Below, piece after piece: positions 1 to 64,000 of a stretch of 64,000 nucleotides of DNA. The translations under genes were made by a program, and so were the position numbers. The notes under the pieces are model-generated. The model had not been told where the DNA came from. It did not search any database and saw nothing but the letters and a program-made list of their open reading frames with translations. Source of the stretch: a virus; IMG/VR virus record IMGVR_UViG_3300037247_001044, positions 1-64,000 of that record; one strand, 5' to 3'. How positions within the stretch are numbered: position 1 is the first letter of the stretch; every line of letters begins with the position of its first letter.

Positions 1-309
1 TTCAAGAACGGCCTTGACAACCCCTAACCGAGCGGCATGCTCGGGCGTCCCGGGTGTGTTGCCGGGACCAAGATATTCATCCACGGGCATTTTTATGGAC
101 CTGAATCGCGATTCGACTCCGTCCCGCCAAAACATGGCACATAGTTTGCCGTCTCTTTGCTCATTGCCGATTGCCTTAGCCATGTCGTTCGCTGCCTTTT
201 CGGCAAAGTACAACCTGGCCTCCAGCGACATGATGCACAGTCGTAGCTCTTGCTCCGTACACGGTTCGCACTCATGGACGGCAATTATGATATCGTTGGT
301 GGATCGCAT
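1..309 (-). CDS. Hypothetical phage protein, 3' end cut by window edge
   Basis: The frame opens at an ATG at 309 and stays open to base 1, giving 103 visible residues and no stop, so the gene continues outside the window. GAAAGGAAGAAC just before the ATG is a good ribosome binding site. The N-terminus has a CEPC pair (residues 14-17) followed by an Ala/Glu/Lys-rich helical stretch. I do not recognise the family. It appears to be the downstream end of the small-gene early operon. Confidence 0.6.
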   Translation of the reverse strand, partial: MRSTNDIIIAVHECEPCTEQELRLCIMSLEARLYFAEKAANDMAKAIGNEQRDGKLCAMFWRDGVESRFRSIKMPVDEYLGPGNTPGTPEHAARLGVVKAVLE

Positions 310-350
310 GTTCTTCCTTTCGCGGGCCGGCCCCGGTTGGGCGAATTCAG

Positions 351-563
351 TCACTCGTGTGAAGCCACGCCCCACAGCCCGGCGCCTGCCAGCAATACCA
401 TCAAACACAATCCTGTCCCGGCCAGGGGCGGGCGTCCGCCGGCCTCGGTGCTCAGCCAAGTTGGGCCATTCACGGTGAGATACTGGATGCCAATCGGCAC
501 GACGGTAGCCAGAACCAGCAGACACGCCCCCGCTAGTCGTTTGCAAAATGTTGTCGCTTTCAT
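351..563 (-). CDS. Small two-helix membrane protein
   Basis: 70 residues. The ATG at 563 is preceded by AAAAGGAAAATCGA. Two hydrophobic segments, about residues 10-29 and 48-66, are separated by a short polar Gly/Pro-rich loop, so the product is likely an inner-membrane hairpin. No lysis gene or partner is next to it, so calling it a holin would be a guess. The gene lies between two small soluble-protein genes in the same direction. Confidence 0.55.
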   Translation of the reverse strand: MKATTFCKRLAGACLLVLATVVPIGIQYLTVNGPTWLSTEAGGRPPLAGTGLCLMVLLAGAGLWGVASHE

Positions 564-628
564 TTCGATTTTCCTTTTGAGGATCGTTAGAGTTGTTTCC
601 AGTTTCAGTCGGCCCCCGGCTGGGCGAA

Positions 629-697
629 TTACTTACCTTGCATCTCGCACATATCACGCACGTCCTCCGCCGGATAATACCGGCCGCCGTATTCCAA
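629..697 (-). CDS. Possible 22-residue peptide
   Basis: A short frame beginning at TTG (697) with AGGAACCACGGGAC upstream encodes a protein-like peptide (ends DMCEMQGK) directly behind the stop of the 48-residue gene at 710-856. The composition resembles the other small phage proteins here, but the TTG start and short length make the call uncertain. Apart from this the stretch 564-709 shows no gene. Confidence 0.3.
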   Translation of the reverse strand: MEYGGRYYPAEDVRDMCEMQGK

Positions 698-709
698 GTC
701 CCGTGGTTC

Positions 710-856
710 CTAGTCTTCCTCCCAGTCTTCCCAAAAATCACCTTCGTCCGAAATGCTTGGGCGAAACGCTCGCGATCGAATCCATTCCTGCCTCTCGCGA
801 TGGTCCGCAAGGCAGTCCTCGATGTGGCGCTGCAGGTTATTACGGTCTCGGCTCAT
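710..856 (-). CDS. Small acidic hypothetical protein
   Basis: 48 residues. The ATG at 856 overlaps the TGA of the upstream HTH gene (ATGA), so the two are translationally coupled. The product is highly charged, with an Arg/His-rich middle and an acidic C-terminus (EGDFWEDWEED). I do not recognise the family. Confidence 0.5.
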   Translation of the reverse strand: MSRDRNNLQRHIEDCLADHRERQEWIRSRAFRPSISDEGDFWEDWEED

Positions 857-1152
857 TTCGCCCGGGCCTTCTTTCGGATCGCTTGCAACTGGCAAGCCAC
901 GCAGGGCATCTTGACCGTGGCCCTGCATTCCTCGCACCAGACTGCGGGGCCGCTAGGCGCCGTGATTTCTTCCATGCTTTTGTGACCGGCCGTGAGGTCG
1001 CTCCTTGGCTTGCTGTATCGCCCCTCGCCCCTCCTAATCCTCTTGACCGTGGTGTAACCGATGCCCAAATGCCCGGCAATCTTTTGCTCCGGAAGACTTC
1101 CCAACGCAAGCAAGCGCTTAACCTCGTCGACAACCTCTCGGGCAATAGTCAT
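853..1152 (-). CDS. Small HTH protein with zinc cluster
   Basis: 99 residues. Residues 5-40 read like a helix-turn-helix of the Hin/resolvase or sigma-70 region 4 type (VDEVKRLLALG, then IAGHLGIGYTTVKRI). The C-terminal half has paired cysteines (WCEEC near residue 74 and CVAC near 85) that could hold one zinc. It is probably a small DNA-binding regulator or an excision-type accessory protein. It is coupled to the 48-residue gene downstream by an ATGA overlap. Confidence 0.55.
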   Translation of the reverse strand: MTIAREVVDEVKRLLALGSLPEQKIAGHLGIGYTTVKRIRRGEGRYSKPRSDLTAGHKSMEEITAPSGPAVWCEECRATVKMPCVACQLQAIRKKARAK

Positions 1153-1162
1153 TCCGTTGGCC

Positions 1163-1543
1163 TCATGGCGATCGGAACGGCGGGGTCAGGTGGCGGACGT
1201 CTTTTGTGGCCGGCGGTGCAGGTTGCCGCTCAGGAGAGTCGAGTTCGCCGGCAAGCTCCCGGCATTCGGTAGCGAGCCGCAGGAGTTTGTCGGCGATCCC
1301 CAGGACTGCCTGGTCCCGCTTCACTTGACCCTTCGTGGGCTTCGCTGCCTCGGTAATCCTTACTGCGAGCACGCCCTCTCTGTCACAGTCCTCGCATCCA
1401 TCGCCTCCGCACTCCAAACACTCGTCGCCCTTGACTGAGCAGTGCTTGCAAGCGTACTCCCATCGGTAATACCGGTCCGGGTCTGGTATCCAATGGTGCG
1501 ATGCTCCTTTGCAGACTTCGCACTTGGGGCAGGCTTTGGACAT
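1163..1543 (-). CDS. Cys-rich zinc-cluster protein
   Basis: 126 residues. The start is the ATG at 1543, because GGAGG lies 7 bases upstream. The first half is packed with cysteine pairs: CPKCEVC (residues 5-11), CKHC, CLECGGDGCEDC. These resemble zinc ribbons or the DnaJ-type CxxCxGxG knuckle. The C-terminal half is helical and charged. Function is unknown; zinc-mediated nucleic acid or protein binding is likely. Confidence 0.55.
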   Translation of the reverse strand: MSKACPKCEVCKGASHHWIPDPDRYYRWEYACKHCSVKGDECLECGGDGCEDCDREGVLAVRITEAAKPTKGQVKRDQAVLGIADKLLRLATECRELAGELDSPERQPAPPATKDVRHLTPPFRSP

Positions 1544-1605
1544 GTCTTTTCCTCCGTGAGGGTTGGGTAAACGCGTCTTGTCACTCACTCTCCGTTGGTC
1601 TGGTC

Positions 1606-1959
1606 TTAATGGCCAAACAGTTCCTTGTGACGTTTCTCGGCCAGATCTAGCCCCCCCTTTTCTTTGGTGTCGCCTGTTGCGGCGAACTCGTTTGCATAAT
1701 CGACTGCGGCCCGCCACGCATCGCCGCCGAACGCTCGCTGGCCTGTTGCCATCTGGATATCATGGATTTGCTCGACGGTCGCACCACGTGACTCCAGCTC
1801 TTGCGCCAACCAACATCCCGAATCCCAAAGCTCCTTTGATTTGTCCGGCATTATCTGCTTGAGCATCTGCGCGAATTCATCAGCACACGCCAAGCGCGAC
1901 GCATCCAGGTCGCTAGCATTGTCTCTTGCCCACTGTTTCGCATCGTTAATGGTACTCAC
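1606..1959 (-). CDS. Hypothetical phage protein
   Basis: 117 residues starting at GTG (1959). The start overlaps the TGA of the upstream gene (GTGA), and GGAGGG lies upstream. The product is mostly helical and acidic, with aromatic residues in the middle (ELWDSGCWLAQEL). I do not recognise the family. It is part of the same coupled minus-strand run. Confidence 0.5.
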   Translation of the reverse strand: MSTINDAKQWARDNASDLDASRLACADEFAQMLKQIMPDKSKELWDSGCWLAQELESRGATVEQIHDIQMATGQRAFGGDAWRAAVDYANEFAATGDTKEKGGLDLAEKRHKELFGH

Positions 1960-2396
1960 GATTCACCCTCCTTTGGTTTGGCCTTGAGCGGCCGTAACGC
2001 ATTTTCAATCACGCAATCATCCTTGTGCGGCGGTGTTTGCAAAGCCCCGTGCGACACAATCCGACAGCCGATACACGTTGGGTACGCAGAGGTCCCCGTG
2101 TATCCAGAACTTACTCTCCATTGCACGCGACGCAATACGACCTTCAACTCCTCGATCTCGGTGCGGTCCTTACGCCACCTCGCCCCCATCACGGTGATAG
2201 CATCGGCCTCGTGACTCGTCATCGGCTTCCCGACACGGCTTTCATACCAGTCGCCGATCATTTGGCGTACGCGGATGTACCACGCCTCCACGACCTTCAA
2301 CCGCTCGATCTCATGCACTTGCCTTTGGTAGGCGGTCCAGCGAGTGCCGTCAGAAAGCGCTTGATAGTCTTCCCAGTCGATAGCTTCCGAGGTCAT
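1956..2396 (-). CDS. Hypothetical phage protein with C-terminal Cys/His cluster
   Basis: 146 residues from the ATG at 2396, preceded by GAAAGGAAACGAG. A longer open frame upstream exists, but it overlaps the methyltransferase and lacks this site. The N-terminal two thirds are helical, with many Trp/Tyr/Arg. Near the C-terminus, CIGC followed by HGALQTPPHKDDC could form a zinc site. Function unknown. It follows the DNA methyltransferase gene closely. Confidence 0.5.
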   Translation of the reverse strand: MTSEAIDWEDYQALSDGTRWTAYQRQVHEIERLKVVEAWYIRVRQMIGDWYESRVGKPMTSHEADAITVMGARWRKDRTEIEELKVVLRRVQWRVSSGYTGTSAYPTCIGCRIVSHGALQTPPHKDDCVIENALRPLKAKPKEGES

Positions 2397-2407
2397 CTCG
2401 TTTCCTT

Positions 2408-3418
2408 TCAAAATAGCACTCGTTGCCGGAGGCGGTTGGCGGCAAGACAATGGGGCGAAAACCATACGCGCTCGCGAGTCGAGTTCTCGTTGGTGCGGTT
2501 GTTCCGTTGTGAACCGTAGCCGCCCCGAGCCTTCCACTCGATGCACGTCCACGACTCCGGCATTTCGTGCTCGCCTTCGTAACCACATAACGCGATCCTC
2601 AATTTGGGCTCGTCTGCGTGCTCAAGGCACCATTCGTGCACTTTCTGAGCGACCATCTTGTCGTCGCAACGATACAGTTCCGAAGCACGCCCTGCTTTGT
2701 CTGAATAAGGAGGATCGAGAAATACACCTGTAAGCCCCTGGTGAACTGTTGGCGTCGACCCCGTAATTCGTTGCCAGTCACCGCAGCAGACGCGCACGGT
2801 TCGCAGACGGTCGGCCAGAGCGTGCATCCAATCGACTATCATTTCCCGTGACACCCGACGTGCCGTGAGTCCAACGCCATCGTTCGTGAGATTCTCGCGC
2901 TTCCGGTTGACTCCCCGGCCTTTGTCGCCAACGTGAACGCGCTGCCGGTTGACTCCCCGGCCTTTGTCGCCAACGTGAACGAGCTGCCGGTTGACTACTT
3001 GCCAGGGGCCCTTTCCGCTGCAAAAGCCGCTGCCAATCCAGCAGCACATTCCCCAGCACCACCACCCGGCAATCTTCACGTCGAAGTAATCGGGATCGCC
3101 TTCAAGACTCGCTTGCAACGACTCCTTTTGTCCGACCAACCAAGCGTGCCTCGCGTGGAGATCGTTTTCATTAACAGGCCAATCGGCATGTTCGGCGACA
3201 GCGCCCGGCTGATATTGCACGGCCCGCCAGAAGTTTGCCACAAAGCCATCCACATCGTTGATCGTTTCGCACTGCGGCAGTGACGGACGGCCCAGCAACA
3301 TCGCGCAACTGCCAGCAAACGGCTCCACGTAGTTCGGTACATCACCCAAGTAATTCCACACCAATCCGGCAACGGCCGACTTTCCTCCAAAATACGGGAA
3401 TGGTGCTTTCAGGGTCAT
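2408..3418 (-). CDS. D12-class N6-adenine DNA methyltransferase (Dam-like)
   Basis: 336 residues. The N-terminal FPYFGGKSAVAG is the AdoMet-binding motif I of the D12 class, NYVEPFAGSCAMLL fits the adjacent strand, and LDPPYSD is the catalytic DPPY motif IV. It would transfer methyl groups to adenine N6 in DNA, commonly used by phages to evade host restriction. The middle of the protein (about residues 140-175) contains a 14-residue tandem repeat of the form VNRQRVHVGDKGRG, encoded by 42-bp DNA repeats, which the family normally lacks. The ATG at 3418 overlaps the stop of the upstream gene. Confidence 0.85.
   Translation of the reverse strand: MTLKAPFPYFGGKSAVAGLVWNYLGDVPNYVEPFAGSCAMLLGRPSLPQCETINDVDGFVANFWRAVQYQPGAVAEHADWPVNENDLHARHAWLVGQKESLQASLEGDPDYFDVKIAGWWCWGMCCWIGSGFCSGKGPWQVVNRQLVHVGDKGRGVNRQRVHVGDKGRGVNRKRENLTNDGVGLTARRVSREMIVDWMHALADRLRTVRVCCGDWQRITGSTPTVHQGLTGVFLDPPYSDKAGRASELYRCDDKMVAQKVHEWCLEHADEPKLRIALCGYEGEHEMPESWTCIEWKARGGYGSQRNNRTNENSTRERVWFSPHCLAANRLRQRVLF
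2903..2996. repeat. 42-bp tandem repeat inside the methyltransferase gene
   Basis: Two full copies and part of a third (starting at 2903, 2945 and 2987) of a 42-bp unit containing TTGACTCCCCGGCCTTTG. The period is a multiple of three, so copy-number change would keep the methyltransferase frame and only lengthen a Lys/Arg/Gly-rich insert. Confidence 0.85.
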
Positions 3419-3612
3419 CGCTTGTGATTATCCCTGCACGTACACGGCTGGCATCCACATCGGTAGCAGACAACCACAATAATCGGCAGGTCGTCCACGT
3501 GTTCGATCATTCGCTCCTCGTAGCCGCCCGGGCCGCCAATGAAGCCCAGCGGATGCCGAACGTTGATCGGTACGAACACGCGCGTCGGGCCGTAGGTGAA
3601 GCGGTCGCTCAT
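3415..3612 (-). CDS. Small hypothetical protein with Cys cluster
   Basis: 65 residues. The start (3612) and stop overlap the neighbouring genes by 4 bases each. The C-terminus has CYRCGCQPCTC, a likely metal-binding knuckle. The N-terminal half is not recognisable. Tight coupling to the methyltransferase suggests co-expression. Confidence 0.5.
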   Translation of the reverse strand: MSDRFTYGPTRVFVPINVRHPLGFIGGPGGYEERMIEHVDDLPIIVVVCYRCGCQPCTCRDNHKR

Positions 3613-4190
3613 GTTTCTTCACCTCTTTCAAACTCACAGCCCCACACCACCGGCCCCGTAACCGAGCCGTAGCCCTTGCTGGCGTAGACGGAATCCCATC
3701 CCGCACAGAACGCATCAACGGCACACATGCAGTTGTGCCAGCCTTTTCCGCCGCCTGCCCAGTCCATGTCGTCGTCCCACGATCCAACGCCAACGCTGCC
3801 AGGCATTTCGCACTCAACTCGGTGGGGGCAGTCATGCGGCAGTAACACGCCCTCCCTAATCGCGTCCTCTGCGGATATCTCCAGCAGGCATTCAATCCAC
3901 ACCCGCTTGACCGATAGTTTGATCCGGGACGCGTCCGCGAAGCACTCCCGCACCCAGACATGGTCACCCGGCCCACCGAACGGCGACACACAAGCCGCTC
4001 GGTCGTTTAGCAAGAGCCCGTAGCTCTTCGTTTTCCCAGGTGTGTTGGGATGCAGCCAATCAAGGGATACACGACCGGGGGCGAACCCATCCGGCAATTG
4101 CACCCTCACTGGCCGACGGTCATGCGTCTTGGACCCATCAAGGATGGCCCGGACCATCGCGTCGCTAAATAGAAGTCCTCGTTCGGTCAT
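3609..4190 (-). CDS. ASCH-type (PUA-like) phage protein
   Basis: 193 residues. The opening 'LLFSDAMVRAILDGSKTH..RRPV', then 'GDHVWVRECFA' and a C-terminal 'VVWGCEFER' follow the pattern of phage ASCH-domain proteins (start with LLFS.PMV.AIL.G.KT..RR; middle GD.LWVRE.W; end W...F). These are beta-barrel folds thought to bind RNA or modified nucleotides. It overlaps both neighbours by 4 bases. A second, shorter ASCH-like gene lies at 4517-4864. Confidence 0.65.
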   Translation of the reverse strand: MTERGLLFSDAMVRAILDGSKTHDRRPVRVQLPDGFAPGRVSLDWLHPNTPGKTKSYGLLLNDRAACVSPFGGPGDHVWVRECFADASRIKLSVKRVWIECLLEISAEDAIREGVLLPHDCPHRVECEMPGSVGVGSWDDDMDWAGGGKGWHNCMCAVDAFCAGWDSVYASKGYGSVTGPVVWGCEFERGEET

Positions 4191-4504
4191 CTTATCGCCT
4201 CCACGTCGATGTTGAACTCGTCTCGCCAGCTTTGGCAGCCTTCGCTACCCACTTGGAGCCCCCGACAGATCTCCGGCCGGTGCGTGTAGTGCAAACATCG
4301 GAACTCCGAAGTCAACCAGAAACACGGTACGTCGTCCGGCCACCCATTGGCGTCCCGTTTGACCATTTTCTCCTCGTAGTCCGCTCGAATGCTGGGGGGC
4401 AGGGAGTCCAATTCGCCGCCCGGCTCGAAACGTGCCGGCATGAACGGCGGGCTGCACTGCGTTGCGCAACACGCGCCGCAGTCGTTACAGGTAACTCGAC
4501 TCAT
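4187..4504 (-). CDS. YkgJ-type cysteine cluster protein
   Basis: 105 residues. The N-terminal CNDCGACC and the later CFWL, CLHY and CRGLQ cysteines match the YkgJ/CxxCxxCC family (Fe-S or zinc-binding proteins of unclear function). ARFEPGGE and HRPEICR are typical surrounding residues. It overlaps the upstream start of the ASCH-like gene, as expected for an operon. Confidence 0.7.
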   Translation of the reverse strand: MSRVTCNDCGACCATQCSPPFMPARFEPGGELDSLPPSIRADYEEKMVKRDANGWPDDVPCFWLTSEFRCLHYTHRPEICRGLQVGSEGCQSWRDEFNIDVEAIR

Positions 4505-4516
4505 CTCGATCCCCTT

Positions 4517-4864
4517 TCACCACATAATCAACTGGCCGCAAAACGGCAGGCCGTACACCTTATCAAACCACTGGGCCATATCGTCGAACGAATCGAAGCC
4601 ATCGGCAATTGCCAGTTCCTCGGCTTCGCTACCCCATAAGTTCCGCTTGCCGACAGAGCACATTAAGGGCCATATCTTGATGTCCACAGCCATGCGGCAC
4701 TTATGAGTACCAAGGCTTTGTCTCGTCGGCTGGCGTTGATCCACCCAGTGATAGAGCGTATCGCCAATCCGAAACGGCCGCTTCCGTATTGCTCGGATCG
4801 TCTGGCGTTTCTTGCCGCTCTTCACATCGGCGGCGAATCGTCGTGCGTAGTTTAGTGCGGGCAT
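4517..4864 (-). CDS. ASCH-domain protein
   Basis: 115 residues from the ATG at 4864. An upstream ATG in frame would overlap the small membrane-peptide gene. KKRQTIRAIRKRPFRIGDTL is the characteristic ASCH opening (K.QTIR....R...GD.L), followed by a beta-rich middle and an acidic helix ending in FDKVYG. Probably an RNA- or modified-base-binding beta-barrel. Confidence 0.65.
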   Translation of the reverse strand: MPALNYARRFAADVKSGKKRQTIRAIRKRPFRIGDTLYHWVDQRQPTRQSLGTHKCRMAVDIKIWPLMCSVGKRNLWGSEAEELAIADGFDSFDDMAQWFDKVYGLPFCGQLIMW

Positions 4865-4865
4865 G

Positions 4866-4946
4866 TCATCTCGACCCCCTTTCAACGCGGATAGTAACCA
4901 GCACGATCAACAACACGATCATGCCGAACATCAGTGGAGCGTTCAT
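4866..4946 (-). CDS. 26-residue membrane peptide
   Basis: A short frame with one hydrophobic helix (LMFGMIVLLIVLVTI, residues 5-19) and a basic C-terminus. AGAAGGACTGACGCG lies upstream of the ATG (4946); its stop nearly touches the next ATG (4864), and the preceding gene stops 5 bases before its start. Spacing and composition support a real small membrane protein of unknown role. Confidence 0.45.
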   Translation of the reverse strand: MNAPLMFGMIVLLIVLVTIRVERGSR

Positions 4947-4950
4947 CGCG

Positions 4951-5322
4951 TCAGTCCTTCTCCGGTGGCTTGGTATCACTCCCACTTGAAAGCAGCTTAG
5001 CAAACGGATGGCCGGTGCGCAGAATGACGTGAGCCAGGCCGCAGCCCATTACATCGCAGTTGTGATACTCGCAGTGCGCATCCGACTCTTCGTCGGGCGG
5101 ATCGCCCTCGATCACAATCTCCTGGCCGTCGGTGAAAGCAGCCATCGGCAAAAACCCTTCCGGCAGCCGTCGTAATCGTGATTGAACATCACTGAATGCC
5201 CGCTCTACGGGCAATGCCCGCTTGGCATCGGCAAGCTCACTGCGGAGACAAGCCATCTCGCGCTGCTGTCGGGCAAGGTCGTGTTGTAATTCGTCGCACT
5301 GTTCGTTTGATTCATGAATCAT
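4951..5322 (-). CDS. Coiled-coil hypothetical protein
   Basis: 123 residues. The ATG at 5322 follows GAGGAGGAATAACGCG. Residues 5-45 form a likely coiled coil rich in Gln/Glu/Arg, followed by a beta-like segment (GQEIVIEGD) and a Cys/His-containing C-terminus (HCEYHNCDVMGCGLAH). No known family. It has perfect operon spacing with its neighbours. Confidence 0.5.
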   Translation of the reverse strand: MIHESNEQCDELQHDLARQQREMACLRSELADAKRALPVERAFSDVQSRLRRLPEGFLPMAAFTDGQEIVIEGDPPDEESDAHCEYHNCDVMGCGLAHVILRTGHPFAKLLSSGSDTKPPEKD

Positions 5323-5326
5323 CGCG

Positions 5327-5521
5327 TTATTCCTCCTCTGCTTTAGCGGCAAATGCTTTGAGGCACTTGATCCGGCACAGGTCGTACTCCCTGTGACCAT
5401 CCCGAGCAAGCATCCGCAGCTTAAACCAGCCGAGAAACCGTTGGCCGCCGACGTCATCCTTTCGACACTGTTTCCTAAAACCACACTCGTTGCATTTGCG
5501 TTCTGTGATTTCAAATTCCAT
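5327..5521 (-). CDS. Small zinc-cluster protein
   Basis: 64 residues. The ATG at 5521 is preceded by GGAGGTGAAGGACTG. RKCNECGFRKQC near the N-terminus and CRIKC near the C-terminus could bind zinc. In front of it (5522-5607) a 21-codon frame starting at GTG, ending in FMEVKD, is open but too weak to list separately. Confidence 0.5.
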   Translation of the reverse strand: MEFEITERKCNECGFRKQCRKDDVGGQRFLGWFKLRMLARDGHREYDLCRIKCLKAFAAKAEEE

Positions 5522-5607
5522 CAGTCCTTCACCTCCATGAAATAGCGCCGCCCATCGCGATGTGGCCGCGCGGCGCTATACTCCACGAACCACCGCTCGA
5601 TATGGAA

Positions 5608-6006
5608 TCAAGTGTTACTATAGTCCGGGTGTTTCTCGCCCATGTGCCGAAGGAGATTCGCAAACGTCCGATGGCAGCACGGACATACACCGTTGGCAAT
5701 ACGATTCTTCAAGCGTGTCTTCGCCGCCTTCTGTGCTCGACGACTGTTCTCCGCGTCTCGCAAGTACGACTTGGTTTGGTCGTGTTCGGCCCGCTCTTGC
5801 TGTAACCGCCGCTTCAATTTCTCTGAGTCGGTTACGCCGGCGGGAGAGTGCTGATGCCCGAGTGGACAATAAATCGACGGCGGGTTCTTCCCGTCGTTGA
5901 ACTTACGTAGCTGTTCATCGCGCGACGACTTCGGCACGGCATGCTGGATACCGCACCAACAACGGACACGCGACAGAACTCCCACGGCCTCGAACAGATC
6001 TGGCAT
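5608..6006 (-). CDS. Zinc-finger and coiled-coil protein
   Basis: 132 residues with AGGAGAAATC before the ATG. The N-terminus has a CWC pair and the centre is a charged coiled coil (about residues 60-100). The C-terminus contains a clear C2H2-like finger (GVCPCCHRTFANLLRHMGEKH). Small phage C2H2-finger proteins of this layout are often DNA-binding regulators; the specific role is unknown. Confidence 0.6.
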   Translation of the reverse strand: MPDLFEAVGVLSRVRCWCGIQHAVPKSSRDEQLRKFNDGKNPPSIYCPLGHQHSPAGVTDSEKLKRRLQQERAEHDQTKSYLRDAENSRRAQKAAKTRLKNRIANGVCPCCHRTFANLLRHMGEKHPDYSNT

Positions 6007-6042
6007 GATTTCTCCTTGTGAACAGTACTGCGTTTCTAAAGT

Positions 6043-6200
6043 GACCCCGACGGGAATCGAACCCGCACGGCAACGCCCGATAGATTTCGCACCCCTATCT
6101 CGCCCTGACCACGACTAGACGAGATAGGAACGTCGGGAGACCAGGTGGCTGCTGGTTGTTGCCTTCACTAAGTTAGTGTCTACCATTCCACCACGGGGTC
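6043..6200 (-). tRNA. tRNA-like gene with an internal insertion of about 70 nt
   Basis: On the minus strand the ends pair as a tRNA acceptor stem: GACCCCG (6200-6194) with CGGGGTC (6049-6043). The 5' part has a Leu-like D-arm (GTGGAATGGTAGACAC). The 3' part has a standard T-arm (GCGGG-TTCGATT-CCCGT). The middle is far too long for a tRNA and holds two extra hairpins (ACCAG/CTGGT around a 7-nt loop, and the 9-bp stem CCTATCTCG/CGAGATAGG). No CCA is encoded and no convincing anticodon with U33 could be chosen. It could be an intron-containing, degenerate or fused tRNA. Confidence 0.45.
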
Positions 6201-6248
6201 AAAAACCAGCCGCGGCGGTGGGTGCCTCGGGTGGGCCGCCGCGGCTGG
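6201..6248 (-). terminator. Intrinsic terminator upstream of the tRNA-like gene
   Basis: A perfect 13-bp inverted repeat CCAGCCGCGGCGG (6206-6218) / CCGCCGCGGCTGG (6236-6248) is followed, reading leftward, by TTTTT. It ends transcripts from the genes at 6298-6704 and directly abuts the 5' end of the tRNA-like element. It might also be a processing hairpin. Confidence 0.65.
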
Positions 6249-6297
6249 GATCAGATGTTGATTTTTGGTCAACGTCTCTTCATGGTTTGCACTCCTT

Positions 6298-6423
6298 TCA
6301 ATTGGCGTTTGCCGGTTTGGCGTTGCTCTTTCGCATTCTCTCACATGCTAACGGCCGCAGGCATTGTCGCCGCCCGATCAAGTTCCCTTTGTCCACTTCT
6401 CCGACCAGCCGGGTGTCGGACAT
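6298..6423 (-). CDS. Short basic hypothetical protein
   Basis: 41 residues from an ATG (6423) two bases after the stop of the preceding gene. It is basic (many Arg/Lys), with no recognisable motif. A strong AAAGGAG site lies just past its stop before only a tiny 4-codon frame, so part of this stretch may be a leader or decayed gene. Confidence 0.3.
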   Translation of the reverse strand: MSDTRLVGEVDKGNLIGRRQCLRPLACERMRKSNAKPANAN

Positions 6424-6425
6424 GG

Positions 6426-6704
6426 TCACTGGGCGGGCTCCAGTTCTTTCTTCTTGGACAATTTGAGCTTTTCCTTCGTCTCGGGTGTTACTCGTTCGAC
6501 GGTGTCGTAATCAAGGTCGACCGTGTCGATCTCGTGCTCTCTCATTAGCAACATCAACTCCTCGCCTGCCACCTGCTCACTCTTTTGCATGGCCAGCCAG
6601 TCGCGGCGGAGGGTGCGGAACTCTTCGGCCTTCTTTTGCACGGCCTTCGGTACCGGTTTATACATTCCAGCCATTCGCTTCTGTACTTCTCGTTTCTTGG
6701 CCAT
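6426..6704 (-). CDS. Charged helical hypothetical protein
   Basis: 92 residues from the ATG at 6704, preceded by GGAGAAAAAGACG. The product is almost wholly helical, with Lys-rich N- and C-termini, and has an acidic patch (IDTVDLDYDTVERV). No family recognised. Confidence 0.45.
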   Translation of the reverse strand: MAKKREVQKRMAGMYKPVPKAVQKKAEEFRTLRRDWLAMQKSEQVAGEELMLLMREHEIDTVDLDYDTVERVTPETKEKLKLSKKKELEPAQ

Positions 6705-6769
6705 CGTCTTTTTCTCCGTAAAGGGGTCGGGTAAAAAAGAACCCACGTAAACAACTCCTCTGTCTCGTC

Positions 6770-7354
6770 TCATGCTTTCTGTGCGGCGGCCCTCTTCGCC
6801 TTCCGCTTCGCTACCCTCTGGTGATCTTTCATGTCTGCAAGTTCCTGGTTCACCTTGATCGCAACCAGGTCCGCCGCGTTGGGCTCCAACATCGCGGAGT
6901 CAACCGGTTCCTCGCAAATGTGCCAGACGCCCTTGAACCCGCCGCCTCGTTTCTTCGGCACCATCAGGTGTTCCCAGCCGACGATCGAAAAGCGGTTGCC
7001 GAGCACCAGCCAGTCGCGGATCAGATGGGTGACTGTTGGATTGCGCCGATAGTCTCTGAGGTGATTGCTCATGCACGCTTTACTGGTGGATTGAATCGCC
7101 CACGAGCCGACCTTGGCCACATCGGGTTGCTCTATGTCGGTGCGCGAACTATCCCAGTAGGCCAGTACGTCCATGTACCCGAAGAGATCCTTTTTGAAGC
7201 CGCCGGCAAACTTCTCCTTTTGCTCCCCGTGGGCAAACGCAACGAATCGCTCACAGACCTCTGCGTGGTAGCCGCGATCTCGCAGTGCCTTCAGCGTGCG
7301 TTCGGTGGCCCTTAGTTTCGGCCGTTTGGGTTTTGGGGGTGTTTCCGTTGGCAT
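6770..7354 (-). CDS. PD-(D/E)XK-like nuclease-fold protein
   Basis: 194 residues; GGAGGAATGAACGG precedes the ATG at 7354. The layout of helix 'ERTLKALRDRGYHAEVCERF', then 'KKDLFGYMDVLAYW', 'WAIQSTSKACMSNHLRDY' and 'WLVLGNRFSIVGWE' matches a widespread phage family with a restriction-endonuclease fold (G..D, then Q.(T/S)(T/S)). The usual second acidic residue is replaced by Gln, so activity is uncertain. It lies among replication genes; roles in junction cleavage or DNA modification are possible. Confidence 0.6.
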   Translation of the reverse strand: MPTETPPKPKRPKLRATERTLKALRDRGYHAEVCERFVAFAHGEQKEKFAGGFKKDLFGYMDVLAYWDSSRTDIEQPDVAKVGSWAIQSTSKACMSNHLRDYRRNPTVTHLIRDWLVLGNRFSIVGWEHLMVPKKRGGGFKGVWHICEEPVDSAMLEPNAADLVAIKVNQELADMKDHQRVAKRKAKRAAAQKA

Positions 7355-7435
7355 CCGTTCATTCCTCCAGTCGCCGGTCATCGTCGGCTAGTTTTGGGAT
7401 TGATATACTTGGGTCACCGGGTTTTGATCGCGACG

Positions 7436-8458
7436 TCATTCTGGCCCTGATGTGACCGCCTTGGAATTAGGTTGCCTTAATCGGAACATCGGCTCTCCGG
7501 ACGTATCACACCGGCTCTCGATTATGCCGTCGATTTCCATGATATCTAGCAATATCTCGATGCCTACTTCGTTTTCGTTTGTAACACTAAATTCGCCTGT
7601 CAACGCTTTGTTCCATATGCCAAATCGTGACCCCAGCGTTACACCACCCGACCACATACCCATTTTCCGAAGGCGATTCACCCTCGGACGAACCCATCGC
7701 GGACTCCACTCCATCGCGTCGGCTATAATCTGAGTGTCTTGGCTGACGAACCCGACCATGAGCAGTAGCATCACGTCTGCCTCGCAGCCCAGGCACTCGG
7801 CCAATTCTACGAAGCCTTCTTTGTAGTCGGCCAACCACTTTCTAATGCGAAGCGTTACCAAGCCCGTGTCGACCTGTTTTTCCGCGGTGGGCTCCTCTGG
7901 GGCAGGTGCCCACCGCGGACTGACGGGGCGGCCGTCGTCGTCATAGAACACGGGCGTTCCCTTGATGGCCCTGTCTGCACTCATTTCAACCTTTCTGCTA
8001 TGATATGAGTCGCTGCTTTTTGCTACCGCGATGCCATCGAGGGTCCTCAAAAACCATTCATGATTGGTTGCGACCTTCACCGCGTCCGAGGTGATCTCTA
8101 AGTCGCTCGCAATCAAGGCGGGTTTTTGGGGGCCAATTCTGCTTAGATGGTCATAAATTCGGACACGCAACGCATCATCCACCACGGGGGCTGTGTCGGG
8201 CTTTTCAGCCGGAGGGGCCGGCAGAATGGCAGGCTTTTCGCTATGTCGTCTCCCGTTTGTCTCGTACCTAATCGCCGGAGCCGTAGTCTCGATTGATGAC
8301 GCTAATTGCGTAAGCGTCACATTGAGTTTTACGGACTCGATCGCAGTCTTCGCGAGCAACGCCACTGCTGTCCCCTCCCTCCAGCCCATCGCGCCAGAGC
8401 GTATATCCTGAATGGTCTCCATAAGTACCTTTTGGAGGTTGTTAGTATTAGTGGACAT
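7436..8458 (-). CDS. HTH-containing protein, possible replication or regulatory factor
   Basis: 340 residues. The N-terminal 70 residues are helical. Residues 95-150 read like a winged helix (LRVRIYDHLSRIGPQKPALIAS then AVKVATNHEWFL). A second HTH-like segment lies at about 235-275 (IIADAMEWSPRWVRPRVNRLRKMGM). The C-terminus looks like a third small winged domain. The start overlaps the preceding InsA-like gene by 11 bases. Function unknown; DNA binding is likely. Confidence 0.5.
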   Translation of the reverse strand: MSTNTNNLQKVLMETIQDIRSGAMGWREGTAVALLAKTAIESVKLNVTLTQLASSIETTAPAIRYETNGRRHSEKPAILPAPPAEKPDTAPVVDDALRVRIYDHLSRIGPQKPALIASDLEITSDAVKVATNHEWFLRTLDGIAVAKSSDSYHSRKVEMSADRAIKGTPVFYDDDGRPVSPRWAPAPEEPTAEKQVDTGLVTLRIRKWLADYKEGFVELAECLGCEADVMLLLMVGFVSQDTQIIADAMEWSPRWVRPRVNRLRKMGMWSGGVTLGSRFGIWNKALTGEFSVTNENEVGIEILLDIMEIDGIIESRCDTSGEPMFRLRQPNSKAVTSGPE

Positions 8459-8921
8459 TGAATTTCACCATGCGGTACAAATAGTTGACCAGCCGTTCCG
8501 GGTTCGTCGCAAGCTGAAATCGTTGGTAGCATTCGTTATCGCAAAACTGATGCCGTGTTCTCGCCTTCGAGCGTTGGAATTCACGAGGGCCCAACAAGTG
8601 TTTGCCGCAGTAATGGCACATATTGGGCCTTTGCGCCACCGGCTTTGCGATCTGTTTTTCCAGCAAAGCTGCGCGTCGACTTGTCACGGTAGTTCTCGAT
8701 ACACCAACTGTGTCTGCGACCTTGCGAACAGACAACCCGTTCTCTAACAATGTCTGTATGTCCCGCTCTTTCCGTTCCCCAATTCTCCCGCGGTACCCCG
8801 TGTCTGTAATGCGTGTCGTGGTTTTGTGGCAACTCTTACAGGCCCAACGCTGGCTGCCTTTGTGGGTGGTCCCATGTCGCTTCACGGCTCCTCCGCAACA
8901 AGGACAGCGCGGAATGCTCAT
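8448..8921 (-). CDS. InsA-like zinc finger plus HTH protein
   Basis: 157 residues; AAAGGAGAAGTG precedes the ATG at 8921. The N-terminus CPCCGG...RHGTTHKGSQRWACKSC is the zinc-finger pattern of IS1 InsA and related transposon regulators. Residues 55-85 form a resolvase-type HTH (LLENGLSVRKVADTVGVSRTTV). A second zinc cluster follows (MCHYCGKHL...FCDNEC). There is no catalytic transposase domain or insertion-sequence end, so this is a phage DNA-binding protein rather than an active element. Confidence 0.6.
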   Translation of the reverse strand: MSIPRCPCCGGAVKRHGTTHKGSQRWACKSCHKTTTRITDTGYRGRIGERKERDIQTLLENGLSVRKVADTVGVSRTTVTSRRAALLEKQIAKPVAQRPNMCHYCGKHLLGPREFQRSKARTRHQFCDNECYQRFQLATNPERLVNYLYRMVKFNVH

Positions 8922-8964
8922 CACTTCTCCTTTGGTGAGCCAAGTAAGTCACTCCCCTAGTTTT

Positions 8965-9618
8965 CTAAAACTCTCCGCTGTGCTGGGCGAACTCCGGAGA
9001 CTTCGCACCTCGCCCGACAACGAACTCCAACAGGTCCGCAGGCTCCTCTGAACGATCAAACGGCATACCTGTGTATGGCAGCATCGTGTCCGGATTAAAC
9101 ACCGGCATGTCCCTCGGCCATTGGTTGGCTGCCTTGCAAGTACACCGAACCGACCACGAGAAACAAGATTGAGTTCGCATTATCGTCTCGTGTACCGGCT
9201 GCCCGTCTCTGGCTGCGCGCATCGCGTACGGTGTCCAGATTTCGACGAGGCCCTCGTCCTTACACAACAAGCACTCGAAAACTTCCTCGCCGTCGATGTA
9301 CCGACGCTTCCTCTCACCGGCCACTTGCTGCGAACTGCCGCGCAGCTTCCGACAGATCTCGCTGATAACCATCGGATGCTTATGCCGGTCGTAGGCTGCC
9401 GGCTCAGGCACGTCGACGCCCATCATGTCGGTCGCCCGCGTGGCGTCGGCAAGGTCGTATCGTCGGAGGGTACGGAACCAGGATGTCATGGTGTCATCGA
9501 AGCTTGGCTCGGTGTCGTCCTGGGCGTGGCGTTTATTGATCTTCTCAAACCACTGGGTCAAGCACGTGAACTTGGCCCGGTGGTAGGTGAGCCATTGATC
9601 GAATTCGGAAAGGGTCAT
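8965..9618 (-). CDS. Possible replicative helicase loader-like protein
   Basis: 217 residues. The ATG at 9618 overlaps the upstream stop (ATGA). Residues 1-60 contain 'SFDDTMTSWFRTLRRYDLADATRA', which resembles the 'F....W...L..Y' helix of phage helicase-loader and G39P-like proteins. The C-terminal half contains a zinc-like cluster (CLLCKDEG and later CFSWSVRCTC). Its position next to the replication initiator supports a replication role, but no ATPase motifs are visible. Confidence 0.45.
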   Translation of the reverse strand: MTLSEFDQWLTYHRAKFTCLTQWFEKINKRHAQDDTEPSFDDTMTSWFRTLRRYDLADATRATDMMGVDVPEPAAYDRHKHPMVISEICRKLRGSSQQVAGERKRRYIDGEEVFECLLCKDEGLVEIWTPYAMRAARDGQPVHETIMRTQSCFSWSVRCTCKAANQWPRDMPVFNPDTMLPYTGMPFDRSEEPADLLEFVVGRGAKSPEFAQHSGEF

Positions 9619-9968
9619 ATTAGATCTCTTGGTGGCAGCGGGTGGTTTTTTCGCCGCTGCTTCCATAGGTGAAGACAATAAGGGTGCACACTGACGTACG
9701 CTGAACGTCGGGGATGAAATTGCAGCACGGTTTCATCATCGGACCAGAAGTACGCCTTGATGCTCGCCATTTCCTCCCACGTCGGGCAGCGATCTGGACA
9801 CGATACCGAGACGTGCTCCCAGCGGTCGTCGCTTCCGCTGCTGATAACCCTAAGTTGTCCAAGCTCAAAATAACCGTAGTTGGTACCTTTCGGGCTGCTC
9901 CCCAAAACAGAATGTGTGCAGCGGAAGTCCTCAAGTTGTGGATGTATTTGGTCTCTCACGTTCGTCAT
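9615..9968 (-). CDS. DUF7694-like phage protein
   Basis: 117 residues. The pattern 'NYGYFELGQLRVISSG..DRWEHVSVS..RCPTWEEM' followed by 'DDETVLQFHPRRSAYVSVHPYCLHLW' is a conserved phage protein often found among replication genes, which I recall as DUF7694. Biochemical function is unknown. It starts inside the end of the initiator gene (38-base overlap) and is coupled to the next gene by ATGA. Confidence 0.6.
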   Translation of the reverse strand: MTNVRDQIHPQLEDFRCTHSVLGSSPKGTNYGYFELGQLRVISSGSDDRWEHVSVSCPDRCPTWEEMASIKAYFWSDDETVLQFHPRRSAYVSVHPYCLHLWKQRRKNHPLPPRDLI

Positions 9969-10689
9969 CCTTGATTGTGTAGCCAAGGTTGGGCGGAGGG
10001 TCGCCGGCCAGGGCCTGCCCGTCCGGTTCCCGAATCCCCTGCCAGCCCTTGGCGATCGTATGGTCGATTGCCGCAATGGAACGCTGAATCCCCCAGTCGA
10101 GAAACTGTGTCAACTGCTTTTTGGCCGAGGTGGGCTTCAGCGGCTTCTTGATTTCGCGCCGGTGTTGCTGCCAGTCGGTCCAGGCCCGGACAAAGGCGGG
10201 AACATTCAAGGGTCCCGGAATCGGAACCAGAGAATCCCCCCTGGGGGACCTAGGGGGTTTCTTTTCTTCTCTCTTCTCTTCTCTTCTCTTCTCTTCTCTT
10301 GGTGCGCGTTTCGTAACGCTTACCGTAACGCTGCCAGCGTTACTTTTTGCCCGATGTTTTCGGGCTCTTCTTGCCGTAAGTGCCCGCTGCTTAGCGGTTT
10401 CCGAGATATACTCATCAAACTTCGGAAAGATTATGCCATTAGTGTTGATTATGAGCCACCCGGCATTGCTCATCGCTTGCGCGAAACCCGTCACAGAAAC
10501 GTAACGGTCGAGGAACGCTGGCGTAACGCTGGGAGCGTTACCGTCTATGGTCTGCCGATCGGCCCACGACCAGATCCCATGGAGCTTGCCCACGACATGG
10601 TCCTCTTCAATGCCGATCTCGGCCGCAATAGATATGACTGCCGGATCTTCTGGCAGATCATGCCGCATTTGAATCCAGTCGCCAGCCAT
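9931..10689 (-). CDS. Phage replication initiator-like (O-like/DnaD-type) protein
   Basis: 252 residues from the ATG at 10689, preceded by AGGATTTACGG. The N-terminal 'DWIQMRHDLPEDPAV..IA', 'VVGKLHGIWSWADRQTIDG' and 'GFAQAMSNAGWL' is a winged-helix domain typical of phage primosomal or replication-organiser proteins. A Lys/Arg/Glu linker (residues about 130-150) is encoded by a CTCTT microsatellite. The C-terminal helical domain (FVRAWTDWQQHRREIKKPL) would contact a helicase or loader. It probably binds the origin and starts replication with the loader-like product at 8965-9618. Confidence 0.65.
   Translation of the reverse strand: MAGDWIQMRHDLPEDPAVISIAAEIGIEEDHVVGKLHGIWSWADRQTIDGNAPSVTPAFLDRYVSVTGFAQAMSNAGWLIINTNGIIFPKFDEYISETAKQRALTARRARKHRAKSNAGSVTVSVTKRAPREEKRREEKREEKKPPRSPRGDSLVPIPGPLNVPAFVRAWTDWQQHRREIKKPLKPTSAKKQLTQFLDWGIQRSIAAIDHTIAKGWQGIREPDGQALAGDPPPNLGYTIKDDERERPNTSTT
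10271..10300. repeat. (CTCTT)6 microsatellite in the replication gene
   Basis: Six perfect CTCTT units, with further degenerate units to the left, lie inside the initiator gene and encode the Arg/Glu/Lys linker. The unit is five bases, so gain or loss of a single unit would shift the frame. Confidence 0.9.
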
Positions 10690-10699
10690 CCGTAAATCC

Positions 10700-11089
10700 T
10701 CATTTCCTCGTCTTGTCAATCGCAACGTACTCGCCTCGCTTGGCTTTCCGTTCGGAGGTGGCGTAGCCGCGGAAGAGGGCACGCTGGTCGCGGTCCACCT
10801 GGTAGACCGCCCACTTTGCGCGGGCGACATGAACCGCGTGATAGGGGTTTCCCCACCTCGAATAGGCGTGGGGTTGTCCGTCGAGCGGACCGCCAAAGTG
10901 ATAGCTACGCAAGAACAGACCTTCCGCTTTGAGCGACTGTGTTAGGTCCGTGCGATACGGTTTCAGGGTGGCAAGAATGGTATCGCGGGAGATACTGTCT
11001 GGTGTCTCGATGAGTAGTTCGTCGTCGAAATCCAGGCCAACTTGTACGCCCAGGGCTCTTATGAAGTTGAGTATGTTCATGGTCGCCAT
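10700..11089 (-). CDS. TubC-docking-like N-terminal domain protein
   Basis: 129 residues; AAGGATCACGG precedes the ATG. Residues 4-52 (LNFIRALGVQVGLDFDDELL..., DTILATLKPYRTDLTQSL) resemble the TubC N-terminal docking fold, which occurs at the start of some phage replication proteins. The C-terminal half 'FGGPLDGQPHAYSRWG...AVYQVDRDQRALFRGY' is a separate conserved phage module that I cannot name. Function unknown; protein docking is inferred. Confidence 0.5.
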   Translation of the reverse strand: MATMNILNFIRALGVQVGLDFDDELLIETPDSISRDTILATLKPYRTDLTQSLKAEGLFLRSYHFGGPLDGQPHAYSRWGNPYHAVHVARAKWAVYQVDRDQRALFRGYATSERKAKRGEYVAIDKTRK

Positions 11090-11110
11090 CCGTGATCCTT
11101 CCTTGTTCCG

Positions 11111-11167
11111 TCAGTCACCAACCACACGAACGTCGCTCGGCTCGACGGTGAATAGGTGGTCGCTCAT
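11111..11167 (-). CDS. Possible 18-residue peptide
   Basis: The ATG at 11167 overlaps the TGA of the upstream zinc-cluster gene (CTATGA), and GGAAGG lies just before. The peptide is acidic and non-repetitive. Length is too short for a firm call. Confidence 0.25.
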   Translation of the reverse strand: MSDHLFTVEPSDVRVVGD

Positions 11168-11361
11168 AGCCTTCCAGGCTTGCCTTGCGACCGTAGGTTT
11201 GCTGGTAATGTCAACCCCTCAATAGGGACCTCTGATATCTCACCACACTCGCAACACTCGATTGCAAACTGCGAGATGAAAATATGTTTCCGCCTGGCAT
11301 TGCAATCAGGGCACCATGCCATCGTGGAATGTACGTCACCGTCACAGGCCTCGACCACCAT
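11164..11361 (-). CDS. Small zinc-ribbon protein
   Basis: 65 residues; GGGGGAGAAGTG precedes the ATG at 11361, which overlaps the stop of the HNH gene. WCPDCNARRKH and IECCECGE form a four-Cys zinc ribbon (residues about 16-43). Function unknown, probably nucleic-acid binding. Confidence 0.5.
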   Translation of the reverse strand: MVVEACDGDVHSTMAWCPDCNARRKHIFISQFAIECCECGEISEVPIEGLTLPANLRSQGKPGRL

Positions 11362-11744
11362 CACTTCTCCCCCTTCCACGCCGCCACGTCGGCGGCAGTG
11401 ATTCGATCCGGCCCCCAGCCAATCAAAGCGTTAAAGGCATCTAGGTCGTAGTCTTTCGGTCGACTCTTTTTCAGCACGGCCAACTGCCGCGACTGGGGCC
11501 AGTCTTCGTTTCCGTGAATACGTAACTGGTGACACGAACAGCACAGCCATAGTACCGCGTACCGCTTGTCTCTTGCCTTGTCGCGAAACGGGCCTCTGGC
11601 TATCTCGTGCTGGTGCATCGCCCGAAGTGGCTCTCCGTACTTCATTCCTGACGGATCGTATCTGCACAGCTCACAGTGTCCGACCTCACGCTTGAGTTGT
11701 TCGCGGAACTTACGGGCGGCGGTCTTTTTCGAGATGCGGCGCAT
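11361..11744 (-). CDS. HNH-type protein
   Basis: 127 residues. CELC (residues 24-27), the central 'MHQHEIARG', 'VLWLCCSCHQLRIH' and the following Asn/Glu residues form the two-Cys-pair zinc site and His motif of an HNH fold. The start overlaps the upstream TAA (TAATG). It could be a phage endonuclease acting in packaging, recombination or homing. Its placement inside the replication operon rather than next to terminase argues against a packaging role. Confidence 0.6.
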   Translation of the reverse strand: MRRISKKTAARKFREQLKREVGHCELCRYDPSGMKYGEPLRAMHQHEIARGPFRDKARDKRYAVLWLCCSCHQLRIHGNEDWPQSRQLAVLKKSRPKDYDLDAFNALIGWGPDRITAADVAAWKGEK

Positions 11745-12352
11745 TAGGCAGACGCCTCCGGCGCCCCAGGCATCCAGCCGAGCTCCACCGCGTCGCCTCG
11801 ATGCGATTTAGGCGTCAACAGACCGGCCACCGAAACACCCTCTTCGTTCTCGCCGGTAATCGCGACGGGCGAGTCATAGTCGGCCACCGCCAAGACAACT
11901 TGCTCGACACCCATTCGGCGAAACGTCGCGAGTGTTTCTTCGAGCACCGCGACGTCGAGCACCACAGCCATAGACTCTTTATCGCGAAAGCCCATAAACA
12001 TTGAGCGGTAATCTGGAAAGCGGCCGGCAAGAGGCAGCACATCCAGTGTCGTATTGCACTGCGAAGTCTTCATCGCCAGTGCGACGCGACCCTCATTCGC
12101 ACTCATCACTACCTCGTTCGTCGTGCCCATGGCCATCGCGATGACCTGCTCGCACGCTGATCTTGGGACCACGGCGTTGACGTCCGCCGCATCTTCTTTG
12201 CCCCACGTGGCCGCGACCAACCTACGAGCATTGGTGGCAACGGCTATCTGCTCGCCGCCGTCACGGTGGAAGTACACGCCGCCGAGCGCGTATCGCAGGA
12301 CATCCGCGTCGCCCATGGCGTGAAGGTGAAAAACACTGGGGGGGACAAGCAT
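11744..12352 (-). CDS. DNA polymerase III beta (sliding clamp)-like protein
   Basis: 202 residues; AAAGGAACC precedes the ATG at 12352. 'RYALGGVYFHRDGGEQIAVATNARRLVAATW' is the signature strand pair of DnaN clamps, and 'FPDYRSMF' matches the loop before the last clamp domain. Length corresponds to about one and a half to two clamp domains instead of three. It may be a phage-encoded processivity clamp or a decoy that binds host polymerase clients. Confidence 0.65.
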   Translation of the reverse strand: MLVPPSVFHLHAMGDADVLRYALGGVYFHRDGGEQIAVATNARRLVAATWGKEDAADVNAVVPRSACEQVIAMAMGTTNEVVMSANEGRVALAMKTSQCNTTLDVLPLAGRFPDYRSMFMGFRDKESMAVVLDVAVLEETLATFRRMGVEQVVLAVADYDSPVAITGENEEGVSVAGLLTPKSHRGDAVELGWMPGAPEASA

Positions 12353-12370
12353 GAGTTGGTTCCTTTCTTG

Positions 12371-12403
12371 AATTAACACCCCAGCCAGCGCGGCCGCTGG
12401 GGA
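12371..12403. repeat. Leader repeat upstream of the clamp-like gene (copy 2 at 13,710)
   Basis: ATTAACACCCCAGCCAGCG followed by CGGCC occurs here and again at about 13,710-13,733, in each case with a CTTTCC-type ribosome binding complement beside it. In this copy CCCCAGC/GCTGGGG can pair as a 7-bp hairpin. It lies beside the start of one gene and just upstream of the start of another, so a shared regulatory leader is possible. Confidence 0.4.
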
Positions 12404-12407
12404 CTGT

Positions 12408-12632
12408 TCATGTCTTTATCCTGCAATCATCTCGCGGCAACATTGAATAACCTTCGGCGTGATAGCACGTTAACCGCGTTTCAGGATGCCAAGAGTACGG
12501 GGGCTGCTGCCATGTGCCGACCCGTTGGCGTTTCACTACTTTTGCGTTGGCAAACTTCCAACATCCGCCCTCGCGGTTGTGATTGTAGTAGTCGTCGCGG
12601 CAATCTTGGCAGAGTTCTTTTGTCTTGTCCAT
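12408..12632 (-). CDS. Small Cys-rich protein
   Basis: 74 residues; GGAGAACGACTG precedes the ATG at 12632, which overlaps the upstream stop (TGATG). CQDC near the N-terminus, then single cysteines (GGCW, LTCYH, DDCRI), suggests a loose zinc site. No family recognised. Confidence 0.45.
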   Translation of the reverse strand: MDKTKELCQDCRDDYYNHNREGGCWKFANAKVVKRQRVGTWQQPPYSWHPETRLTCYHAEGYSMLPRDDCRIKT

Positions 12633-13006
12633 CAGTCGTTCTCCACGCTGTACATTCCCAGCAAGGCACGCCAACGGTTATAGTTGCCCAGCAAGGCACG
12701 CCAACGGTTATAGTTGCCTGGCGATGGCAAGATGCTCTCTTGGGCCATGCCGATTGCCTGCTGCAAAGCGATGGTGCGTTCTTCGCACTTCTTGCGGAGT
12801 GTCTTGTTCTCGGCTTCCAGCTTGTCGCGGATTGCTTTCGTAGCTATATACTTTTCATTCACAGCCCGGTAGTCGCATTCCAATCGCTCCATCTGCTCAA
12901 CCGCCCACGTCAAGTCGCTCCGCCGAATCTCCCCCGCCGCATCGCGCGACACACTTCGCGCAAATCCATCTCGCAGGTCCTTTTTGATCTTCTCGACTCG
13001 ATTCAT
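12632..13006 (-). CDS. Coiled-coil protein with tandem C-terminal repeat
   Basis: 124 residues. A long coiled coil spans about residues 30-95. The C-terminus has NYNRWRALLG twice, encoded by a perfect 30-bp DNA duplication. The segment LEAENKTLR and its DNA are shared with the next upstream gene (13006-13692), so the two coiled coils are partly related. Function unknown. Confidence 0.5.
   Translation of the reverse strand: MNRVEKIKKDLRDGFARSVSRDAAGEIRRSDLTWAVEQMERLECDYRAVNEKYIATKAIRDKLEAENKTLRKKCEERTIALQQAIGMAQESILPSPGNYNRWRALLGNYNRWRALLGMYSVEND
12657..12716. repeat. Perfect 30-bp tandem duplication
   Basis: The unit CCCAGCAAGGCACGCC plus AACGGTTATAGTTG occurs twice head to tail (12657-12686 and 12687-12716) inside the coiled-coil gene, adding ten residues in frame. 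It looks recent because the copies are identical. Confidence 0.9.
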
Positions 13007-13692
13007 CACTCGTCCTCCGTTGCTTCAGGATTACTCGGCTCCGTAGCGACCTCGCAAATTACAATGTAATCAGCACTCCGCCCAGTGCATCCCCATTGGA
13101 TTTGCTGGCCGAGCGGAACCCCAATGGCCGTCTCGCGCGACAAGTTCAACACTTTGCCTTGGTCGCCATATTCACGAATCAAGCCAGCGACGATTCTGTT
13201 GATCTGTTCGAGGCCGCTGCAATTTGGGCCCTCGGGAGTTTGTTGCCACTTCCGTAGCCGGTGGACGTGCCCGCACAGATCGTAAATCAGCCGGTGTGGC
13301 TTGTCTTTCCACGTTGCAGCGTGCGGACCCTCGCCGCCGGGTGCTTGCCGGTACGCTTGCAGGTCGGCGTGCCAATAGTCCGCGTCACAAAAAGCTTTCA
13401 ACCGCTCGACCTCTTCGGTCTTCGCCTTGAGTTCCACTCGCAATCGCTCGTACTCCGCCGCCCATCCGTTTTTGCCGTCGATAGCGTCGCGCAGTCGTTG
13501 GATTTCTTCAATTCTGGTCATTGGTCGGAGTGTCTTGTTCTCGGCTTCCAGTTTGGTGAGCCGCTCGATCTCCTTGACTGTCCGCCGCAGCAGATCCGCC
13601 GTAAACGCGCTATCGAGGTCGGGTTGACCGTCATCCTCTTGCGCGTCGGCTTCTTCCCGGAGTTCTTCGGTCAACTCGGTAAGCAAGTCCAT
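13006..13692 (-). CDS. Coiled-coil phage protein
   Basis: 228 residues; AAAGGACGAGTG precedes the ATG. Acidic N-terminal 30 residues, then coiled coil (about 35-105), then a globular domain with 'HAATWKDKPHRLIYDLCGHVHRLRKW' and 'SADYIVICEVATEP'. No recognised family. It shares the LEAENKTLR segment with its downstream neighbour, indicating duplication or exchange between adjacent genes. Confidence 0.5.
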   Translation of the reverse strand: MDLLTELTEELREEADAQEDDGQPDLDSAFTADLLRRTVKEIERLTKLEAENKTLRPMTRIEEIQRLRDAIDGKNGWAAEYERLRVELKAKTEEVERLKAFCDADYWHADLQAYRQAPGGEGPHAATWKDKPHRLIYDLCGHVHRLRKWQQTPEGPNCSGLEQINRIVAGLIREYGDQGKVLNLSRETAIGVPLGQQIQWGCTGRSADYIVICEVATEPSNPEATEDE

Positions 13693-13785
13693 CACTCGTC
13701 CTTTCCTTAATTAACACCCCAGCCAGCGCGGCCCCCGGCCTGTGTCGCAGAACCGGAAGTCGAGCCAAGGGAGCGGAGTTTGTCT

Positions 13786-14001
13786 TCATGGCGAGTCCGT
13801 TAGCTTGCGTAATACTGCTTCGGCCATCAATCTCACCACGCCAAGAAAGAGTCGTAGCTTAGGTGCGTCAGAATGATCAATCAAGCCGTGCAAAAGATCA
13901 CGCGACTCAGTAATCGCCTTGTCATCCCGCAGGCCCGCATCTAGGCGATCGACTTCGGCAAGGGTAAACGCCGCCATCTTCCTCATGTCATTGCCGCTCA
14001 T
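13786..14001 (-). CDS. Small helical hypothetical protein
   Basis: 71 residues; AGGAGGCATCGGG precedes the ATG at 14001. It is predicted all-helical, with a Leu/Arg-rich C-terminal helix. The ribosome binding block (CCAGGAGGC.T.GG) recurs at the next two upstream genes. Function unknown. Confidence 0.45.
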   Translation of the reverse strand: MSGNDMRKMAAFTLAEVDRLDAGLRDDKAITESRDLLHGLIDHSDAPKLRLFLGVVRLMAEAVLRKLTDSP

Positions 14002-14051
14002 CCCGATGCCTCCTGGGCCTTGCTAGTAAGCCGAAAGTAGGCTCCAAGTCC

Positions 14052-14321
14052 TTATCCTTCAATCGCCGGCAATTGCTTCAGTGCTTCATCACGCGATATG
14101 TAGATCGGCGTCAATTCTTCCGCGTAGTTCTGACAAATCATCTGCACGTCGTCGCGGTCGGCGCACTCGATACAGATTGTGGTGAATCCCCAAGTCGCAG
14201 GAATGATGCCTTGATGGGACAAGCAGAACTCGCGTCCGCAAACGTGGCACTCCTGCAAGCAACCTGCGCGTTTGCAGAAGTCACAAACGTCGCGTTCGTA
14301 TTCGGGAATACGTATCTTCAC
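14052..14321 (-). CDS. Zinc-finger protein (FYVE/RING-like Cys pattern)
   Basis: 89 residues from a GTG at 14321, overlapping the upstream TGA (GTGA) and preceded by AGGAGGCGTTGGC. CDFCKRAGCLQECHVCGREFC and CIEC give four Cys pairs in the cross-brace style of zinc fingers. It is probably a protein- or nucleic-acid-binding module. No enzymatic domain. Confidence 0.5.
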   Translation of the reverse strand: MKIRIPEYERDVCDFCKRAGCLQECHVCGREFCLSHQGIIPATWGFTTICIECADRDDVQMICQNYAEELTPIYISRDEALKQLPAIEG

Positions 14322-14815
14322 GCCAACGCCTCCTGGCCCCATCGGCTCGTGATTGTGTGTTTGCCGTGGTCGACATGGCGAATGTCGTACCTGTGGTAGT
14401 TATTGCTCGCTTCGTTGTCCGCTAGCCACGTATCCACGATCTCGCAGTCAATGTGAATTCCTCCGATGAACACGTAGCATTTTGATAGAGCGTCAATCGT
14501 GTTCATTCCGTCCGAATACACCAGCCCACTGAAATCCACTGGAGTGCCTGGGTCCCACCATTGGCCCGATGCCTCTATCACGCTGCCATCAATCATGGGG
14601 ATGCTGAACTTACGGCCGCCGAATGCTTGCCAGTTTGGCCCCGGTTTTTCGTAGCCGTAGAACCCGAAGCAACCCGAGTCGTGGCCCTGCAACCAATTTC
14701 TCCCCTTCCTCTCATAGACAAGTTTCGGCATCCGGTCGACCACGAGCATTCTCTGCGTGGAGTATTTTCCCCTGTGGTCGATGATATCGACGATGTTTAT
14801 CAGTGCCTTGGTCAT
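14318..14815 (-). CDS. Hypothetical phage protein
   Basis: 165 residues; CCAGGAGGCGTTGGG precedes the ATG at 14815. Beta-rich with many aromatic and Gly residues (GCFGFYGYEKPGPNW, GQWWDPGTPVDFSGL). No known family recognised; composition suggests a folded globular domain. Confidence 0.45.
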   Translation of the reverse strand: MTKALINIVDIIDHRGKYSTQRMLVVDRMPKLVYERKGRNWLQGHDSGCFGFYGYEKPGPNWQAFGGRKFSIPMIDGSVIEASGQWWDPGTPVDFSGLVYSDGMNTIDALSKCYVFIGGIHIDCEIVDTWLADNEASNNYHRYDIRHVDHGKHTITSRWGQEALA

Positions 14816-14851
14816 CCCAACGCCTCCTGGCATTTTTAGCTGGGGGTTTCG

Positions 14852-15796
14852 TTACGCTGTCGCCTCCGACAACTCCTTACGCCTCTTCGTACAAAGCCCC
14901 GCCACCTCTTTGCGGGACTCAGTTATCAACCGCATGTCGGCCCCGGCGTCCTTGGCGATGGGGCCGATAAACCTCACGGCGCTCGCGTTCCCGAGCCGCT
15001 TCTCATACTCCTTGATCACCGCGTCTTGTTCGGCCACATTTGGTCCGGTTGGTTCTGGTGGCGTGTCGTCGAACAACCTCGACTTACGAACCGGTTTGCG
15101 CGAGGGCACGTCGATTGCGTCGGCCACGTCGCCTTCTGGAGTTGGGACGGTGTGGCCGGTTATCAGGTCGTAGATGCCGGCGTATGCTTTACGAGTCGCC
15201 TTGCCGAGAATTGCGTCGTCCCCCATTTTCTCGTTGACCCGAACAACAATACGATCATCGAACTCGCCGCCGCCGGCCAGTCGCTTCTTGCCTCGGTGGC
15301 AGCTCATCTCTTCGCCGTCTAGCAACCACGACGCCACGTAGGCGACGAACGCGCGACCGCCCTGCCTGTCTGGTATCCCAAGCGAATCCTGAAAGTTAGT
15401 CAGCCCGGGGTACGTCCTGACGAGTCGCATGAAGCCGGCCTTGCAGCCGTAGAAACGTCCGGCGATGATGTTAAACTCATTGTTCACCGGTCGGAAGCCT
15501 CGCACCGTCGCCTCGATAAACGCCGGCCGTACAACCTCGACGGGATACCCATCCGGCTTGTCGTCTTTATCGGTTCTGAACCCCAAGGCATGACCGCGAA
15601 GGGCCATGACGTCGCTCATCATCTCGGGGCTGATTAACGAATCTAACTTCTTCGTTAGTTTCGCCAGTGCAAACGCCGAGCCGAATTGTTCCTCGACGTT
15701 GGCTAGTTGTGTCCTGCAATCCCTGGCGACCGTTTCGAGTTCTCTGAGCTGATTGGCCTCAGCGGGAGTGGGCGCCAGTTCTGTGCTCGTACTCAT
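14852..15796 (-). CDS. recT-like: RecT-like single-strand annealing protein
   Basis: 314 residues; the ATG at 15796 overlaps the stop of the exonuclease gene (ATGA). The central 'FNIIAGRFYGCKAGFMRLV' followed by 'YPGLTNF' is the hallmark of RecT-type annealases (RFY..K.G), and the C-terminal third is a polar linker plus helices. It would coat single strands made by the adjacent RecE-like exonuclease and pair them with homologous DNA. The gene pair is the classic phage recombination module. Confidence 0.7.
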   Translation of the reverse strand: MSTSTELAPTPAEANQLRELETVARDCRTQLANVEEQFGSAFALAKLTKKLDSLISPEMMSDVMALRGHALGFRTDKDDKPDGYPVEVVRPAFIEATVRGFRPVNNEFNIIAGRFYGCKAGFMRLVRTYPGLTNFQDSLGIPDRQGGRAFVAYVASWLLDGEEMSCHRGKKRLAGGGEFDDRIVVRVNEKMGDDAILGKATRKAYAGIYDLITGHTVPTPEGDVADAIDVPSRKPVRKSRLFDDTPPEPTGPNVAEQDAVIKEYEKRLGNASAVRFIGPIAKDAGADMRLITESRKEVAGLCTKRRKELSEATA

Positions 15797-16683
15797 TCGA
15801 TTCTCCAATCGTCATTGTCCCATTTGGGTAGTGAAATCGTTACAGCTATCCGATCCAAGTCCGACCGCCAGGCATCCTCCCCCAACGCTTCCGTCTTGCC
15901 GAGACGCTCGACAATCTCGCCGCGCGCACGGCGTATTTCCTCCAAGCCGAGTGCGTAGTCTTCGTCATCTAGATCGTAAACGCGACACTCATTCGCGGGC
16001 GACTTGTCTGAGGTGATAAAGTAGAAGGCTCGCACCTCGTAGCCCTGTAGCTTCACCGGCTCTGAATACCATGCTCCTTGCCGGTGGTAACCGAACTTCT
16101 TGGCATCTCGGGCAAACTCGCGCGGCGAGAGGGCCCGTGTCGTTTTGAAGTCGCTGAGAATCATTGCGCCTTTGAAGCCCGAGGCCAAATCGGGCCGCGT
16201 CCGCAACGCCAGCCCCGTTTCGTTGTCGGTCCATATCAGCGTATGCTCGTGATGCAACGCGGACGAGAACAGCTTGCTCGCTACTGGATGCTCGTGCACG
16301 CGGCGCACCATTATCCGTGCTGTGTGCATCTCCTCGGCCTTGAGATAGATGAGTCCAGGGTGTTCCTCCGTCCATTCCTTGTAGGCCTTGCCGTGTTTTG
16401 CGCGGGCCTTGCTGAGTTTCTCTTCCGGGATTACAATGGCTACGTCGCCGATACTGCCAGGTGACGAGAACAATTGATGGGTTGCCGTACCGAACGCGAA
16501 TACCGCCTTCTCTTGGCGGGCATACAACGGCGGCTTGGCCACGTGCATTCCGTAGAAGTAGAGCGGGCCGTGCTTGATGTAATCGCCGCACTGAGAATTC
16601 GACAGTTCGGCCCGCGCGTGATAGTCGGCCATCGTGCATTCGATGTGCCGGGGCTTGGTGGGTGCTTCGGTGATTTGATTCAC
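15793..16683 (-). CDS. recE-like: RecE-type exonuclease VIII (PD-(D/E)XK)
   Basis: 296 residues. 'FGTATHQLFSSP' (near residue 65), 'ALRTRPDLA', 'ILSDFKTTRAL' and 'FGYHRQGAWY' match the catalytic core of RecE/YqaJ-like exonucleases: the His, then D in RPD, then DxK in DFKTT, then the GYHxQ..WY helix. It would degrade 5' strands of double-stranded DNA ends for annealing by the RecT-like product encoded immediately downstream. Confidence 0.8.
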   Translation of the reverse strand: MNQITEAPTKPRHIECTMADYHARAELSNSQCGDYIKHGPLYFYGMHVAKPPLYARQEKAVFAFGTATHQLFSSPGSIGDVAIVIPEEKLSKARAKHGKAYKEWTEEHPGLIYLKAEEMHTARIMVRRVHEHPVASKLFSSALHHEHTLIWTDNETGLALRTRPDLASGFKGAMILSDFKTTRALSPREFARDAKKFGYHRQGAWYSEPVKLQGYEVRAFYFITSDKSPANECRVYDLDDEDYALGLEEIRRARGEIVERLGKTEALGEDAWRSDLDRIAVTISLPKWDNDDWRIE

Positions 16684-17147
16684 GGGGTTTGTCCTTTCGG
16701 GTTTACCAGCACGATCCCCTCGTCCGTCCCACGCATCACGACCATCTCATCGTAGGGGTCTTTGTACTCATGGTCATCCTGCGGAATCCGCGGTACGTCA
16801 TATTCGTCTTTCAGTCGCGGGTCGAACATCTTGAGTTCCGCCAGCCACATCTTGACGCCCTCGTCTGGGCATGTAGGCGCCGATGCTATCCAGTCGTCAA
16901 GGCTGGCGATGGCGCGATTACAAGACGCTGTTGCAAGTTCTGGAAACCACCGATACAACCACGGCCTACACTCGTCTATAAACCGGGGCAGTTGGTGCGT
17001 AAATGGCGAGTCGTTCGTCATCCAGCCAAGTATCTCGTACAAGTCGCCGATTCCGTTGTCATGCTCACCCCGCGGCGCCATCAATAGGCGGCTTGTGGTG
17101 ATGACGAGGATCACCCGCAGGGGGAAGGTCTTGGTGATTTGTTTCAC
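16680..17147 (-). CDS. DUF7736-like conserved phage protein
   Basis: 155 residues. 'FPLRVILVITTSRLL' and 'GIGDLYEILGWMTNDSPFTHQLPRF..EC.PWL' recur in many phages next to recombination genes; I recall the family as DUF7736. Function unknown. It overlaps the RecE-like start by 4 bases. Confidence 0.6.
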   Translation of the reverse strand: MKQITKTFPLRVILVITTSRLLMAPRGEHDNGIGDLYEILGWMTNDSPFTHQLPRFIDECRPWLYRWFPELATASCNRAIASLDDWIASAPTCPDEGVKMWLAELKMFDPRLKDEYDVPRIPQDDHEYKDPYDEMVVMRGTDEGIVLVNPKGQTP

Positions 17148-17162
17148 GGGGTTGTCTCCTTT

Positions 17163-17327
17163 TCACAGTTCTTTCTCGATTGCTTTTTGCAGGCCATCCC
17201 GCTCCTTCTTGGTGGATGACCTGTAGCACATCGGGCACAAGACGGGGAACCCATGACATGCCTCGAAGTAGACTCCACACCAAGAGCACACAAGCCCTTC
17301 GTAGAGATTTTCCGCAGCTTCACCCAT
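17163..17327 (-). CDS. Small zinc-ribbon protein
   Basis: 54 residues; GGAGAAGCATCAAA precedes the ATG at 17327. CSWC (residues 14-17) and CPMC (31-34) form a four-Cys ribbon, followed by a charged helix. The gene overlaps the end of its upstream neighbour by 8 bases. Confidence 0.5.
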   Translation of the reverse strand: MGEAAENLYEGLVCSWCGVYFEACHGFPVLCPMCYRSSTKKERDGLQKAIEKEL

Positions 17328-17673
17328 TTTGATGCTTCTCCTCTCTGGCCGCCTCGTCTTCGGGCATTTCTTCGTCGCACTCGCCGCGAATCAGGACGGG
17401 ACATGTGGGGCCGCAACCTCCCGATAGTCCCACAACCTCGCAGCCGGACGTTGACAACGGATAGTGGCCATCAATAAGCGCCAGACTATTCCGACAATGC
17501 TCGATTTCCGCCTGGGTCCGTACAGGCCTGATGGCTGCTCCAAATCCGTCGAACACCTGCTTGCTTGCCGCGACTAGGTCGCGCTTGCTGTAATGGCCCG
17601 CCGCACGCCCTTGGCGGGTCAATAATCTGGTCGCGTAATCCACCAGCCGTTCGATTGGGTGCCACTTACTCAC
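17320..17673 (-). CDS. Hypothetical protein with C-terminal Cys/Gly segment
   Basis: 117 residues from a GTG at 17673 with AAGGAGGTGGATT upstream. Helical N-terminus (HPIERLVDYATRLL), then 'HYSKRDLVAASKQVF', and a Cys/Gly-rich C-terminal segment (GCEVVGLSGGCGPTCP). The C-terminal DEAAREE and its DNA resemble the repeated gene-end cassette of the neighbours. Function unknown. Confidence 0.45.
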   Translation of the reverse strand: MSKWHPIERLVDYATRLLTRQGRAAGHYSKRDLVAASKQVFDGFGAAIRPVRTQAEIEHCRNSLALIDGHYPLSTSGCEVVGLSGGCGPTCPVLIRGECDEEMPEDEAAREEKHQNG

Positions 17674-18067
17674 AATCCACCTCCTTCCTGGCCGCTTCGG
17701 CGGATTCGCGGGTGGAGAAACATCGTTCCACCTCGATGTCATATTGATTGGGCCCACGCGAGTTGTCTGATGGCCATTTGACCGTGACACCCCAACCGGC
17801 GTTGTGCCAGACACGCCCACAACGAATTGCTCCTACTGCATCAATCGACCATACCTGGTCGTCTGGCATCTGTGGCACCCCATCGGCTGTCTTCGGCAGC
17901 TTGTCAACGAAGGCCTCCAGCTTCGGCAGCTTGGCGATGCGATGCGCAAGAGCCTCGTCGTTGTCACAGATAACAATGTTCCGTACGAAGCGGCCCTCGT
18001 CGTCCAACTCATCGATTCTCCACCAGGTGGTGCCGAAGTAATCGTGGTGCGTGGCGATCCAGTTCAT
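17666..18067 (-). CDS. Hypothetical phage protein
   Basis: 133 residues; GAGGTGGAGTC precedes the ATG at 18067. Aromatic-rich N-terminus (YFGTTWWRIDELDDEGRF) and a C-terminal 'CFSTRESAEAARKEVDCE'. The last residues are encoded by a DNA cassette that recurs at 18,259 and 18,766. No known family. Confidence 0.45.
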   Translation of the reverse strand: MNWIATHHDYFGTTWWRIDELDDEGRFVRNIVICDNDEALAHRIAKLPKLEAFVDKLPKTADGVPQMPDDQVWSIDAVGAIRCGRVWHNAGWGVTVKWPSDNSRGPNQYDIEVERCFSTRESAEAARKEVDCE

Positions 18068-18264
18068 GACTCCACCTCGTATTCCGCGCAAGTCATCCCA
18101 GAGTCCAGCATAGTGAGCGCATCATTGATAGCTCTGGTCACAGGCGGCGTGTCCGGAGTGTTCTCGCACGACGAGAACGGGTGAAGAATTTCGCCGGATC
18201 GCTTGATACGCTGCCGTAGTGTCTCTAGGTCTCGCGTCAGGTGGGTAATCTCGACTTCACTCAT
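18064..18264 (-). CDS. Small helical hypothetical protein
   Basis: 66 residues; AAAGGAGGCGGATC precedes the ATG at 18264. A basic amphipathic helix (THLTRDLETLRQRIKRSGEI) is followed by a short Cys-containing tail. Overlaps both neighbours. Function unknown. Confidence 0.4.
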   Translation of the reverse strand: MSEVEITHLTRDLETLRQRIKRSGEILHPFSSCENTPDTPPVTRAINDALTMLDSGMTCAEYEVES

Positions 18265-18478
18265 GATCCGCCTCCTTTCTGGCCGCCTGAAATGCGACCA
18301 GAAACCGGCACGTCTGATGGTTACAACACGGACGAGTGCAACAGGGGGGGCAATGAAGCGGCTTGGCTTCCAGCTCCTCAATCATCCGCACAACCATCTC
18401 TGTCGCCACGTCGCGCGGTGTGTCCGGCGATGTCAGCAGGGCCTCGGCGAGCTCTGCTGTCGTTGGGTGCTCACTCAC
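18257..18478 (-). CDS. Small protein with dense Cys cluster
   Basis: 73 residues from a GTG at 18478 with AAAGGAGACC upstream. Residues 44-60 contain CPPCCTRPCCNHQTC, seven cysteines in fifteen residues, a probable metal-binding knot. It ends AARKEADHE, encoded by the repeated junction cassette. Function unknown. Confidence 0.5.
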   Translation of the reverse strand: MSEHPTTAELAEALLTSPDTPRDVATEMVVRMIEELEAKPLHCPPCCTRPCCNHQTCRFLVAFQAARKEADHE

Positions 18479-18771
18479 GACTCGGTCTCCTTTGCTTTGG
18501 CGATAGCAGCCTCCGCTAGTGTTGTCGCAACGCCGCCCAGGGCTGAATCGCCTTGCACGGCAGCGTGTACCATTGCTTTGCACGCTTCCACCAAATCGTC
18601 ATGGGCATTGCACGCGCGGACGATGAATTGAGCGTTAGCCTCCTCGTCCTCGTCCTCGGCCGTCACCACCTTTGCAACGCAACGGGTCGGTGCCTCAATA
18701 ACCCAGCACGCAGAAAAGGCGGAAGCGGCAGTGTGGCGATATGTCCACGGTACTGGCGTATGGTTACTCAC
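18475..18771 (-). CDS. Conserved small phage protein
   Basis: 98 residues from a GTG (18771) preceded by AAGGAGGTGGATC. The 'ANAQFIVRACNAHDDLVEAC' segment after an acidic stretch is a widely seen phage motif of unknown function (often with N-terminal HTPVPW, as here). It lies in a run of overlapping small genes. Confidence 0.6.
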   Translation of the reverse strand: MSNHTPVPWTYRHTAASAFSACWVIEAPTRCVAKVVTAEDEDEEANAQFIVRACNAHDDLVEACKAMVHAAVQGDSALGGVATTLAEAAIAKAKETES

Positions 18772-19142
18772 GATCCACCTCCTTCTCCCCAGGGCCGCGC
18801 CGTCACTTCGGTCCCATACCGCGCTCCCATGTCATCCCGCCGTAGCGGTTCTTCGATGGGCGGGTCATCCTCCAGGTCTTCCTCGGGCAACAAATCTTCG
18901 AGTTCCCAAATTCGGGACTGGAGCTTCTTGTGGGTGTCCCGCTCGAGTTTCTTGAGTCGGTCGATCTCCTTTTCGCACCACTTCAGTCTGCCTCGCGTCT
19001 CCGCATGGGCACATTTCAAGTCGGACACCATCTCGCACACCGGGCAGAGGTCGAGGTTGTGGACGACTTGGCAACCCTCGTGATCACGGCAGGCGCCGGG
19101 TATCGTCTCCAATTGCGGTCTGGTGTCGGGTGAACTAGCCAT
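18768..19142 (-). CDS. Coiled-coil protein with zinc-like pairs
   Basis: 124 residues; GGAGCAAACCC precedes the ATG at 19142. CRDHEGC...CPVC near residues 16-35, then coiled coil (about 45-85, RLKKLERDTHKKLQSRIWEL), then a very acidic segment. The function is unknown. Confidence 0.45.
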   Translation of the reverse strand: MASSPDTRPQLETIPGACRDHEGCQVVHNLDLCPVCEMVSDLKCAHAETRGRLKWCEKEIDRLKKLERDTHKKLQSRIWELEDLLPEEDLEDDPPIEEPLRRDDMGARYGTEVTARPWGEGGGS

Positions 19143-19374
19143 GGGTTTGCTCCGTGGTTGACAAATCTTTTGGCTCCCAGCCTCTGAACTCCAGCACCGG
19201 CATCCGCGAGTCAAACGGCAGGTCGCCGCAATAGAGCGCGAGATGATCTGGATGGGCTTCGGACGGCCGGACTGCATAGACCGTACCATTCGGAAAGTGC
19301 GATAGTTGTAGTGTGACGATGGCACCGCACTCGCGTCCGCCGACCAACTCGCACTCTCTGTAGTCTCGGTCCAT
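19135..19374 (-). CDS. Small hypothetical protein
   Basis: 79 residues; AAAGGACCTGAAC precedes the ATG. Two cysteines near the N-terminus (ECELVGGRECG) and a beta-like middle (AIVTLQLSHFPNGTVYAV). Not recognised. Confidence 0.45.
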   Translation of the reverse strand: MDRDYRECELVGGRECGAIVTLQLSHFPNGTVYAVRPSEAHPDHLALYCGDLPFDSRMPVLEFRGWEPKDLSTTEQTHG

Positions 19375-19386
19375 GTTCAGGTCCTT

Positions 19387-19656
19387 TCATTGGCATTGAA
19401 ACAGCTTCCCTCGATGAGGATTATGATTTTCATCAACAGCCCAAGTCCACCTGATACCAACCATGCCAGAGTTTGGATCTGGATGTTCAACGTACTCTCC
19501 AATCTTCCATTCATGCTGGTCATCTGGGGTAGGATGCTTGCGGTAAGCGTGAACGTCGCCCCTCCAGCGTTTTCCAATTGCGGTTCTCGTTGGAAGCGAA
19601 CAAGAGTATTCCGGCAATGCGAATAGCTCTTCTCGGCTTATAATGGTTTCTTCCAT
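19387..19656 (-). CDS. Small hypothetical protein
   Basis: 89 residues from the ATG at 19656. Trp- and Pro-rich C-terminal half (MVGIRWTWAVDENHNPHRG). The ribosome site is weak. A 29-codon frame starting at GTG 19727 runs into its start and may be a small upstream gene. The segment 19657-19773 holds nothing clearer. Confidence 0.4.
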   Translation of the reverse strand: MEETIISREELFALPEYSCSLPTRTAIGKRWRGDVHAYRKHPTPDDQHEWKIGEYVEHPDPNSGMVGIRWTWAVDENHNPHRGKLFQCQ

Positions 19657-19773
19657 GGTGAGTCAGCTATATCAGTGCCCTTTGTTATGGCGGCCACCGG
19701 CGTTGCTTCCTGCGCGGCCGGTTCCACCGAGTTATTCCGTACGATACGATGCGGGTTCCACCCGCTCCATCGC

Positions 19774-20199
19774 TCAGCCGTCGTGGCCGGGGCGTCCTTC
19801 GGTGACTTGCTCCGATTCGGCCGGGAGCGGGAGTTCCGTGCCACGTGCCTCACACGCAACCGTTCGCATTTGCCCGATCTCGCCGTCTTCATCGAGTAAT
19901 TCTTGCACCTCCATGGCCGCCCGCTGTAGGGCGAGAGCATCGAATGTGCACCAGTGTTTGCCTGCATAGTCCTCAATCATCCCCATCGCGGTTCTGGCCG
20001 AGCCCGCGCGGGCAACCAGACAATCGACGACTATCGGCTTTGGCGGATCGCTGCCATCAATGCCTCGGATCTCAGCTAGGGCGCGGTAGAATTCCCCGCG
20101 TCGGCCAACAAAGAGAAGTACTTGGTGGCCTCCATGGAAGCCGCTGCCAAATGGGATCGCGTGGACGTTCCTGAACCCTAACTCAGCGTTTGATTTCAT
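19774..20199 (-). CDS. Hypothetical phage protein
   Basis: 141 residues; AAAGGAGAATGAGACC precedes the ATG at 20199. Beta-rich first half (VHAIPFGSGFHGGHQVLLFV) and helical second half with an acidic tail. It resembles no family I can name. Confidence 0.45.
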   Translation of the reverse strand: MKSNAELGFRNVHAIPFGSGFHGGHQVLLFVGRRGEFYRALAEIRGIDGSDPPKPIVVDCLVARAGSARTAMGMIEDYAGKHWCTFDALALQRAAMEVQELLDEDGEIGQMRTVACEARGTELPLPAESEQVTEGRPGHDG

Positions 20200-20262
20200 G
20201 GTCTCATTCTCCTTTGTCGGGGGAAACAATCGCCTAGCCGTCCTGGCCGTCGCGTCCTGATT

Positions 20263-20415
20263 TCAGTCGTCTTCCCATTCGTTATCCTCGTCGTCATCGT
20301 CATCCCAGTCGTCGTCCTCGTCGTCATCCTCCCAGTCGTCATCGTCGTATCGGCCGACGTCACCTGGCTTGATACGACTCTGACGGACGATCCCGAATCC
20401 ATCTGCAACGGTCAT
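20263..20415 (-). CDS. Asp/Glu/Trp-rich acidic tail protein
   Basis: 50 residues; GGGAGTGAATC precedes the ATG at 20415. The last 27 residues are almost only Asp, Glu and Trp in a repeating D(D/E)DW pattern, encoded by GTC/ATC-rich repeats. Such acidic peptides can mimic DNA; that function is only inferred from composition. Confidence 0.45.
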   Translation of the reverse strand: MTVADGFGIVRQSRIKPGDVGRYDDDDWEDDDEDDDWDDDDDEDNEWEDD

Positions 20416-20418
20416 GAT

Positions 20419-20526
20419 TCACTCCCACGGCCAACGGCCAGTAAAGGCGTAGTACACCAGCAGGCAGCCTGCGGCTGTAGCCAGGGTGTCTGTACTGATG
20501 GCAACGGCGGATATTAGGGAACGCAT
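20419..20526 (-). CDS. 35-residue membrane peptide
   Basis: AAAGGAGACGCC precedes the ATG at 20526, and the stop lies 3 bases before the next ATG. One hydrophobic span of about 25 residues (LISAVAISTDTLATAAG, then CLLVYYAF) with a basic tail. A small membrane protein of unknown role. Confidence 0.45.
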   Translation of the reverse strand: MRSLISAVAISTDTLATAAGCLLVYYAFTGRWPWE

Positions 20527-20771
20527 GGCGTCTCCTTTGCCTCAAGCCTCAAACTTATACCGCCAGTGCAGAAAAACATCTTATCCAAAGTATCGGGGGC
20601 AAGATCTATCTTCGCTCTCAGTGCATCTTCTATCGACGACACCAAGCCTCGGGGCCCCGACGGGGAACCTCCAACCGTCCGAAGAACTCGCCAAAGTACA
20701 CAGGCCTCTTCGTGCGACAGGTCGAGCTTGTAGGTATCTACAGTAACAGTCTCGCGTTTACACTGTGCCAT
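20514..20771 (-). CDS. Small hypothetical protein
   Basis: 85 residues; AAAGGAGTAATC precedes the ATG at 20771. The 'YKLDLSHEEACVLWRVLRTVGGSP' segment, followed by 'IEDALRAKI', is a pattern seen in small actinobacterial and phage proteins, but the function is unknown. Overlaps the membrane-peptide gene by 13 bases. Confidence 0.5.
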   Translation of the reverse strand: MAQCKRETVTVDTYKLDLSHEEACVLWRVLRTVGGSPSGPRGLVSSIEDALRAKIDLAPDTLDKMFFCTGGISLRLEAKETPCVP

Positions 20772-21159
20772 GATTACTCCTTTGCCAAGGGTAAAAGGCC
20801 CCGCCGAACTCGACGCCCGGGGTTGTTGCAGCCGCCACGTAGAAGAAGAAATGCGGCGCGAGCTGGCTCGAACAGCCTGCGACTGCCAGGGGGCAGCCTG
20901 CCGCCCTGACGCGGAGACGGTCCCAGCGGACCATTGGCTTCCGCGTGTTTTCGCGGTACGCCGCGCAGAAGAAAGTCGCAACGGCTCCCGAGGCCCTGTT
21001 ATCCGGTAAGAATAACTCCGGGGTTCCGTTAGGCCGGCCGCCGTCCGCTCGGGCACGGAACGCACACCCGAGGACTTGATTGGCCACGGAGCCGTTGCGA
21101 GAGAAGAACCCTATTCGGGGGCGGCATTTCAGCTTGCGTGTGGCCATCTCGTGTTTCAC
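20758..21159 (-). CDS. Basic hypothetical protein
   Basis: 133 residues from a GTG at 21159 that overlaps the upstream TGA (GTGA), with GGAAGAG just before. Very basic, Arg- and Gly-rich, with a Cys/Phe-rich patch (VATFFCAAYRENTRK). Continuous coupling on both sides supports a gene, but codon composition is less convincing than in the neighbours. Confidence 0.4.
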   Translation of the reverse strand: MKHEMATRKLKCRPRIGFFSRNGSVANQVLGCAFRARADGGRPNGTPELFLPDNRASGAVATFFCAAYRENTRKPMVRWDRLRVRAAGCPLAVAGCSSQLAPHFFFYVAAATTPGVEFGGAFYPWQRSNHGTV

Positions 21160-21878
21160 CGCTCTTCCGTGACATTAGGCGCACAGATTTCGAGACACCG
21201 CCGGACAGTCGCCAGATCAAACACGCGGGAAGTTCGGATCCTGGTTTCCATGTCGACCCAGAATCGCCCTTCGCCAGCCGCTTCCGAGATCGCCTGCAAT
21301 TCGTTTCCGAGGTTATCCGGACCGAGTCCGCCAGCATAACCAGAGTAGATTCCCGCCATCGCGCTTGGCCACTTGTCCGGCACGACGCCCACTCCTCCCG
21401 ACTTGTCGTACAAAGGCACTGCGTCCAAGCCAGCGTCGCGGGCGATCCCCACAAGTTGATCGTTCACTCCGTCGCACTGAAAAATCACCTGCCATCTTTG
21501 TTCCCGATATCGTCTCTTTGCAGCGTCAACAAAGTTAGGAGCTAGTAAGTGCTGGTGCGCATGGAAATTGAGCTGCACACGCTTGCCAAGATCCAGAAGT
21601 GGACCGACGTTGGTGAAGAGTGGCGTCCAGTTGCCGGCGCAAATCTCACGCACCCACTGTCCGCACACGTGAAACGATAACGGTATAAGGCGGCACCGAC
21701 GGCATGTGTCGGATAGCCGCGCAAGCCATTGCAGGGACGGAAATCTGTTGCCACCACCGCTTGAGCCTGACAGAAGAATTCCCCATTCGACGAACGGAAA
21801 CTCCTCGGATAATTCGACCAGGTTCTTTGGGTCAACCGAATCGTCTGCACCAGTCATTGTTACGCGGCTGAGCTTCAT
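21156..21878 (-). CDS. TrpF-like TIM-barrel protein
   Basis: 240 residues; GGGAAGAGAACACAC precedes the ATG at 21878. It starts KLSRVTMTGADDSV and ends with 'GGLGPDNLGNELQAIS' and 'FWVDMETRIRT', the phosphate-binding (GGLGPDN) and final strand pattern of phosphoribosylanthranilate isomerase-like barrels. No other tryptophan gene is present, so a different substrate is likely. It is an unusual phage cargo gene. Confidence 0.55.
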   Translation of the reverse strand: MKLSRVTMTGADDSVDPKNLVELSEEFPFVEWGILLSGSSGGGNRFPSLQWLARLSDTCRRCRLIPLSFHVCGQWVREICAGNWTPLFTNVGPLLDLGKRVQLNFHAHQHLLAPNFVDAAKRRYREQRWQVIFQCDGVNDQLVGIARDAGLDAVPLYDKSGGVGVVPDKWPSAMAGIYSGYAGGLGPDNLGNELQAISEAAGEGRFWVDMETRIRTSRVFDLATVRRCLEICAPNVTEER

Positions 21879-22003
21879 GTGTGTTCTCTTCCCTCGGCTT
21901 TGGTGAGCCAAGTATGTCAGCCCCTATTTCAAATCCTCGACCAGCCGCCGTGATCTGCAATGCCGTCCGTGTGCGACGGCTGGCCGAGGGGTTGATTGTC
22001 TTA

Positions 22004-22552
22004 CTAAATCCCTCCGGTCATCACCATAGATCGGATGTCGATCAGCACGGTCGTGGCCGCGGTCGCCACACGCTTGGCAATCCGCCCAATGGCGTATTTG
22101 CTCGCACTGACCGGAGCCACTGACTGACTGAGCAGGTGAATCGTTTCCTTCCCATCATTCACCTCGTCATGTCCCCCATGCAGTTCATAATCGACGCCCA
22201 TCATGTCCCCCAGTTCAAACGTGCCGCTGGGACAGTCGAACTCGAACACGCCGGTGGTGGCCACTCGTACCGGATCCGTATCGCCCGAACGGCTTCGCTG
22301 CATGGCCACTCCGAGAAAGTCCTCAGCGAATCTTTCCTGCCGAATTACTTCATAGGCCTCGTCTCCCTTGCCGGCTAATTCTGGTCGAGACTCATATTGG
22401 ACCATCGACGCTGGTTTGGCTGAGGCACCTAACTCATGGAATTCATGGCGTTCCTGGTAAAGCAGATCGCCGATTTCGATGACGCTCGCCGAATCGACCG
22501 CCGAAACGACCGGGTTCCTGTCGCCGTATCTCCAACGCGTCTTGTCGCTCAT
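22004..22552 (-). CDS. DUF2190-like protein, possible head decoration
   Basis: 182 residues; GGAAAGGATAGCGG precedes the ATG at 22552. 'VSAVDSASVIEIGDLLYQ', 'DFLGVAMQRSRSGDTDPVRVATTGVFEFDCPSGTF' and the C-terminal 'AIGRIAKRVATAATTVLIDI' have the repeating beta pattern of DUF2190/capsid-fibre proteins. It is the first gene after the leftward early promoter, an odd place for a structural gene. A longer in-frame extension to 22894 is open but lacks protein-like composition. Confidence 0.45.
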   Translation of the reverse strand: MSDKTRWRYGDRNPVVSAVDSASVIEIGDLLYQERHEFHELGASAKPASMVQYESRPELAGKGDEAYEVIRQERFAEDFLGVAMQRSRSGDTDPVRVATTGVFEFDCPSGTFELGDMMGVDYELHGGHDEVNDGKETIHLLSQSVAPVSASKYAIGRIAKRVATAATTVLIDIRSMVMTGGI

Positions 22553-22749
22553 TCCGCTATCCTTTCCAAAGAACCCCAAGGGAAAACAGCCGGCGGCCCG
22601 GCCACCCAAGCCGTCGACAACGGTAGGCAGTGTTACCAAGTGCATGCCCAGGCACGGCTGGGACCGGGAGTGTATCCCAGCATTGCCGCGGCGGCGGGCG
22701 TGGCCCTGGGCCGCGGGATCGGCTGTGCTCACGTGTAAGCAAAAGTAGA

Positions 22750-22784
22750 CGCGCCTCGGCCACCACACAGCCAGCCGAGGCGCG
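22750..22784 (-). terminator. Leader hairpin 2 (possible attenuator)
   Basis: Inverted repeat CGCGCCTCGGC (22750-22760) / GCCGAGGCGCG (22774-22784) followed leftward by TCTACTTTTGC. It lies in the 420-base leader between the leftward promoter and the gene at 22552. Confidence 0.4.
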
Positions 22785-22793
22785 CAAACAAAA

Positions 22794-22840
22794 CCCCCTC
22801 GGGCCGCCATCCTGGTCGAACCAGCGGACCCTCGGGGGGG
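22794..22840 (-). terminator. Leader hairpin 1 (terminator-like)
   Basis: Reading leftward, a GC-rich stem (CCCCC...GGGGG, with an inner CTGGT/ACCAG hairpin) is followed by TTTTGTTT. Together with the next hairpin it gives two tandem terminator-like structures in the untranslated leader. The rest of 22,553-22,970 shows only a short 7-bp inverted repeat GCTCGAG/CTCGAGC at 22929-22945 and no convincing gene. Confidence 0.45.
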
Positions 22841-22976
22841 ATAGGGACAATCATCGCTAACGCGCAGAACGCGCGCTCGACCAGGAGCGTTCATCAGGGG
22901 CTTCTTTAGTTAGGGCACCAACTTGGCGCTCGAGCTACTCGAGCTTAGAGGTGCCAGTGTTTCGCTTATACCGGCG

Positions 22977-23004
22977 ATTGTAGCAAGTACGCTACGCCTG
23001 TCAA
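22977..23004 (-). promoter_or_regulatory. Leftward sigma-70 promoter with internal operator
   Basis: On the minus strand TTGACA (23004-22999), 16 bases, then TACAAT (22982-22977). The palindrome GTAGCAAGTACGCTAC (22980-22995 on the plus strand) occupies the spacer and edge of the -10, exactly where a repressor would block polymerase. It reads toward the long early operon starting at 22552. Confidence 0.7.
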
Positions 23005-23006
23005 GG

Positions 23007-23252
23007 TCACTTTTTTGGAATTTCTGCAACTTGTCGAAGTTGGTCGGTTTCTACGCCCAGGGCATCGGCCAATCTGTAGAGGACATCACTGCTGGGCGTC
23101 AGGCGGCCCGTCTCAATGCGTGCAATCGTGACCCTGTGCACTTTTACCGTTTTGGCCAAGGCCTCCTGAGAGAGCCCCTGCTGCTTTCTGAGGCGGGGCA
23201 GATTTGCAGACAGTGCTTCTCGCAGTCTGGTTTCGTCAATCATTTCGCTCAT
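23007..23252 (-). CDS. XRE-family repressor
   Basis: 81 residues. Residues 18-72 are a classic HTH_3 domain: LPRLRKQQGLSQEALAKTV, then TIARIETGRLTPSSDVLYRL, then LADALGV. There is no second dimerisation/LexA domain, so it is a short Cro/C-protein-like regulator. Its stop lies just before one operator and its start just after another, so it likely controls the leftward early promoter and its own promoter. The ATG is only 6-7 bases from the -10, so the mRNA may be leaderless. Confidence 0.8.
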   Translation of the reverse strand: MSEMIDETRLREALSANLPRLRKQQGLSQEALAKTVKVHRVTIARIETGRLTPSSDVLYRLADALGVETDQLRQVAEIPKK

Positions 23253-23258
23253 CCTGGT

Positions 23259-23287
23259 ATTGTAGCGAATGCGTTACGCGATACAAT
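23259..23287. promoter_or_regulatory. Divergent promoter and second operator
   Basis: The palindromic segment ATTGTA (23259-23264) ... TACAAT (23282-23287) gives a -10 box on each strand, both matching TACAAT. The operator GTAGCGAATGCGTTAC (23262-23277) matches the one at 22980-22995 at most positions (GTAGC.A.T.CG.TAC). Leftward it would transcribe the repressor, rightward the gene at 23318. The -35 boxes (TTGTAT/TTGTAG) are weak. Confidence 0.6.
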
Positions 23288-23317
23288 AGGAATCGGGGTA
23301 GGTGAAAGGAAAGACGA

Positions 23318-23491
23318 ATGAATCCCGACGACGCCACGTTTGACCAAGGGGTATTATGGGCCGCCGCGCGATTGGTAGAATTTCACGACCAGCCGGGGAT
23401 TGCCAAAGAACTGCTACAGCAGTCAGGCGTCGATGTACTGGAGGCAGACATCACCGACGCGCCATTCATTGCGAAAGCGATGGAAGGATAA
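23318..23491 (+). CDS. Small acidic protein divergent from the repressor
   Basis: 57 residues, plus strand; GAAAGGAAAGACGA precedes the ATG. Helical and acidic (GVDVLEADITDAPF), with no HTH. It lies where lambda would have cro or cII, and is under the divergent promoter, so it may be an antirepressor or regulator partner. Function unknown. Confidence 0.5.
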   Translation: MNPDDATFDQGVLWAAARLVEFHDQPGIAKELLQQSGVDVLEADITDAPFIAKAMEG

Positions 23492-23572
23492 TCCCCGCCA
23501 CGACTTGCGGCAAGAAATGCTCTAGAGTCAGTCCGCTGACATTGTTTGCAACCCGGAATCGAGGACACTCCA

Positions 23573-23872
23573 ATGACGAAGATCAATTACCCTCCCGGGA
23601 AGACCAATATGCCATGGATTTGCGTGGTCGGCGTGGCGGCCATCGGGTGCGTATTAGTAGCGACTGCCGATTACGACGATCCGCTGAAGATTCCCGCATG
23701 CTACTCGACGGTTCTGGATAGGATCACAATATCAATCACACTAAAGTTTGACGACGAGAGCATTTTTCCGTGGCTGACCTGTCGTTCCAATCGCGGACAG
23801 ATTCTGTTGCGGGCGCGCGTCAATAATCTTGTGCGAGGTTCTGAAGACCAGCATATCCGTTGTCAGGAGTAG
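23573..23872 (+). CDS. Membrane-anchored hypothetical protein
   Basis: 99 residues, plus strand; GAGGACACTCC precedes the ATG. One transmembrane helix at about residues 13-32 (WICVVGVAAIGCVLVA), then a soluble domain with three cysteines. In a temperate phage such a gene next to the repressor could act on the lysogen's surface, but nothing specific is visible. The stretch 23873-24016 shows no clear gene. Confidence 0.45.
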   Translation: MTKINYPPGKTNMPWICVVGVAAIGCVLVATADYDDPLKIPACYSTVLDRITISITLKFDDESIFPWLTCRSNRGQILLRARVNNLVRGSEDQHIRCQE

Positions 23873-24016
23873 TCTTCGTGCCGGTATGGTATGGCTCTGC
23901 TGGCGATCAGTTGGAGTAATCCTTAACAGCAGAAACCCCCTTTGCGACAGACGCCGAGAGGTCCAAACTCCCGGAGGTCCAAGCGCCGGCCGGAGCTGCT
24001 TTAGCCGAAATGAAAT

Positions 24017-24331
24017 ATGGCAGACGCCCAAAAAGCCGACTTGGAATTCGATCCGCCCTTGGATGCAGGTATTTCCCACGCGGTACTTGCTTTGATCAGC
24101 CATGGAGTGGAAACTTTCGAGTCGTGCGAGGGAGGGCCTGGGCATGCTTACCCAGTGCCAACCGTGCGATTCCACGGAGAGGCCTCAGAAGGTTTCCGTG
24201 CTTTGGCGGCGGCAATGAAAGAGGGCTTGCCCGTCGCGGAACTAAGGCGGGTGTGGTCCATTCAGGACGAAGAACCGACAGGCCCGTGGTGGGAGATCAC
24301 GTTTGTGAAGATCCCCACCACGGGCCTCTAG
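24017..24331 (+). CDS. Conserved hypothetical protein
   Basis: 104 residues, plus strand. 'LDAGISHAVLALISHGVETFESCEGGPGHAYPVPTVRF' and 'GPWWEITF' form a pattern I recall from bacterial and phage proteins of unknown function. The C-terminal 35 bases overlap, tail to tail, the XRE gene on the other strand. The ribosome binding site is weak. Confidence 0.55.
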   Translation: MADAQKADLEFDPPLDAGISHAVLALISHGVETFESCEGGPGHAYPVPTVRFHGEASEGFRALAAAMKEGLPVAELRRVWSIQDEEPTGPWWEITFVKIPTTGL

Positions 24332-24596
24332 TCGCACTAGGATGCGGGGGCAGAATTTTAGCGAACAACACCGTGTCCTGATCGATGCCGACCGTATGCC
24401 CGGTCGCTTTGCAGATCGCGATCAGGTGGTGTACGTTCGGCTCTTTCTCGCCGCTCTCCAGCCCGCAGACAAAACGCTGGGACACCCCGATCGCGTCGGC
24501 TAGCTCACGCTGAGTGAGCTTCGCTGCCAAGCGGGCGTCGCGGATTTCTTGGTTGAGAGCGGGGCGGGGGATTTTTCGGGTTTTGCGTTTTGGCAT
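24297..24596 (-). CDS. XRE-family HTH regulator (HipB-like)
   Basis: 99 residues. Residues 15-72: IRDARLAAKLTQRELADAIGVSQRFVCGLESGEKEPNVHHL is a full HTH_3, and 'LIAICKATGHTV' closes it, as in HipB-type regulators. No toxin partner is adjacent, so a toxin-antitoxin call is not supported. Convergent with the plus-strand gene at 24017. The 120-base gap to the next gene (24597-24721) has no visible feature. Confidence 0.7.
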   Translation of the reverse strand: MPKRKTRKIPRPALNQEIRDARLAAKLTQRELADAIGVSQRFVCGLESGEKEPNVHHLIAICKATGHTVGIDQDTVLFAKILPPHPSATRGPWWGSSQT

Positions 24597-24721
24597 GTCA
24601 GAAAACCTCGTCAGGGGTCAGTTGCTCAAAATCCCACCCCCGGCGGCCAGAACCCGGGGAGTCTAATTCCGGGCAACGGCCATCACCGTAACCCATACGA
24701 CTAGCCGAGGGGTGGGGAAAT

Positions 24722-24907
24722 CTATATCAGTCGTAGTGTGGCGACTTCAAACAGAATCGTTTTGTCTGGGCAAAACCGGGCACAAGCTCTCTCGCCCATT
24801 ATTTTCATGAACTCGTTATGACAGACGATTGTGTCGCCGTCGGCAGCGTCCGCGATCTTGTCGGCTAGATGTGCTGTCCAGTTGCCCATGGGGATCTCGT
24901 GCTTCAT
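24722..24907 (-). CDS. Small hypothetical protein
   Basis: 61 residues; GAGGAGTTGAA precedes the ATG at 24907. The leader CTAACCCGAGGAGTTGAAA is shared with the next upstream gene (25229). The product has a helical centre and two Cys near the C-terminus (ACARFCPD). Not recognised. Confidence 0.45.
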   Translation of the reverse strand: MKHEIPMGNWTAHLADKIADAADGDTIVCHNEFMKIMGERACARFCPDKTILFEVATLRLI

Positions 24908-24953
24908 TTCAACTCCTCGGGTTAGGGAAAAGGAAATCCTTGGATCACGACGA

Positions 24954-25229
24954 TTAGTTGTCTGACATGAGTCGAACGAACTCGTCGGCATCCTCGTCTG
25001 TGGGAATCCAGTCGGCGTCTTTGTACGCTTCCCAAAAATAGGTGTCGAACACGTCGGCCAACGAACACTCGTAGTCAGCGTCTGAAGATGGATTGATGCC
25101 GGACTCAAGCATCCACTCGGTATCCACTCGCCGAACGACAGGGTCCATGGGGCAGTCGTCGACGTTTTCATCGTTGTAGTAGTCGCGGGCTGTCCGGTAG
25201 ACGTCCTGAAATGTTCCAATAGTTCTCAT
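24954..25229 (-). CDS. Acidic hypothetical protein
   Basis: 91 residues; the same CCCGAGGAGTTGAAA leader precedes the ATG at 25229. Strongly acidic, with aromatic clusters (DVFDTYFWEAYKDADW). Such composition occurs in anti-restriction and DNA-mimic proteins, but this is inference from composition only. Confidence 0.45.
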   Translation of the reverse strand: MRTIGTFQDVYRTARDYYNDENVDDCPMDPVVRRVDTEWMLESGINPSSDADYECSLADVFDTYFWEAYKDADWIPTDEDADEFVRLMSDN

Positions 25230-25258
25230 CGTTTCAACTCCTCGGGTTAGGGTTGGAG

Positions 25259-25367
25259 AAAAAAAGGCTGGCTCCCCGCCGGACGGCCACACGTTGGTTA
25301 GCCTCCAGTGGAGGCCCGCCCGGTGCCCGGTATCCGTCCGCCTGGGCCTGGCGTGGCGGGGAGCCAG
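25259..25367 (-). terminator. Large structured terminator between genes
   Basis: Arms CTGGCTCCCCGCC (25268-25280) and GGCGGGGAGCCAG (25355-25367) are perfectly complementary over 13 bp and enclose about 75 bases that hold a second hairpin (GCCTCCA/TGGAGGC). Reading leftward the closing stem is followed by TTTTTTT. This is a strong intrinsic terminator or an attenuator with alternative folds, just before the gene at 25229. Confidence 0.6.
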
Positions 25368-25372
25368 GGAGA

Positions 25373-25750
25373 TTAGTCGATGTTGTAACCAGCCGCTTCC
25401 AGTTTCGGTCGCAATTCTTCAACCAATGATTGCGGAGCTGCTTCTCCTTCCTCCGCCAGGCCCGCAGTGTCCGGCACGCACATCAAGAGACGTTGGCGGC
25501 GGATGGGTGGGCCGTACGCGATCAGATTCCCGCTGCCGAGCGGGTGGAGGGGAAATTCCTCGTCGCCGGCCGGGTCGCTCGGGTCTATCGAGGAATAGTG
25601 GCGCATGCCATCTGAGTCGATGGGATAGCATTCTGCGTCCGCGGCGCTGATTTCCGCCAGGTGCATATCTACAGCGATCCAGCCGCCTGCGACACTGGCT
25701 GCCATGCCGATCCACTCCGCGGTCTTCTGGTCGATCAATCGGTATTTCAT
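25373..25750 (-). CDS. Hypothetical protein
   Basis: 125 residues; GGGAGAAATGAG precedes the ATG at 25750. Starts with a beta-alpha pattern (KYRLIDQKTAEWIGMAA) and has acidic loops in the middle. Not recognised. Confidence 0.45.
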   Translation of the reverse strand: MKYRLIDQKTAEWIGMAASVAGGWIAVDMHLAEISAADAECYPIDSDGMRHYSSIDPSDPAGDEEFPLHPLGSGNLIAYGPPIRRQRLLMCVPDTAGLAEEGEAAPQSLVEELRPKLEAAGYNID

Positions 25751-25837
25751 CTCATTTCTCCCTTTGCCTCCCCCGATTCTGCGGGGGCCAGGTCGAGAGT
25801 CACTTGCTCTCGGCAAACTCAAGCCGGCCGCCCAGGG

Positions 25838-26017
25838 CTAGACCGGCACTCCATCGCTATCCACAAGGCCCTTAGTCACGTTAGCAGCATAGACTGTCAC
25901 ACCTTCAGCCACTTCGTGAATGTTGTTTTGCAAGAACGTATCTATCGCTTCCGCATCGTCGATCTTATCCCCGTCAAAACTCAGAGTAATCTCAACAGTC
26001 AGTTCGATTCGTCTCAT
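25838..26017 (-). CDS. Small beta-rich hypothetical protein
   Basis: 59 residues; GAGGAGCGAAACG precedes the ATG at 26017. The strand-helix-strand pattern (RIELTVEITLSF, IDTFLQNNIHEV, VTVYAANVTKGL) is like a small alpha/beta sandwich. Function unknown. The stretch 26,018-26,186 contains no clear gene. Confidence 0.45.
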   Translation of the reverse strand: MRRIELTVEITLSFDGDKIDDAEAIDTFLQNNIHEVAEGVTVYAANVTKGLVDSDGVPV

Positions 26018-26186
26018 CGTTTCGCTCCTCGTTTCGGGTTGTCGTTGTGTCCTTGTCATACTTGTATTATACCCTCTAGGTCGTCAGAGTCAATATACCC
26101 CGTGGGGTTTTCTCGATTATTCCCGAAAAGGGCAAGAATGGGGGGGCAGGGTTGCCTAGATTGACATGGGGCGGCGAGTCCACTCG

Positions 26187-26714
26187 TCACCCCCCTCGGA
26201 TCGGCACGTCCTGATGCCCGAGACGATTCAGCCACGGAAACGGCACGGCGGGAATGGGCCGGTCGAGAAACTGGCACAATGGCTCCCAGTCAGAAGCCAA
26301 CGGCACGCAAAGGAGCTGGGCCGGCGGAATGGTGTTCACGATCGTGTCGTGGTGCCAGTCCCACGCAGTCCGCAGCCCGGCACGATCGGTTGGGCTGCAG
26401 CCGAACAATGTGTTCCGATGATACTGATCGTAGATCATCGGCGACGTCCAGAAGCCCGGTATTCGTAGCAGGCTCCTGCGCCAAGCGCTAAATCGCCGCG
26501 TACTCAAGATGAATTTCGAGCGGGGAAACATCTCGAGCAGATCCCGCCAATGCGTAGCGATCAGGACGTCTCCGGCCGCGTCGTGTCCCTCAAGCTGATC
26601 CCAGTGCCGCGGATTGTCGATCGGGTTCCATCCGAGGATGCGGAGCGCTTTCGACAGGCTGGTTGTTCCGCACCGGGGCAGGCTTACAATCCAGACGTGT
26701 GGTTTAGCGTTCAT
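26187..26714 (-). CDS. Sulfotransferase-family protein
   Basis: 175 residues; the ATG at 26714 overlaps the upstream TGA (ATGA). 'VSLPRCGTTSLSKALRILGW' is the PAPS 5'-phosphosulfate-binding loop (normally P.SGTTWL.., here LPRCGTTSL) of sulfotransferases, and 'SKFILSTRRFSAWRRSL' fits the 3'-phosphate-binding strand (K.I...R.P...S). It would transfer sulfate from PAPS to a hydroxyl or amino group of a glycan or small molecule. It is a phage cargo gene, next to other sugar-type enzymes. Confidence 0.75.
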   Translation of the reverse strand: MNAKPHVWIVSLPRCGTTSLSKALRILGWNPIDNPRHWDQLEGHDAAGDVLIATHWRDLLEMFPRSKFILSTRRFSAWRRSLLRIPGFWTSPMIYDQYHRNTLFGCSPTDRAGLRTAWDWHHDTIVNTIPPAQLLCVPLASDWEPLCQFLDRPIPAVPFPWLNRLGHQDVPIRGG

Positions 26715-26914
26715 GGGCATTCGCATTCACCATCAGCGCTCTTTCCGGGCGGCACTGGTGCCTCGCCATACGTCCGGAGCCGTTCCTTCCACGCCGGATT
26801 TGCGTAACATTTCGCACATAGTCCTTCGTGACCAGGGTGACTAGCTACAAACACCGCTGCGTCACCAGACGTAAACGGCGCATGACAACAACTACAAATG
26901 CATTTAATGGGCAT
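26711..26914 (-). CDS. Small zinc-cluster protein
   Basis: 67 residues; GAAGGAAACCGTG precedes the ATG at 26914. CICSCC near the N-terminus and CAKC in the middle form a zinc ribbon. It is coupled to the sulfotransferase by ATGA. Function unknown. Confidence 0.5.
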   Translation of the reverse strand: MPIKCICSCCHAPFTSGDAAVFVASHPGHEGLCAKCYANPAWKERLRTYGEAPVPPGKSADGECECP

Positions 26915-26934
26915 CACGGTTTCCTTCGTGTGGT

Positions 26935-27603
26935 TTAGGGGACATTCTGCTTCTCTTCAAACAGGTGGCGGGCAAGGCCAAAGTCGGCCTGGGTGTCGAT
27001 GTCGATCGAATCGCCGCGCGACACGTACCACGATGGGCGTGCCCCAATATGATAGCCGGTCCGGTCGATGGCGTCGCGGGTGAGAATCGAGAGCGTGAAC
27101 GGAAACGTGTAGAATTGGGGCAGGTTTTGGCCGGTGGTATGCCATTCGCCCCACTGCCAACCGATCGGGCGAAAACACTCGTCGAGCAAGTACGCCTTGT
27201 GTGGATAGACGACACAAATAGAATCGTAGCCGTGGGCTTTTGCGTCAGGCCAAGAATCCAGGACCTCGTGGTATTCGTCAAACAACGGATCGCAGACTTG
27301 CGACCATATCAAGTCATCGTCTCCCGGCACTTGGGCGCAGGTCCATCGAATCCAGTCCCCGAACGATATGCCATTGCTACAGAGTTCAGCGCTACAGAGA
27401 ATCGGCGTCACACCCCAGCGTTTGTTGAGACGCTCCAGCCGTTCGGCGTCCTCACAACTGACGTAGATGTCGGCCGCATCGAGTCCCGCGTTCAGTAGGG
27501 CCTCGATGTTGATATCGACCAGCGAAGATTGATTGTGAAACGGACGCCAGTTTTTATCCGGCACCCGTTTGCTACTTGTTTTTGCGGGGATGATTGCTCG
27601 CAT
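26935..27603 (-). CDS. CMP-N-acetylneuraminate (CMP-sugar) synthetase-like
   Basis: 222 residues; GGAGTGGTACA precedes the ATG at 27603. 'RAIIPAKTSSKRVPDKN' is the CTP-binding start of the NeuA/KdsB cytidylyltransferase fold (IPAR..SKR...KN), followed by 'DIYVSCEDAE' and an 'S.G' loop. It would activate a sialic acid-like sugar with CTP. It overlaps the upstream gene by 32 bases. With the sulfotransferase it suggests modification of a surface glycan. Confidence 0.7.
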   Translation of the reverse strand: MRAIIPAKTSSKRVPDKNWRPFHNQSSLVDINIEALLNAGLDAADIYVSCEDAERLERLNKRWGVTPILCSAELCSNGISFGDWIRWTCAQVPGDDDLIWSQVCDPLFDEYHEVLDSWPDAKAHGYDSICVVYPHKAYLLDECFRPIGWQWGEWHTTGQNLPQFYTFPFTLSILTRDAIDRTGYHIGARPSWYVSRGDSIDIDTQADFGLARHLFEEKQNVP

Positions 27604-28156
27604 TGTACCACTCCGTTTTCGTGTTATAGAGTTCTCGCAATAGCCCGGCCAGCGTTCTCTCAACTCGCGGCCAGACCGACATATCATCGGGCAGTTTGGG
27701 TTTACCAACAAGCCCGGGCGCGTATTCCCGCCCTCCACCACCGGTTCCAATAATCCGAATCCGCTTGTATCCAATCTTGGCCAACCAACTCATGGCGGCT
27801 GCCACGGTGTGGTGATGCGCAACGCCGCCGGTCGAGAGTCGGAAACGCAGGTTATCGGCCATGCAAGAATTGCAGGCGTACCGCAGCCGCTTGTGGGCAG
27901 GGAAGTCGGCGGGCAGTTCTTCCGAACCGATTAGCTTGGACGGGGACACGAAGCAATCCACGCGAGACCAAAGTGGCCGCATCGGTTCCCCAAATCGAGC
28001 GTGGCAGAAAAACGCAAACCGGATCGGCTGCTGTTTTCGCAATAGCAGCCCGGCCTCGTTGATAATCGCGACGTCAGAACCGGGGCAGGCGTCGATCCAC
28101 TTCTGGGCGTGGATGGCCGTCGGTCCCTTGGCGACGATGGTTATGGTGCGGCTCAT
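27572..28156 (-). CDS. MptE/DUF115-like or glycan-related protein
   Basis: 194 residues; GGGAGGACTAGCG precedes the ATG at 28156. It starts with a Rossmann-like strand (ITIVAKGPTAIHAQKW), and 'IRIIGTGGGGREYAPGL' is a glycine-rich nucleotide-type loop. The closest memory is the DUF115/6-hydroxymethylpterin pyrophosphokinase-like fold, found in some motility-protein sialyl modification genes. Its overlap with the CMP-sugar synthetase supports a linked role. The exact reaction is not determined. Confidence 0.5.
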   Translation of the reverse strand: MSRTITIVAKGPTAIHAQKWIDACPGSDVAIINEAGLLLRKQQPIRFAFFCHARFGEPMRPLWSRVDCFVSPSKLIGSEELPADFPAHKRLRYACNSCMADNLRFRLSTGGVAHHHTVAAAMSWLAKIGYKRIRIIGTGGGGREYAPGLVGKPKLPDDMSVWPRVERTLAGLLRELYNTKTEWYNASNHPRKNK

Positions 28157-28179
28157 CGCTAGTCCTCCCACTCGAAGGA

Positions 28180-28269
28180 TCATGGCTTGTTCCTCCGATG
28201 CCCCCGAAGCCGGTAACCGAACCAGAATCCTATATACCAAACGCAAAACACAAATACATATTCGCTCAT
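28180..28269 (-). CDS. 29-residue membrane peptide
   Basis: GGAAAGGCAAAACG precedes the ATG at 28269, which overlaps the stop of the 510-residue gene (ATGA). One aromatic-rich helix (YVFVFCVWYIGFWFGY) and a basic tail. Probably a small membrane protein. Confidence 0.45.
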   Translation of the reverse strand: MSEYVFVFCVWYIGFWFGYRLRGHRRNKP

Positions 28270-29798
28270 CGTTTTGCCTTTCCGAAGCATCGGCCAGCGG
28301 GGGGGCACACGACAAGCCGACCAGTCAGCTCGGCTATTCGTGCGGCCTGGCGTGAATCGCTTTCGACGTAAAACTTGGGTTGGATCGCGCTGCGTTTCGC
28401 GAGGAATGTCTGGAGAGCATCGGCCTTCCATGCGGCGACGTCGGAGCCTCGTCGGTCGGCCAACGACTCCCACGGCCCCATGATGAGTTGTTTGGCCTTC
28501 ACCCCCCAGCGATCCATCCATGCTAGCGTGTCCGGCCGGTAGCGTTCAAGCCGAGCGGTCACGATTAGCTTGGCGGCTCGCTTGCGGACCAAGTGAAGAG
28601 GGGGGGTTTCCTCAAGAAACCGTCGATACCGTGGCCCATCGTCATCGTCGCCGGGCGCGCAGTCGTGGCAGAGAATCCCGTCGAAATCGAGGGCGAATGA
28701 GTCCAGCAAAACCGAGTTGAACAGATTCCATTCCAGCAAATGTGGCCATGGTAAGTCCATCGCCCAAATATCTGGCTTGGCAATTGCCGCCGGGTTGACG
28801 TAGACGGCCGCGTAGATCTTCTCGCCGGGCATCTTCGCAATGACGTTTTTTGTTCTCTTCAGGCTGTTGCCCGTCATCGTAGTATCGTCAATGACAAGGA
28901 TTTTTCCTTTTCCTTTCGGCGTGCCCTCATTCAGTCGCCAACCATTGCCGGCAGGCACCCAATCTCCCTGGTGGTGCCGGATAACGATCATCGGCAGGTG
29001 GAGAGCCATCGACAGAAGCGTCCCCGGGGCAAGCCCAGACCTACTGACGGCGGCGATTTGCGTAATGTCCGGCGGCAATCTCGGAACCAGAGAAAGAGTA
29101 TCAGACGCCAACCGCTCCGTGGTGATATATTCTGGCGTATCGCCGACGGGCCTGAAGGCCGATAGCCAGTTGCCGCGAGGCTTCCATGGGGCGATTTTGC
29201 GGATTGATGTGTTGCGACTGGGTGTCTTCTTGATTGCTTTCTGGACCTTTCTGCGGATCGCCAGCTTCAGGGCCGGTTCTTCCAGTTTCACGACCGAGAA
29301 TAGACGGCGTAGGAATGGCTGGTTCTCACTCATCCACTTTTGGGCTCGCGGTAGGATATCAGCGACAATCTGATCGAGCCGACGAACACAGCCTTGTTTG
29401 CCCCACCGATCCATCCGTCCAGCCAAATCGATACACTCTTGGCAATGAGGCATCCCGGACTTCTCGAACGACTTCAGCAGCATGCTTCCCGGACCCCAGC
29501 CGTTTGGTGGAGGAGCACTCACCTTTGATCTGCTACCTCCACCACCACAAGAGCGGCAACCGCCGGAAGACGGTTTGGATGATTTCGGTTTGGCGGACCC
29601 CCTGCGTCCTCCCCTCTTGGGTGCGGGACGATTGTCAGCGCCGGAGACAGCAGGCAGTCCCATCCTTTCTCGATAGGCATTCAACTTGCCGATGGGCATA
29701 TCGGCCGTCCCATCGCAGATAGCACGGGGGCGACTGCCTTTTGGCCATTGTTCGCAGACGGCGGCCTGGTCGTTTTGCTTCGTCTCTTGTGTGTTCAT
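28266..29798 (-). CDS. Phosphoribosyltransferase-HAD fusion protein
   Basis: 510 residues. After a Gly/Ser/Cys-rich linker (about 60-90), a PRTase domain carries 'KILVIDDTTMTGNSL' (near residue 300), the PRPP-binding loop of type I phosphoribosyltransferases. The C-terminal third begins 'FALDFDGILCHD', the DxD motif of HAD phosphohydrolases, with a later conserved Thr (IVTAR) and Lys. The two could act together in a nucleotide or sugar-phosphate pathway. The ATG overlaps the upstream Cys-rich gene by 4 bases. Unusual fused cargo for a phage. Confidence 0.7.
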   Translation of the reverse strand: MNTQETKQNDQAAVCEQWPKGSRPRAICDGTADMPIGKLNAYRERMGLPAVSGADNRPAPKRGGRRGSAKPKSSKPSSGGCRSCGGGGSRSKVSAPPPNGWGPGSMLLKSFEKSGMPHCQECIDLAGRMDRWGKQGCVRRLDQIVADILPRAQKWMSENQPFLRRLFSVVKLEEPALKLAIRRKVQKAIKKTPSRNTSIRKIAPWKPRGNWLSAFRPVGDTPEYITTERLASDTLSLVPRLPPDITQIAAVSRSGLAPGTLLSMALHLPMIVIRHHQGDWVPAGNGWRLNEGTPKGKGKILVIDDTTMTGNSLKRTKNVIAKMPGEKIYAAVYVNPAAIAKPDIWAMDLPWPHLLEWNLFNSVLLDSFALDFDGILCHDCAPGDDDDGPRYRRFLEETPPLHLVRKRAAKLIVTARLERYRPDTLAWMDRWGVKAKQLIMGPWESLADRRGSDVAAWKADALQTFLAKRSAIQPKFYVESDSRQAARIAELTGRLVVCPPAGRCFGKAKR

Positions 29799-31576
29799 TC
29801 GATTATTGTGACCTGGAGTCGGTAGGCTCCATCACTATCAGGACAATCAAGCAAGGTGGTAGCAATCAATTCGCCACTGTCTGCAAAATACGGGTCGCAC
29901 TCCTCAGTAGCCATTATAACCTCTCCACTTTGGCCGAATTGATGGCACTCACCCCCAACCACAAGCATCTCTAGTAAGGCGTTACGAAACTCAAACTTGA
30001 CGAGACAGTCTCCTACCGTCAAGTAACCTACGTAGCCACACGAATATTTTATGCCCAGGTCTGCGCCTTCCCACAAGTCTGCGGTCTGCCAGAAATACAA
30101 CGTCACGTCATAAGTACAGTCCACTGGATAACCGGACGTGTCACCAGGTTCCGACCACTCGTGAATATGGACGAATATCTGGTCAGGGTGTCCCCCACAC
30201 TCTTCGTTGCAAGGTGTCGCTTCATCGCATTTCCCGCGAACACAGTCAGGGATCAAAGATGAACCGAAGACCGTGAGCGGTATGCTCACATCGTTCAGCT
30301 CGAAACTAAAGAACTCCGACCCTGGATCAAATTCGCCCGTCTCAACTTCTGCTGGGGGGCCGCATGAAAATGTTGCCGTGCCTTCAAACGGAGAGTAGAG
30401 TTCAGGCATGTCCACGGAAACGACGCATTTCCCCGGCGCAGAACTAAGAACAAGACGAACACGATCTCCATCGGCGCCCCATCGACGCTCGTCAACGTCC
30501 CACACAAGCAGATGATAGGTGGCATCCACCTCGTCCACCACAACCACACAAATCTCTTCGGGAATACAACGACAGTTGCCACAAAAAAAATGCCAGCAAC
30601 TGCAATTACCACACCGAACCGTGCTTACAATTATTTCACTGTCCACTTCAGTAGCGAACAATTCGTCCAAGCCACACGAACATCCCTGCTCGATGTCGAT
30701 TACAATAGGCGAAAAAATCTCATTTCCAGATGCCTCCAAAGCCGGCGCCAATATGCAATTTCCGTATTCATCCTCTGTTAGATATATCCGCTCATTGAAA
30801 CTCGTGCCCGGAGGAAGATAGGTCCAACCTCGTCCCATCTCGTTATCAAACCACTTGAACTCAGCATGTTCAACTTGTCCATGGGCATGACGCTTTCCGT
30901 GCAGACATATCCGCGAGCAGACCTGCTCGCATTCTCCACACGCACCTTCGTACGATTCACCCAACTCTCTGAATTTGCCTTCCGGAACCTCGGCATCTTC
31001 ATGTTTTAGATATGGCAAACGAGCTTTGCGGTGATCATCCAAAAAAAGGGTCCCAAAACAATTCGTCGGGCCTTCCACTCCGGCAATCTCCATCGCAGTC
31101 GGGACGGACAAACAGGTGACTTGGTCGTGATCGACCTCATATGATTGGTCGAAGATGACAGAATCGTTCTGCGTCGCGACAACATGCCAAACGCAGTTAT
31201 CGTATTCATCCAGACCGAGATCCACTACGACCGAGATGCCAAACATTGAGCCAGAATAGACCGCAGATCGCTCCAAACCACGCGTATGAAACATCAATTC
31301 AGCATGGCTTTGGCAGCACGCGTTTTCGATATCATCGGGGATAAATCGAAGATAGATTCCTCGCGGGACACAGCGGCAACAGTAGGCAAGCTGCACCGGC
31401 TTATCTTCATGTGTTGGTAGGTTTAGCCGAACAAACCTACAGGGGTCACAGCAGCAGCATTGATAAAGACTGCCCAGCCCTTCAGGCAAGGCACCTGACT
31501 CATCGTGGAATTCTCTGCATTGCAGATTCCCTCGACAGCGATCCGGGCCCTGAGATTCCTCTGAATACTGGCTCAT
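29795..31576 (-). CDS. Large Cys-rich structural-region protein
   Basis: 593 residues from the ATG at 31576. It contains many cysteine groups, with the module (Y/N)C(C)RC(V/I)P repeated (near residues 66 and 339) and blocks such as CCCCDPC and CGNCSCWHFFCGNC. The rest is beta-rich. It follows the tail genes in the same direction and is coupled to its neighbours, so it may be a tail-tip or adhesion protein stabilised by metal or disulfides. No family recognised. Confidence 0.55.
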   Translation of the reverse strand: MSQYSEESQGPDRCRGNLQCREFHDESGALPEGLGSLYQCCCCDPCRFVRLNLPTHEDKPVQLAYCCRCVPRGIYLRFIPDDIENACCQSHAELMFHTRGLERSAVYSGSMFGISVVVDLGLDEYDNCVWHVVATQNDSVIFDQSYEVDHDQVTCLSVPTAMEIAGVEGPTNCFGTLFLDDHRKARLPYLKHEDAEVPEGKFRELGESYEGACGECEQVCSRICLHGKRHAHGQVEHAEFKWFDNEMGRGWTYLPPGTSFNERIYLTEDEYGNCILAPALEASGNEIFSPIVIDIEQGCSCGLDELFATEVDSEIIVSTVRCGNCSCWHFFCGNCRCIPEEICVVVVDEVDATYHLLVWDVDERRWGADGDRVRLVLSSAPGKCVVSVDMPELYSPFEGTATFSCGPPAEVETGEFDPGSEFFSFELNDVSIPLTVFGSSLIPDCVRGKCDEATPCNEECGGHPDQIFVHIHEWSEPGDTSGYPVDCTYDVTLYFWQTADLWEGADLGIKYSCGYVGYLTVGDCLVKFEFRNALLEMLVVGGECHQFGQSGEVIMATEECDPYFADSGELIATTLLDCPDSDGAYRLQVTIIE

Positions 31577-31584
31577 CGGTTCCG

Positions 31585-32277
31585 CTATGAGGAGTAAATT
31601 TCTTCCGTGCAGCAGAGAGTTTGTACCGTCCACCAGCAAGATGGATCGTACAACATCTCTACACAGTCTGGGATATCAAAATACGGCCCACGCGCCATGT
31701 AGACTGCCATGCCTTCCGACAGTTCAAGCACGCCAATCGGTATGCTGAACCAACAGCCGGCAGGATCATAGATATCAACTTCATCGCCGGTCTCGAAAGA
31801 AGAATTACACGAAACCGCCAATATTTCGGCACGGACCCCAGAACATGCTGACGATATTTCCGCTCCGAAAGGCAGCAAATAAAGCACGCGGAAACTAATT
31901 ATCTCAGTCCCGCTAGATCCTCCCATCTCGACGCATCGCGTACCGTGCAACGTCAGTCCGGTTTGGGCATAGATCCCGCCTGTTACGTTCGTAGTTTCGA
32001 GATTGAAAACTTCGATTTCTTCGTCGGTCTCCAGGAGCGTCTTGTCTTCGGCGGTAGAGGTTTCGACAAGCCTCGTGCATATCGCGGAATAGATGGTAGT
32101 GCCAACCCTGGCCGGAATTCCGTCTGCGTGTGTCTTGACGAGTATCTTGTCTCCCCTGGACAGCCTGTTTTGTGGCAGGGGAGAACGGCGACGATGTCCC
32201 TCTATGGCGTCCGCGCTGGCAGCCGATTCTGCCGTCGTGGGCGGGCGAAACGTCTGTCCCTTGCGGTAGCGTCGCAT
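31585..32277 (-). CDS. Tail-region structural protein
   Basis: 230 residues; the ATG at 32277 is coupled to the upstream stop (TAATG). Basic N-terminus, then a beta-rich body with several cysteines and the repeat-like 'ETDEEIEVFNLE' and 'ETGDEVDIYDP'. It lies between two other structural genes after the tape measure gene, so a distal tail role is likely. Confidence 0.45.
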   Translation of the reverse strand: MRRYRKGQTFRPPTTAESAASADAIEGHRRRSPLPQNRLSRGDKILVKTHADGIPARVGTTIYSAICTRLVETSTAEDKTLLETDEEIEVFNLETTNVTGGIYAQTGLTLHGTRCVEMGGSSGTEIISFRVLYLLPFGAEISSACSGVRAEILAVSCNSSFETGDEVDIYDPAGCWFSIPIGVLELSEGMAVYMARGPYFDIPDCVEMLYDPSCWWTVQTLCCTEEIYSS

Positions 32278-33140
32278 TATGGCCCACCCCACCCAAACAC
32301 GGATGCGTAAGCCGTCCATTCACGACCAATCGGCCGAATGATTTCTATGCAGTCGATCGGGCGAATCGCCCGTACCAATCCCCCGCCATCCGTGTCAGTG
32401 TCCCACTTGTAGACCGGTGAGACGATATCGAATCCTTTCTTCTCGGCAATCGTGATGCCGCCAACCACCAAATTGGTAACATTGCGCGAAACCTCGAACG
32501 AATATTCCGCCGATGCCTCAGCTTCTGATTCTGTTGCGTTGCCGCCGGCGTAGGCAATCTCGCCGGGATCGTATCCCAAAAATGTATCGTTGTTTGGATG
32601 GCCGACCAGTGTTCCGACGGCTCGCAGGTATGCGTGATTCAAAAACATCTGTGGATGCCGGTACGAAATAACGATTCGCGTTTGGCCGAACGGGACATCA
32701 ACCCCGACAACTTCTTGACCGTCAAAGATCACGCCTCCGTTATTTGAGCAACTCTCGCCCGGATATCCGCTATCTTCTGGATAGCCTGCAATTCTTTCTC
32801 CGGCCGTTGCTTTGGCGGTTCCGGCTGCGTGTTCAACGCGAACGAGGTATGTTCCTGTTTGGTTGTTGTAGGGCGAGTAGGTCACACTAATTTCGTACAG
32901 TTGAGCGTAGTACGATTCGTGCAACTGAATGGAATTCCAGAACAACGTACCCATCGGTGTGCTGTAGACCGGGTAGGTCGTCTGGATGAGCCCCATGACC
33001 AACGAAGCCACCACATCAAATGCGTCGCCACCTCCGATATATGGGAGCGTTCCTTTGACGCGCATCTTGCGAACGATCGTCTGATTATCGCGGTCAAGCG
33101 ACTGATCCGATCCGGTGATGTCCTCCAGAGTCAACGCCAT
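32277..33140 (-). CDS. Tail-region structural protein
   Basis: 287 residues; GGAGGGTGAACTG precedes the ATG at 33140, which shares a base with the tape measure stop. Beta-rich with many Tyr/Asn/Gly (ISVTYSPYNNQTGTYLV, GIVS-type loops). Position directly after the tape measure gene suggests a distal tail or tail-tip protein. Not recognised by motif. Confidence 0.5.
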   Translation of the reverse strand: MALTLEDITGSDQSLDRDNQTIVRKMRVKGTLPYIGGGDAFDVVASLVMGLIQTTYPVYSTPMGTLFWNSIQLHESYYAQLYEISVTYSPYNNQTGTYLVRVEHAAGTAKATAGERIAGYPEDSGYPGESCSNNGGVIFDGQEVVGVDVPFGQTRIVISYRHPQMFLNHAYLRAVGTLVGHPNNDTFLGYDPGEIAYAGGNATESEAEASAEYSFEVSRNVTNLVVGGITIAEKKGFDIVSPVYKWDTDTDGGGLVRAIRPIDCIEIIRPIGREWTAYASVFGWGGP

Positions 33141-35854
33141 CAGTTCACCCTCCACCTGGCGAGAAACTGCTCGGTTGCCGCCAGTTGCTTCGCTGTGTTT
33201 TCGGCGATGCGATCTATCCCGGCCAGTTTGATCGCCGCTTTGGCCGTGTGTTTGTTGATCCCTGCAAGCTCGGCAACCATTTTCGCCTCGGGGCCAGCGG
33301 CACCGGGCTGAAATCCCGAGATTCGCGCGGCCGCGGCTGAATAGGTCGCGGTCAGAGCGATGCCACGGGGAGCGACCCTTCTTCCAACGTCCGCGTCTGA
33401 CTGGTCAAGCTGTCTGAGCCGCATGTCGAAGTGCTTTTGAATAGCATCCAGGTCGGGACCCGTGTCGCCGGTGTCGCGCAAGGCAATCCGCCGCTCGTGC
33501 TCTATCAACTTCCGTTGCCGCTCTTTCTCGTCCGTCGTGCTCATCTCGATTTCCAGGCGTCTGGTCTGGTCGCGGAGGCGTGTGGTTGCGTCCTCACGCA
33601 GACCCGCATTCCATTCGGCCTGCTCTTGTCTTTGCCGGGCGACATTGATCGCGACACCCTCGAGCGCGGCATTGCGAGCGTCTTCAACCAGCCTCAGGCT
33701 CGCGCCGAGCTTCTCCGCGTTCTCTCTCTCGACCGCGTATCGCTTCGAGATCGCCGCGATGGATCGCTGCTCTTCGTCCTCGATCTGTTGAATCCGGTAG
33801 TCGCTGATCTCGTCGATGAGGCGTTTATTCATCGCAACCGCGTCGTCGGATATTGGTTCCGGCGTTGCGGGGTCGGCTGCCGGTGCGACATCGCCCTCGC
33901 CTCGCACCTCACGGTTGTAGAAGGCTACTTCTGCCGAAGCAGCCCTCCAAGCTTTGCCGAGTGCTGAGAGATTACGAAGCCTGGAATCAATCTCCCTCTG
34001 CTGGTTGGCCATGATCTCGGTATTGCTCTTCCCGATAAATGGCACGTCAAAGCTCTCGGAGTTCGCCACCATCGCGTCCACGAGTTCCTTGATATTCCCC
34101 TGCTCCTCAAGGAAGGATGCTTGCAGCTGGGCTTGTTTCGCTTCCGCCTGCAACTTGTTTACTTCCTCTTGAATCTTTGCAAAACCTTCAAGCTGCCTCG
34201 TCGCTTCATTGACCGTCAGCCCGAGATCGCCGTAGGTATCGGTAAGCGACTGAATAAGCCCCGCCGCAGTGGCCATCTCCACGTTGGTTAATTTTTGCTT
34301 ACCGGCTAGTGCGGCTAGTGCGGCTAGTCGGCCTTGCTCTTGCGCTCTTAACTGATCCCCCTTCGCAAGTGCATCACTCATCGCGGAAGTCAATTCTGCC
34401 GTCTGGAATGTTAGCCATTGAAACGCCGCGGCGGCTGCTAATGCCGCAACCGCTACGGCCGTGATCGGATGGGCGAGCATGACGGCGATCAGCGCGTCGG
34501 CTGCCGCGGCAGTCACGACAAGGGCAAACCCGAGTAGCGAGGTGGCCGTCGTCAATACAGTCATCCCCACGGTAGACAACGAGAGCACACCAACCAGCCC
34601 CGTTATCGTCGCCTTCAGCACGCCTATCCCGGCAGCGGCCAAGGTGCTTGCGGCACCAAGTGCCATGAGCGCGACACCTGCCGCTAAGAGCACGACTGCA
34701 CCGGCAGCTACTGCAACAACCAACTTCTTGTTGTTCTTCACGAACGTCTCAATCGCTTTCACTGCCGACAGAAAGGCATCCTTATACGGCAGAATCGAGT
34801 CCGTAATTGCCTTGCCGATTGCAAGCTTGACGTTCCTGATCTGCTCAAGCAACTGGGTCCAAATAAGCAGGGGACCTTTCATTTTCTCAAATGCAGTATT
34901 TACGTTGCCTGCCCTGTCCGCCATTGCTTTAAGGTCATCACTGAATCCCTCCATCTTGGCGATTGCGGGAAAGATACCGCGAAGGGCACGGATGTTTGGA
35001 AAGATCTTCGCGACCTCCCCCGGTTTCAGTTTGCTCAGGCGTTCTAGCACGCCCGTCATGCCGATAGCCTGTAGCGTGCTGGCACCTAGTTCATCGCCGA
35101 ATTTTTCTGCCCAGAGTGCGGCGCCGGCAGCCTCTGGTTTTAGAAATGTGGCGGAGATCGCCTGCAACGCCGTCAGGGCTAGCTCGGTCCCGCCGGTAGC
35201 CCTGGTTAGGAGAGCCGTAGAAGCACCCATGTCTTCGAGCGACGTGCCGGCAGCCTTGGAGACGGCGATAATCCTGCCAAGGTTCTGCGCCAACTCCGGC
35301 AGGGTTGTCCGACCTCGCTTGTTGATCGCGAAAAGAAAGTCCGCCGCATCGGCGGCGTCAGTGAATGAGTCGCCGTAGGTCTCCATCAGGGTATTGAGCA
35401 CGGAAACCGAAGCGGCGACTTCGGCATTGCCGGCGGCAGCGAGCTTAGTTGCCGCCGCTAGGCGTTGCATTGCAAGTTCAGGAGGGATCGTTGCAGAGAG
35501 GATGTCGAATAGACCCGCAGCAAGATCCGCTTTTGCCTTGCCAAACTCGACCGACATATCCTTGATGCCCTGCCGAAAATTAGGCAGAAACTGTTCGGGG
35601 TTGTCCAGCATCGTGGAGACGTTCCGCATCGCGTTGTCAAAGTCGGCGAACGACCGTGCAGCGAAAGCGAATGAGGCGGTCACCGCGGTTCCGATGAATC
35701 CAACTTGCCTACCTATCATCGAAGCGGACGTACCGAAGTTGCGTAGCTTTGTTTGCGCAGCCTGCAAAACTCGCACGAGCTGGGCGCTTATGTCGTTCTT
35801 GAGGTACAACCGCACAAATGCCCTGCCGGCTTCTACATCCGCTCTACTCGGCAT
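33140..35854 (-). CDS. Tail tape measure protein (TP901 family)
   Basis: 904 residues. The N-terminal 'FADFDNAMRNVSTM' and 'MSVEFGKAKADLAAGLFDI...' through 'TALLTRATGGTELALTAL' is the TP901 tape measure core domain. A hydrophobic, Ala/Gly-rich region (about 385-485) gives the expected membrane-active segment, and the last 350 residues are coiled coil. It sets tail length and is delivered to the host. It follows the tail assembly chaperone-like genes, as usual. The length would predict a tail of moderate size. Confidence 0.9.
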   Translation of the reverse strand: MPSRADVEAGRAFVRLYLKNDISAQLVRVLQAAQTKLRNFGTSASMIGRQVGFIGTAVTASFAFAARSFADFDNAMRNVSTMLDNPEQFLPNFRQGIKDMSVEFGKAKADLAAGLFDILSATIPPELAMQRLAAATKLAAAGNAEVAASVSVLNTLMETYGDSFTDAADAADFLFAINKRGRTTLPELAQNLGRIIAVSKAAGTSLEDMGASTALLTRATGGTELALTALQAISATFLKPEAAGAALWAEKFGDELGASTLQAIGMTGVLERLSKLKPGEVAKIFPNIRALRGIFPAIAKMEGFSDDLKAMADRAGNVNTAFEKMKGPLLIWTQLLEQIRNVKLAIGKAITDSILPYKDAFLSAVKAIETFVKNNKKLVVAVAAGAVVLLAAGVALMALGAASTLAAAGIGVLKATITGLVGVLSLSTVGMTVLTTATSLLGFALVVTAAAADALIAVMLAHPITAVAVAALAAAAAFQWLTFQTAELTSAMSDALAKGDQLRAQEQGRLAALAALAGKQKLTNVEMATAAGLIQSLTDTYGDLGLTVNEATRQLEGFAKIQEEVNKLQAEAKQAQLQASFLEEQGNIKELVDAMVANSESFDVPFIGKSNTEIMANQQREIDSRLRNLSALGKAWRAASAEVAFYNREVRGEGDVAPAADPATPEPISDDAVAMNKRLIDEISDYRIQQIEDEEQRSIAAISKRYAVERENAEKLGASLRLVEDARNAALEGVAINVARQRQEQAEWNAGLREDATTRLRDQTRRLEIEMSTTDEKERQRKLIEHERRIALRDTGDTGPDLDAIQKHFDMRLRQLDQSDADVGRRVAPRGIALTATYSAAAARISGFQPGAAGPEAKMVAELAGINKHTAKAAIKLAGIDRIAENTAKQLAATEQFLARWRVN

Positions 35855-35855
35855 A

Positions 35856-36104
35856 TCAGCCTCTCCCGGCTAGCCGCTTCTTTTCTCGATAAGCCGCTTC
35901 CAACGCTTCCCGCATCTGTGGCGTGTCTGGCAGCGGGTATTGTTTGTACTCGGCGACGTTGCCGGTTTTTACAAATCGCTCCGCATCGAACTTCTTTTGC
36001 TGCCATATCATCGCTCGTACATCGAGAGCTAGCGTTCGCCGCGATTCACGAGCAGCAACCGCCATTAGCCAGAGGTCTCTGAGGGCGAGTCCTCTGGGGC
36101 TCAC
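35856..36104 (-). CDS. Tail assembly chaperone-like protein (second)
   Basis: 82 residues from a GTG at 36104 that overlaps the preceding TGA (GTGA). Position between the first chaperone and the tape measure gene fits a lambda GT-like arrangement. 'LALRDLWLMAVAARESRR' and 'MREALEAAYREKKRLA' are helical. No ribosomal slip site was sought in detail; the overlap suggests re-initiation instead. Confidence 0.45.
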   Translation of the reverse strand: MSPRGLALRDLWLMAVAARESRRTLALDVRAMIWQQKKFDAERFVKTGNVAEYKQYPLPDTPQMREALEAAYREKKRLAGRG

Positions 36105-36646
36105 TCGGCACTCTCCGGCGAGTCGTCGACAGGCGTCGGAGGCATGGCATCCGGGACGTGTACAGACTTCCCGCCCGGCGATAATTGCAAACTCCCACCC
36201 TCCGCTATCTCTTGCAGAGCCGCGCTCATGACGTCCCGCTGAACTTGCTTGTCCATCTTCGTGAAGGCGACCGCCATTTGCATTTGTTCCGGCGACATCT
36301 CCGGTTGATTCCTCCGCGTCGTCAAGGCCGATTGCATCGCGGACCATTCGGTCGCCGGGAAAAAATCCGCGAGAGCTTCCAGCACTGCCTCCCGTGCCCG
36401 TATGAGAGCGTCCTTGCGGATCTGCTTGATGAATTCGGCCGGCGACTTACTCCTCTCCTTGAGTTGCTCGGCGCACACGACTGCCAGTACGCGCCCCAAG
36501 GCTTTCGCGTCTCGCACAACCGCGAACAGCCCGCCTGCTGACAAGTCCGCCAAGTCAACTTTGGCTTCCTTATCGACACGGTCCAACAGGAAGCAATCGA
36601 ATTCAAACTGCCAATCAAGCCCCTTATGGTCGCTGAACTTACTCAC
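36101..36646 (-). CDS. Tail assembly chaperone-like protein (first)
   Basis: 181 residues from a GTG with AGGAGAAAACAATC upstream. Helical and acidic, with 'EFDCFLLDRVDKEAKVDLADL' at the start and a polar C-terminal tail. Its position between tail tube-type genes and tape measure fits a chaperone that binds the tape measure. Family assignment is by context. Confidence 0.5.
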   Translation of the reverse strand: MSKFSDHKGLDWQFEFDCFLLDRVDKEAKVDLADLSAGGLFAVVRDAKALGRVLAVVCAEQLKERSKSPAEFIKQIRKDALIRAREAVLEALADFFPATEWSAMQSALTTRRNQPEMSPEQMQMAVAFTKMDKQVQRDVMSAALQEIAEGGSLQLSPGGKSVHVPDAMPPTPVDDSPESAE

Positions 36647-36672
36647 GATTGTTTTCTCCTAGCCCGATATGG

Positions 36673-36706
36673 AAAACGCCCCGCCGGGTCGGGCACCGAC
36701 AGGGCG
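36673..36706 (-). terminator. Terminator-like hairpin in the tail cluster
   Basis: Reading leftward CGCCC...CGG - loop - CCG...GGGCG is followed by TTTT (plus-strand A run at 36673-36676, outer arms 36677-36681 and 36702-36706). It lies between the tail protein at 36740-37384 and the first chaperone, and would lower expression of the tape measure genes relative to the tube genes. Confidence 0.5.
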
Positions 36707-36739
36707 CGTGTACTGCCCGGGCACAGGGCCAGCAGACTA

Positions 36740-37384
36740 TTAAGCCGCAACGATTCCGACGACCAGATAAACAGTTGCCTCAAACAGGGAATCATGCGAC
36801 ACCTTGCCCGCCACGATTCTGTTGCCCGTGTAGATGTTGGTGTCGCCATTCGAGATGTTTGTGATGTTTTCCAGACCGTTTGGTGTTTCGTGAACAAGGT
36901 CATGTTCCGCGATCGTCACCGACCCACCATCGAGCAAATCCAAGTGTGCCTTGGCACCGGTATCGCTCGGATTGCGATAAAACACACCAACGATCTGTGC
37001 GTCATCGCCGTCGAAATTGACCTCCCAGTCAATCTGCTCTACAACGGCCGCGATAGCAAAATCCTGTGCCGGCAAATCATCACCGGCCCCGCCGTCAATG
37101 GTCACGTCGTTACTGGAAACGGTAGCATCCATCCCGTACCGCACACCGCCAACCCAGTACACGTCGACGACATTTCCAGTTGTTATCCCGTGGCCGGTAG
37201 CCAGTTGGACTATGCCGGTGTCGGCGTCGGTCCGTGTGCCCAACGCTCCATCAGTCTGGGCCGCCACCAACGCTGGGAGGACCTTGGTGAACTCCAGCAC
37301 CGACTCAACACTGACGGGCGCCGATTGGTCGCTGAACGAATATCCCGGTGACGAGAACGACCGTATCGATCTTACTTCCGGCAT
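36740..37384 (-). CDS. Tail structural protein
   Basis: 214 residues. Beta-rich with many Gly/Asp/Thr (GIVQLATGHGITTGNVVDVYWVGG, then 'VTIDGGAGDDLPAQDF'). Expected tube or tail-structure composition and position. Family not recognised. Confidence 0.5.
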   Translation of the reverse strand: MPEVRSIRSFSSPGYSFSDQSAPVSVESVLEFTKVLPALVAAQTDGALGTRTDADTGIVQLATGHGITTGNVVDVYWVGGVRYGMDATVSSNDVTIDGGAGDDLPAQDFAIAAVVEQIDWEVNFDGDDAQIVGVFYRNPSDTGAKAHLDLLDGGSVTIAEHDLVHETPNGLENITNISNGDTNIYTGNRIVAGKVSHDSLFEATVYLVVGIVAA

Positions 37385-37395
37385 CGCTTCGCCCC

Positions 37396-37785
37396 TTACG
37401 GTGATGCGTCGTATAGGGCCACGCAGTCGATTTGCGCGGTTTCACCTGATGCGTTTGTGACGTAAGCTACCGCAATGTCGTCAGTGAACAAAAACGAATC
37501 GTATGCGTTCACATGCCAGACGTAGGGAATGCCAGCGAGAAGACTGATGGCGGTCCCGCCCGTTGCGTCAATGGCGTTCGTTTCAAATAACACGTCCTGA
37601 CTGGAGAGCAGGTAGAAACTTTTGCAAGCTGACACGTCGAGTTCAAAACCGACCTCGAAATCCGTTTCAGCGGTTGCGACGAGTTCCTTATCCAGCAAGG
37701 AAACACCCACCTGCGTATTGGCGATCTTTATGTCACGGTTTACGCCGGAGCCGTCGACACCAAGTGTTAGCGTATGCGTTGCCAT
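37396..37785 (-). CDS. Small structural protein
   Basis: 129 residues. Beta-strand-rich, with conserved-looking 'LSVGVDGSGV'-like start (THTLTLGVDGSGVN) and a C-terminal 'GETAQIDCVALYDASP'. It lies in the tail cluster. Possibly a minor tail or tube-decorating prot. Not recognised. Confidence 0.45.
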   Translation of the reverse strand: MATHTLTLGVDGSGVNRDIKIANTQVGVSLLDKELVATAETDFEVGFELDVSACKSFYLLSSQDVLFETNAIDATGGTAISLLAGIPYVWHVNAYDSFLFTDDIAVAYVTNASGETAQIDCVALYDASP

Positions 37786-37787
37786 GG

Positions 37788-38057
37788 TTATTTCTCCTTC
37801 TCCTTGTCGGTGACGATGACCGCCTTCGCCGCTTTCGCGGGCTTGCCCGACGAATCTGGCGAAAGGATTGTTTGAATTGACACCTTCTCTTTGGGAGGCT
37901 CGTCACCAGCGTCCGCAAAGTGCAGTTCGCCGTGAAAAAGCCGGTCGGTCATGTGGTATCGACCAATGAAACCCGAGAATACCTTGCCGGAATCTGTATC
38001 CAGCTTCCCGACTGCGGCATTGAGTTGCCGCAGCACGGCTTTCGTTATTTGAACCAT
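37788..38057 (-). CDS. Small tail-region protein
   Basis: 89 residues from the ATG at 38057, preceded by AGAAGGGCTGTT. Short helix at the start, then a beta-rich middle and a Lys-rich C-terminus (KAAKAVIVTDKEKEK). Function unknown; structural cluster context. Confidence 0.45.
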   Translation of the reverse strand: MVQITKAVLRQLNAAVGKLDTDSGKVFSGFIGRYHMTDRLFHGELHFADAGDEPPKEKVSIQTILSPDSSGKPAKAAKAVIVTDKEKEK

Positions 38058-38071
38058 AACAGCCCTTCTGT

Positions 38072-38503
38072 TTAGGTGAAGCTCCACTTGCGCCCGCCAT
38101 CGCTGGTCGGGTGAAGCGTGAAATCCACGGTCTGGCCACTGCTCAATTCTCCGGGCGAGTCGTAATCGATGTAACAATCACCATCAAATTCCACTACGCC
38201 CGCGAGGTGACGTTCGACTAAGAACGCGAGTGGCGTGCCAGCCTGCGAGGCAGCGAGCAACGCTGCCATATGGGCCTCGCCATCTTCGTATTGCATCGTG
38301 AAGGTGATATTCGCGACCTGCTTCACGAGTTGCTCCTCCATCTTTGGAACAGCCGTCCCGTCGCCACGGTCAGTCGTCTCGAAGTACTCGGGGGGATTCG
38401 CAACGTTGATATCGGTCACATGCGTATCGATGTGCGTTGTTGCCGTCGCTCCCGCCGCATCGCGGTAGATTTTGCGTTCCCAACCTGCTCTTTTTTTAGC
38501 CAT
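38072..38503 (-). CDS. Tail tube-like protein
   Basis: 143 residues. The pattern 'VTDINVANPPEYFETTDRGDGT' then 'VANITFTMQYEDGEAHMAAL' and 'YIDYDSPGELSSGQTVDFTLHPTS' resembles phage tail tube or major tail proteins (two beta sheets with a loop). The position upstream of the chaperone-like genes fits. A sure family name is not possible from reading alone. Confidence 0.55.
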   Translation of the reverse strand: MAKKRAGWERKIYRDAAGATATTHIDTHVTDINVANPPEYFETTDRGDGTAVPKMEEQLVKQVANITFTMQYEDGEAHMAALLAASQAGTPLAFLVERHLAGVVEFDGDCYIDYDSPGELSSGQTVDFTLHPTSDGGRKWSFT

Positions 38504-38517
38504 CGGTCAAACTCCTA

Positions 38518-38934
38518 TCAAATCGCCCCTTCCCACTCACGGTGGAATCGGGCTAGGTTTCGCTCTAAAGCTGGTGCCATGGTCGGCCGCTTGGGGAATC
38601 GCACGCCGCCCCGTCTCTTTCCGTGCTCGTGTGCTTCTATCGCTTGGTCCATCTTGCCCGCTACGAAACCGACCACTGCGCCCTCTTTGTCGGCACGGAA
38701 AAGGAGTGACCCTGGCTGTCTGGCCAGTCCGCCGCCTTTACCGGTCTTCGTGCGAATAGGCCCGCCTGGCGGTCCAGGTTCACGCCTTGCAAGAATGCTC
38801 TTGCGGGCCGATTTGCGAATGCTCGCCGCCGCATGCGAAAAACTGTTGAAGGCTCCTTTGTCTACAGCTTTTTCCACAGGTTTTGGCGTCGCCTTGAATT
38901 TGACCCCAGCTCTGATTTCAAACATCTCACCCAC
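38518..38934 (-). CDS. HK97 gp10-like/tail completion protein
   Basis: 138 residues from a GTG (38934), or an ATG nine bases later. It begins with a short beta segment, then helix-rich 'AVDKGAFNSFSHAAASIRKSARKSI', and ends 'MAPALERNLARFHREWEG', the layout of head-tail joining gp10-like proteins. It overlaps the next gene by 8 bases. Confidence 0.55.
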   Translation of the reverse strand: MGEMFEIRAGVKFKATPKPVEKAVDKGAFNSFSHAAASIRKSARKSILARREPGPPGGPIRTKTGKGGGLARQPGSLLFRADKEGAVVGFVAGKMDQAIEAHEHGKRRGGVRFPKRPTMAPALERNLARFHREWEGAI

Positions 38935-39289
38935 TCACAATTCGTTTCGTCCTGACGAGCCACGCATAGTCGCCCGCGTGCTGTACCAACTCCGGACGTT
39001 TCCCGTCAAGCATCAGTTCCCAGACGTCGCCATTCTCATCAGTAATCCGGTCACAGGTTTGCGGGGTAACAACAACATCGGCGATCTCATAGTCTGCTTT
39101 CTTGACCAGCCATTCGCGAACCCAGTAATTCGACGCGGCCACCTTGCCGCCGCTGGCATCATCGCCACTATCCACCACGACAGCCGTTATTTCCGTTGTA
39201 TCGTTCGCCCGCGATAAGGTAACCGTAGGGCCTGCCGCATCGGAGAGGGTGTCAACCATCGACGCCAGACCATCTGAAAACCAAGTCAT
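38927..39289 (-). CDS. Head-tail connector-like protein
   Basis: 120 residues; the ATG at 39289 overlaps the previous stop (ATGA). Beta-rich C-terminal half (VTPQTCDRITDENGDVWELM, then 'YAWLVRTKRIVSG') fits stopper or connector proteins. The family is inferred from position only. Confidence 0.5.
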   Translation of the reverse strand: MTWFSDGLASMVDTLSDAAGPTVTLSRANDTTEITAVVVDSGDDASGGKVAASNYWVREWLVKKADYEIADVVVTPQTCDRITDENGDVWELMLDGKRPELVQHAGDYAWLVRTKRIVSG

Positions 39290-39534
39290 TGGCCTTCTTT
39301 CGGTGGTTTGGCAGCGATAGCATTTTCCAGTGGGTCGGCCGCGTCTTCGGCGGGTTCTGCCGGTGGCTCGACTATGACCTCCGCCACGGTCCACCCATCG
39401 TCCGTCATGGTCACGTTGTCGAGCGACACCGTGCCGGCCTTCAACGCGCGCAATAGGGCAAGGGTTTTTCGATAGTTACAACTGATGTTGGAAGCAGCCT
39501 CGATTGCGCTCAACTCTTGCATCAACTCGTCCAC
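39286..39534 (-). CDS. Small structural-region protein
   Basis: 82 residues from a GTG at 39534, with GAAGGGAATACC upstream. Helical N-terminus and an acidic Pro-rich C-terminus. Position between the DUF2190-like gene and the connector gene suggests a head-tail role. Not recognised. Confidence 0.45.
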   Translation of the reverse strand: MDELMQELSAIEAASNISCNYRKTLALLRALKAGTVSLDNVTMTDDGWTVAEVIVEPPAEPAEDAADPLENAIAAKPPKEGQ

Positions 39535-39609
39535 GGTATTCCCTTCGTTGTGCGTAGAGCCGGGGCCGCCACGGTTGACGGCCCCGGCATACTAGCGACT
39601 GCGCGAACC

Positions 39610-40821
39610 CTATAGGCGGTAGCCCACAAAGACGTTTGAAGCCCCGCGAACAAATCGGAACGTGCCGGAACTGATGACGTCGGCCCCATCGTCGTCAATT
39701 TCCTCCGAACCAACAAACGTGACGCCTGACGCGACAGCCATCGTGATGATGTCTCCAGCCCCACCGAGGTTGATTACTGTCAAGTCGAAGAAATCGCCGG
39801 TAGCCAACGTGCCGCCAAGCGCAGTTTCGATTTGCGTACCCGTTCGCATGGTATACGTGGCAGTTGACGTTGGCGTACCGACAAGAATGCCGCCAAGTAT
39901 CTGGGCGTCTGTCAACGAGGCAGTATCTGCTGCCGTTTCGGGCGTGCCCTGTTTGCCAAGCACCTTGGCGCGAAGGTGGATATTGCCAGCAACGCCAGAA
40001 CCAGACGTCCCGGTAGTTACGACAACGGCACCGCCATCGCCCGACCCGGCAGCGGCACCACCGGCAATCCCGACCTCGCCACCGTCACCAGTGCCTTTGC
40101 CGGCACCGCCCGTCGCTGTAACAGGACCGCCAGCGCCATTGGTTGTATTCGCATTAGCTCCACCCGTAACGGTTACGGCTCCACCCGTGCCGCCAACACC
40201 TGCTATGGTTGCGCCACCGGCAATGGTAATAGCACCGCCGCTTGAGGTCGTTCCGGGGACTCCACCAATCAGAGAGGCGGCGCCGCCCGCGTTGCCAGCA
40301 GTTGACGACGTGCCACCCGTGACAGACACGAGCCCACCTTGTGCGGCGGCGATTCCAAGTATGGCTAGCGTGGAATCGCTGCCCGTAATATCGTCGGCGG
40401 TCATGCTTCCGCCAACGCTGGCGATATTCAGACTCGTGCCGTCGATATCCACGCGGACATACGTATCCGTGGCTGCGGTGTCGGTGGTTCCGTTTGGCTG
40501 GAGCGGGACGGCAGTACCGATCAAGTTATTGCCACCCGCCGTAGCAGTCGCGGCCCCACTGAGAGCGTCGCCGGTGACTGGGGTGCCGTTCTCGTCCCAA
40601 TACACACGATCTCCCGCCTGGATGATCTCAGCAGCCTGCGGAATGTCCCATGCACCATCAGAGACGACGGTGCCTAGCGGGTTCAGGCTGAAGTCGATCG
40701 CATGAGACACGATCAGCGGGCGGGTGCCGACCACGACAACCTCCCCCGCGATCTTGTCGCTACTGGCCAAGTAGGCCAACGCCAACCCCGGTTTTACAAA
40801 AAGCACAGGTGTCTGAGCCAT
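39610..40821 (-). CDS. DUF2190-like decoration protein with Gly-rich repeat insert
   Basis: 403 residues. The N-terminal 'AIDFSLNPLGTVVSDGAWDIPQAAEIIQAGDRVYWDENG' region is the DUF2190 fold of head decoration/fibre proteins. Residues about 175-290 are a Gly/Thr/Val-rich low-complexity insert (units such as GGAVTVTGGA and GGEVGIAGGA), which would form a solenoid or exposed fibre. The C-terminus returns to the fold (ITMAVASGVTF). The ORF follows the capsid gene, as expected. Confidence 0.7.
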   Translation of the reverse strand: MAQTPVLFVKPGLALAYLASSDKIAGEVVVVGTRPLIVSHAIDFSLNPLGTVVSDGAWDIPQAAEIIQAGDRVYWDENGTPVTGDALSGAATATAGGNNLIGTAVPLQPNGTTDTAATDTYVRVDIDGTSLNIASVGGSMTADDITGSDSTLAILGIAAAQGGLVSVTGGTSSTAGNAGGAASLIGGVPGTTSSGGAITIAGGATIAGVGGTGGAVTVTGGANANTTNGAGGPVTATGGAGKGTGDGGEVGIAGGAAAGSGDGGAVVVTTGTSGSGVAGNIHLRAKVLGKQGTPETAADTASLTDAQILGGILVGTPTSTATYTMRTGTQIETALGGTLATGDFFDLTVINLGGAGDIITMAVASGVTFVGSEEIDDDGADVISSGTFRFVRGASNVFVGYRL

Positions 40822-40889
40822 TTCAGTTTGCTCCTGTTTTAAGTTTTACGCCGCCTTTGCCGGCAGCCGTGGATTGATTGAAAGGACGG

Positions 40890-43103
40890 TTACACGCCGA
40901 CCGAAAGCACCGACGCGCGATACTCTGACATGGTCACGCCGAAATCGTGGTAGCCACGTGACTGAATGCCGAGCGTATTGAAGTCGGCGTCCGTCGTCTC
41001 GATCGTCGGAGACTGCACGCCATTCAAAAAGCACATTACGGCCGATGCCAAAATTGCCGGATTGGCCAACAGGAACCACTGCGTGATCGAGTAGCCGGTA
41101 TAGGCGCTGTTACTCACTTCCGGAACGATTACCGGCTTGAATCGATTGAAGTGAATGTTATTGACCAGCGTCGTGCCTGAGGCAGTCGAGTCCCGCACTT
41201 CCATCGATGTGAAGAGCTTCCGGTTCGTCGCCTCCAGGTCGGAGCCCGAGAGCAAGAGTGCAGGCTCCAATCCGAGTAGGTTTCCGTCAGGTCCGGACGC
41301 ATCACGGAAGAGCTTGACTGCTTTGTTGAGGCCAACTTCTCCGAGTGCGGTGGTGGCCCCAGCCTGACGGTTCCCACGACCCGAGGTCCAGAACGTACCG
41401 GCGTCGACAGCAGCCAGCCAAGCGGTCCAGAACACCTTGTTGAGCTTGACTGCCGCTCCCATACCGAGTCGGTTGCGCAGATCGTTGAACGCACCGAGAT
41501 CGTCGTTAATAATATCAGTCCTAGTTAGCGCCAGCATTTTTGCGTACGTATCCGCTTTGATGCTGTAGCTCTCCTGACTGACCGTTCCGTGCTCGATTTC
41601 TCCGCCCGGCCCAACCTCTTCGTATTCAAGGTCAGCGTTCATGCGGTACAACGTGACTGCCTTGAAGTCCGAAACCGATCGCACCTCGGCAACCTGCCGC
41701 CACGATTGTGGCAGAAGATTGAAGCCGTCCAGTAGCAGCTTATTGCCGGAGGTCGTCAGCATCGTGGTGATGGTATGCGTACTGAACGCGGCCTGAATCA
41801 CCTCGCGGAGGTTGTCATTTCCGATCCGCTGCCGGCCGCTGTAGCCGTTCTGCGCAGCGAAGGTTAGCAGCAGTTCCTGGATACCGAGGCCACGGTATTT
41901 GTCGGCCGCTTCCAGTACTTCCGGCTTGAAGTGTTTTTCCGGCTCGACCAGCCCGGCCGATAGGCAAAAGGCCGCTTCGATCGCCGGCATCGACACATCT
42001 TGGCTACTGGAGTGGATGCCCGGACCCTTGGGACGTTCTGCAACCATGAGGTCGGCCTTGAATTGTGCGGCGGCCACGATGTATTCCGCCCCCAACCGAG
42101 GCGCAGCCCATTTGTCTTTCAGCGCCGTGGCCATCGCTTCGAGGCCGCCCTTGATGGCGGCGTCATAGAGTTTGTCGAAGTCGTCCTCGGGAACCCTTGT
42201 GCGGTAATCAGCGGCCGTTGCCTTGATCGCCGTCTCATGCTCGGCGTGCGCAAGCTGAACTGCATTGAGGTCGAACTTGGGGACCTCGACAAGAGGCGGT
42301 TTATCGGCCGCGTCGATCTTCTTTTGATCACCAGACTCAGCAGCTTCCAATTTCGCGAGAACTGCCTTCGCTTCGATAGCTTCGACCTCCGCATCGTACT
42401 TCGCCTGAAGATGCTGGAGTTGATCTTCTCGCAGTTCGGCGACCTCAAACCCCAATGCCTCAATCCACTTGTCAAAGTCCATGTCGGTCTCCTTGTATTG
42501 TGCGGCAGACGCCGCTACTTTCGCCGTCGCTTTGCGATCGGCGCCAATTGCTACGAAACTTGTTTCCCCCAACGTCGACTTACGCGCGACGTATAAGGGG
42601 CCGGTGAACGTCTTGCCGTTGACCTTGGTGGCCACGCCTTCGCCGACGAATTCGAGCTTGTCGGGACGCGCGCCAACTGAAGCTTTCCACGGGAACCCAT
42701 TCCCGGCGGCGGCTTGCACTTCGGCCGCATCGGGACCCGCCCCAGAAACGACCCCAGCGAGCTTGAGGGACGAGTCGCCGATCGTGACCTCGTCCGCATG
42801 GCCAACCACGCGAGAGGGTTCGTGGTCGCGAAGAATAGGTATGGGAGCTTTTGCCTTGAGGCCAGAGAGGTCGATGATGACTGGCGGCCCGTAGTTGTTC
42901 ACCTGCATGGGGCCGCCGGTGTAGGCGGTCATGCTGAACCGTTTGGGCTTCGACTCGCCGTCCGAATCAGCGGCTTGAATCCACTCTACGCTAACGGCCT
43001 CCATTAGGATGGGGCCTTGTACAGCCGCCGCTCGAATCATCGCACGCTGCGATTGATGATATCGGTGGCGTTCCTTGCGCAGTTGTTTTCGTTTCGTCGT
43101 CAT
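40890..43103 (-). CDS. Prohead protease-major capsid fusion protein
   Basis: 737 residues. The N-terminal 215 residues are protease-like: 'IPILRDHEPSRVVGHADEV' holds a His motif and 'NGFPWKASVGA' the Ser of U35/Mu-type proteases. A helical scaffold-like linker (about 225-290) follows. Residues 370-737 have capsid features of the Mu gpT-like HK97 fold (MLALTRTDIINDDLGAF, LGMGAAVKLNKVFWTAWL). Fusions of this order are known in phages. The ATG at 43103 was chosen because further upstream the frame runs through a terminator. Confidence 0.75.
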   Translation of the reverse strand: MTTKRKQLRKERHRYHQSQRAMIRAAAVQGPILMEAVSVEWIQAADSDGESKPKRFSMTAYTGGPMQVNNYGPPVIIDLSGLKAKAPIPILRDHEPSRVVGHADEVTIGDSSLKLAGVVSGAGPDAAEVQAAAGNGFPWKASVGARPDKLEFVGEGVATKVNGKTFTGPLYVARKSTLGETSFVAIGADRKATAKVAASAAQYKETDMDFDKWIEALGFEVAELREDQLQHLQAKYDAEVEAIEAKAVLAKLEAAESGDQKKIDAADKPPLVEVPKFDLNAVQLAHAEHETAIKATAADYRTRVPEDDFDKLYDAAIKGGLEAMATALKDKWAAPRLGAEYIVAAAQFKADLMVAERPKGPGIHSSSQDVSMPAIEAAFCLSAGLVEPEKHFKPEVLEAADKYRGLGIQELLLTFAAQNGYSGRQRIGNDNLREVIQAAFSTHTITTMLTTSGNKLLLDGFNLLPQSWRQVAEVRSVSDFKAVTLYRMNADLEYEEVGPGGEIEHGTVSQESYSIKADTYAKMLALTRTDIINDDLGAFNDLRNRLGMGAAVKLNKVFWTAWLAAVDAGTFWTSGRGNRQAGATTALGEVGLNKAVKLFRDASGPDGNLLGLEPALLLSGSDLEATNRKLFTSMEVRDSTASGTTLVNNIHFNRFKPVIVPEVSNSAYTGYSITQWFLLANPAILASAVMCFLNGVQSPTIETTDADFNTLGIQSRGYHDFGVTMSEYRASVLSVGV

Positions 43104-43117
43104 CGTCAAGTACCAAT

Positions 43118-43151
43118 AAAAAAACGGGGGCACGATCTCTCGCGTCCCCGT
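43118..43151 (-). terminator. Intrinsic terminator before the capsid gene
   Basis: Reading leftward, ACGGGGAC...GTGCCCCCGT forms an 8-bp stem (arms 43124-43129 and 43146-43151, with extension), followed by TTTTTTT (plus-strand A7 at 43118-43124). It closes transcription from the portal side just before the capsid gene. Confidence 0.75.
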
Positions 43152-43236
43152 ATGGACTCGACGTATACGGCGTCTCGAAGGGCTGGCCAGCCCTGCCGAT
43201 TGCCGGAACCGCGATTGAACGCGGCCCCCTAGTTTC

Positions 43237-43476
43237 TTACTTACTCTCTACTGTCAGTTTTCCATCCTTGCTTGTGACCTTGCATGGAGCACATGGAGTG
43301 CGAATTCCGACACCAGTTTTGGCCTCATATTCGCTGCCATTGACGGAGAATCGTACTACGTAGCCGCCCCAGATACCATCGTAGATGCCATCCGGAAGCC
43401 GTTCGACATCCTCTGTTCGTCTCAATCCCGTTGCCGTCGTTGCCATCTCACCGTCCGTTTTCTTCAGGTAGATCAT
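43237..43476 (-). CDS. Small structural-region protein
   Basis: 79 residues. Beta-rich ('GIYDGIWGGYVVRFSVNG') with a CAPCK pair near the C-terminus. It lies just after the portal stop, in the head gene order where a small assembly factor is often found. Not recognised. Confidence 0.45.
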   Translation of the reverse strand: MIYLKKTDGEMATTATGLRRTEDVERLPDGIYDGIWGGYVVRFSVNGSEYEAKTGVGIRTPCAPCKVTSKDGKLTVESK

Positions 43477-43479
43477 GAA

Positions 43480-44991
43480 TCATACGCGAGCACTCCTGTT
43501 TCCGTTGCGGCCAGCAGTCGCCAGCCGATTCCTGCCTTGTGTTGGCGGTGTTGGTAGTGGAGGCGGTTCGGCGGGCGCAGATGCGCCGCTACCAAAGTGA
43601 GCCTCGAATAAAGCGGCCCTCATCTCGTCGGGTGTGATGCCATAGTCCTCAGCCATGCGGGGCAATTCGTCCTCAAAATCCAGACCGCCTGCCGCGAAGA
43701 CTCGCCGGAGAACAGCAACGCCTGTCGACAGATTGGTCTTGTTGGCATTGGCGTGTTTGACCTCGTCGATGACCGGCTTCTCGGGCCAGTCCCAACCGTG
43801 ATTCGGTGCCGGATCGGCCGGCACACGCCAACCAAACCGGAGAACAGCCTCGGCGAACCACACCTCGAAGAGCGGATCGAGCACGTCCTCTTCAATATCC
43901 TGTTGCTCAACATCGACCGAAACAAAATAGGTCAAATGATCGAGCTTGCCGCCGGAGAACGAATAGCCGCTGGAGTCGGCCCTTGCGATGTTGTTCGGCA
44001 TGTTGAGCGGCCGCGCCTGCTCGCCTGCTTGCTCGCGAATGAATTCTGTGTAGTTTGAAGACGGTTGTTCCGGCTTCGGCTGCCATCCGTCGTAGCCAGC
44101 CGGGAAGGCCGTCATCATCCCTTTCTCCATCGGATACGTGGAGAAGGGAAGAGCGATGTTGGGTTCGATGCTGGGATCAGCCTGAGTTTTCAGAAAGATC
44201 GAAAAGTTAGCGATATTCTCGGCACCTACGATAACTGCCTCGCGGTACCGCCTGCCATTCGCGTAGCAGTTAAGCGACGGGGCGACCTCAGAAACGCCGC
44301 GATGCTGACCGGCTCGGTCTTCGCGGAAAAGATGAAGCATGAATCGGGCGGGCACCCGTTCCACTTCTTGCCCCAGCCCGCTCCACTGACTGCCCGGATG
44401 CTGCTTGAGCACGTCGTAGAAAAGCACGTTGCCAAATTCGTCAAACTCGATGCCGTCAATCTTGTTCGGCTCATTGGTCCCAAGGTACGGCGTCGTCACC
44501 TGTTCGCATTCGATCGGTTTCAAGCCGAGCTTGACGCGGTGCCGCATCCTGGGATTCTGCGTAATGATGATGAACGGGTCGCCGTCTGAGACCTTTGCTT
44601 TGATGGTGGTGCGAAGCTTCTTTGGCAGTTTGACTTCCTTTGCCCAGCTCTTCCACGCGGCCTCAACCATCGAATTGAATCCGGGGCTTCCGGTTTGCAT
44701 TCGCAACTTGGGGCCCCGGCCAACCACATAATTTGCCTGGGTGAGCTGGATGCCCTTGCCTAGACCGTTGTTGGCGAATTCGTATCGGGCCCGCTGTGAG
44801 ATCCGTTGGCGGACGGTCTTGGAGTTGGCGGAGTCGGCGTCAAGAGCATCAGCGGCAAGCCAGTGCCGGGTGTTCATGCCGGCAAGATCCGCGGCATCGT
44901 AGCTGCCACGGATCGGTCGGGGCGTGTCCATGTCGACCGTCACCGGCTGGTGGCGAGAGAACGCGCGGCGGATTGCGGCAATCATGCCCAT
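43480..44991 (-). CDS. Lambda-type portal protein
   Basis: 503 residues. The 'MNTRHWLAADALDADSANSKTVRQRISQRARYEFANNGLGKG' N-terminus, 'YVVGRGPKL', 'SDGDPFIII', 'IEFDEFGNVLFYDV' and 'LEHLF.AIRAGQHRGVSEVAP'-type clip region match the lambda family (Phage_portal_2). It forms the dodecameric ring through which DNA is packaged. Its 3' end is close to a small head gene. Confidence 0.9.
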   Translation of the reverse strand: MGMIAAIRRAFSRHQPVTVDMDTPRPIRGSYDAADLAGMNTRHWLAADALDADSANSKTVRQRISQRARYEFANNGLGKGIQLTQANYVVGRGPKLRMQTGSPGFNSMVEAAWKSWAKEVKLPKKLRTTIKAKVSDGDPFIIITQNPRMRHRVKLGLKPIECEQVTTPYLGTNEPNKIDGIEFDEFGNVLFYDVLKQHPGSQWSGLGQEVERVPARFMLHLFREDRAGQHRGVSEVAPSLNCYANGRRYREAVIVGAENIANFSIFLKTQADPSIEPNIALPFSTYPMEKGMMTAFPAGYDGWQPKPEQPSSNYTEFIREQAGEQARPLNMPNNIARADSSGYSFSGGKLDHLTYFVSVDVEQQDIEEDVLDPLFEVWFAEAVLRFGWRVPADPAPNHGWDWPEKPVIDEVKHANANKTNLSTGVAVLRRVFAAGGLDFEDELPRMAEDYGITPDEMRAALFEAHFGSGASAPAEPPPLPTPPTQGRNRLATAGRNGNRSARV

Positions 44992-45194
44992 CAGCCGGCC
45001 CCCGGGGCTTTGAGCCTCACGGTCCGGAGACCGAAGTGATTCTTTGAGGCAGCGGTCTGGGCCGATTCGTGGCGTTGGACTGCGAGCAACTGGTCAAGGT
45101 CGTGAGACTCAACCCGCCCCTTGTCCGTGCTTACGACCTGCGGGTTGAGTGCGGCTCGTTCGAGCGCGTCGGCTATGGTTGTCGGCGTTGCCAT
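44991..45194 (-). CDS. gpW-like head-tail joining protein
   Basis: 67 residues; upstream of the portal by one base. 'ADALERAALNPQVVSTDKGRVESHDLDQLLAVQ' has the layout of lambda gpW/Tail-connector-like small helical proteins (helix, then GRxV..., then helix). The name is by analogy. The gap 45195-45364 holds no gene; it has a TATATA-like stretch at about 45254 and the hairpin listed next. Confidence 0.5.
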   Translation of the reverse strand: MATPTTIADALERAALNPQVVSTDKGRVESHDLDQLLAVQRHESAQTAASKNHFGLRTVRLKAPGAG

Positions 45195-45321
45195 GAATGC
45201 ATGGTAACGCGGCCAAGAGACGCATCAAGGGAAGAGTGGGCAAGTTGCTATATATGGGAGTTTTGGCCAGATACGGCCAGATTTCTGGGGCAGTTGCCGG
45301 ATGATAGAGGCCAGCGCATGA

Positions 45322-45354
45322 GTAAGCCCGGGCACTTGCGGCACCCGGGCTTAC
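45322..45354. terminator. Perfect 11-bp hairpin between array and portal
   Basis: GTAAGCCCGGG (45322-45332) and CCCGGGCTTAC (45344-45354) are perfect inverted repeats around an 11-nt loop. There is no T run on either side, so it is a candidate terminator, processing site or stability element at the 3' end of the array transcript. Confidence 0.45.
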
Positions 45355-45364
45355 CTTGAAAGTA

Positions 45365-45902
45365 GGGCACTGTAGCAATCGGTCTCAGTGCGAAGTTCGC
45401 CTTGGGCTATGCGGCAATGCCGTTGTCGGTTTCACGTAAGCCGTCGCCTTGTCTAGGGCAACTCTTGACTCGGTTTCATCTTGCCTGTCGCCGTGGGTTG
45501 GGGCAACTCATTCTTCGGTTTCAAACTTATCCTCGCCTTGGATTGGGGCGGTGGAGCTTTCGGTTTCATTTGACCCGTCGCCTTGGGATTGGGCTCGGGG
45601 GTAATCGGTTTCAATTTTCCGCTCGCCTTGGGTTAAGGGGCATCGCGTCAATCGGTTTCACGTTCTGGCTCGCCTTGGGCTGGGGCACCGCTGACTTCGG
45701 TTTCACAAGAGCAGTCGCCTTGGGTTGAGGCAATGCTCGGTTCGGTTTCACGAAGAGTATCGCCTTGGATCGGGACACGGGTGCTCTCGGTTTCACATGT
45801 CGACTCGCCTTGGATTTTGGCATTATTGCAGTCGGTTTCACGGGGTCGGTCGCCTTGGGTTGGGGGCAAGCGGCGACTCGGTTTCACTTGGCCTTTCGCC
45901 AT
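45365..45902 (-). repeat. TIGR-like array, block 1 (12 edge repeats)
   Basis: Edge repeats (plus-strand TCGGTTTCA, minus TGAAACCGA) at 45379, 45426, 45470, 45515, 45560, 45605, 45652, 45697, 45742, 45787, 45832 and 45878. They alternate with loop repeats near TGCCCCAACCCAAGGCGA. Every gap between an edge and a loop is exactly 9 nt and differs in sequence (for example CTTATCC-type, CGTAAGCCG, ACTCTTGAC on the plus strand). Period 44-47 bp, with length change only inside the loop repeat. The left end begins with a partial loop (GGGCA). The right end (a truncated TCGCCAT) almost touches the Tas-like stop at 45909. I read this as a TIGR array giving dual-spacer guide RNAs. Confidence 0.85.
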
Positions 45903-45908
45903 ATCTCA

Positions 45909-46985
45909 TCAACCACCGGTCCACGGTTCCGGTTCAATCCCATCGACTTGAAACACCCATTCCGTCCACAACTCACGCAAGAGCCTTTTCCCCATCAACA
46001 GCATCCCGTGGAGGTGAGGCCGCATCACCATCACACCACGGCCTGAGCATTTTTTGCACCCGTCTCCGCTCTTGGCCGTGCCGGTGCCTTTGCACGTTGT
46101 ACAGTCCGGCGTCCACTCCGGGTCTTTCCGGGCAATCGCTTCGGCTTTCTTCGTAGCATACCGTCGGGCATACGGGCCAGCGTAAATTGCCCCATGCGTC
46201 TCAGTTGCCTTTCGGGCCCCGTTGCCTTTCAGGAGCGATTCGGAAATCACGAACATCACCGACCGGCGCCGTGGACAGTAACCCAGTTCCTCCCACTCGG
46301 CCGCAGACAATCCGCCGTTGTGCTTCTTCCGGCTTCGCCACGTCGAGGGCATGAACGTCTTGCCCTTCGACTCAAACGGGGCGCAGCCCATCCGGCGCCA
46401 CAGCTTCCCGGGGTTGTCGTAGTTCGATAGGTCGCCCACTTCGCCGATGATGATGGCCAGCGATAGCCAGCCGAATCCACGCTGATCGGTTAGTGCCATC
46501 CACTTGGCTACGGGGAGTTGTTTGGACAGCTTTCCCATTTCCCGTTCGTAGGCTTTTTCCGTGGCGTGAAAGCCTTCGATCGAGACGGAGCAGGCTTGAA
46601 TCAGGGGGGCCAGGGCATCTCTGGGCCCGGTTTCAATGGCGCTCTCGCCCTGGACCTCCCTGATAAGTTTCTTCGCATCGCCAAACCACCTGGCACGCTC
46701 GTCTTCCTCCATGCCGGCGTGATACCCGCTCGCCGTGGCCACCGTGGCAGTCAAACGGTTGTCGATCATGATCCGCGACTTTTGCGTGGTGACCCGCTGG
46801 CGTTGGAGTTCACGGATATCGGCAACAAGAGAAGGCACGGGGGTAGTCGGTTTCACCGGATCATTCGCCTTCTTTTTCGGCACTTCCGTTTTCGGTTTCA
46901 GACAGGGGATCGCCTTGTCTTTTGGCACGGCATCCCTCGGTTTCAGTGGGGGTTTCGCCATGGGTGTTTCAGTTACGGTTGCCAT
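45909..46985 (-). CDS. tasA-like: Tas-like protein (IS110 C-terminal/Nop-like core), TasA type
   Basis: 358 residues from the ATG at 46985, chosen for GAAAGG 6 bases upstream; an upstream in-frame ATG at 47063 would run through array repeats. Residues 11-55 are three 15-residue repeats (KPxxxVPKxKA type) encoded by three array units. Residues 55-165 are helical. 'DQRGFGWLSLAIIIGEVGDL' (167-186) and 'NPGKLWRRMGCAP' (191-203) match the Transposase_20 helix-hairpin-helix of IS110 and resemble Nop-type RNP proteins. C295-x2-C298-x11-C310-x2-C313 forms a zinc ribbon. No RuvC acidic set or HNH motif is seen, which fits a nuclease-free TasA. Expected role: bind array RNAs and use their two 9-nt guides on DNA. 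Confidence 0.75.
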   Translation of the reverse strand: MATVTETPMAKPPLKPRDAVPKDKAIPCLKPKTEVPKKKANDPVKPTTPVPSLVADIRELQRQRVTTQKSRIMIDNRLTATVATASGYHAGMEEDERARWFGDAKKLIREVQGESAIETGPRDALAPLIQACSVSIEGFHATEKAYEREMGKLSKQLPVAKWMALTDQRGFGWLSLAIIIGEVGDLSNYDNPGKLWRRMGCAPFESKGKTFMPSTWRSRKKHNGGLSAAEWEELGYCPRRRSVMFVISESLLKGNGARKATETHGAIYAGPYARRYATKKAEAIARKDPEWTPDCTTCKGTGTAKSGDGCKKCSGRGVMVMRPHLHGMLLMGKRLLRELWTEWVFQVDGIEPEPWTGG

Positions 46986-47500
46986 GATGGGCCTTTCGTG
47001 GGGTTGAGGGGGGACAGTAGGTCTCTCGGTTTCACGGGGGGGATCGCCCTGGGTTGGGGGCACAACGGTTTTCGGTTTCAGCGTATTGATCGCCTTGTGT
47101 TAGGGCAGGCTGGGGTTCGGTTTCACCCACGAAATCGCCTTGGTTGGGGGCACCGGAACTTTCGGTTTCGTTCTTGTTGTCGCCTTGAGCAGGGGCATTA
47201 CTATGGTCGGTTTCATTGCTCCAATCGCCATGGTTGAAGGCAATGTCTCATTCGGTTTCAAGTCCGTCCTCGCCTTGGATTGGGGCATCAGCTCGATCGG
47301 TTTCACGGTGGCTCTCGCCTTGGGTCGGGCACGTGTCTAATCGGTTTCACGTCCGTCCTCGCCTTGGGATGGGGCATTGACCGGGTCGGTTTCACTATTC
47401 ATCTCGCCTTTGGTTAGGGCACGGGGGTTTTCGGTTTCATTTCCTTGGTCGCCTTGGATTGGGGCAAAGGCTATCTCGGTTTCACCCACTCAATCGCCCA
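46847..47500 (-). repeat. TIGR-like array, block 2 (14 edge repeats)
   Basis: Edge repeats at 46847, 46892, 46937, 47026, 47072, 47117, 47162, 47207, 47252, 47297, 47341, 47386, 47431 and 47476 (9 nt each; the one at 47162 ends CG rather than CA). The first three lie inside the Tas-like reading frame. Between 46946 and 47025 the array is degenerate and carries the gene's start signals. The loop repeats keep GCC/GGC ends even when the middle changes (for example TCGCCTTCTTTTTCGGCA at 46865). The right edge meets the stop of the 165-residue gene at 47501. Confidence 0.85.
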
Positions 47501-47998
47501 CTATTTCTTCACCTTCTGAAACACCTTCGTCAACTTCGCCAGCGTAAACTTCTGCCGAACGGTCGCCTCGCCCTTTACCGTCTTCGCAAGCTCACGACAT
47601 AGTCGCGTGTTGAACTCGTGACCGGACGCCCGCTCGGATTCCGCGTCGGCCGTGGCCACCAGTTCGTCGCCCGTGAGCATCCCGAGAGTTTTGCCCGCGA
47701 TCAAGTAGGCCATCACGCCTTGAGCAATTCGGCCAGACGCTTCCCCGGCCGTAACCTTTGCCGGTCCACCGTAATCGCCATGGGCGGTTCGCATCTCTAC
47801 GTTGATATGATGCCGGGTGTCGTGGATCAGCTTTGCGATTGCCCGGCGGATCAGCTCGTCTTTCAATGTATCGAACCACTGGACCTTGTTTGCCTTCTTC
47901 AGTACGGCCTCGGTCGCGTCCTCGATACTGTCGGGGTGCTTGTCAACGGCCGCGTCTACTAGCTTTTGCAAACGTTCCATTGCTTTCGGTGATTCCAT
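47501..47998 (-). CDS. Unknown array-associated protein
   Basis: 165 residues from the ATG at 47998. The AAGGAG Shine-Dalgarno is part of a loop repeat of the array, which has changed from ...CCCAAGGCGA to ...CCCAAGGAGA. Mostly helical: a Lys/Asp-rich N-terminus, 'LIRRAIAKLIHDTRHHINVEMR', then 'AGEASGRIAQGVMAYLIAGKTLGML' and a basic C-terminal helix (VRQKFTLAKLTKVFQKVKK). No family or catalytic motif recognised. Because it sits inside the array, it may be a partner of the Tas-like protein or a phage gene that was captured. Confidence 0.65.
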   Translation of the reverse strand: MESPKAMERLQKLVDAAVDKHPDSIEDATEAVLKKANKVQWFDTLKDELIRRAIAKLIHDTRHHINVEMRTAHGDYGGPAKVTAGEASGRIAQGVMAYLIAGKTLGMLTGDELVATADAESERASGHEFNTRLCRELAKTVKGEATVRQKFTLAKLTKVFQKVKK

Positions 47999-48002
47999 TG
48001 AG

Positions 48003-48468
48003 TTCTCCTTGGGTCAGGGGGCACTTCCATTTTCGGTTTCACCCCCGAAATCGCCTTGGGTTAGGGCACCTAGTCATTCGGTTTCACACTGGGCTTCGCC
48101 TTGGATAGGGGCAACCTGACAATCGGTTTCACGCTTGCGTTCGCCTTGGGTTGGGGCACCGGGCTTGTCGGTTTCATATTCGCACTCGCCTAGAGTTAAG
48201 GCAATGTACCACTCGGTTTCACTCTCTTGCTCGCCTTTGGGTTGGGGCAACGCATCACTCGGTTTCATGATGAGCATCGCCTTGAGTGGGTGGCACTTTC
48301 TTTTTCGGTTTCAGCTCGGTGATCGCCTTGGGCTAGGGCACACCCTACCTCGGTTTCAGCGGGTATTTCGCCTTGATTTATGCGGCAGTGGGACACTCGG
48401 TTTCACAGCTATATTCGCCGCGCAAGCCTTCCCTTCGGTTTCCACGAAAGGCCGCCCATAAAAGGGCA
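48003..48468 (-). repeat. TIGR-like array, block 3 (10 edge repeats)
   Basis: Edge repeats at 48033, 48078, 48123, 48168, 48213, 48259, 48305, 48350, 48397 and 48435 (the last is TCGGTTTCC and degenerate). The left end is the loop repeat that serves as Shine-Dalgarno for the gene at 47998. The right end is a decayed loop (48453-48468) that still has the GCCC/GGGC stem. This is the 5' end of the array in transcription direction. The degenerate copies are at this leader end. Confidence 0.85.
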
Positions 48469-48523
48469 AGAATTTCCCGAAGGGAAGGGGTATTGTTCAT
48501 AGAGCCAATCGTGGATAACTGCC

Positions 48524-48552
48524 ACCTTACCACCGGTATTACCGATTGTCAA
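48524..48552 (-). promoter_or_regulatory. Candidate array promoter
   Basis: On the minus strand TTGACA (48552-48547), 17 bases, then TAAGGT (48529-48524). The -35 is perfect, the -10 weak. It points into block 3, about 55 bases before the first repeat. A small TTCCC/GGGAA inverted repeat lies at 48474-48486 between them. The rest of 48,469-48,595 has no gene. Confidence 0.35.
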
Positions 48553-48595
48553 CCCCGAAATTCAAAGTGGCCCATTTCCTACCGAATTCCGATGG

Positions 48596-48847
48596 TCATG
48601 TCTTGCTGAGGGGTTTGCCGGCAATAGCTTCACGTCTTTCACGAATGCACTGCTTTGGGATATACATGATTCCGCTAAGCTGCCCGGTATGCTCGTCCCG
48701 GGATGATGCAATACACAACACATCGTCGGTTTCTTGTGCCAAATGGCCGACGGTCGTGATCTTGGCGACTCGCATTTCCAAGCTGTCTTTCTCGGTCCAC
48801 CCATCATCGGATCGTGAATCCAGCCAATCAACTATTTCAAGTGACAT
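48596..48847 (-). CDS. Small conserved hypothetical protein
   Basis: 83 residues; GAGGAAGAAATAAA precedes the ATG. Beta-alpha layout with 'AKITTVGHLAQETDDVLCIASSRDEHTGQLSGIMYIPKQCI'. Looks like a small globular domain found in phages; no function is known to me. It is the first gene upstream of the array promoter. Confidence 0.5.
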   Translation of the reverse strand: MSLEIVDWLDSRSDDGWTEKDSLEMRVAKITTVGHLAQETDDVLCIASSRDEHTGQLSGIMYIPKQCIRERREAIAGKPLSKT

Positions 48848-48848
48848 T

Positions 48849-49055
48849 TTATTTCTTCCTCGGAATTTCCTCCGTCCGAAGCAACGACTGCCCGCAGTGC
48901 CGACATACCCGGCGGCGATGACGGTTCCCGCTGGAAACTCGGTAGGTGGAGGTCACCCGCCAATCGCGACAGCCGCAACGCGGGCAAGCCCACGGATCAG
49001 GATTCGCTTCGTCCGCCATCTCCTGCAAGGATTTGGGGGGCTTCGCGTCTGTCAT
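48849..49055 (-). CDS. NrdR-like zinc-ribbon protein
   Basis: 68 residues from the ATG at 49055. CPRCGCRDWRVTSTYRV followed by 'RRRVCRHCGQ' fits the zinc ribbon at the start of NrdR (CP.C....V.DSR...RRRREC..C). The ATP-cone domain is absent, so only DNA/RNA binding is suggested. It lies between array and terminase. Confidence 0.5.
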   Translation of the reverse strand: MTDAKPPKSLQEMADEANPDPWACPRCGCRDWRVTSTYRVSSGNRHRRRVCRHCGQSLLRTEEIPRKK

Positions 49056-49065
49056 CTTTTGGCAC

Positions 49066-49320
49066 TTAGTCCTTATCGGACGGAATGATTCGACCGAGTT
49101 GCAGCCACCGTCGAAAGTGAAAGTAAATCCCCTGATTATCGTCGACCTGCTCCCCCCGAACGTACACTTTTCCATCGTCATCGAACCGGATCATTTCGCG
49201 CCCATCTGCCAGCAGGAACACAATGCTCCCCGATGGCTCGCCGTTGCCTGGGGAGAACGTCACGTTTCCACCAGCGGGAATGGTCGTCACGTTTCCACCA
49301 TTGCCATTAGCCTCTGACAT
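49066..49320 (-). CDS. Small hypothetical protein
   Basis: 84 residues; GGAGATTTGAT precedes the ATG at 49320. Gly/Asn/Thr-rich N-terminus (NGNGGNVTTIPAGGNVTF), then a beta-type segment (GSIVFLLADGREMIRFDDDGKVYVRG) and a basic C-terminus. Not recognised. Confidence 0.5.
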   Translation of the reverse strand: MSEANGNGGNVTTIPAGGNVTFSPGNGEPSGSIVFLLADGREMIRFDDDGKVYVRGEQVDDNQGIYFHFRRWLQLGRIIPSDKD

Positions 49321-49329
49321 ATCAAATCT

Positions 49330-49632
49330 CCTTTTGTTATTGCCCCGCCATTTCCGCAAGACTCAGTCACGGCTTCACCACTCGGTCTACGTATCTTGCG
49401 ATTCCGGAAACCGCTCATACTTCGTGCAGTCAGTAAAGAGCAACACACACCCTTTGCCTTTGCCCATCCACTTATAGCCACATCTGTAACAGGGGTGGCG
49501 TGCATCTACACATATCTCCGACCAGAGGCAAAGCCGTATCTTGTTCCGTAGTTCATGTTTTCCTGTTGACGGGCCGTCCATGTATTTAGTTTCACGCTTT
49601 TCGTTATCGCTTGGCCATTTCCGCAAGACTCA
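49330..49632. repeat. Terminase 3'-end duplication (2 copies)
   Basis: About 36 bases at 49597-49632, including the terminase end (SLAEM.. and stop), recur at 49330-49365 with few changes (18 identical bases, CCATTTCCGCAAGACTCA, at 49348-49365 and 49615-49632). The extra copy encodes SLAEMAGQ and a stop that belongs to no gene. It is one of several gene-end duplications in this window. Confidence 0.75.
49387..49581 (-). CDS. Small zinc-knuckle protein
   Basis: 64 residues from the ATG at 49581. A 'CLWSEICVDARHPCYRCGYKWMG' stretch suggests a small zinc site; rest is polar. It lies between terminase and its duplicated 3' end. The ribosome binding site is weak. Uncertain but protein-like. Confidence 0.4.
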   Translation of the reverse strand: MDGPSTGKHELRNKIRLCLWSEICVDARHPCYRCGYKWMGKGKGCVLLFTDCTKYERFPESQDT

Positions 49633-51694
49633 TGGGCTTCTTGGTTGCTTTTTCTGCCGATGGAATTGACGATAGCCGCGACAACGACGCGCCAACACGC
49701 CCTAACGCCAAGGCATCCAAGTAGTGGTTTGGACCATTCGGTGGCAGGAATTTCGCCTTCGCCGGGTCCCACTGTTCGCTGATGACATGAGCCCCAAGTT
49801 CCCGCTCTTCCTCCAGCGAACTTCGCAACTGGCGGCCATCGGGACCAGTCCGCGGAGCGTGTAGCCCGAGGCTGCCGGGCGTACCGAAGTCGGCCTTGAA
49901 CGCTTCCTGTACGCGGGTCTTGTAAACGTCAGGGTTGACGTCGCACAGCGGCGACCGCGTCCTGCGGTCGATGTGACACTCGTCGAACAGACGGATGCCG
50001 ATGTGCGGCAACGGCCGACGGTATTTTCCGAACCCTTTGCACGGCAAGCAGCGTCCAAAACCAACCTCGGAAGCAAACACCGTCACCGGCTGTACCGACC
50101 AGCCTTCGTTTTTCCATCCACTATCAAGCAGCGTCCAATCGGGAAACCAGGCCGATGCTTCCACATCCAGGTCTTCCCGCCATGGCTTGTGGGTCTGAAT
50201 CCATTGCCACCAATCGCGGAGCCCTTCCAGGACAGCATTCTCGCAAGCCTCGGGGCGTTGGCCCGCCGTTGCGAATCGCCAGAAATGGTACTCGACAATC
50301 GAACCGACGCAGTGTTCGTCCCACGCGACCGCCACCCAATGCGCCCCAAGCTTTTTGATATCGACGCCGACTGTCAACCGGACCGTCTCCGGTGGCACGA
50401 CTCGGTAATCAAAGCCACTCCGGGAATCGCGAATCTGTTCTGACGTCAGATCGAGCAAGCCGAGTTCGTCAGGCGGGTCGTTGTCGAACTCCGTCGCCGT
50501 GTTGGCTGGGCCAATCCTCGCAACCCAGCCGTAATAATGCTCCAACGCCGACACCTCGACCGTTCCACCCTCCGGCCGGATTCGGTGGTCGTAACGGTGC
50601 TGATTCGCGACCTCGCCGCCTTCGTCCATTTCGTCGCGACGAGCCAGGTAGAACTCGTGTGCTATTCGCGGTGTCGGGGCCTCGCGCACATCGCCTTGCT
50701 CGGCCACCCACCCCTGCTTGCACAAGTTGACGAATTCAGCCCACGCCGTCTGGTTGGTTGGCGGCTTCAACAGGAACCGCATCCGCCGTCCACGGAAAGA
50801 TGGGTACTTGTCCCGATCGGTCAGTTGATACGCAACAGAACACCGGCTCGGGCAAGTACAGAGCACAAGCCGCGATACGGGATTGTGCTGCGAGCCAAGA
50901 GCCGCGATGCCGCGATTGATCTTCCGTAGTAGTTTGGCAGCTTGAACAGGATTATGAATCGTCTCTTCCGTGTCGGGATCGTCAATAATCACCGCTCTCG
51001 GTCGACGGTTTTTGATCCGCAGTCCCCGCAGAGCAGAATCAAGACCTTGTGCGATCACGATAGCACCAGCCGAGGGCGAACCCGGTACGTTTGGAAATAC
51101 AAGCCGATCGCCCGTCCAATGGAAACTGCTCGGCGCCAACTCGTATCGCTCGCCGTTGCCGAACCGCTCGCCCTCGACCACTTGGGTCTTCGCCCGCTGG
51201 ACGGTGCCCTCCAGGGCCCGAACCGGATCGCAGACCTCCGGGTAATACTGGAAGATTTCGTCATTCTCCCCGATGGCCATCCTGATCGTGTCTAGGATGT
51301 CGGCCGCGTTCTTCGCCGTCGCCCCGAGGATGACCCATAGGTCTTGCCCGCCACCTTGCAGGATCGCCTTGAGCGTCAGGGCAATTGCTAGGGACGTCTT
51401 TCCTTCGCCCCTCGATGCCGCCGTCGCCTGATCGCCGCCCTCCGACAACACTCCAGAAAAGTCGGCCACCATCTGCCGCTGCTGAGGCTCAAGGGGATAG
51501 TACGTGTCTGGACTGAATGCCGGCCAGTAGGACTCGATCCAGAGTTCATCATCGGCCTCGCGTCGGAGTCGTTCGGCCAGCTCTTCCGGTGTCAGCGAGC
51601 GGACGGTAACCAATCGGCTCTCAAGTCGCTGTGTGCGTTTCCGAAGTGCGTCGTAGTCGCGTTCTGACATGGCGCCAGTCGGCTCCTTGGCCAT
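49604..51694 (-). CDS. terL: Terminase large subunit
   Basis: 696 residues. Walker A 'AASRGEGKTS' (about residue 95) and Walker B 'AVIIDDPD' mark the packaging ATPase. The C-terminal nuclease half carries 'LTVGVDIKK' (first acidic residue of the RNase H-like fold) and 'HYLDALALG' (last Asp). It cuts concatemeric DNA and pumps it through the portal. The ATG at 51694 is chosen; an ATG at 51670 with AAGGAG 12 bases upstream is an alternative. No small subunit was found; that may be one of the small upstream genes. Confidence 0.9.
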   Translation of the reverse strand: MAKEPTGAMSERDYDALRKRTQRLESRLVTVRSLTPEELAERLRREADDELWIESYWPAFSPDTYYPLEPQQRQMVADFSGVLSEGGDQATAASRGEGKTSLAIALTLKAILQGGGQDLWVILGATAKNAADILDTIRMAIGENDEIFQYYPEVCDPVRALEGTVQRAKTQVVEGERFGNGERYELAPSSFHWTGDRLVFPNVPGSPSAGAIVIAQGLDSALRGLRIKNRRPRAVIIDDPDTEETIHNPVQAAKLLRKINRGIAALGSQHNPVSRLVLCTCPSRCSVAYQLTDRDKYPSFRGRRMRFLLKPPTNQTAWAEFVNLCKQGWVAEQGDVREAPTPRIAHEFYLARRDEMDEGGEVANQHRYDHRIRPEGGTVEVSALEHYYGWVARIGPANTATEFDNDPPDELGLLDLTSEQIRDSRSGFDYRVVPPETVRLTVGVDIKKLGAHWVAVAWDEHCVGSIVEYHFWRFATAGQRPEACENAVLEGLRDWWQWIQTHKPWREDLDVEASAWFPDWTLLDSGWKNEGWSVQPVTVFASEVGFGRCLPCKGFGKYRRPLPHIGIRLFDECHIDRRTRSPLCDVNPDVYKTRVQEAFKADFGTPGSLGLHAPRTGPDGRQLRSSLEEERELGAHVISEQWDPAKAKFLPPNGPNHYLDALALGRVGASLSRLSSIPSAEKATKKPMSLAEMAKR

Positions 51695-51821
51695 TCGTGG
51701 CTCTTGTGATCGGCGCAACAAAAAACAGCACGCCCAATGGTTCCAGCACTGGACTGCTGTTCTTGTTGCGCCTCCGTGTCCACTCGCTGGCCGGCAAGTG
51801 GTCGGTGGCCCCGATAAATTG

Positions 51822-51899
51822 TTAGCTGTTCGCCTTGAGGATAATCGGCGCCCGTTCCTTCACCCGCCGAAGACTCTTGATCCGGTCTCTGATTTTCAC
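51822..51899 (-). pseudogene. Truncated ParB-like nuclease N-terminus
   Basis: A 25-residue frame from a GTG at 51899. Its sequence 'IRDRIKSLRRVKERAP' strongly resembles the first residues of phage ParB/Srx-like proteins (.I.DRIK.LRRV.A..L.PNP.NWR.HP), which in many phages lie next to terminase. Here the frame ends after 25 residues, so a remnant or a short derivative is likely. The stretch 51695-51821 shows no other gene. Confidence 0.4.
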
Positions 51900-51915
51900 G
51901 GCTCGGCTGCTAGGA

Positions 51916-52167
51916 TTAGGGGCACTCGACGGGGGGGCTATTGTACTTCCAGTAAACCCTTTCCGCCCACGGTTGCATTGATAGCTGATTCTTAGTCCTC
52001 ATCTCAGTGCCTCGTATTGCGCGCCACAAGATCCACATGGCCTCGCGTATAGTCGGAGGCTGGCACCAGAACGCCCCGTACCCAAAGCCTTGCTCTTCGA
52101 GCTGTACGGCGATACCGTGGGCCTGCGTCAGATCGAGCTTCAGCTTCAGGGGAGGCGTCCGTCCCAA
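51916..52167 (-). CDS. Small hypothetical protein
   Basis: 83 residues if it starts at the TTG at 52167; there is no ATG or GTG. 'LEEQGFGYGAFWCQPPTIREAMWILWRAIRGTEM' looks protein-like. It overlaps the end of the membrane-protein gene upstream. The start is uncertain. Confidence 0.35.
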   Translation of the reverse strand: MGRTPPLKLKLDLTQAHGIAVQLEEQGFGYGAFWCQPPTIREAMWILWRAIRGTEMRTKNQLSMQPWAERVYWKYNSPPVECP

Positions 52168-52427
52168 TAGACAACCCCGGCCTGGATTTCGGAGTCGGCT
52201 GATTGGGCTGCAAGGTCTGGACCGCCAACGCCACCGGTTAGCGTGAAAGCACCGCCGGCTCCTGCAAGGTCTGGCTTGAGGCGGTCGCGTTCGGCCCGTA
52301 GGCGTTGCTGACACTTGAGAAGCTCCCGTTCGTTCCTGATCCATAGATGTTGCCTGATGACAATCGCGGTCGGTAGCAAGGTGGCATAAGCCAGACAAGC
52401 AACAATCGCCCAATCAATCCACGTCAT
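52146..52427 (-). CDS. Single-span membrane protein with coiled coil
   Basis: 93 residues. The N-terminal helix (WIDWAIVACLAYATLLPTAI) is followed by a charged coiled coil (about 28-52) and a Gly-rich tail. The opening MTWI(D/N)W is the same as in the 30-residue peptide at 56609. A spanin- or Rz-like role is possible, but the genes for lysis are not visible. Confidence 0.5.
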   Translation of the reverse strand: MTWIDWAIVACLAYATLLPTAIVIRQHLWIRNERELLKCQQRLRAERDRLKPDLAGAGGAFTLTGGVGGPDLAAQSADSEIQAGVVYWDGRLP

Positions 52428-52742
52428 AACGCCCTCCGTTCATTTGTAATGGCTTTGTGAATCACCCCACTAGAAAGACGTTTACCGCCGTCCATCGCAA
52501 CCAGCACGCCCTCTGGGGCCTTGTGTAGGGGGCAGGGCCACCGGACGGACTATGTGTGTTTTGCGCGGCGGGCGGGAAATGCCGCGCCTTGGGGGGGGTA
52601 GAAAGAACCTATGCCCCTTTGCCGGCCGCTGCGTCGTCATACACGCGTTTTCGTGGAAAGGTGGGTCATTATTCATCTCCGATTCCGTCGCCTCTGTGCC
52701 CCGTCCATACCCGCACTAGCCCCGTGCCCGCCGTCTGTATCT
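52428..52742. other. Gap without a convincing gene
   Basis: About 315 bases. A minus-strand frame at 52482-52676 (64 codons, Pro/Arg-rich, GGAG just before the ATG) is open but has no protein-like conservation; I would not call it a gene. The stretch has G- and C-runs (GGGGGGGG near 52593), but no terminator was recognised. Confidence 0.4.
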
Positions 52743-53180
52743 CTACCCTTCCAACGCTTTCAATATCTCCGTCTCGAAGTTCACTGGCCGATGCGAACCG
52801 GGGTACGGACGTACCCTGGATGCAGATCTGAACGCGCAGATGACGCTACAATGACCGTCCTTCGGCTGTGAAACGCTATAATCGACGAATATCAATGCGC
52901 GAGCAGAAGCCCGACCAAAACGCCGTTTGTTGATGGACCCAAAGAGCGGCTTGAGCCGAGCGGCCACATGAAAACCATGAGCACTAGCGGTCGGAATATG
53001 CTCAAATCGAAGTGATAGTAGGATCACAGGGCCTGAATCCATAGTCGTGAGGTTTATCAATTCCGGCCCGTGTACCGTTATGCCGCTCTTCACTATCGGC
53101 TTCTGTAGGCCGAACATCCTGGCTCCCCATCCCACAATCGGCAGCCCCGCAAGTCCTGCCATGAAGCTACGTCGGCTCAT
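52743..53180 (-). CDS. Protein with Tat-like leader
   Basis: 145 residues. The N-terminus SRRSFMAGLAGLPIVGWGARMF has the twin-arginine (RRSF) pattern and a following hydrophobic region of a Tat signal. The rest is beta-rich and not recognised. The next gene (53167-53490) has the same type of leader and overlaps it by 14 bases. Confidence 0.5.
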   Translation of the reverse strand: MSRRSFMAGLAGLPIVGWGARMFGLQKPIVKSGITVHGPELINLTTMDSGPVILLSLRFEHIPTASAHGFHVAARLKPLFGSINKRRFGRASARALIFVDYSVSQPKDGHCSVICAFRSASRVRPYPGSHRPVNFETEILKALEG

Positions 53181-53490
53181 TGGATTCTCTCCTTTTGTGT
53201 TGCCATGTTTTACTACTACCCCCCCGCAGTGGGCTTAGTTCAAAATAGAGCAGCGTCCCCGCTGGAATCGACCGCCCAGTCGTATTGACGATCTTCACAC
53301 CGTCGAACGGCAAGGTGTATTCAGTTCCGTCAAGGGTGACGAATACTAGGCGGGTGCTGCTGGAGTTGTCTCTCGCCTCTGGATCATACGGCAGTTGTAC
53401 CGTTCTCTCGCCATCCGCTCCCGACTTACGCAGGCCGAACATCGCAGCCAGCCACGCTACGGCCGTTGCCGCGAAACTACGCCGGTTCAT
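53167..53490 (-). CDS. Second protein with Tat-like leader
   Basis: 107 residues. 'NRRSFAATAVAWLAAMFG' is a twin-arginine-type leader; the body 'TRLVFVTLDGTEYTLPFDGVKIVNTTGRSIPAGTLLYFEL' is beta-rich. It may be exported or be a structural protein that merely begins in this way. Phage genes with RRSF starts are seen in several phages, function unknown. Confidence 0.5.
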   Translation of the reverse strand: MNRRSFAATAVAWLAAMFGLRKSGADGERTVQLPYDPEARDNSSSTRLVFVTLDGTEYTLPFDGVKIVNTTGRSIPAGTLLYFELSPLRGGSSKTWQHKRRESNEPT

Positions 53491-53740
53491 TGGATTCTCC
53501 TATTTTGCTGACCAATTCCAGTACGTCCTCATCAACCCCTTCCATCACTTTCCCTAGCCCGACAGATAGATCGTATGCGCCCGCGAAGACGTATTCGCAT
53601 TCACCTCTGCTTCCGATTACGTGGGCCGAATGCATCGGGGGATGCACAGTACACCTCACGGCCATGTTTGCCACCACCCCACGCTCCCCGCTTGCCTTGT
53701 GGTAGACCGTATCGCCAATCTGAAACTTTGCTTCACTCAT
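53477..53740 (-). CDS. Small phage protein of 'IGDTVYHKASGERG' type
   Basis: 87 residues; GAGGATGGTATC precedes the ATG at 53740. 'FQIGDTVYHKASGERGVVANM' is a KOW/SH3-like beta motif found in many small phage proteins of unknown role. The upstream cassette (53754-53773) provides the ribosome binding context. Confidence 0.55.
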   Translation of the reverse strand: MSEAKFQIGDTVYHKASGERGVVANMAVRCTVHPPMHSAHVIGSRGECEYVFAGAYDLSVGLGKVMEGVDEDVLELVSKIGESNEPA

Positions 53741-53750
53741 GATACCATCC

Positions 53751-53813
53751 TCAATAATCCTCATCCACCCAGTACGCCATCGCAGTAGCCCCGTGCCCTG
53801 CGAACCGTATCAT
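53751..53813 (-). CDS. 20-residue mini-gene ending YWVDEDY
   Basis: A short frame from the ATG at 53813 ending AYWVDEDY-stop, the same end as the tail-region gene at 55371-55895. It is encoded by the repeated cassette, so it looks like a relic of gene-end duplication rather than a functional protein. Confidence 0.35.
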   Translation of the reverse strand: MIRFAGHGATAMAYWVDEDY

Positions 53814-53965
53814 CATCGACGGAATAAGAGCTGGAGATACCCCCAGAACGTTCGACACGGAAATATGGCCTGGGCATCCGCTTGACATCGCTTGAGCACG
53901 ACCCGGTAATCGGCCAGGGACTGCCCTGGAGCCCTCACTGGTATACGTGGCGGAATTACGCCCAT
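53813..53965 (-). CDS. Small basic hypothetical protein
   Basis: 50 residues from the ATG at 53965, coupled to the upstream stop by TAATG. Basic, Arg/Gln-rich with one hydrophobic C-terminal segment (FWGYLQLLF). Not recognised. Confidence 0.4.
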   Translation of the reverse strand: MGVIPPRIPVRAPGQSLADYRVVLKRCQADAQAIFPCRTFWGYLQLLFRR

Positions 53966-54168
53966 TAGTCGCCCCTATCCCGTATGGTGTCGCTTACTCT
54001 GTCTGGGTCAACAACTCGCCCATTCATGGTGATCACTTCCCCATCAATAAAGAGCCGCCGTCTGCGTTCTTTGTCAAACTTGTCCAGAGCGGCCTGGATT
54101 CTCGCGCCGACCTCACCTTCGATCTCGGTGCCGTCTACCAAGAATCGCGTTAGACTATACTGGCTCAT
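53965..54168 (-). CDS. Small helical hypothetical protein
   Basis: 67 residues from the ATG at 54168. 'SLTRFLVDGTEIEGEVGARIQAALDKFDKERRRRLFIDGEVITM' gives helix, then strand. Overlaps the next start by one base. Function unknown. Confidence 0.45.
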   Translation of the reverse strand: MSQYSLTRFLVDGTEIEGEVGARIQAALDKFDKERRRRLFIDGEVITMNGRVVDPDRVSDTIRDRGD

Positions 54169-54182
54169 CCCCTTGGCACCCC

Positions 54183-54527
54183 TCAATAACCTTCATTCGC
54201 TTTTTTCGCACCACAGTAGACGCAGCCTAGATCTAGAAATACGTGACCATCGCGGCATCTACTTCCGCGACTAATCAACTTACCTAAGCGTGTGACGTTA
54301 TCCTCGAATTCTTCGCGCAACGCATTGTCGCTTACCATCTTTTCCGATAGCTGGGTCTGGTCCTCCCTGATGACCTCGCTCTGGGGCCGGTCGGGCTTTG
54401 GAGGCTCGTTGAATTCAACCGAGTCAATCATCTCCTTTCGGGTAAGGCCGCACTGCTCAGCGACGTCCGTCGACTCCACCCATTTCGTGAACTGCTCGCG
54501 GACGAAGGCATGTTGTGCTGTGTTCAT
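54183..54527 (-). CDS. Hypothetical protein with C-terminal zinc site
   Basis: 114 residues; CGAGGAGAAACC precedes the ATG at 54527. Helical first two thirds; the C-terminus has 'SRCRDGHVFLDLGCVYCG', a candidate zinc knuckle. Overlaps the upstream gene by 4 bases. Confidence 0.45.
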   Translation of the reverse strand: MNTAQHAFVREQFTKWVESTDVAEQCGLTRKEMIDSVEFNEPPKPDRPQSEVIREDQTQLSEKMVSDNALREEFEDNVTRLGKLISRGSRCRDGHVFLDLGCVYCGAKKANEGY

Positions 54528-54820
54528 GGTTTCTCCTCGGCCACGGCAAGAGAATACCATTTGCCAACATCGACCAAATACGCCACCCGCTTGGCGTCCA
54601 TTTCGACGTGTGCCACTGTGAACCCGGCCGCTCTGACCTGCGTGATGGCCGAGCGAATGGCGGCTTCAAGCGACTCCGCCTGGCGGTCGAACGCAACGTG
54701 CGTGATTCCGCCGCGCGTCACCACGGTACCGTCGTCACAACCGGCCTCGTACAACGCATCGCAGTCGACCTCGGTGATCTTGAGTGCCGAGAGAACGAGG
54801 GAAAATTCGTAGGTCTTCAT
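54524..54820 (-). CDS. Conserved small protein (YEFxLVLS family)
   Basis: 98 residues from the ATG at 54820. 'YEFSLVLSALKITEVDCDALYEAGCDDGTVVTRGGITHVAFDRQAESLEAAIRSAITQVRAAG' matches a family I recall from many bacteria and plasmids (YEF.LVLSG..E......DALYEAGCDD....R.G....DFDR.A.SL..AI.SA). It is sometimes found near HTH antitoxin genes. Function unknown. Confidence 0.6.
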   Translation of the reverse strand: MKTYEFSLVLSALKITEVDCDALYEAGCDDGTVVTRGGITHVAFDRQAESLEAAIRSAITQVRAAGFTVAHVEMDAKRVAYLVDVGKWYSLAVAEEKP

Positions 54821-54867
54821 GGCGTTGATTTCTAGACTTTCGCTTATCCAGCGGGGCTCAATAGTCC

Positions 54868-55101
54868 TCATCCACCCAGCCGCTTGTCGTTCAGGTCGTC
54901 AGTCACCACCCGTTTAGGTAGTTGCAGCGGCCTTCCGATTTCACGTAGTCTCTCGGCTCGGTACTCGATATAAGACATTGTTGACTGAAGCTCAGAATCT
55001 TCCATCTCGGTTCGCACCTGGTATCCCGCCGGAAGTTCGACTGTCTGCCCGGGGATAATCGGGAGGTCCGCCAACCTTCGTTCGTCTTTAGGGCCATTCA
55101 T
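54868..55101 (-). CDS. Small hypothetical protein
   Basis: 77 residues from the ATG at 55101 (an ATG at 55134 is also in frame). A basic/acidic helix with 'DLPIIPGQTVELPAGYQVRTEM' in the middle; ends LGG at a cassette copy. Not recognised. Confidence 0.45.
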   Translation of the reverse strand: MNGPKDERRLADLPIIPGQTVELPAGYQVRTEMEDSELQSTMSYIEYRAERLREIGRPLQLPKRVVTDDLNDKRLGG

Positions 55102-55130
55102 AGTCTCATGTCCTCCAGTTCTAGTAGTCC

Positions 55131-55358
55131 TCATCCACCCAGTATCACATCCAACATGGCACGTTTACGGCGTTCGGCCATGTCTCGACCCAGGGCTTCC
55201 ATTTTCATCTTCCACCGCTCCATACACTCAGGACATGGAGTCGGCGATCCTAGCCACTTACGCTCGTCGTGAATCACGAGTCGCCCGGGCCCAACACTCT
55301 GACAACTACACGTAGAGCAAATTGGAGAATCAGCTTGCGGTTCAACGTTCGTTTGCAT
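55131..55358 (-). CDS. Small zinc-cluster protein
   Basis: 75 residues. 'PICSTCSCQSVGPGRL' and 'PTPCPECMERW' make a four-Cys site; the C-terminus ends LGG at a cassette copy. Function unknown. Confidence 0.45.
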   Translation of the reverse strand: MQTNVEPQADSPICSTCSCQSVGPGRLVIHDERKWLGSPTPCPECMERWKMKMEALGRDMAERRKRAMLDVILGG

Positions 55359-55370
55359 CGTATCACCTCG

Positions 55371-55895
55371 TTAGTAGTCCTCATCCACCCAATATGCCAC
55401 CCGAACTAGCACTGTCTGCTGCCGTTTCTCCAGCAGATCATTGCTATCCCACAGCACACCTAGCCCGTCCCTGATATCGGGATCGGCCCGCTTGTCTGTC
55501 GGCTCGACGTATTCGGCTGTTACGCCACCTGTCAGCGTCAGGTCCGAATTCGCCTCGGCTGCGAGATAGTTGTCTATTCGTTCGGCCAGATAAACCCGAT
55601 TGTCCATCGTCGGCAGGTCGTCCCTAACATCGTTGGTCAGATGAACCCGTACTAGGATGTCAATCACCACATAGCGACCATAGGTACCATTGGAATTCCT
55701 TGCCCGTTTCGTCATCTGAGGGGCCACCATAGTGACCACGGAATCGCCGACTTCGTGTAGACCGGTCAGCGTCGTATAGACTCGCTTGGCTCCGATGGTT
55801 TCGAGAAATTCATCCGCGGCGTCTGCGACGTCCAGCAATAACACCAAAGCCTCGCATATTTGCTGCATTCGGCTTGCGGCTACGGTTACGCTCAT
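55371..55895 (-). CDS. Structural-region protein (tail completion-like)
   Basis: 174 residues; GGGAGGGG directly before the ATG. Helical N-terminus (MQQICEALVLLLDVADAADEFLET), then a beta-rich part (GRYVVIDILVRVHLTNDV, then 'TVLVRVAYWVDEDY'). The fold resembles a tail terminator or head-tail joining protein; that role is inferred. Its last codons are the source or a copy of the WVDEDY cassette. Confidence 0.45.
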   Translation of the reverse strand: MSVTVAASRMQQICEALVLLLDVADAADEFLETIGAKRVYTTLTGLHEVGDSVVTMVAPQMTKRARNSNGTYGRYVVIDILVRVHLTNDVRDDLPTMDNRVYLAERIDNYLAAEANSDLTLTGGVTAEYVEPTDKRADPDIRDGLGVLWDSNDLLEKRQQTVLVRVAYWVDEDY

Positions 55896-55958
55896 CATCC
55901 CCTCCCAATGATTTCACGGAACGATCGTGTCACCTTCATCGTTGCAGTCTACGTATTC

Positions 55959-56591
55959 TTAGTCGAGAAATCCCACCAATTCCTGCGTACGGCTGGTCTG
56001 TTGAAGTTTGCGAATCGCCTTGGCTTCAATCTGGCGAATCCGCTCTCGTCCGACCTTGAATATATCTGCGACTTCTTTCAGCGTGCATGACTGCCCATCA
56101 CCGAGGCCAAATCGCATTTTGACAATCTCCCGCTCCCGGTATGATAGCGTTTTTACCACTGCCAGCAGTCTCTCTCTCAGTTCCCCTTGATTGGCCGCAA
56201 GCTCTGGTGACGGTAACGTCATCCGCTCTTCGTGCCGCTGCTGGTGGTGTTCTAATGCAAGATAGTCGACTGTGACTCGGGTAACCTTCTCTCGGGGAAT
56301 ATCTGCAAGTTTGTCCCGAACGAACCCTGGGAAAATTTCCTCAATTGGTTTTCCGGAAAGCTCGACGAGCTTCAAGTACGCGCGTTCTTGTTTCGCTGTG
56401 TGCCCTCGGTAACACTGCCGCGGCATGGTTCGTAGGTTGAGCCAACCGCCAACCGTCGAGTCGGTGACCCCTAACTCCGCTGCCAGAGCCTTGACGCTTC
56501 CAAACTGCTGGACAAGGTCCCAGAGAATGCCGTGCTTGGCTTTGGATTGCACCACAATCTCGAAGTCGTTAGGTACTGTCTTTTCTTCCAC
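55959..56591 (-). CDS. Sigma-70 region 4-like factor with extra HTH
   Basis: 210 residues. The C-terminal 'LSYREREIVKMRFGLGDGQ' and 'TLKEVADIFKVGRERIRQIEAKAIRKL' is sigma-70 region 4, which binds the -35. An N-terminal HTH-like segment (GSVKALAAELGVTDSTVGGW) lies where regions 2-3 would be, so this is not a normal sigma factor. It could redirect host polymerase to late promoters or act as an anti-/co-sigma. It lies between tail and terminase-side genes, on the late strand. Confidence 0.7.
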   Translation of the reverse strand: MEEKTVPNDFEIVVQSKAKHGILWDLVQQFGSVKALAAELGVTDSTVGGWLNLRTMPRQCYRGHTAKQERAYLKLVELSGKPIEEIFPGFVRDKLADIPREKVTRVTVDYLALEHHQQRHEERMTLPSPELAANQGELRERLLAVVKTLSYREREIVKMRFGLGDGQSCTLKEVADIFKVGRERIRQIEAKAIRKLQQTSRTQELVGFLD

Positions 56592-56608
56592 TCCCTAGCC
56601 CCTCCCAA

Positions 56609-56701
56609 TCACTTCGGCCAGCGGACCTTGATGGCAACCCACGTCGACACCAGAACAGCATAGACGGCAATCGCCAAAGTCACCCAATTAATCCACGTCA
56701 T
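56609..56701 (-). CDS. 30-residue membrane peptide
   Basis: GGGAGGGGATAAT precedes the ATG at 56701. One helix (WVTLAIAVYAVLVSTWVAI) after MTWIN, as in the membrane protein at 52146-52427 (MTWIDWAIVACLAY...). The stop lies in a cassette copy. A small membrane protein; a holin or lysis role cannot be supported. Confidence 0.45.
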   Translation of the reverse strand: MTWINWVTLAIAVYAVLVSTWVAIKVRWPK

Positions 56702-56702
56702 A

Positions 56703-56924
56703 TTATCCCCTCCCAATCACTTCAACCTCGGACTCACAATGACAGCACCACGACGGGCCCGGCCTATCCTTGTCTATGTCTTCATGGGGGCATCGCGCGC
56801 GAAGAGCGTCAAGTTTTTTGTCTCGCTTGGCCTTGATTACTGCCTTTGCGTCTATGTAATCATCCATGATTCGCGAGTGCTCATGCTGGACTAACTCGGG
56901 GGTTAGTTTGTTTTGAATCGTCAC
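56703..56924 (-). CDS. Small helical and Cys/His protein
   Basis: 73 residues from a GTG at 56924 with GGGAGGGGG upstream. Helical N-terminal 45 residues, then 'RARCPHEDIDKDRPGPSWCCHCESEVEVIGRG': Cys/His zinc-like site. Ends with the VIGRG cassette. Function unknown. Confidence 0.5.
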   Translation of the reverse strand: MTIQNKLTPELVQHEHSRIMDDYIDAKAVIKAKRDKKLDALRARCPHEDIDKDRPGPSWCCHCESEVEVIGRG

Positions 56925-56927
56925 CTG

Positions 56928-57221
56928 TTACCCCCTCCCAATCACGTCAGCCAAGTCGGAGAGTCTCCGTGGCTTAACGACACTTGTCCCTCCACGAGTC
57001 GTGCAATCTATATGGCAAAACTCAATCGGCGGGGGGTTTTCTTTTGCCTCAAGCTCGGCCAGTCGGCGTTTCTCCTTCCAGTACTCTACCAAGTAATTGT
57101 AATGCCTTTCGCACAAATGCCCGCCGTCGTGCCACTCGTGCGTTGCCTCATCGTCGCATAACCCAGGCTCGAACCTTTCTGGGGCAACGACAAACTCGCA
57201 TTTTTGCTTAACTCCAAACAT
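56928..57221 (-). CDS. Small Cys/His protein
   Basis: 97 residues. CEFVV..., CDDEATHEWH...CERHYNYL is a zinc-like arrangement of Cys/His; the middle is helical. Ends with DLADVIGRG from the cassette. No family recognised. Confidence 0.5.
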   Translation of the reverse strand: MFGVKQKCEFVVAPERFEPGLCDDEATHEWHDGGHLCERHYNYLVEYWKEKRRLAELEAKENPPPIEFCHIDCTTRGGTSVVKPRRLSDLADVIGRG

Positions 57222-57224
57222 TCC

Positions 57225-60200
57225 TTATTCCCTCCCAATCACTTCAGCGAGATCGAACGACGTGCCCGACGTCGGCGCCGTGAACGTCTCTGCCGCGGCC
57301 TTCGCGGTTCCCCGCCAAATCCTATACCGAGCTCCATGCGCAATCCCAACGAACTGGACAAGTCCAAGGGCAGAGGATGTCTCGGTCCATACCGTGGAAT
57401 CGTAGGCGATGCCATCGGTGCCCGGCCCGTCAATAATCTGGACCCTTATTAAAACACCTTCCTCTAATGCCTGCTCTTCATCATAGACCCTCATCACGCC
57501 GGTCGTTGTAGTGGCGCTGGGCGGAAAAGTGATCGCCTGAAGAGACATAGAGTAGGTTTCCGTTTCGTTTCCATCGACCACCAGCGTCGTTGGGGTGAAG
57601 TTGTAGCGGGGCTTGGAAATGGCCAGGGTATAGGTGGCGTCGTCAAGAGAGAAGGACACTTCCCCGCTGGCGTCAGTCGATCCTACGAAGGTGTCCCCGT
57701 CCCCACTCACACCCTCAGTGAATCGCACGGTCGCGTTTTCCAGCGGGTCGCTTCCGTCGTTCACCGTCACCGCCACAGTCCGAGCCCCGGTCCCTGTGCC
57801 CCCCACGATACCGTCGATCTGGTCGCTTAGGGTTTCGAGCGTGTCACCATCATCTCCTTGAGGGGCCACCGTGGCAAGGGTCGCTATCATTTCGTCTTGC
57901 TTGGCCTCCGTCGCGTCACCCCCAGCACCCGTTACCCACGCCGTGTTCCCGCGATCAACAGTAGCCTCTTCAGAATCTGTGGTCTCGTCAAACGTGCCAC
58001 TTCCCGCCCCAGTGGCCCGCACCTCTGTTCGTGCGGTCGCGTTCCCCACCTGCTTGCCTGCAATCAGTCCAAGCCACTGGGCAAGCGACGTGATTCCGTT
58101 AAACAGGGCGGCCGGGATTCGGGTGATCAGATTGCCGGTATCTGTCTTGACGGCAGCGATATCAGCCGAAACACTCGCACCGGCCGGCGCACCTACTCGA
58201 GCAAAGCTGTCGCCAGTCTGGAGCGTGTTGCCGGTGTAGGTGGTTAGCGTTCCAACCAGCGTTACGTTTGCCACCGCATCCGCCGTTGGGTCGAAATAGG
58301 CCGTTGCCAAGATCGTCCGGGCGTTGAACTCTGCCACTGTCGGAATGTCGGCGAGTTGCGTGTCAATATTCGCCGATGCCAAGCCGACGGCCGAACGAAT
58401 ACCCGTTCGGCTTATCGCCGCGTCCGGGTTCAGGCTCGTAGTTGTCCCGTTGTCAGTGATCGACAGGTTTCCTCGCGGAACAACCGTCAGGCTCGTACAT
58501 GTTGCGTCTATGTCGAGTTGTCCGTCTGCCTCGAAGGACATAACAGTCGTAGCGACGGCATTAGTGATCTTCATACCACCCGAATAATGCCGGAAGTATA
58601 CGTTGACATTGGCAACCGAGTTGATATTCAGAGTGGGAGTACCGGCACCCGCAACCGCTGAGAAGCAGGCATCGAAAGCACAATCATTACGCAACGTTAA
58701 ACTACCACCATCAGCGATAAGACACCCTAGAGCCGTGATCTCCATCCCCGTGATAGATGAAAGACAACAGCCTTCGGCTTGACATCGACCTGTGCCGCCC
58801 TGGGCACCCGTAAGCAGCAGGTTGTAGAAGACTGTCCTGTCCACGTCCTGCGTACCGAAATTAACTATATTCACCGACATTTCGCCGATGCCGACGAACT
58901 CGTAATCCTCCATCGTCGCGGCCAAGGTCGCGGATGAATTGTTTTTGAGATAAACTCGCTCCACGTTGAGGCTGTCAGTGAGAGTCTTCACCGCGACAAT
59001 CGTGGAAACGGGATTGTCCCAAGTGCCATCGGTGCCAGGCACCGTATTTGTGTTTGCCGCCGCATCGTCATAATAGACGCCGGGGCCTCGCGGACCTGCG
59101 TAGGATGCACCAAAGGTTCCTACCAAAATTGCTGCAATATCTGAACCCTTCCATGCACCATCTGTATTGACAGTAGGACTTCCGGTCAAGTTATTGACAA
59201 TACTCTTGTAAGACCCCCTTATCTCAACACTAGCGTCTGCACCGTTCAGCGTCACTGTTCCAAGACGGCCATTTATGGTGACTACATCGCCGGCCTCTAA
59301 TCCAGAAACTGTAATACTGTCCATCCAGTTGCGCCATTCAGCAGTAATTGCCTGTCCCGCAGTTTTTGTAAAAGTCGGGGCACCAGCTCCCGCAACGTTG
59401 CTATAGCAATTATGAAATTCATAATCGCCTGCAAGAGTCATCGTAACAGTGCCGCTAAATGCACAAAAATCAAAGTGACCTATCTGGACCGACATTGTGC
59501 CAACATCACAACCTTCATAATGGACTTCTGTCGCTGATGTCCCAACGCCTGTTACATGAGCACCCTGAAAATAAGCCCCATCCACATTTTGGTTCTCAAG
59601 CTGTAAGGTCCAGTTGTCGCCGAAATACGATTCGTTAACCGTGCTTTCTGCCAGCGGGATCGTAGAGCCGTTAATGACATGGAAATCCATCACACCAACC
59701 GATGCCGATAAGGTCTTGCCGCTAGCGATAAGATTTGTAGGATTATCCGCAACCCCATTGACAAACGCTTCGGTCCCGGCCACACCATTGATGGTATCCA
59801 CCCAAATCCGTCCATTGGCGTATCCAACTGACTGCCCTATGTTTACCGCCACAACGACTAGCCTGTCCACTGCGAGGCTACTCGGTGACGTGATCAACGT
59901 AGCGAAACGAAGATGCACGTCGCCCAACTCCGACCCTGTTCCCGTATGCCTACGCAGCATCCCTCCGTCAAGCGCCGCAAACGCAGATCCTCCCGATCCG
60001 TTGAGCGTCTCAATCGTCTCCCAAACCGACGCGCCAAAGTTGTATGCCTGTACGGCCAACTCGTCACCGTTGCCGTTCAAGTTCGCGCTGCCGGTTGACA
60101 ATGTGCCCTGTCGTCCACCACCCACATTGTAGCTAAGAACGATGTCGATGACGTTGTCCACGTCGTTCATACTGAGCGACGTACCGTCTTCGTTCGCAGT

Positions 60201-60962
60201 CGAGAGGTATGACCCGGCAGTCACAGTGCCGGCGAACTCAATCCCCTTTACGGATGAATTGATCGTCTCCGTACCGGCAAACGTCTCAGCGAGGTAGGTC
60301 GCCGTGATGACGACTTCGTTTGCCGTCTCGCTCACGATGTCATACGAGCCATCGTAGTTCGTGGTGTCTGTGATCGTGATTTCGCGGCCCGCTGTGAATG
60401 TGTGTCCAGTAACGGGAATGCCGACTAGACCACCGCCCTTGTCTACCGCCGCTGCTGCGTCAATGGTGTCTCTTGTGGTGTTGTCTCCGATCGCCTCGAT
60501 ATCAATGCCGCCGCCCGTACCCGCGCCCAGGCCGGCCGCTTGCGCCTGCGTAGCCGGCATTTGGCTGCTCTCCGTTGCATCGACGAGGATGTCGTTCAGT
60601 GCCGAGTTACGGAATCCAATCACCGGTCCGATCCACGGCAAAATGCCGGTTGCGAAGCCCGAGAACCATCCGAAACCTTCCGCATCGTTGTTGATCGTTC
60701 CGCCACCCGACGCCGGTATCTCGATGTTGTACATCCCATTGCCAACATTCACCCAGTCGTAGACTCCAGCGGTATCGGTTGGGGTAACAGCGATTTGAGT
60801 CTGAACTCCAGCCGTGGTGACGAAGTTCCAAACCAGATCAAGACCCGCCTGATCGAACGTGACCGACTCTTCGCGTGTCTTGAAATCCGTATCGTCGATC
60901 AACGCGAGTATGTTCACGGGAACCGTAACGGCCGCATCGACGTCTACCCAGATATTGCCCAT
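57225..60962 (-). CDS. Large tail fibre/adhesion-like protein
   Basis: 1245 residues. The N-terminal 140 residues may anchor the protein to the tail (MGNIWVDVDAAVTVPVNI...). Residues about 390-900 have repeating beta-strand turns, with motifs such as 'CQAEGCC' and 'GCLIADGGSLTLRN', as in right-handed beta-helix adhesins. Near the C-terminus 'TVRFTEGVSGDGDTFVGSTDASGEVSFSLDDATYTLAISKP' is a carboxypeptidase-regulatory-like (bacterial Ig-like) domain. It likely binds a host receptor. The gene ends DLAEVIGRE, the cassette. Confidence 0.65.
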   Translation of the reverse strand: MGNIWVDVDAAVTVPVNILALIDDTDFKTREESVTFDQAGLDLVWNFVTTAGVQTQIAVTPTDTAGVYDWVNVGNGMYNIEIPASGGGTINNDAEGFGWFSGFATGILPWIGPVIGFRNSALNDILVDATESSQMPATQAQAAGLGAGTGGGIDIEAIGDNTTRDTIDAAAAVDKGGGLVGIPVTGHTFTAGREITITDTTNYDGSYDIVSETANEVVITATYLAETFAGTETINSSVKGIEFAGTVTAGSYLSTANEDGTSLSMNDVDNVIDIVLSYNVGGGRQGTLSTGSANLNGNGDELAVQAYNFGASVWETIETLNGSGGSAFAALDGGMLRRHTGTGSELGDVHLRFATLITSPSSLAVDRLVVVAVNIGQSVGYANGRIWVDTINGVAGTEAFVNGVADNPTNLIASGKTLSASVGVMDFHVINGSTIPLAESTVNESYFGDNWTLQLENQNVDGAYFQGAHVTGVGTSATEVHYEGCDVGTMSVQIGHFDFCAFSGTVTMTLAGDYEFHNCYSNVAGAGAPTFTKTAGQAITAEWRNWMDSITVSGLEAGDVVTINGRLGTVTLNGADASVEIRGSYKSIVNNLTGSPTVNTDGAWKGSDIAAILVGTFGASYAGPRGPGVYYDDAAANTNTVPGTDGTWDNPVSTIVAVKTLTDSLNVERVYLKNNSSATLAATMEDYEFVGIGEMSVNIVNFGTQDVDRTVFYNLLLTGAQGGTGRCQAEGCCLSSITGMEITALGCLIADGGSLTLRNDCAFDACFSAVAGAGTPTLNINSVANVNVYFRHYSGGMKITNAVATTVMSFEADGQLDIDATCTSLTVVPRGNLSITDNGTTTSLNPDAAISRTGIRSAVGLASANIDTQLADIPTVAEFNARTILATAYFDPTADAVANVTLVGTLTTYTGNTLQTGDSFARVGAPAGASVSADIAAVKTDTGNLITRIPAALFNGITSLAQWLGLIAGKQVGNATARTEVRATGAGSGTFDETTDSEEATVDRGNTAWVTGAGGDATEAKQDEMIATLATVAPQGDDGDTLETLSDQIDGIVGGTGTGARTVAVTVNDGSDPLENATVRFTEGVSGDGDTFVGSTDASGEVSFSLDDATYTLAISKPRYNFTPTTLVVDGNETETYSMSLQAITFPPSATTTTGVMRVYDEEQALEEGVLIRVQIIDGPGTDGIAYDSTVWTETSSALGLVQFVGIAHGARYRIWRGTAKAAAETFTAPTSGTSFDLAEVIGRE

Positions 60963-60966
60963 GCGA

Positions 60967-61107
60967 TTACCCTGTGAGTGCGGTTTGTTGGGCGTATTGG
61001 TACCAAGGATTACCGGTTACAGGCACGCCCGCCGCCGGGAACATCACCAGCCTCAGCTTCAGCCGACGACCATAATCGCGCGGTCGCCGATAGACGTATC
61101 GTCGCAC
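60967..61107 (-). CDS. Small basic protein
   Basis: 46 residues from a GTG at 61107, with GGGAGGAAATCTA upstream and overlapping the previous stop. Basic N-terminus (RRYVYRRPRDYGRRLKLRL) and a short hydrophobic tail. Function unknown. Confidence 0.45.
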   Translation of the reverse strand: MRRYVYRRPRDYGRRLKLRLVMFPAAGVPVTGNPWYQYAQQTALTG

Positions 61108-61550
61108 TAGATTTCCTCCCAACAAATCCAACCGGACATCTCAAACGCGTCCGCCGTATTGCACACCAGGGCAATTCCGGTGCTCACCTCAATTACCGGC
61201 CGCATTTCCGGCGTATAGATCATTCCCAACGGTCCGAGTTGCTCCCACTGGAATCCCGCCAGAATGTCCCCCGGCGTTCCGGGTGTCGTATCGCCAGCCC
61301 GGGCAATACCGGTAATCGCCCCGTCGTCAGTATCCAACTTCACTTCCGTGAGCGCGGCCCCGACAGACCCGCCGGCAGAGAGCCGTAACAGCGTACACTC
61401 CAACAGCGCGGCAGCAATCGAATCACTGCTGATTTCCCACCCATGGAGAATGAGTTTGTTGGTGGCAGCCGCCATCAGCGACCAGAGGTCTTGGGTTGCG
61501 TCCGCACCAATCGTGATGCTATTGAGCGGAGCTATTACCATGCGTCCCAT
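61107..61550 (-). CDS. Tail-region structural protein
   Basis: 147 residues. Beta-rich with many Gly/Thr/Ala (ILHGWEISSDSIAAALLECTLLRLS), typical of minor tail proteins. Located between the fibre and beta-helix genes. Not recognised. Confidence 0.5.
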   Translation of the reverse strand: MGRMVIAPLNSITIGADATQDLWSLMAAATNKLILHGWEISSDSIAAALLECTLLRLSAGGSVGAALTEVKLDTDDGAITGIARAGDTTPGTPGDILAGFQWEQLGPLGMIYTPEMRPVIEVSTGIALVCNTADAFEMSGWICWEEI

Positions 61551-61555
61551 ATGAG

Positions 61556-62629
61556 CTATCTCCCTATTAAGGCGCTTTGTCTGTCGTTGAATAGTGATCG
61601 GTCGCCGCGAAGTAGGCGACGAGAGTGATACGGGAATGCCCCACCCGCCGCTACAAACTCATGAGCCCCCATGTCCCACGGATCATTGCTGGGGTCGGTG
61701 TCACGGTTCAATCCGTCAATATCGACTTCAACGCCGCTTGGCGTCGTACCTAAATCGGTACCAGCGTCGATTGCATCGGCACCGGATTTGAGGTGGAGGT
61801 TGACGGGAGAGGTGGAGACGAATTGGTCGGCAGATGCTTTATTTATGAGAGACCCTGTACCCGAAGCTGTAGCATCAGAGGAGAGATTATGATCCATCGT
61901 CGAGTTAGACGGCGAGTCAACCTTAAAGTCTTCTGCCCCAGTCCCTGTCGTATCAACTACTAAATCATTCTGAACAATAACCGTAGCATCATCCGCATGG
62001 GAAATACCATGTACTTGCGAGTTGCCGTCTGAGTGAACGTCAAAAACTGTGTTGTTTAGAATTTTGACGTTGCCACCGGTTCGCTCAATAGCATTGATCT
62101 CAGCACTACCTGTAAAAGTGTTTGTGATGTCGTACAGTATGTTGTTGCTGATATTATTGTTGGACGAACTACTCCCAAACACTTCTGCTAAAGAACGAGG
62201 CCCACCCCTAAATACAGACATACCATGCAACAACATATTCTGTATCGAAAATGTGACATCCCCATCAAAGATTCTAATTGGCTCGTCGCCATCGGTCCCA
62301 CTCGCTGCCGAAAGGTGCAGTTCTAACCACTCCAGGTTAATGGTTATCGCTGAGGTATAACCACCAACTTGAATGAACTTTGTTGAACTAATATTGCGTG
62401 CCCCAGACCCTGCCGTCCCATCGTGCCGCTCACCGGCGGCTACCGTCTGTACAATTGAATTGGCATCAAAGTCGATTGTCCACGATTCGTCGAACACCGA
62501 ATCGTTGTACGCACTGCCCGTGCAATCATCGTTGCCGAGACCGTCCCCGCCGCCGTCATCCGCTTCCCACAGCGTATGGGTCAAGTAGTCTCGGGTATCG
62601 GTCCCGATTGTCTTGTTTATTATGGCCAA
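61556..62629 (-). CDS. Right-handed beta-helix protein
   Basis: 357 residues. Residues 95-290 read as beta-helix coils (e.g. NNNISNNILYDITNTF, VKILNNTVFDVHS, VIVQNDLVV), followed by 'DIDGLNRDTDPSNDPWDMGAHEF', the typical closing motif of such proteins in planctomycete and related genomes. It could be a tail spike or polysaccharide-binding adhesion protein. No catalytic residues identified. Confidence 0.6.
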   Translation of the reverse strand: MAIINKTIGTDTRDYLTHTLWEADDGGGDGLGNDDCTGSAYNDSVFDESWTIDFDANSIVQTVAAGERHDGTAGSGARNISSTKFIQVGGYTSAITINLEWLELHLSAASGTDGDEPIRIFDGDVTFSIQNMLLHGMSVFRGGPRSLAEVFGSSSSNNNISNNILYDITNTFTGSAEINAIERTGGNVKILNNTVFDVHSDGNSQVHGISHADDATVIVQNDLVVDTTGTGAEDFKVDSPSNSTMDHNLSSDATASGTGSLINKASADQFVSTSPVNLHLKSGADAIDAGTDLGTTPSGVEVDIDGLNRDTDPSNDPWDMGAHEFVAAGGAFPYHSRRLLRGDRSLFNDRQSALIGR

Positions 62630-62675
62630 TGTGCTACAATACCTGTTGGACTATCCCCATTCTGGAGAACAAAAC

Positions 62676-63230
62676 ATGAAGATTGTGAGAAAGGGGCCGA
62701 ACAGCACGGCTTTCTCGGATATCGTTTGCCCATCTTGCCATGAGACGTTCCGTGTTTTCGGCAGTCGGAAACATCGATCGCAAACAAAATACTGCTGTCG
62801 TGAATGCTGGCGTATCGGGCGTATCGGAGCAGGCAACCCCCGCTGGCGAAACGGAACGACTCGCCCTGACGGCCGTCGAATGATTCGAGTCGATGGCAAG
62901 AATGTATTTGAACATCGTTTTATCATGGAGCAGGCGATTGGCCGTCCACTGAAACCGTCTGAGGTAGTGCATCACAAGGATGGTGATCCGTCGAACAACA
63001 TGTTCTCCAACCTTGTTTTGTGTTCGACGCAGGCTGGACACATGAATAACCATGCAACGACCTACCGAAGCGACACACATAAGCAATGCACCGTATGCCA
63101 TAAAATCAAAACCCGATCGGAATTTTCGCTTCAACGCAAACGCCCCTCTCCAGCACTCGACCCACATGACACGCAATGCAAAACCTGTCGGGTTAAAGCA
63201 CAACGCAAACGACGATCCGAGAGCAAGTGA
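62676..63230 (+). CDS. HNH endonuclease (homing-like)
   Basis: 184 residues, plus strand, opposite to its surroundings; GGAGAACAAAAC precedes the ATG. A zinc site at the N-terminus (CPSCHETF...YCCREC), then 'HRFIMEQAIGRPLKPSEVVHHKDGDPSNN' with the His-His-Asn motif, and a C-terminal zinc ribbon (CTVCHKIK...CKTCRVK). It is the only plus-strand gene in the late region and sits between structural genes, typical for a mobile homing endonuclease. Confidence 0.75.
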   Translation: MKIVRKGPNSTAFSDIVCPSCHETFRVFGSRKHRSQTKYCCRECWRIGRIGAGNPRWRNGTTRPDGRRMIRVDGKNVFEHRFIMEQAIGRPLKPSEVVHHKDGDPSNNMFSNLVLCSTQAGHMNNHATTYRSDTHKQCTVCHKIKTRSEFSLQRKRPSPALDPHDTQCKTCRVKAQRKRRSESK

Positions 63231-63238
63231 TCCTGCCA

Positions 63239-64000
63239 CTACACTAGGCTCTTGGTTTTCTGAATATCGGCCCGGACAAACGTCTCTTCCGCTCGGATAT
63301 CCACTCGCGTGGTACGATCTTCCACATCGGCGATGGTCGCTGAGTTCGACAGACTTGCCGCGATATCCGCCTGCCAGTCGACGTGGTGTTTTCGTTTCTT
63401 GATAATTCCTTCGGGATTCTCTGCCGTGATGGCGGCCGGGTCCGTCAGAGGGGCAACCAGCTCTTCAGCTTCCGCATCATCGAACTCGTCTACCGTGATC
63501 CGAAGAAAATGCCTCGCCTCGCCGCCGCCCAAGATTGCCGTAACTGAACTGCCCTCAACCGCCGTGCTGTACTTCCTGTTGCCGTCGAAATACTTGATTT
63601 CAAACGGCTCGGGTACGCCTAACCCTCTGAGCCGCTTGGCCTGTCCGGGCAACAAGGCCAGCGTGATCACGGCCGGAGCTGATTCTTCACCCAACGGCAT
63701 CGAATCGTGATCTACACGCCTCAAAGGTGTCGCCGCCTCGATGTCATCCCAGATCAACTCAGTCGTCGCCGCGTCTCGTTTCATGCGGTCGCCGTATTCG
63801 ATTTCCGCCCCAGCAGAGCCAAACAGAGGTAGCTTCCTGCTCTTGTTGCGAAATGCAAAGTGCTCTTCGACGCGGCAGTAGAACATGTGCCCCGGTCGGT
63901 CGGGATCTTCCACGGGCGTTGACCCATAGACGATCTCGCCGCCAACCCAGAGGTTCGTCCGCTTGATTGCCGTCCGGCCAACACGTTCCCATTTGTACCG
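63239..64000 (-). CDS. Structural-region protein, 5' end outside window
   Basis: The frame is open to the right edge with no start needed within the window, giving 253 visible residues. Alpha/beta with 'EPFEIKYFDGNRKYSTAVEGSSVTAILGGGEARHFLRITVDEFDDAEAEEL'. Such sequences occur in phage minor tail or baseplate-like proteins, but the family is not recognised. Confidence 0.5.
   Translation of the reverse strand, partial: RYKWERVGRTAIKRTNLWVGGEIVYGSTPVEDPDRPGHMFYCRVEEHFAFRNKSRKLPLFGSAGAEIEYGDRMKRDAATTELIWDDIEAATPLRRVDHDSMPLGEESAPAVITLALLPGQAKRLRGLGVPEPFEIKYFDGNRKYSTAVEGSSVTAILGGGEARHFLRITVDEFDDAEAEELVAPLTDPAAITAENPEGIIKKRKHHVDWQADIAASLSNSATIADVEDRTTRVDIRAEETFVRADIQKTKSLV

What the first reader, a model, noticed from the sequence alone, without database searches (positions are those of the whole stretch)
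45365..48468. Dual-spacer tandem array matching TIGR architecture
Seen directly: 36 edge repeats (minus-strand TGAAACCGA) alternate with longer loop repeats (near TGCCCCAACCCAAGGCGA). Every intact spacer between them is 9 nt and differs in sequence, so each 45-bp unit has two variable 9-mers. Established knowledge: TIGR-Tas systems (described in 2025) use arrays with paired short spacers and make dual-guide RNAs of about 36 nt. Here spacer + 18-nt loop + spacer also adds to 36. Inference: this is a TIGR array in a phage, split into three blocks around two genes.
Basis: partly seen in the sequence, partly recalled or inferred. Interest (0 to 1): 0.97.

Follow-up and report, generated by a model that had tools for sequence, protein, structure and literature searches.

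The report
Phage guide-RNA array invading its gene
This phage carries a TIGR-Tas system, a CRISPR-like set of 36 tiny two-part RNA guides with a guide-binding protein, and four of the guides lie inside the protein's own gene, which related phages also show and which bears on how such guide arrays grow and are controlled.

Summary
The array is real and is a TIGR array with its effector gene. On the minus strand, 36 complete units GGCGA-N9-TGAAACCGA-N9-TGCC occur where none are expected; all 72 spacers are distinct within their class. In that register each unit is exactly 36 nt, as in published tigRNAs, and no unit is split by a gene. The 358-aa protein is a nuclease-less Tas (TasA) by HMM, profile and predicted fold. 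New points: (1) four units lie in the tasA coding sequence, three in its N-terminal tail and one in a surface loop. Relatives found by the DNA unit carry units at N-tail, loop and C-tail positions, and all 16 neighbouring in-gene pairs keep the reading frame. (2) The second gene belongs to an undescribed helical family sitting just upstream of tas in most relatives. (3) This compact two-repeat array is nested in a clade whose arrays are mostly stem-loop type. (4) Sister phages lack the locus, so it is accessory cargo. No target was found in own or sister genomes. RNA processing, DNA binding and function are untested.

The parts
48020..48419 (-). Array block 1: 9 complete units GGCGA-N9-TGAAACCGA-N9-TGCC
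48422..48457 (-). Degenerate first unit (GGGCG-N9-GGAAACCGA-N9-TTGC)
48005..48010 (-). AAGGAG, probable ribosome-binding site of the partner gene, formed by an altered edge repeat (AAGGCGA to AAGGAGA)
   Evidence: sequence; inference
47501..47998 (-). Partner gene, 165 aa, all-helical; family of unknown function found directly upstream of tas in relatives
   Evidence: HMM of relatives' upstream ORFs hits it at E=2e-12; hhalign E=2.7e-6; no Pfam, PHROGs, NCBIfam or PDB relative
47013..47498 (-). Array block 2: 11 complete units
46992..46997 (-). GAAAGG, probable ribosome-binding site of tasA
   Evidence: sequence; inference
45909..46985 (-). tasA, 358 aa, nuclease-less Nop-domain Tas protein with a zinc-ribbon insertion (CxxCxGxG)
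   Evidence: NF052498 TIGR_Tas E=5.2e-17; profile match to PDB 9mty E=1.3e-15; predicted fold nearest to TasH, then IS621 and archaeal Nop5
46834..46959 (-). Three complete guide units inside the N-terminal coding part of tasA; the encoded tail (residues 1-49) is predicted disordered
46614..46649 (-). Solitary guide unit (1 mismatch) inside the core of tasA, encoding GESAIETGPRDA in a loop between coiled-coil helices
45366..45900 (-). Array block 3: 12 complete units
45321..45355 (-). Strong hairpin (15-bp stem) directly after the last unit, without a T-run
   Evidence: fold

Best explanation
A TIGR-TasA locus carried as accessory cargo between the terminase and portal genes of a tailed phage. 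Shown here: a minus-strand array of 36 units, each 9-nt spacer A and spacer B held by box D/box C pairs (UG...CGA) in both repeats with a short closing stem GGC/GCC; a nuclease-less Nop-fold TasA encoded within it; a conserved helical partner gene; four units inside tasA. Inferred: one transcript carries both genes and all units; a host RNase cuts in the linkers when TasA binds, giving guides of about 36 nt (36-45); a TasA dimer holds one guide and opens DNA in which spacer A pairs with one strand and spacer B with the other, adjacent to it. Lacking RuvC or HNH, it would bind and bend DNA rather than cut, blocking transcription or replication of competing elements or of host genes. Units inside tasA must be read both as codons and, if processed, as guides, so their processing would cut the tasA message and could limit TasA when free guides are scarce.
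For: 36 units against 0 expected. Tas identity by three routes. Boxes shared by both repeats; closing arms kept in all 36 units, two as G-U. The same 36-nt unit recurs in at least ten other viral contigs, with tas in most and partner in many of them. Opposite-strand control: 0 units against 112 in 110 kb. Positive control: the known CGphi29 TasH array has the same logic with 10-nt repeats and 8-nt spacers. Sister phages (79-85% identical terminase) lack the locus at the same site. Published processing and pairing rules: PMC12045711.
Against: No RNA or binding data. No spacer pair has a target with fewer than 2 mismatches in its own genome, sister phages or Tas-bearing relatives, and counts at 2 mismatches match shuffled pairs; the apparent excess at 3 mismatches in sister phages appears equally in the wrong orientation. 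The end hairpin lacks a T-run and no sigma-70-like promoter was found. The blocking mode and the feedback idea are inference.
Confidence: 0.8

Rival explanations
1. A TIGR-TasA locus whose guides serve the phage itself, regulating its own genes, helping integration or biasing inheritance, rather than attacking other elements.
For: All genes and the array lie on the strand of the flanking structural genes. TasA bends DNA in the published model and aid to integrases has been proposed (PMC12045711).
Against: No own-genome target with fewer than 2 mismatches; counts equal shuffled pairs. Close sister phages live without the locus.
Confidence: 0.12
2. In-gene units are relics of past array growth into tolerant parts of the genes, translated but no longer used as guides.
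For: They sit in disordered tails and loops. The solitary core unit has one changed box C base. In the other Tas subfamily neighbouring in-gene units are not always in one phase.
Against: All boxes of the three N-terminal units are perfect while their linkers differ from the consensus. In-gene units recur in 22 of 25 loci of one subfamily and in most of the other.
Confidence: 0.4
3. A protein-coding or structural DNA repeat without guide function.
For: The 45-nt period equals 15 codons and short open frames run through parts of the array.
Against: Outside the gene, unit spacing is free of any frame (44-47 nt; mod 3 is 23/18/15 in relatives). Spacers are all different. A Tas gene is present.
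Confidence: 0.02

Closest known systems
TIGR-TasA with stem-loop array (Faure et al. 2025, PMC12045711)
   Same: Nuclease-less Nop protein, two ~9-nt spacers between box C and box D, arms closing the guide, array in sub-blocks around genes. The Tas proteins nearest in the tree have this array type.
   Different: Here the arms are only the constant 3-bp GGC/GCC, not long variable palindromes (mean 0.5 extra pairs, against 3.6-5.5 in most nearest relatives). The linker is short and nearly constant, so the array reads as two alternating repeats.
Dual-repeat TIGR arrays (FpTasA, TaTasR, SpTasH; CGphi29 examined here)
   Same: Two alternating repeats with shared boxes, constant short spacers, 36-nt guide unit (PMC12045711).
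   Different: The edge repeat is 17-20 nt instead of 8-12. The Tas protein lies outside the branch holding SpTasH. About 36 units rather than the usual 5-15.
TIGR loci with tasParB
   Same: A second gene next to tasA, with array blocks between the two.
   Different: The partner family here shows no ParB or any other Pfam match in 20 members at E up to 0.01. HHpred-level comparison was not available.
IS110/IS621 bridge-RNA recombinases and archaeal box C/D RNPs
   Same: Nop fold; they are the next best fold matches.
   Different: No DEDD or RuvC domain and no bridge RNA; an array of guides instead.

Membership tests
TIGR-Tas | Nop-domain Tas protein encoded next to the array | tested here: met
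   NF052498 E=5.2e-17, below its curated cut-off of 100 bits; profile to 9mty E=1.3e-15; AF2 model pLDDT 78.5, TasH best fold match E=1.8e-4
TIGR-Tas | Array with paired ~9-nt variable spacers between two alternating elements | tested here: met
TIGR-Tas | Box D/box C motifs that agree between edge and loop | tested here: met
   UG...CGA in both elements
TIGR-Tas | Array ends with truncated edge and rho-independent terminator | tested here: inconclusive
   Truncated edge and 15-bp hairpin present, no T-run
TIGR-Tas | 36-nt processed guides bound to Tas | not testable with these tools
   Unit length fits (36 nt); needs RNA sequencing
TIGR-Tas | RNA-guided binding of both DNA strands | not testable with these tools
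   No target found in own or sister genomes
TasR or TasH (nuclease forms) | N-terminal RuvC or HNH domain | tested here: not met
   No Pfam nuclease match; residues 1-49 disordered, core starts with coiled-coil helices
Published dual-repeat clade | Repeats of 8-12 nt | tested here: not met
   Edge repeat 17-20 nt
Published dual-repeat clade | Tas groups with other dual-repeat Tas | tested here: not met
   Groups with stem-loop-array Tas, 100/98 against SpTasH and two other Tas; few reference proteins and long branches
IS110 transposon | DEDD catalytic domain | tested here: not met
   Only the C-terminal RNA-binding half matches
CRISPR-Cas | Single 25-36-nt repeats with long spacers and cas genes | tested here: not met
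   Two 9-nt spacers per unit; no cas-like family match in the locus genes scanned

The most novel reading that the evidence does not exclude
TIGR guide units spread by in-frame copying into the coding sequence of their own effector, and those in-gene guides are functional: TasA binding and processing of units in its own message sets TasA level by guide supply. This would be an autoregulated, self-invading guide array and a lead on the unknown origin of TIGR spacers.
Probability: 0.25. Interest if true: 0.88.

Novelty: new variant of a known kind. Interest (0 to 1): 0.74.

Why it matters
How TIGR arrays arise, grow and are kept, and what TasA without a nuclease does, are open questions named in the founding paper (PMC12045711). 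This locus and its relatives give natural material for both: arrays running from stem-loop to compact two-repeat form within one clade, guide units sitting in frame inside the effector gene at recurrent positions that unit-free relatives lack, an undescribed partner protein, and sister phages with an empty site. A search of the held papers found no report of in-gene units or of this partner family; the paper's supplement could not be read.

Tried and rejected
Rfam: no match. First register (9-nt repeat as edge): used, then dropped because relatives and intact block ends contradict it. Target search in both registers, both orders, gaps 0-2, in own, sister and Tas-bearing genomes: nothing beyond shuffled pairs. 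Exact search for the 45-nt array in viral and genome contigs: none. Database-wide target search was not attempted: an 18-nt target is expected by chance several times in such collections. Structure of the partner alone: poor (pLDDT 52.5), not used. Single-sequence search with the partner found nothing; relatives came only through the neighbours of tas. A possible decayed unit at a second loop of tasA (codons ~256-270) was tested and rejected: 8 mismatches, common by chance. Host: not determined. Relatives' hosts in named genomes are Alphaproteobacteria, but the closest relatives are metagenomic.

Full report
What is there. The window is part of a 70.8-kb IMG/VR virus record with terminase, portal and other structural genes. 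On the minus strand between terminase (49604-51721) and portal (43480-44991), two short elements alternate with 9-nt variable stretches. Read as GGCGA-N9-TGAAACCGA-N9-TGCC there are 36 complete 36-nt units, none expected in shuffles. No other place on the strand has fewer than 5 mismatches. GGCGA is kept in 36 of 36 and TGAAACCGA in 33 of 36. All 36 first spacers and all 36 second spacers differ. Linkers between units are 8-11 nt, mostly 9.

Register. Relatives show otherwise. In L005/L013, L010, L018 and L021 the constant 9-nt element is TGATACCCA or TGACACCCA, and the outer parts are TGCC... and ...GGCCA arms that pair with each other within one unit. TGAAACCGA corresponds to the loop and TGCC-linker-GGCGA to the edge. 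In this register both genes sit in linkers, every block begins and ends with a complete unit, and the unit is 36 nt. Published tigRNAs are 36 nt, from mid-edge to mid-edge (PMC12045711).

Effector. The ORF 46985-45909 (358 aa) hits NCBIfam TIGR_Tas (E=5.2e-17, below the curated cut-off) and IS110 more weakly. A 23-member profile hits PDB 9mty, 331 residues as for TaTasR (E=1.3e-15); all 23 members hit the TIGR_Tas model. The AlphaFold2 model (pLDDT 78.5, residues 1-49 disordered) matches TasH cryo-EM structures first, then IS621 and archaeal Nop5. There is no RuvC or HNH, so it is TasA type. A CxxCxGxG zinc-ribbon insertion is shared with L088, L091, L093 and L075.

Partner. The 165-aa gene 47998-47501 has no match by itself. 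Similar-sized helical ORFs lie just upstream of tas in most relatives. An HMM made from ten of these, without the window, hits it at E=2e-12, with the next unrelated ORF of the window at 0.5. hhalign gives E=2.7e-6 over 148 columns, and BLASTP against the L008 partner gives 26% over 155 aa. None of 20 members has a Pfam, PHROGs or NCBIfam match, and the profile of ten finds no PDB relative. Scans with the partner family alone returned eight loci, all on contigs that carry tas. It recurs in loci found purely by the DNA unit. The founding paper describes only tasParB as an operon partner; a remote link to it is not excluded.

Guide units inside genes. Three complete units lie in the tasA N-terminal coding part (46959-46834) and one, with a single mismatch, in the core (46649-46614), coding for GESAIETGPRDA in a loop between coiled-coil helices. 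The ATG at 46985 has a ribosome-binding-site-like GAAAGG; a downstream GTG start cannot be excluded for the N-terminal three, but the core unit is inside the conserved protein whichever start is used. A last scan with the 36-nt unit found 37 viral contigs, at least ten with several copies. In the 12 with tas, 112 units lie on the tas strand and 0 on the other in 110 kb. 28 of these are inside tas, at the N-tail, the loop between coiled-coil helices (five in L093, one in the window), a loop before GPYRxRY (three in L091, one in L082, two in L097) or the C-tail, always where unit-free relatives such as L101 and L083 have gaps. All 16 neighbouring pairs inside tas are a multiple of three apart (ten of them in L093), against 23/18/15 outside; the window's two pairs are 45 and 45. 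In the other subfamily (CCA boxes), units with at least 7 pairing arm positions lie inside tas or partner in 22 of 25 loci, and codon phase 0 is nearly absent even where it would not make a stop. There the phase is not always the same between neighbours.

Kinship and array type. The window TasA falls in a 100/99 group with the Tas of contigs bearing the same unit, next to L007, inside a larger group of Tas with stem-loop arrays and outside SpTasH and two other Tas. Most nearest relatives have long pairing arms (3.6-5.5 extra pairs against about 1 in shuffles). The window (0.5 against 0.26) and L081 have nearly lost them and have short linkers. The two-repeat look of this array is therefore best read as a compacted stem-loop array, an intermediate of the kind the founding paper suggests. 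Few reference dual-repeat Tas were in the tree and some branches are long.

Cargo and targets. Five contigs with terminases 79-85% identical lack tas, partner and array. In four of them the conserved gene order is interrupted only by short unrelated ORFs at this place, and homology resumes at about window 48570 and 45264. With the published rule (A on one strand, B on the other, gap 0-2) no site with fewer than 2 mismatches exists in the own genome, the sister phages or Tas-bearing relatives, and counts equal re-paired spacers.

Mechanism. Shown: anatomy, Tas identity, conservation of unit and partner, in-frame units, accessory nature. From established knowledge: Tas-dependent processing, figure-eight guide on a Tas dimer, two-strand pairing (PMC12045711). 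Inferred: cutting in linkers, binding without cleavage, blocking of competing DNA, and possible feedback through in-gene units.

Noticed in passing
L096 1425-2538: Ten unit-like matches spaced in multiples of exactly 36 nt with no linker and no tas in the 7.7 kb held; could be a coding repeat or a zero-linker array.
   Followed up: no
L068 (six units) and L087 (five units plus a partner homologue): Arrays without a tas gene in the stretch held; tas may lie beyond it or be missing.
   Followed up: no
L093 minus strand, ORF 7-1512: A 502-aa Tas whose coding sequence carries twelve guide units, some head to tail with 0-3 nt linkers.
   Followed up: partly
L023 4291-4655: An almost complete stem-loop array of guide units lies within the N-terminal coding part of tas.
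   Followed up: partly
window 45264-45194 and sister phages L034-L037: The site between terminase-side small genes and portal holds different small ORFs in each sister phage, so it looks like an accessory-gene hot spot.
   Followed up: partly
window 55959-56591: 210-aa gene with a helix-turn-helix and a sigma-70 region 4 like C-terminus, perhaps a phage sigma factor.
   Followed up: no
window 2896-2996: Perfect-looking 42-bp tandem repeat (14 residues, 2.4 copies) inside an ORF resembling a DNA adenine methyltransferase.
   Followed up: no
window 39610-40821: 403-aa protein with a long Gly/Ala/Thr-rich repetitive stretch in the structural gene region.
   Followed up: no

What the first reader, a model, noticed from the sequence alone, without database searches (positions are those of the whole stretch)
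45909..46985. Nuclease-free Tas-like protein with a zinc ribbon
Seen: 'RGFGWLSLAIIIGEVGDL' and 'GKLWRRMGCAP' resemble the IS110 C-terminal (Transposase_20) helix-hairpin-helix, in a protein with helical N-terminus and a CxxC-CxxC ribbon at 295-313. Known: Tas proteins contain a Nop/IS110-related RNA-binding core; TasA lacks nuclease, TasH and TasR carry HNH or RuvC. Inference: this is a TasA-like effector that could bind guides and mask or mark DNA rather than cut it. The zinc ribbon may be a variant addition.
Basis: partly seen in the sequence, partly recalled or inferred. Interest (0 to 1): 0.87.

Follow-up and report, generated by a model that had tools for sequence, protein, structure and literature searches.

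The report
Phage guide-RNA protein with built-in guides
A bacterial virus encodes a nuclease-free TIGR-TasA protein that should bind DNA under the direction of short two-part guide RNAs, and unusually some of those guide units lie inside the protein's own coding sequence, in this virus and in several relatives.

Summary
The 358-aa protein at 45909-46985(-) is a Tas protein of the TasA (nuclease-free) type. It matches NCBIfam TIGR_Tas at E 5e-17, and its predicted fold aligns with solved TasH and TasR at Z about 14. It has no RuvC or HNH domain. A DnaJ-type CxxC zinc ribbon is shared by part of its clade. Thirty-six TIGR guide units lie on the same strand at 45366-48419, and a covariance model trained only on other viruses finds no unit elsewhere in the window.

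Guide units are embedded in frame inside the tas gene: here three at the N-terminus and one in the loop at the tip of the coiled coil. Four or five related viruses carry them at another internal loop, with long RNA stems that use conserved codons as one arm. I found no description of this in the papers held. A conserved gene of unknown fold (47501-47998) precedes tas in nearly all relatives. The clade also mixes dual-repeat and stem-loop array types.

Most likely it is an RNA-guided DNA-binding, non-cutting system whose effector mRNA also carries guides. Binding is inferred from homology; processing of embedded guides and any autoregulation are untested. Targets were not found.

The parts
45909..46985 (-). 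tasA CDS, 358 aa, nuclease-free Tas (Nop/IS110-type) protein
   Evidence: NF052498 TIGR_Tas_endo E 5.2e-17; AF2 pLDDT 78.8; VIA Z 14.3 to TasH 9vzx and 14.0 to TasR 9mty; start ATG 46985 with AAGG 6 nt upstream
46014..46103 (-). DnaJ-type CxxC...CxxC zinc ribbon of TasA (about residues 294-323)
   Evidence: Pfam DnaJ_CXXCXGXG E 0.0012 and NCBIfam anti-TRAP E 4.5e-4; shared by L043, L044, L049, L059, L061, L064 and L040. Zinc binding itself not tested
46597..46666 (-). Stem-loop TIGR unit embedded in the tasA CDS (core 46614-46649; codes GESAIETGPRDA in the turn between coiled-coil helices 94-112 and 121-154)
   Evidence: CM hit 46605-46658, 34.7 bits, E 1e-5; stem score 25.5 reached by 4 of 20000 synonymous recodings, and by none together with the boxes; hairpin -32.8 kcal/mol, z -3.3
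46833..46961 (-). Three TIGR units in frame at the N-terminus of tasA (codes the KP-rich, predicted disordered tail)
   Evidence: motif 18/18 three times; CM 39.4, 27.2 and 24.7 bits; residues 1-45 mostly pLDDT about 45-55
45365..45902 (-). TIGR array block 3, 12 units, directly after the tasA stop
47011..47500 (-). TIGR array block 2, 11 units, between partner gene and tasA
48019..48420 (-). TIGR array block 1, 9 units, upstream of partner gene
47501..47998 (-). Conserved partner gene, 165 aa, unknown fold
   Evidence: homologues next upstream of tas on the same strand in 16 of 17 clade members, and weak ones in about 17 more distant loci; no significant Pfam, PHROG or PDB match
45322..45354 (-). 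11-bp perfect hairpin just after the last unit, possible 3' end of the array transcript
   Evidence: read directly from the sequence; no T run on the minus strand and not called as a terminator, so only a candidate

Best explanation
This is a viral TIGR-TasA system. One transcript from the minus strand would carry array block, partner gene, array block, tasA and array block. Units of about 36 nt (box C, 9-nt spacer A, loop repeat TGAAACCGA, 9-nt spacer B, box D) are processed from it and loaded into a TasA dimer. The dimer then binds an 18-bp DNA site, one spacer pairing with each strand, and bends and unwinds it without cutting. Shown here: the fold, the family, the array, the box C/D geometry and the conserved stem. 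Inferred from homology: RNA loading, DNA binding and absence of cleavage. New here: some units are embedded in frame inside the tas reading frame, in loops or tails of the protein, so the tas mRNA is also guide precursor. Because Tas proteins are required for tigRNA maturation (PMC12045711), loading of embedded units would consume tas mRNA and could limit TasA level; this step is inference.
For: Family. Fold. Array: 36 units with exact 9-nt spacers and matching box D (TG) and box C (CGA) in edge and loop repeats; the CM from other viruses finds only this region. Independent association: an exact array motif scan of IMG/VR returned 13 stretches, of which 9 carry a tas frame; multi-copy arrays of this geometry were found only in members of this clade and in no locus outside it. 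RNA structure: 11 of 12 stem pairs with two-sided changes, 299 such cells against 117 in shuffles. Embedded units: L044 (3 before GPYRERYD and 1 at the C-terminus), L041, L046, L040 and L053, with stems beyond nearly all synonymous recodings for most of them and folding z about -5.3 to -5.7 in the four tested; relatives without insert read just 'KQNGSGPY'. None in the partner gene core: 0 in 8.6 kb against 10 in 14.6 kb of tas core.
Against: TIGR_Tas score is below the curated cut-off (62.5 against 100 bits), although all 22 aligned relatives match the model. No RNA or binding data exist for this virus. The edge repeat is 18 nt and the unit 45 nt, longer than the 8-12 nt and 36 nt reported. 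No spacer target was found in the window or in 0.8 Mb of related loci beyond chance. The synonymous test on folding energy alone is modest for the window unit (49 of 5000), and the one N-terminal coding unit tested is not unusual by that measure.
Confidence: 0.8

Rival explanations
1. The in-frame units are passengers: palindromic guide units that spread by duplication and are tolerated in protein loops (as Rickettsia palindromic elements are in genes), with no role in guide supply or control of tas.
For: Patchy occurrence on the tree (L053 has the insert, its sister L047 does not). They sit in loops or disordered tails. The window has a possible decayed unit before GPYARRY (read; it scores no CM hit).
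Against: Boxes and 9-nt spacing are exact or nearly so in most embedded units, and stems are often longer than in intergenic units and use virus-specific codons. No unit lies in the partner gene core.
Confidence: 0.35
2. The N-terminal units are not translated: tas starts further downstream and block 2 simply runs up to it through an accidentally open frame.
For: Two of the three frames of the array are often free of stops; the folded domain starts at about residue 46-50.
Against: ATG 46985 has the best-placed ribosome site; L041 and L046 have AGGAG before starts that lie upstream of their N-terminal units. The coiled-coil unit is unaffected by this point.
Confidence: 0.3
3. It is a degenerate IS110 transposase.
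For: IS110 model E 5.8e-8; Transposase_20 motifs.
Against: No N-terminal DEDD/RuvC domain; better match to TIGR_Tas and to TasH/TasR structures; guide array instead of one bridge RNA.
Confidence: 0.03
4. TasA works mainly by bending DNA to help the phage's own recombination or packaging rather than by blocking genes of rivals.
For: A DNA bend of about 180 degrees is reported for TasR and a role as aid to integrases is proposed for TasA (PMC12045711). The locus lies between portal and terminase genes.
Against: No spacer matches the phage's own window beyond chance.
Confidence: 0.12

Closest known systems
TIGR-TasA (Faure et al. 2025, PMC12045711)
   Same: Solo Nop-type protein without nuclease, next to arrays of paired 9-nt spacers flanked by box C/D motifs; found in tailed phages; arrays upstream and downstream.
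   Different: Edge repeat of 18 nt and unit of 45 nt here; box C is CGA, not CCA; zinc ribbon; units inside the tas CDS; the clade mixes dual-repeat and stem-loop units; partner gene is not ParB-like by the searches made.
TasH (9vzx, 9w02-9w04) and TasR (9mty)
   Same: Nop/coiled-coil RNA-binding fold, Z about 14.
   Different: No HNH or RuvC domain here.
IS110/IS621 transposase with bridge RNA
   Same: C-terminal RNA-binding fold, Z about 11.
   Different: No DEDD domain, no transposon; array of guides.
TnpB and its omega RNA (PMC10278001, title and abstract only)
   Same: Guide RNA comes from the effector's own message; TnpB processes its own mRNA into the guide.
   Different: Unrelated protein; there one guide scaffold, whose overlap with the 3' end of the gene is from my own knowledge and was not checked here; here repeated units at internal loops and ends, translated in frame.
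Rickettsia palindromic elements (from own knowledge; PMC10969869 found but not read)
   Same: Palindromic DNA inserted in frame in protein genes.
   Different: Those are not guide units and occur in unrelated genes; here only tas is hit.

Membership tests
TIGR-Tas, TasA type | Nop/IS110-type RNA-binding fold with coiled coil | tested here: met
   VIA Z 14.3 TasH, 14.0 TasR, about 11 IS110, 7.4 Nop5; profile match to 9mty E 6.6e-11
TIGR-Tas, TasA type | Recognised by the curated family model NF052498 | tested here: inconclusive
   E 5.2e-17 over nearly the whole model but 62.5 bits against a cut-off of 100; all 22 aligned relatives match and L003 exceeds the cut-off
TIGR-Tas, TasA type | No nuclease domain | tested here: met
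   No RuvC or HNH in Pfam or NCBIfam; about 49 mostly disordered residues before the coiled coil
[quoted passage not shown]
   36 units; TG...CGA in both edge and loop
TIGR-Tas, TasA type | Array processed into tigRNAs bound by Tas | not testable with these tools
   needs RNA sequencing of a pull-down
TIGR-Tas, TasA type | RNA-guided binding of DNA with one spacer per strand | not testable with these tools
   no target found by sequence
Canonical dual-repeat TIGR subtype | Both repeats 8-12 nt, unit of about 36 nt | tested here: not met
   edge 18 nt, unit 45 nt here; variable linkers forming stems in relatives; so not filed under this subtype
Stem-loop TIGR subtype | Complementary flanks in place of edge repeats | tested here: inconclusive
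   met in relatives and in the embedded unit here; most intergenic units of the window keep only the 3-bp GGC/GCC
TasParB-TasA operon | Upstream partner is ParB-like | tested here: inconclusive
   16 partner proteins gave no ParB match in Pfam at E up to 1, and the fold search gave nothing significant
IS110 transposase | N-terminal DEDD (RuvC-like) catalytic domain | tested here: not met

The most novel reading that the evidence does not exclude
Guide RNAs are written inside the reading frame of their own effector. The tas mRNA is at once message and guide precursor, spacers appear as variable peptide loops of the protein, and guide maturation cuts the message and so sets the level of TasA.
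Probability: 0.4. Interest if true: 0.88.

Novelty: new variant of a known kind. Interest (0 to 1): 0.76.

Why it matters
How TIGR arrays arise, gain spacers and are matured, and what nuclease-free TasA does, are named open questions (PMC12045711). Units caught inside protein genes give natural before/after pairs for how a unit is gained. They tie guide supply to effector expression, and they give a simple recoding experiment. The clade also links the dual-repeat and stem-loop array types, and it adds a conserved partner gene that had no name in any library searched.

Tried and rejected
Close relatives of the window protein in IMG/VR: one hit at 32% identity only, so alignments were needed. 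Phage records: only the Rhizobium phage RHph_X2_25 protein is a Tas (NF052498 E 7.9e-20); L005 and L007 read as IS110 transposases and L006 is spurious. Spacer targets under both pairing models, gaps 0-2, in the window and 0.8 Mb of loci: the proposed model gave about as few close matches as the control model. Host by prophage search of 398 genomes of the phylum of the Phycocomes genome (Planctomycetes by my knowledge): only the known distant one. Search for near-identical viruses to see spacer turnover inside the CDS: none. Sigma-70 promoters: none in 45000-49400. Partner protein by structure: nothing significant in Foldseek, best VIA Z 4.3. Array geometry scan outside the clade: no array of this geometry, so whether embedding occurs in other Tas clades is open.

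Full report
What was checked. Pfam alone is nearly silent (Transposase_20 E 0.19, DnaJ_CXXCXGXG E 0.0012), but NCBIfam TIGR_Tas_endo matches residues 58-343 at E 5.2e-17, below its curated cut-off. The relatives support the call: all 22 aligned homologues match that model, L003 exceeds its cut-off, and a profile of them matches TasR 9MTY at E 6.6e-11. The AF2 model (pLDDT 78.8) aligns to TasH at Z 14.3, TasR at 14.0, IS621/ISCro4 at about 11 and Nop5/Prp31 at about 7.4. Foldseek also ranks six TasH chains first. There is no nuclease domain: only about 49 residues precede the coiled coil, and most are predicted disordered.

The array. On the minus strand a unit of 45 nt repeats: edge TGCCCCAACCCAAGGCGA, spacer A (9 nt), loop TGAAACCGA, spacer B (9 nt). 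Both repeats begin with TG and end with CGA, the box D and box C positions of Faure et al. (PMC12045711), who report UG and CCA for TasR and say that the motifs covary between the two repeats. An exact scan of IMG/VR for GGCGA-N9-TGAAACCGA-N9-TGCC gave 13 stretches, nine of which carry a tas frame, so array and protein are linked independently.

Array type. In relatives the linkers between units are complementary flanks: 80 intergenic units from other viruses show 75% paired cells and 299 two-sided changes against 117 in shuffles. A covariance model from these 80 finds 36 units in the window, all between 45366 and 48428 on the minus strand, and nothing elsewhere. Most of the window's intergenic units keep only the GGC/GCC pairs and look like dual repeats. 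The clade therefore spans the two array types that were described as lying in different parts of the Tas tree.

Embedded units. Four of the 36 units lie inside the tas CDS. Three are at the N-terminus in frame (KP-rich tail, predicted disordered) and one is at 46614-46649, in the turn between the two coiled-coil helices. That one has boxes 17/18 and a stem ATCAGGGAGGTCCAGGGC/GCCCTGGCCCCCCTGAT. Recoding the same protein with the gene's own codons reached that stem score in 4 of 20000 trials and the stem plus boxes in none. By folding energy alone the signal is weaker (49 of 5000).

The same in other viruses. L044 has three units before the conserved GPYRERYD and one at the C-terminus, L046 two, L041 one, L040 two and L053 a degenerate one. 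L047, L042, L043, L049 and others read straight 'KQNGSGPY'-like without insert. In L041, L044, L046 and L040 the right arm of the last unit is the GPYR codons themselves, and the left arm is complementary to that virus's own codons. Folding z-scores of the relatives' units tested run from -5.3 to -5.7. Partner gene cores contain no unit, tas cores ten. Internal units are read as G(D/E)xxxET(D/E)xxxA, N-terminal ones as AxxxxKPxxxxP. On the tree the GPY insert is patchy; for example L053 has it and its sister L047 does not.

Partner gene. The 165-aa ORF at 47501-47998 sits between array blocks. Its start is preceded by AAGGAG where edge repeats read AAGGCG. Homologues lie next upstream of tas on the same strand in 16 of the 17 clade members (the contig of the other, L059, starts close to tas) and, more weakly, in about 17 distant TasA loci. 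No library gave a significant match. Faure et al. describe a ParB-like partner with arrays between the genes; I saw no ParB match, but this does not exclude it.

Zinc ribbon. The ribbon lies between the GPY helix and the last helix. It is present in 7 of the 17 clade members in the tree and in the partial L040; the tree needs three changes. It is a clade feature rather than a one-off.

Mechanism. Shown: fold, family, array, conserved RNA stems, units inside the gene. Inferred from TasR, TasH and TasA work: tigRNA loading, two-strand DNA pairing, bending, no cut. Hypothesis: because Tas is needed for maturation, embedded units make the tas mRNA a substrate of its own product, as TnpB processes its own mRNA (PMC10278001). 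Targets remain unknown.

Novelty. The text of PMC12045711 places arrays upstream and/or downstream of tas, and a word search for coding, overlap or intragenic found no mention of units inside the gene in the passages shown. Its supplements could not be read, so prior sight there is possible.

Noticed in passing
window 47501-47998 (-): Conserved partner gene of unknown fold upstream of tasA, flanked by arrays, in nearly all relatives.
   Followed up: partly
window about 46168-46215 (-): Residues GARKATETHGAIYAGPY look like a decayed guide unit at the same loop where relatives carry intact units (TGAGACGCA for TGAAACCGA); no covariance-model hit.
   Followed up: partly
window 45322-45354: Perfect 11-bp inverted repeat directly after the last array unit, without a T run on the minus strand.
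   Followed up: no
L004 2578-3633 (Rhizobium phage RHph_X2_25, QWY83253.1): Hypothetical protein of an isolated phage with a named host is a Tas protein; candidate repeats at 2232-2269 and 3647-3684 flank it. A tractable TasA model.
   Followed up: partly
L082 (Phycocomes zhengii), L085, L086, L087: Distant TasA genes in bacterial genomes; partner-like genes upstream in L086 and L087; no array of the type studied here was seen.
   Followed up: partly
L005 (Wolbachia phage WO): IS110-type transposase inside a phage WO record.
   Followed up: no
L049, L053, L064: Arrays of the clade with other loop repeats (TGTAACCGA, TGCAACCGA) and, in L064, 10-nt spacer B.
   Followed up: partly
window, coding units 46834-46959: The edge linkers of the translated units read AAAGACA or AAAAAGA instead of CCAACCC, giving lysines in the tail; possible protein-level selection.
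   Followed up: no

What the first reader, a model, noticed from the sequence alone, without database searches (positions are those of the whole stretch)
46847..46985. Three array units are translated as the N-terminus of the Tas-like protein
Seen: with the start at 46985 (GAAAGG upstream) the first 55 residues contain three 15-residue repeats (KPxxxVPKxKA) that are exactly three array units read in frame. The same DNA thus looks like both guide array and mRNA. Either the true start is downstream (a GTG at 46838 follows directly after the last unit) or the array entered the gene. If the RNA is processed into guides, the mRNA would be cut, giving possible self-regulation.
Basis: partly seen in the sequence, partly recalled or inferred. 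Interest (0 to 1): 0.78.

Follow-up and report, generated by a model that had tools for sequence, protein, structure and literature searches.

The report
Guide-RNA units hidden inside the effector gene
In this phage, three repeats of a guide-RNA array also form the first codons of the gene for the protein that uses those guides, and a survey of related phages shows this double use of one stretch of DNA is a recurrent, previously unremarked feature of the family.

Summary
Three array units (46959-46838, minus strand) lie in frame in the 5' end of a Nop-domain tas gene, between array 2 and the Tas core. They keep every guide-RNA box position (18/18 each), while the edge linker has changed. The locus is a TIGR-TasA system: the Tas model's best PDB matches are TasR and TasH. 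Its edge repeat is unusually long (18 nt).

It is not a local accident. I fetched 52 homologous phage loci. In 43 non-redundant Tas coding sequences, a strict detector finds 44 complete guide units (20 loci); shuffles preserving protein and codon usage give 1.5, the antisense strand 1. Relaxed: 75 units versus 3.0. Units sit in disordered tails or in one core loop, where this Tas has a probable fourth unit (46649). None lies in the phase that would read a UGA loop as stop. One orthologous in-gene unit shows compensatory changes in 6 of 12 pairs. In 15 homologs the Tas start overlaps the partner gene's stop codon, so translation of the units is well supported there; in this window it is likely but unproven. 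Processing into guides and self-regulation are untested inference. Held papers on TIGR do not mention it.

The parts
48019..48424 (-). TIGR array 3, 9 units (edge TGCC-N9-GGCGA, spacer A 9, loop TGAAACCGA, spacer B 9); its last, truncated edge CCCAAGGAGA doubles as the SD of ORF165
47501..47998 (-). ORF165, conserved partner gene of tas; a partner of this family is found next to tas in most of the non-redundant homologous loci; no convincing Pfam, PHROG or PDB-fold match
47017..47500 (-). TIGR array 2, 11 intergenic units; begins right after the ORF165 stop codon
46960..47016 (-). decayed array unit that carries the SD GAAAGG (46997-46992) and the start codon ATG (46985-46983); keeps array phase (89 nt for two units)
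46910..46959 (-). in-gene unit 1: GGCGA / AACCCCCAC / TGAAACCGA / GGGATGCCG / TGCCAAAAGACAAGGCGA
46865..46914 (-). in-gene unit 2: GGCGA / TCCCCTGTC / TGAAACCGA / AAACGGAAG / TGCCGAAAAAGAAGGCGA
46831..46873 (-). in-gene unit 3: GGCGA / ATGATCCGG / TGAAACCGA / CTACCCCCG / TGCC..., closed by a 7-bp stem AGAAGGC/GCCTTCT (other array units 3-5 bp)
45909..46985 (-). tas (TasA-type, 358 aa): residues 1-46 disordered and array-coded; residues 50-350 coiled coil and Nop-type core
46606..46664 (-). probable further unit inside tas, in a loop between helices (residues about 112-121): GGCGA-N9-TGAAACCGG-N9-TGCC, 17/18 box positions and a 7-bp closing stem; another reading frame than units 1-3
45372..45905 (-). 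TIGR array 1, 12 units, starting right after the tas stop codon
45319..45355 (-). 11-bp perfect hairpin GTAAGCCCGGG...CCCGGGCTTAC after the last truncated edge; possible 3' end of the transcript (no U-run)
   Evidence: read directly

Best explanation
This is a phage-borne TIGR-TasA system, with one Nop-domain protein, a partner protein and arrays of dual-spacer guide units in one apparent transcript. The array runs on into the tas gene, so the DNA at 46838-46959 is dual-use. As RNA it forms three complete guide units; as codons it makes a disordered N-terminal tail. The same holds across the family, where units sit in tails or one surface loop, in reading phases where the box D UGA is not a stop codon. 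Shown: the units, their intact boxes, RNA-level selection inside tas coding sequence, and homolog start sites that include the units. Inferred: that in this phage translation starts at ATG 46985, that these units become working guides, and that Tas-dependent processing then cuts the tas message, so that guide release and Tas synthesis compete (a built-in negative feedback).
For: Fold: best PDB matches of the Tas model are TasR 9mty (E 2e-4, prob 1.0) and TasH entries, then IS621; residues 1-46 are disordered. Window: boxes 18/18 in all three units, edge linker changed at 4 and 5 of 9 positions (other edges mostly 0-3), joint probability of the box codons given their amino acids 10^-6.9. Family: 44 in-CDS units in 20 of 43 loci versus 1.5 expected under synonymous shuffles and 1 antisense; relaxed 75 versus 3.0 and 3; the partner gene shows no comparable excess (2 versus 0.3). 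Phase: 0 of 75 in phase 0, including 0 of 36 loops that do not start with TGA. N-extensions with units: 1963 codons, stops by frame 0/41/86. Tas start overlaps partner stop by 4-17 nt in 15 loci, nearly all with a clear SD. Covariation: 6 of 12 pairs changed on both sides, 0/500 shuffles. L050: five in-frame mid-protein units with period 45 and recoded edges, while most of its intergenic units have periods 47-50 and stop-containing edges.
Against: No RNA or protein data. The repeat has no stop in this frame, so an open frame through three units is expected about half the time. The closest homolog, L008, starts at the core without a tail. The SD at 46985 is modest (AAAGG); GTG 46928 (GAGG, 6 nt) is an alternative that would still translate units 2 and 3. 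Some homologs with a tail show no unit. No guide has a target above control in the held sequences. Processing of in-gene units may be suppressed by ribosomes.
Confidence: 0.7

Rival explanations
1. Tas is translated from a downstream start (GTG 46838), and the three units are only 5' leader, an ordinary array that reaches up to the gene.
For: L008, the closest homolog, starts at the equivalent place. The core begins there and residues 1-46 are disordered. The frame is open partly because of the repeat's make-up.
Against: No SD before GTG 46838 (read directly). The GTG is part of unit 3's own box D. ATG 46985 has GAAAGG at 6 nt. Tails with units and pinned starts are common in homologs. In-gene edge linkers are among the most changed of the array.
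Confidence: 0.22
2. The units in the gene are relics: array DNA was captured into the gene and now serves only as codons for a tail.
For: Edge linkers of units 1-2 have drifted from the array consensus; a decayed unit lies at 46960-47016.
Against: All box positions, including synonymous third positions, are intact while the linker changed (10^-6.9). In homologs the stems inside coding sequence vary by compensatory changes and are nearly absent from synonymous shuffles.
Confidence: 0.12
3. Chance or plain low-complexity repeat (KP/VPK-rich linker) that happens to resemble the array.
For: The tail is Lys/Pro-rich like many linkers.
Against: Three 18/18 box matches at exact 45-nt period in phase with the array. 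Codon shuffles of the tail itself give three such units in 15 of 20000. Other phage genes score 11-13 of 18.
Confidence: 0.01
4. The tail itself is the selected feature (a basic RNA-binding arm); RNA boxes persist because array and tail duplicate by the same slippage.
For: In-gene linkers encode KDK and KKK in place of PQP (read from sequence).
Against: Homolog tails are not obviously basic and differ widely in length and sequence; what they share is the RNA unit.
Confidence: 0.1

Closest known systems
TIGR-TasA with dual-repeat arrays (Faure et al. 2025, PMC12045711)
   Same: Nop-domain protein without nuclease; alternating edge and loop repeats with 9-nt spacers; both repeats start TG and end in the same box (here CGA); tetraloop in the loop repeat; phage-borne
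   Different: Edge repeat 18 nt and unit 45 nt (paper: repeats 8-12 nt, 36-nt tigRNA); units inside the tas coding sequence. The paper places arrays upstream, downstream or between genes.
TIGR stem-loop arrays (Faure et al. 2025)
   Same: Most homologs with detected units have palindromic stems in place of edges; window unit 3 and the mid-gene unit have 7-bp closing stems
   Different: Window edges are constant and mostly close with 3 bp, so the window is intermediate between the two array types
IS110 / IS621 bridge-RNA recombinases
   Same: Nop-type core; IS621 is the next PDB match
   Different: No DEDD domain; arrays of many guides instead of one bridge RNA
Box C/D snoRNAs hosted in genes (own knowledge, including introns of NOP genes)
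   Same: Guide RNA and its Nop protein produced from one transcript
   Different: There the guide lies in an intron; here it lies in translated codons, so each RNA can serve only one use if cut

Membership tests
TIGR-Tas (broad) | Nop-domain Tas protein | tested here: met
   AF2 pTM 0.77; top Foldseek hits TasR 9mty and TasH
[quoted passage not shown]
   35 array-type units, all spacers 9 nt
TIGR-Tas (broad) | Boxes agree between edge and loop repeats | tested here: met
   Both start TG and end CGA
TIGR-Tas (broad) | Array processed into tigRNA bound by Tas | not testable with these tools
   needs small RNA sequencing
TIGR-Tas (broad) | RNA-guided binding of both DNA strands | not testable with these tools
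   no target above control in held sequences
TIGR dual-repeat arrays (narrow description) | Both repeats 8-12 nt, unit about 36 nt | tested here: not met
   Edge 18 nt, unit 45 nt; described as a variant between dual-repeat and stem-loop arrays
TasA subtype | No HNH or RuvC nuclease domain | tested here: met
   No nuclease Pfam hit; residues 1-46 disordered, then coiled coil
IS110 transposase | N-terminal DEDD RuvC-like domain | tested here: not met
   Absent from Pfam matches and from the model, which starts with the coiled coil

The most novel reading that the evidence does not exclude
In a whole clade of TasA systems the tas messenger is itself a guide precursor. Complete guide units are written into translated tails and a surface loop of the effector, so every transcript is either translated or cut into guides. 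Free Tas then limits its own synthesis, and guide repertoire and effector sequence evolve on the same nucleotides.
Probability: 0.45. Interest if true: 0.9.

Novelty: new variant of a known kind. Interest (0 to 1): 0.8.

Why it matters
TIGR biology, guide origin and Tas regulation are open questions in the describing paper. Guide units inside effector coding sequence would give a direct, testable link between guide supply and effector dose. They would show that guides can be carried in translated DNA, and would mean that array searches limited to intergenic DNA miss many guides: by this detector, 82 of 159 units in these loci lie in the Tas coding sequence.

Tried and rejected
Direct homolog searches with the Tas protein and with a two-sequence alignment found nothing in viral or genome contigs. 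An exact repeat pattern found no other viral contig. Terminase relatives (L003-L007, portal mostly about 80% identical) lack the module. Target search against own locus: 31 hits with up to 3 mismatches versus 16-29 in permuted controls, so no target is claimed. Chance and low-complexity explanations were rejected by shuffles. A ParB-like identity of the partner protein was not supported by Pfam or PDB fold search. The alignment that finally fetched homologs (A2) contains synthetic rows, random outside four motifs; it was used only to choose search patterns, and every hit was confirmed by tblastn with the real protein. A simple terminator scan did not find the 45319-45355 hairpin (no U-run).

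Full report
What was checked. The window is 64 kb of a 70.8-kb virus record with terminase, portal and capsid genes. On the minus strand, between terminase and portal, lie array 3, ORF165, array 2, tas and array 1, in that order. The unit is 45 nt: edge TGCC-N9-GGCGA (18), spacer A (9), loop TGAAACCGA (9), spacer B (9). In the loop, G2 and C7 can close an AAAC tetraloop; edge and loop share TG at the start and CGA at the end. This matches the box D/box C layout of TIGR repeats, except for the longer edge (PMC12045711).

The finding. Units beginning at 46959, 46914 and 46869 lie inside the frame of tas. All 18 box positions are intact in each, and spacers are exactly 9 nt. The edges of units 1 and 2 differ from the array consensus at 4 and 5 of the 9 linker positions but at none of the 9 box positions. 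Given the amino acids, the box-matching codons have joint probability 10^-6.9 under the phage's codon usage. Retained boxes next to a changed linker argue against both recent copying and simple decay. Unit 3 is closed by a 7-bp stem, the longest of any array unit in the window.

Where translation starts. ATG 46985 has GAAAGG at 6 nt. GTG 46928 has GAGG at 6 nt and would also translate units 2 and 3. The open frame by itself is weak evidence, since the repeat contains no stop in this frame. The AF2 model shows residues 1-46 as disordered and the core as mostly ordered.

What the protein is. The model's best PDB matches are TIGR-TasR (9mty, E 2e-4) and several TasH entries, then IS621 recombinase. 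No nuclease domain was found, so it is TasA-like. Residues around 290-320 carry an unusual CxxCxG zinc-ribbon-like insertion.

The family survey. Direct searches failed. An alignment masked outside four conserved motifs fetched 52 homologous loci from viral contigs, each confirmed by tblastn. Many carry guide units as stem-loops: stem, C.A box, 9 nt, TG-loop-C.A, 9 nt, TG, stem. A detector for this layout gave strongly strand-biased hits and almost none in shuffled DNA.

Units inside tas. From the SD-supported start to the stop codon, 43 non-redundant tas genes hold 44 units in 20 genes. Synonymous shuffles that keep protein and codon usage give 1.5, and the antisense strand 1. With one box position relaxed the figures are 75, 3.0 and 3. 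The partner gene shows no comparable excess (2 versus 0.3, both near the frame start). L032 holds 10, including three in mid-protein; L036 holds 7 in a 257-residue tail. N-terminal extensions of 30 residues or more hold a unit in 21 of 27 genes, and those under 12 residues in 1 of 11.

Evidence that these units are translated in homologs. In 15 loci the tas start overlaps the partner gene's stop codon by 4-17 nt, mostly with a strong SD, which pins the start upstream of the units. Tails with units comprise 1963 codons with 0 stops in frame and 41 and 86 in the other two frames; the frame was chosen as open, so the pinned starts are the independent part of this argument. No unit lies in phase 0, where a TGA loop would be a stop; this also holds for the 36 loops that do not begin with TGA.

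Evidence for RNA-level selection inside the codons. The unit next to the Tas core is orthologous in nine loci. Its stem is 96% paired, 6 of 12 pairs have changes on both sides, and none of 500 shuffles reach this, while spacers differ. L050 is the clearest parallel to the window: a constant-repeat array with five units in the middle of the protein at exactly 45 nt, all in one phase. Its intergenic units mostly have periods of 47-50 nt and edges such as TGTCTCTGATAATAATGACCA; the coding edges are TGTCATTAAAAAAGACCA. Boxes are kept and the linker is rewritten, as in the window.

A further unit in the window. GGCGA-N9-TGAAACCGG-N9-TGCC at 46649 lies inside tas in another frame, in the loop between two core helices, the region where L032, L043 and L050 carry units. 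Box score plus 7-bp stem has P = 0.001 under synonymous shuffles, and the segment folds with z = -3.3. I call it probable.

How it most likely works. Shown: dual-use sequence. Inferred: the transcript is both message and guide precursor. Since Tas is needed for tigRNA maturation in the described systems, Tas binding and cutting of the 5' end of its own message would lower its synthesis. This feedback is untested. An alternative is that disordered tails merely tolerate units because phage genomes are compact.

Novelty. The describing paper places arrays upstream, downstream or between genes, and neither it nor the one other tigRNA paper found mentions units in the coding sequence. Supplementary files and preprints could not be searched. 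The system is a TIGR-Tas member with a long edge repeat; the coding-sequence location is the new feature. The homologs are related to each other, so counts of loci are not counts of independent events.

Noticed in passing
47501-47998: ORF165 belongs to a conserved partner family next to tas, found by HMM in 37 of the loci, with no convincing Pfam, PHROG or PDB-fold match; an uncharacterised TIGR-TasA accessory protein.
   Followed up: partly
48000-48020: The SD of ORF165 (CCCAAGGAGA) is the truncated last edge repeat of array 3 with one base changed from CCCAAGGCGA.
   Followed up: no
46020-46120: Tas has a CxxCxG...CxxCxG zinc-ribbon-like insertion (residues about 290-320) not seen in the aligned homologs.
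   Followed up: no
L050:4830 and L013:4894-4943: The tas stop codon itself lies in a guide unit (TAA inside loop TGTAACCCA in L050; TGA inside a stem-loop unit in L013).
   Followed up: partly
L015, L016 C-terminal part of tas: 78-nt repeats lie in frame at the C terminus; in L016 they are stem-loop units with long hairpin loops (TGCCGAAAGGCC). My detector misses this loop type, so in-gene counts are lower bounds.
   Followed up: partly
L010:300-420: The partner gene of this locus also appears to end in an in-frame unit with an imperfect long stem.
   Followed up: no
45210-48560: Phages with closely related terminase and portal (L003-L007) lack the whole module; it is a variable insertion between terminase and portal.
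   Followed up: yes
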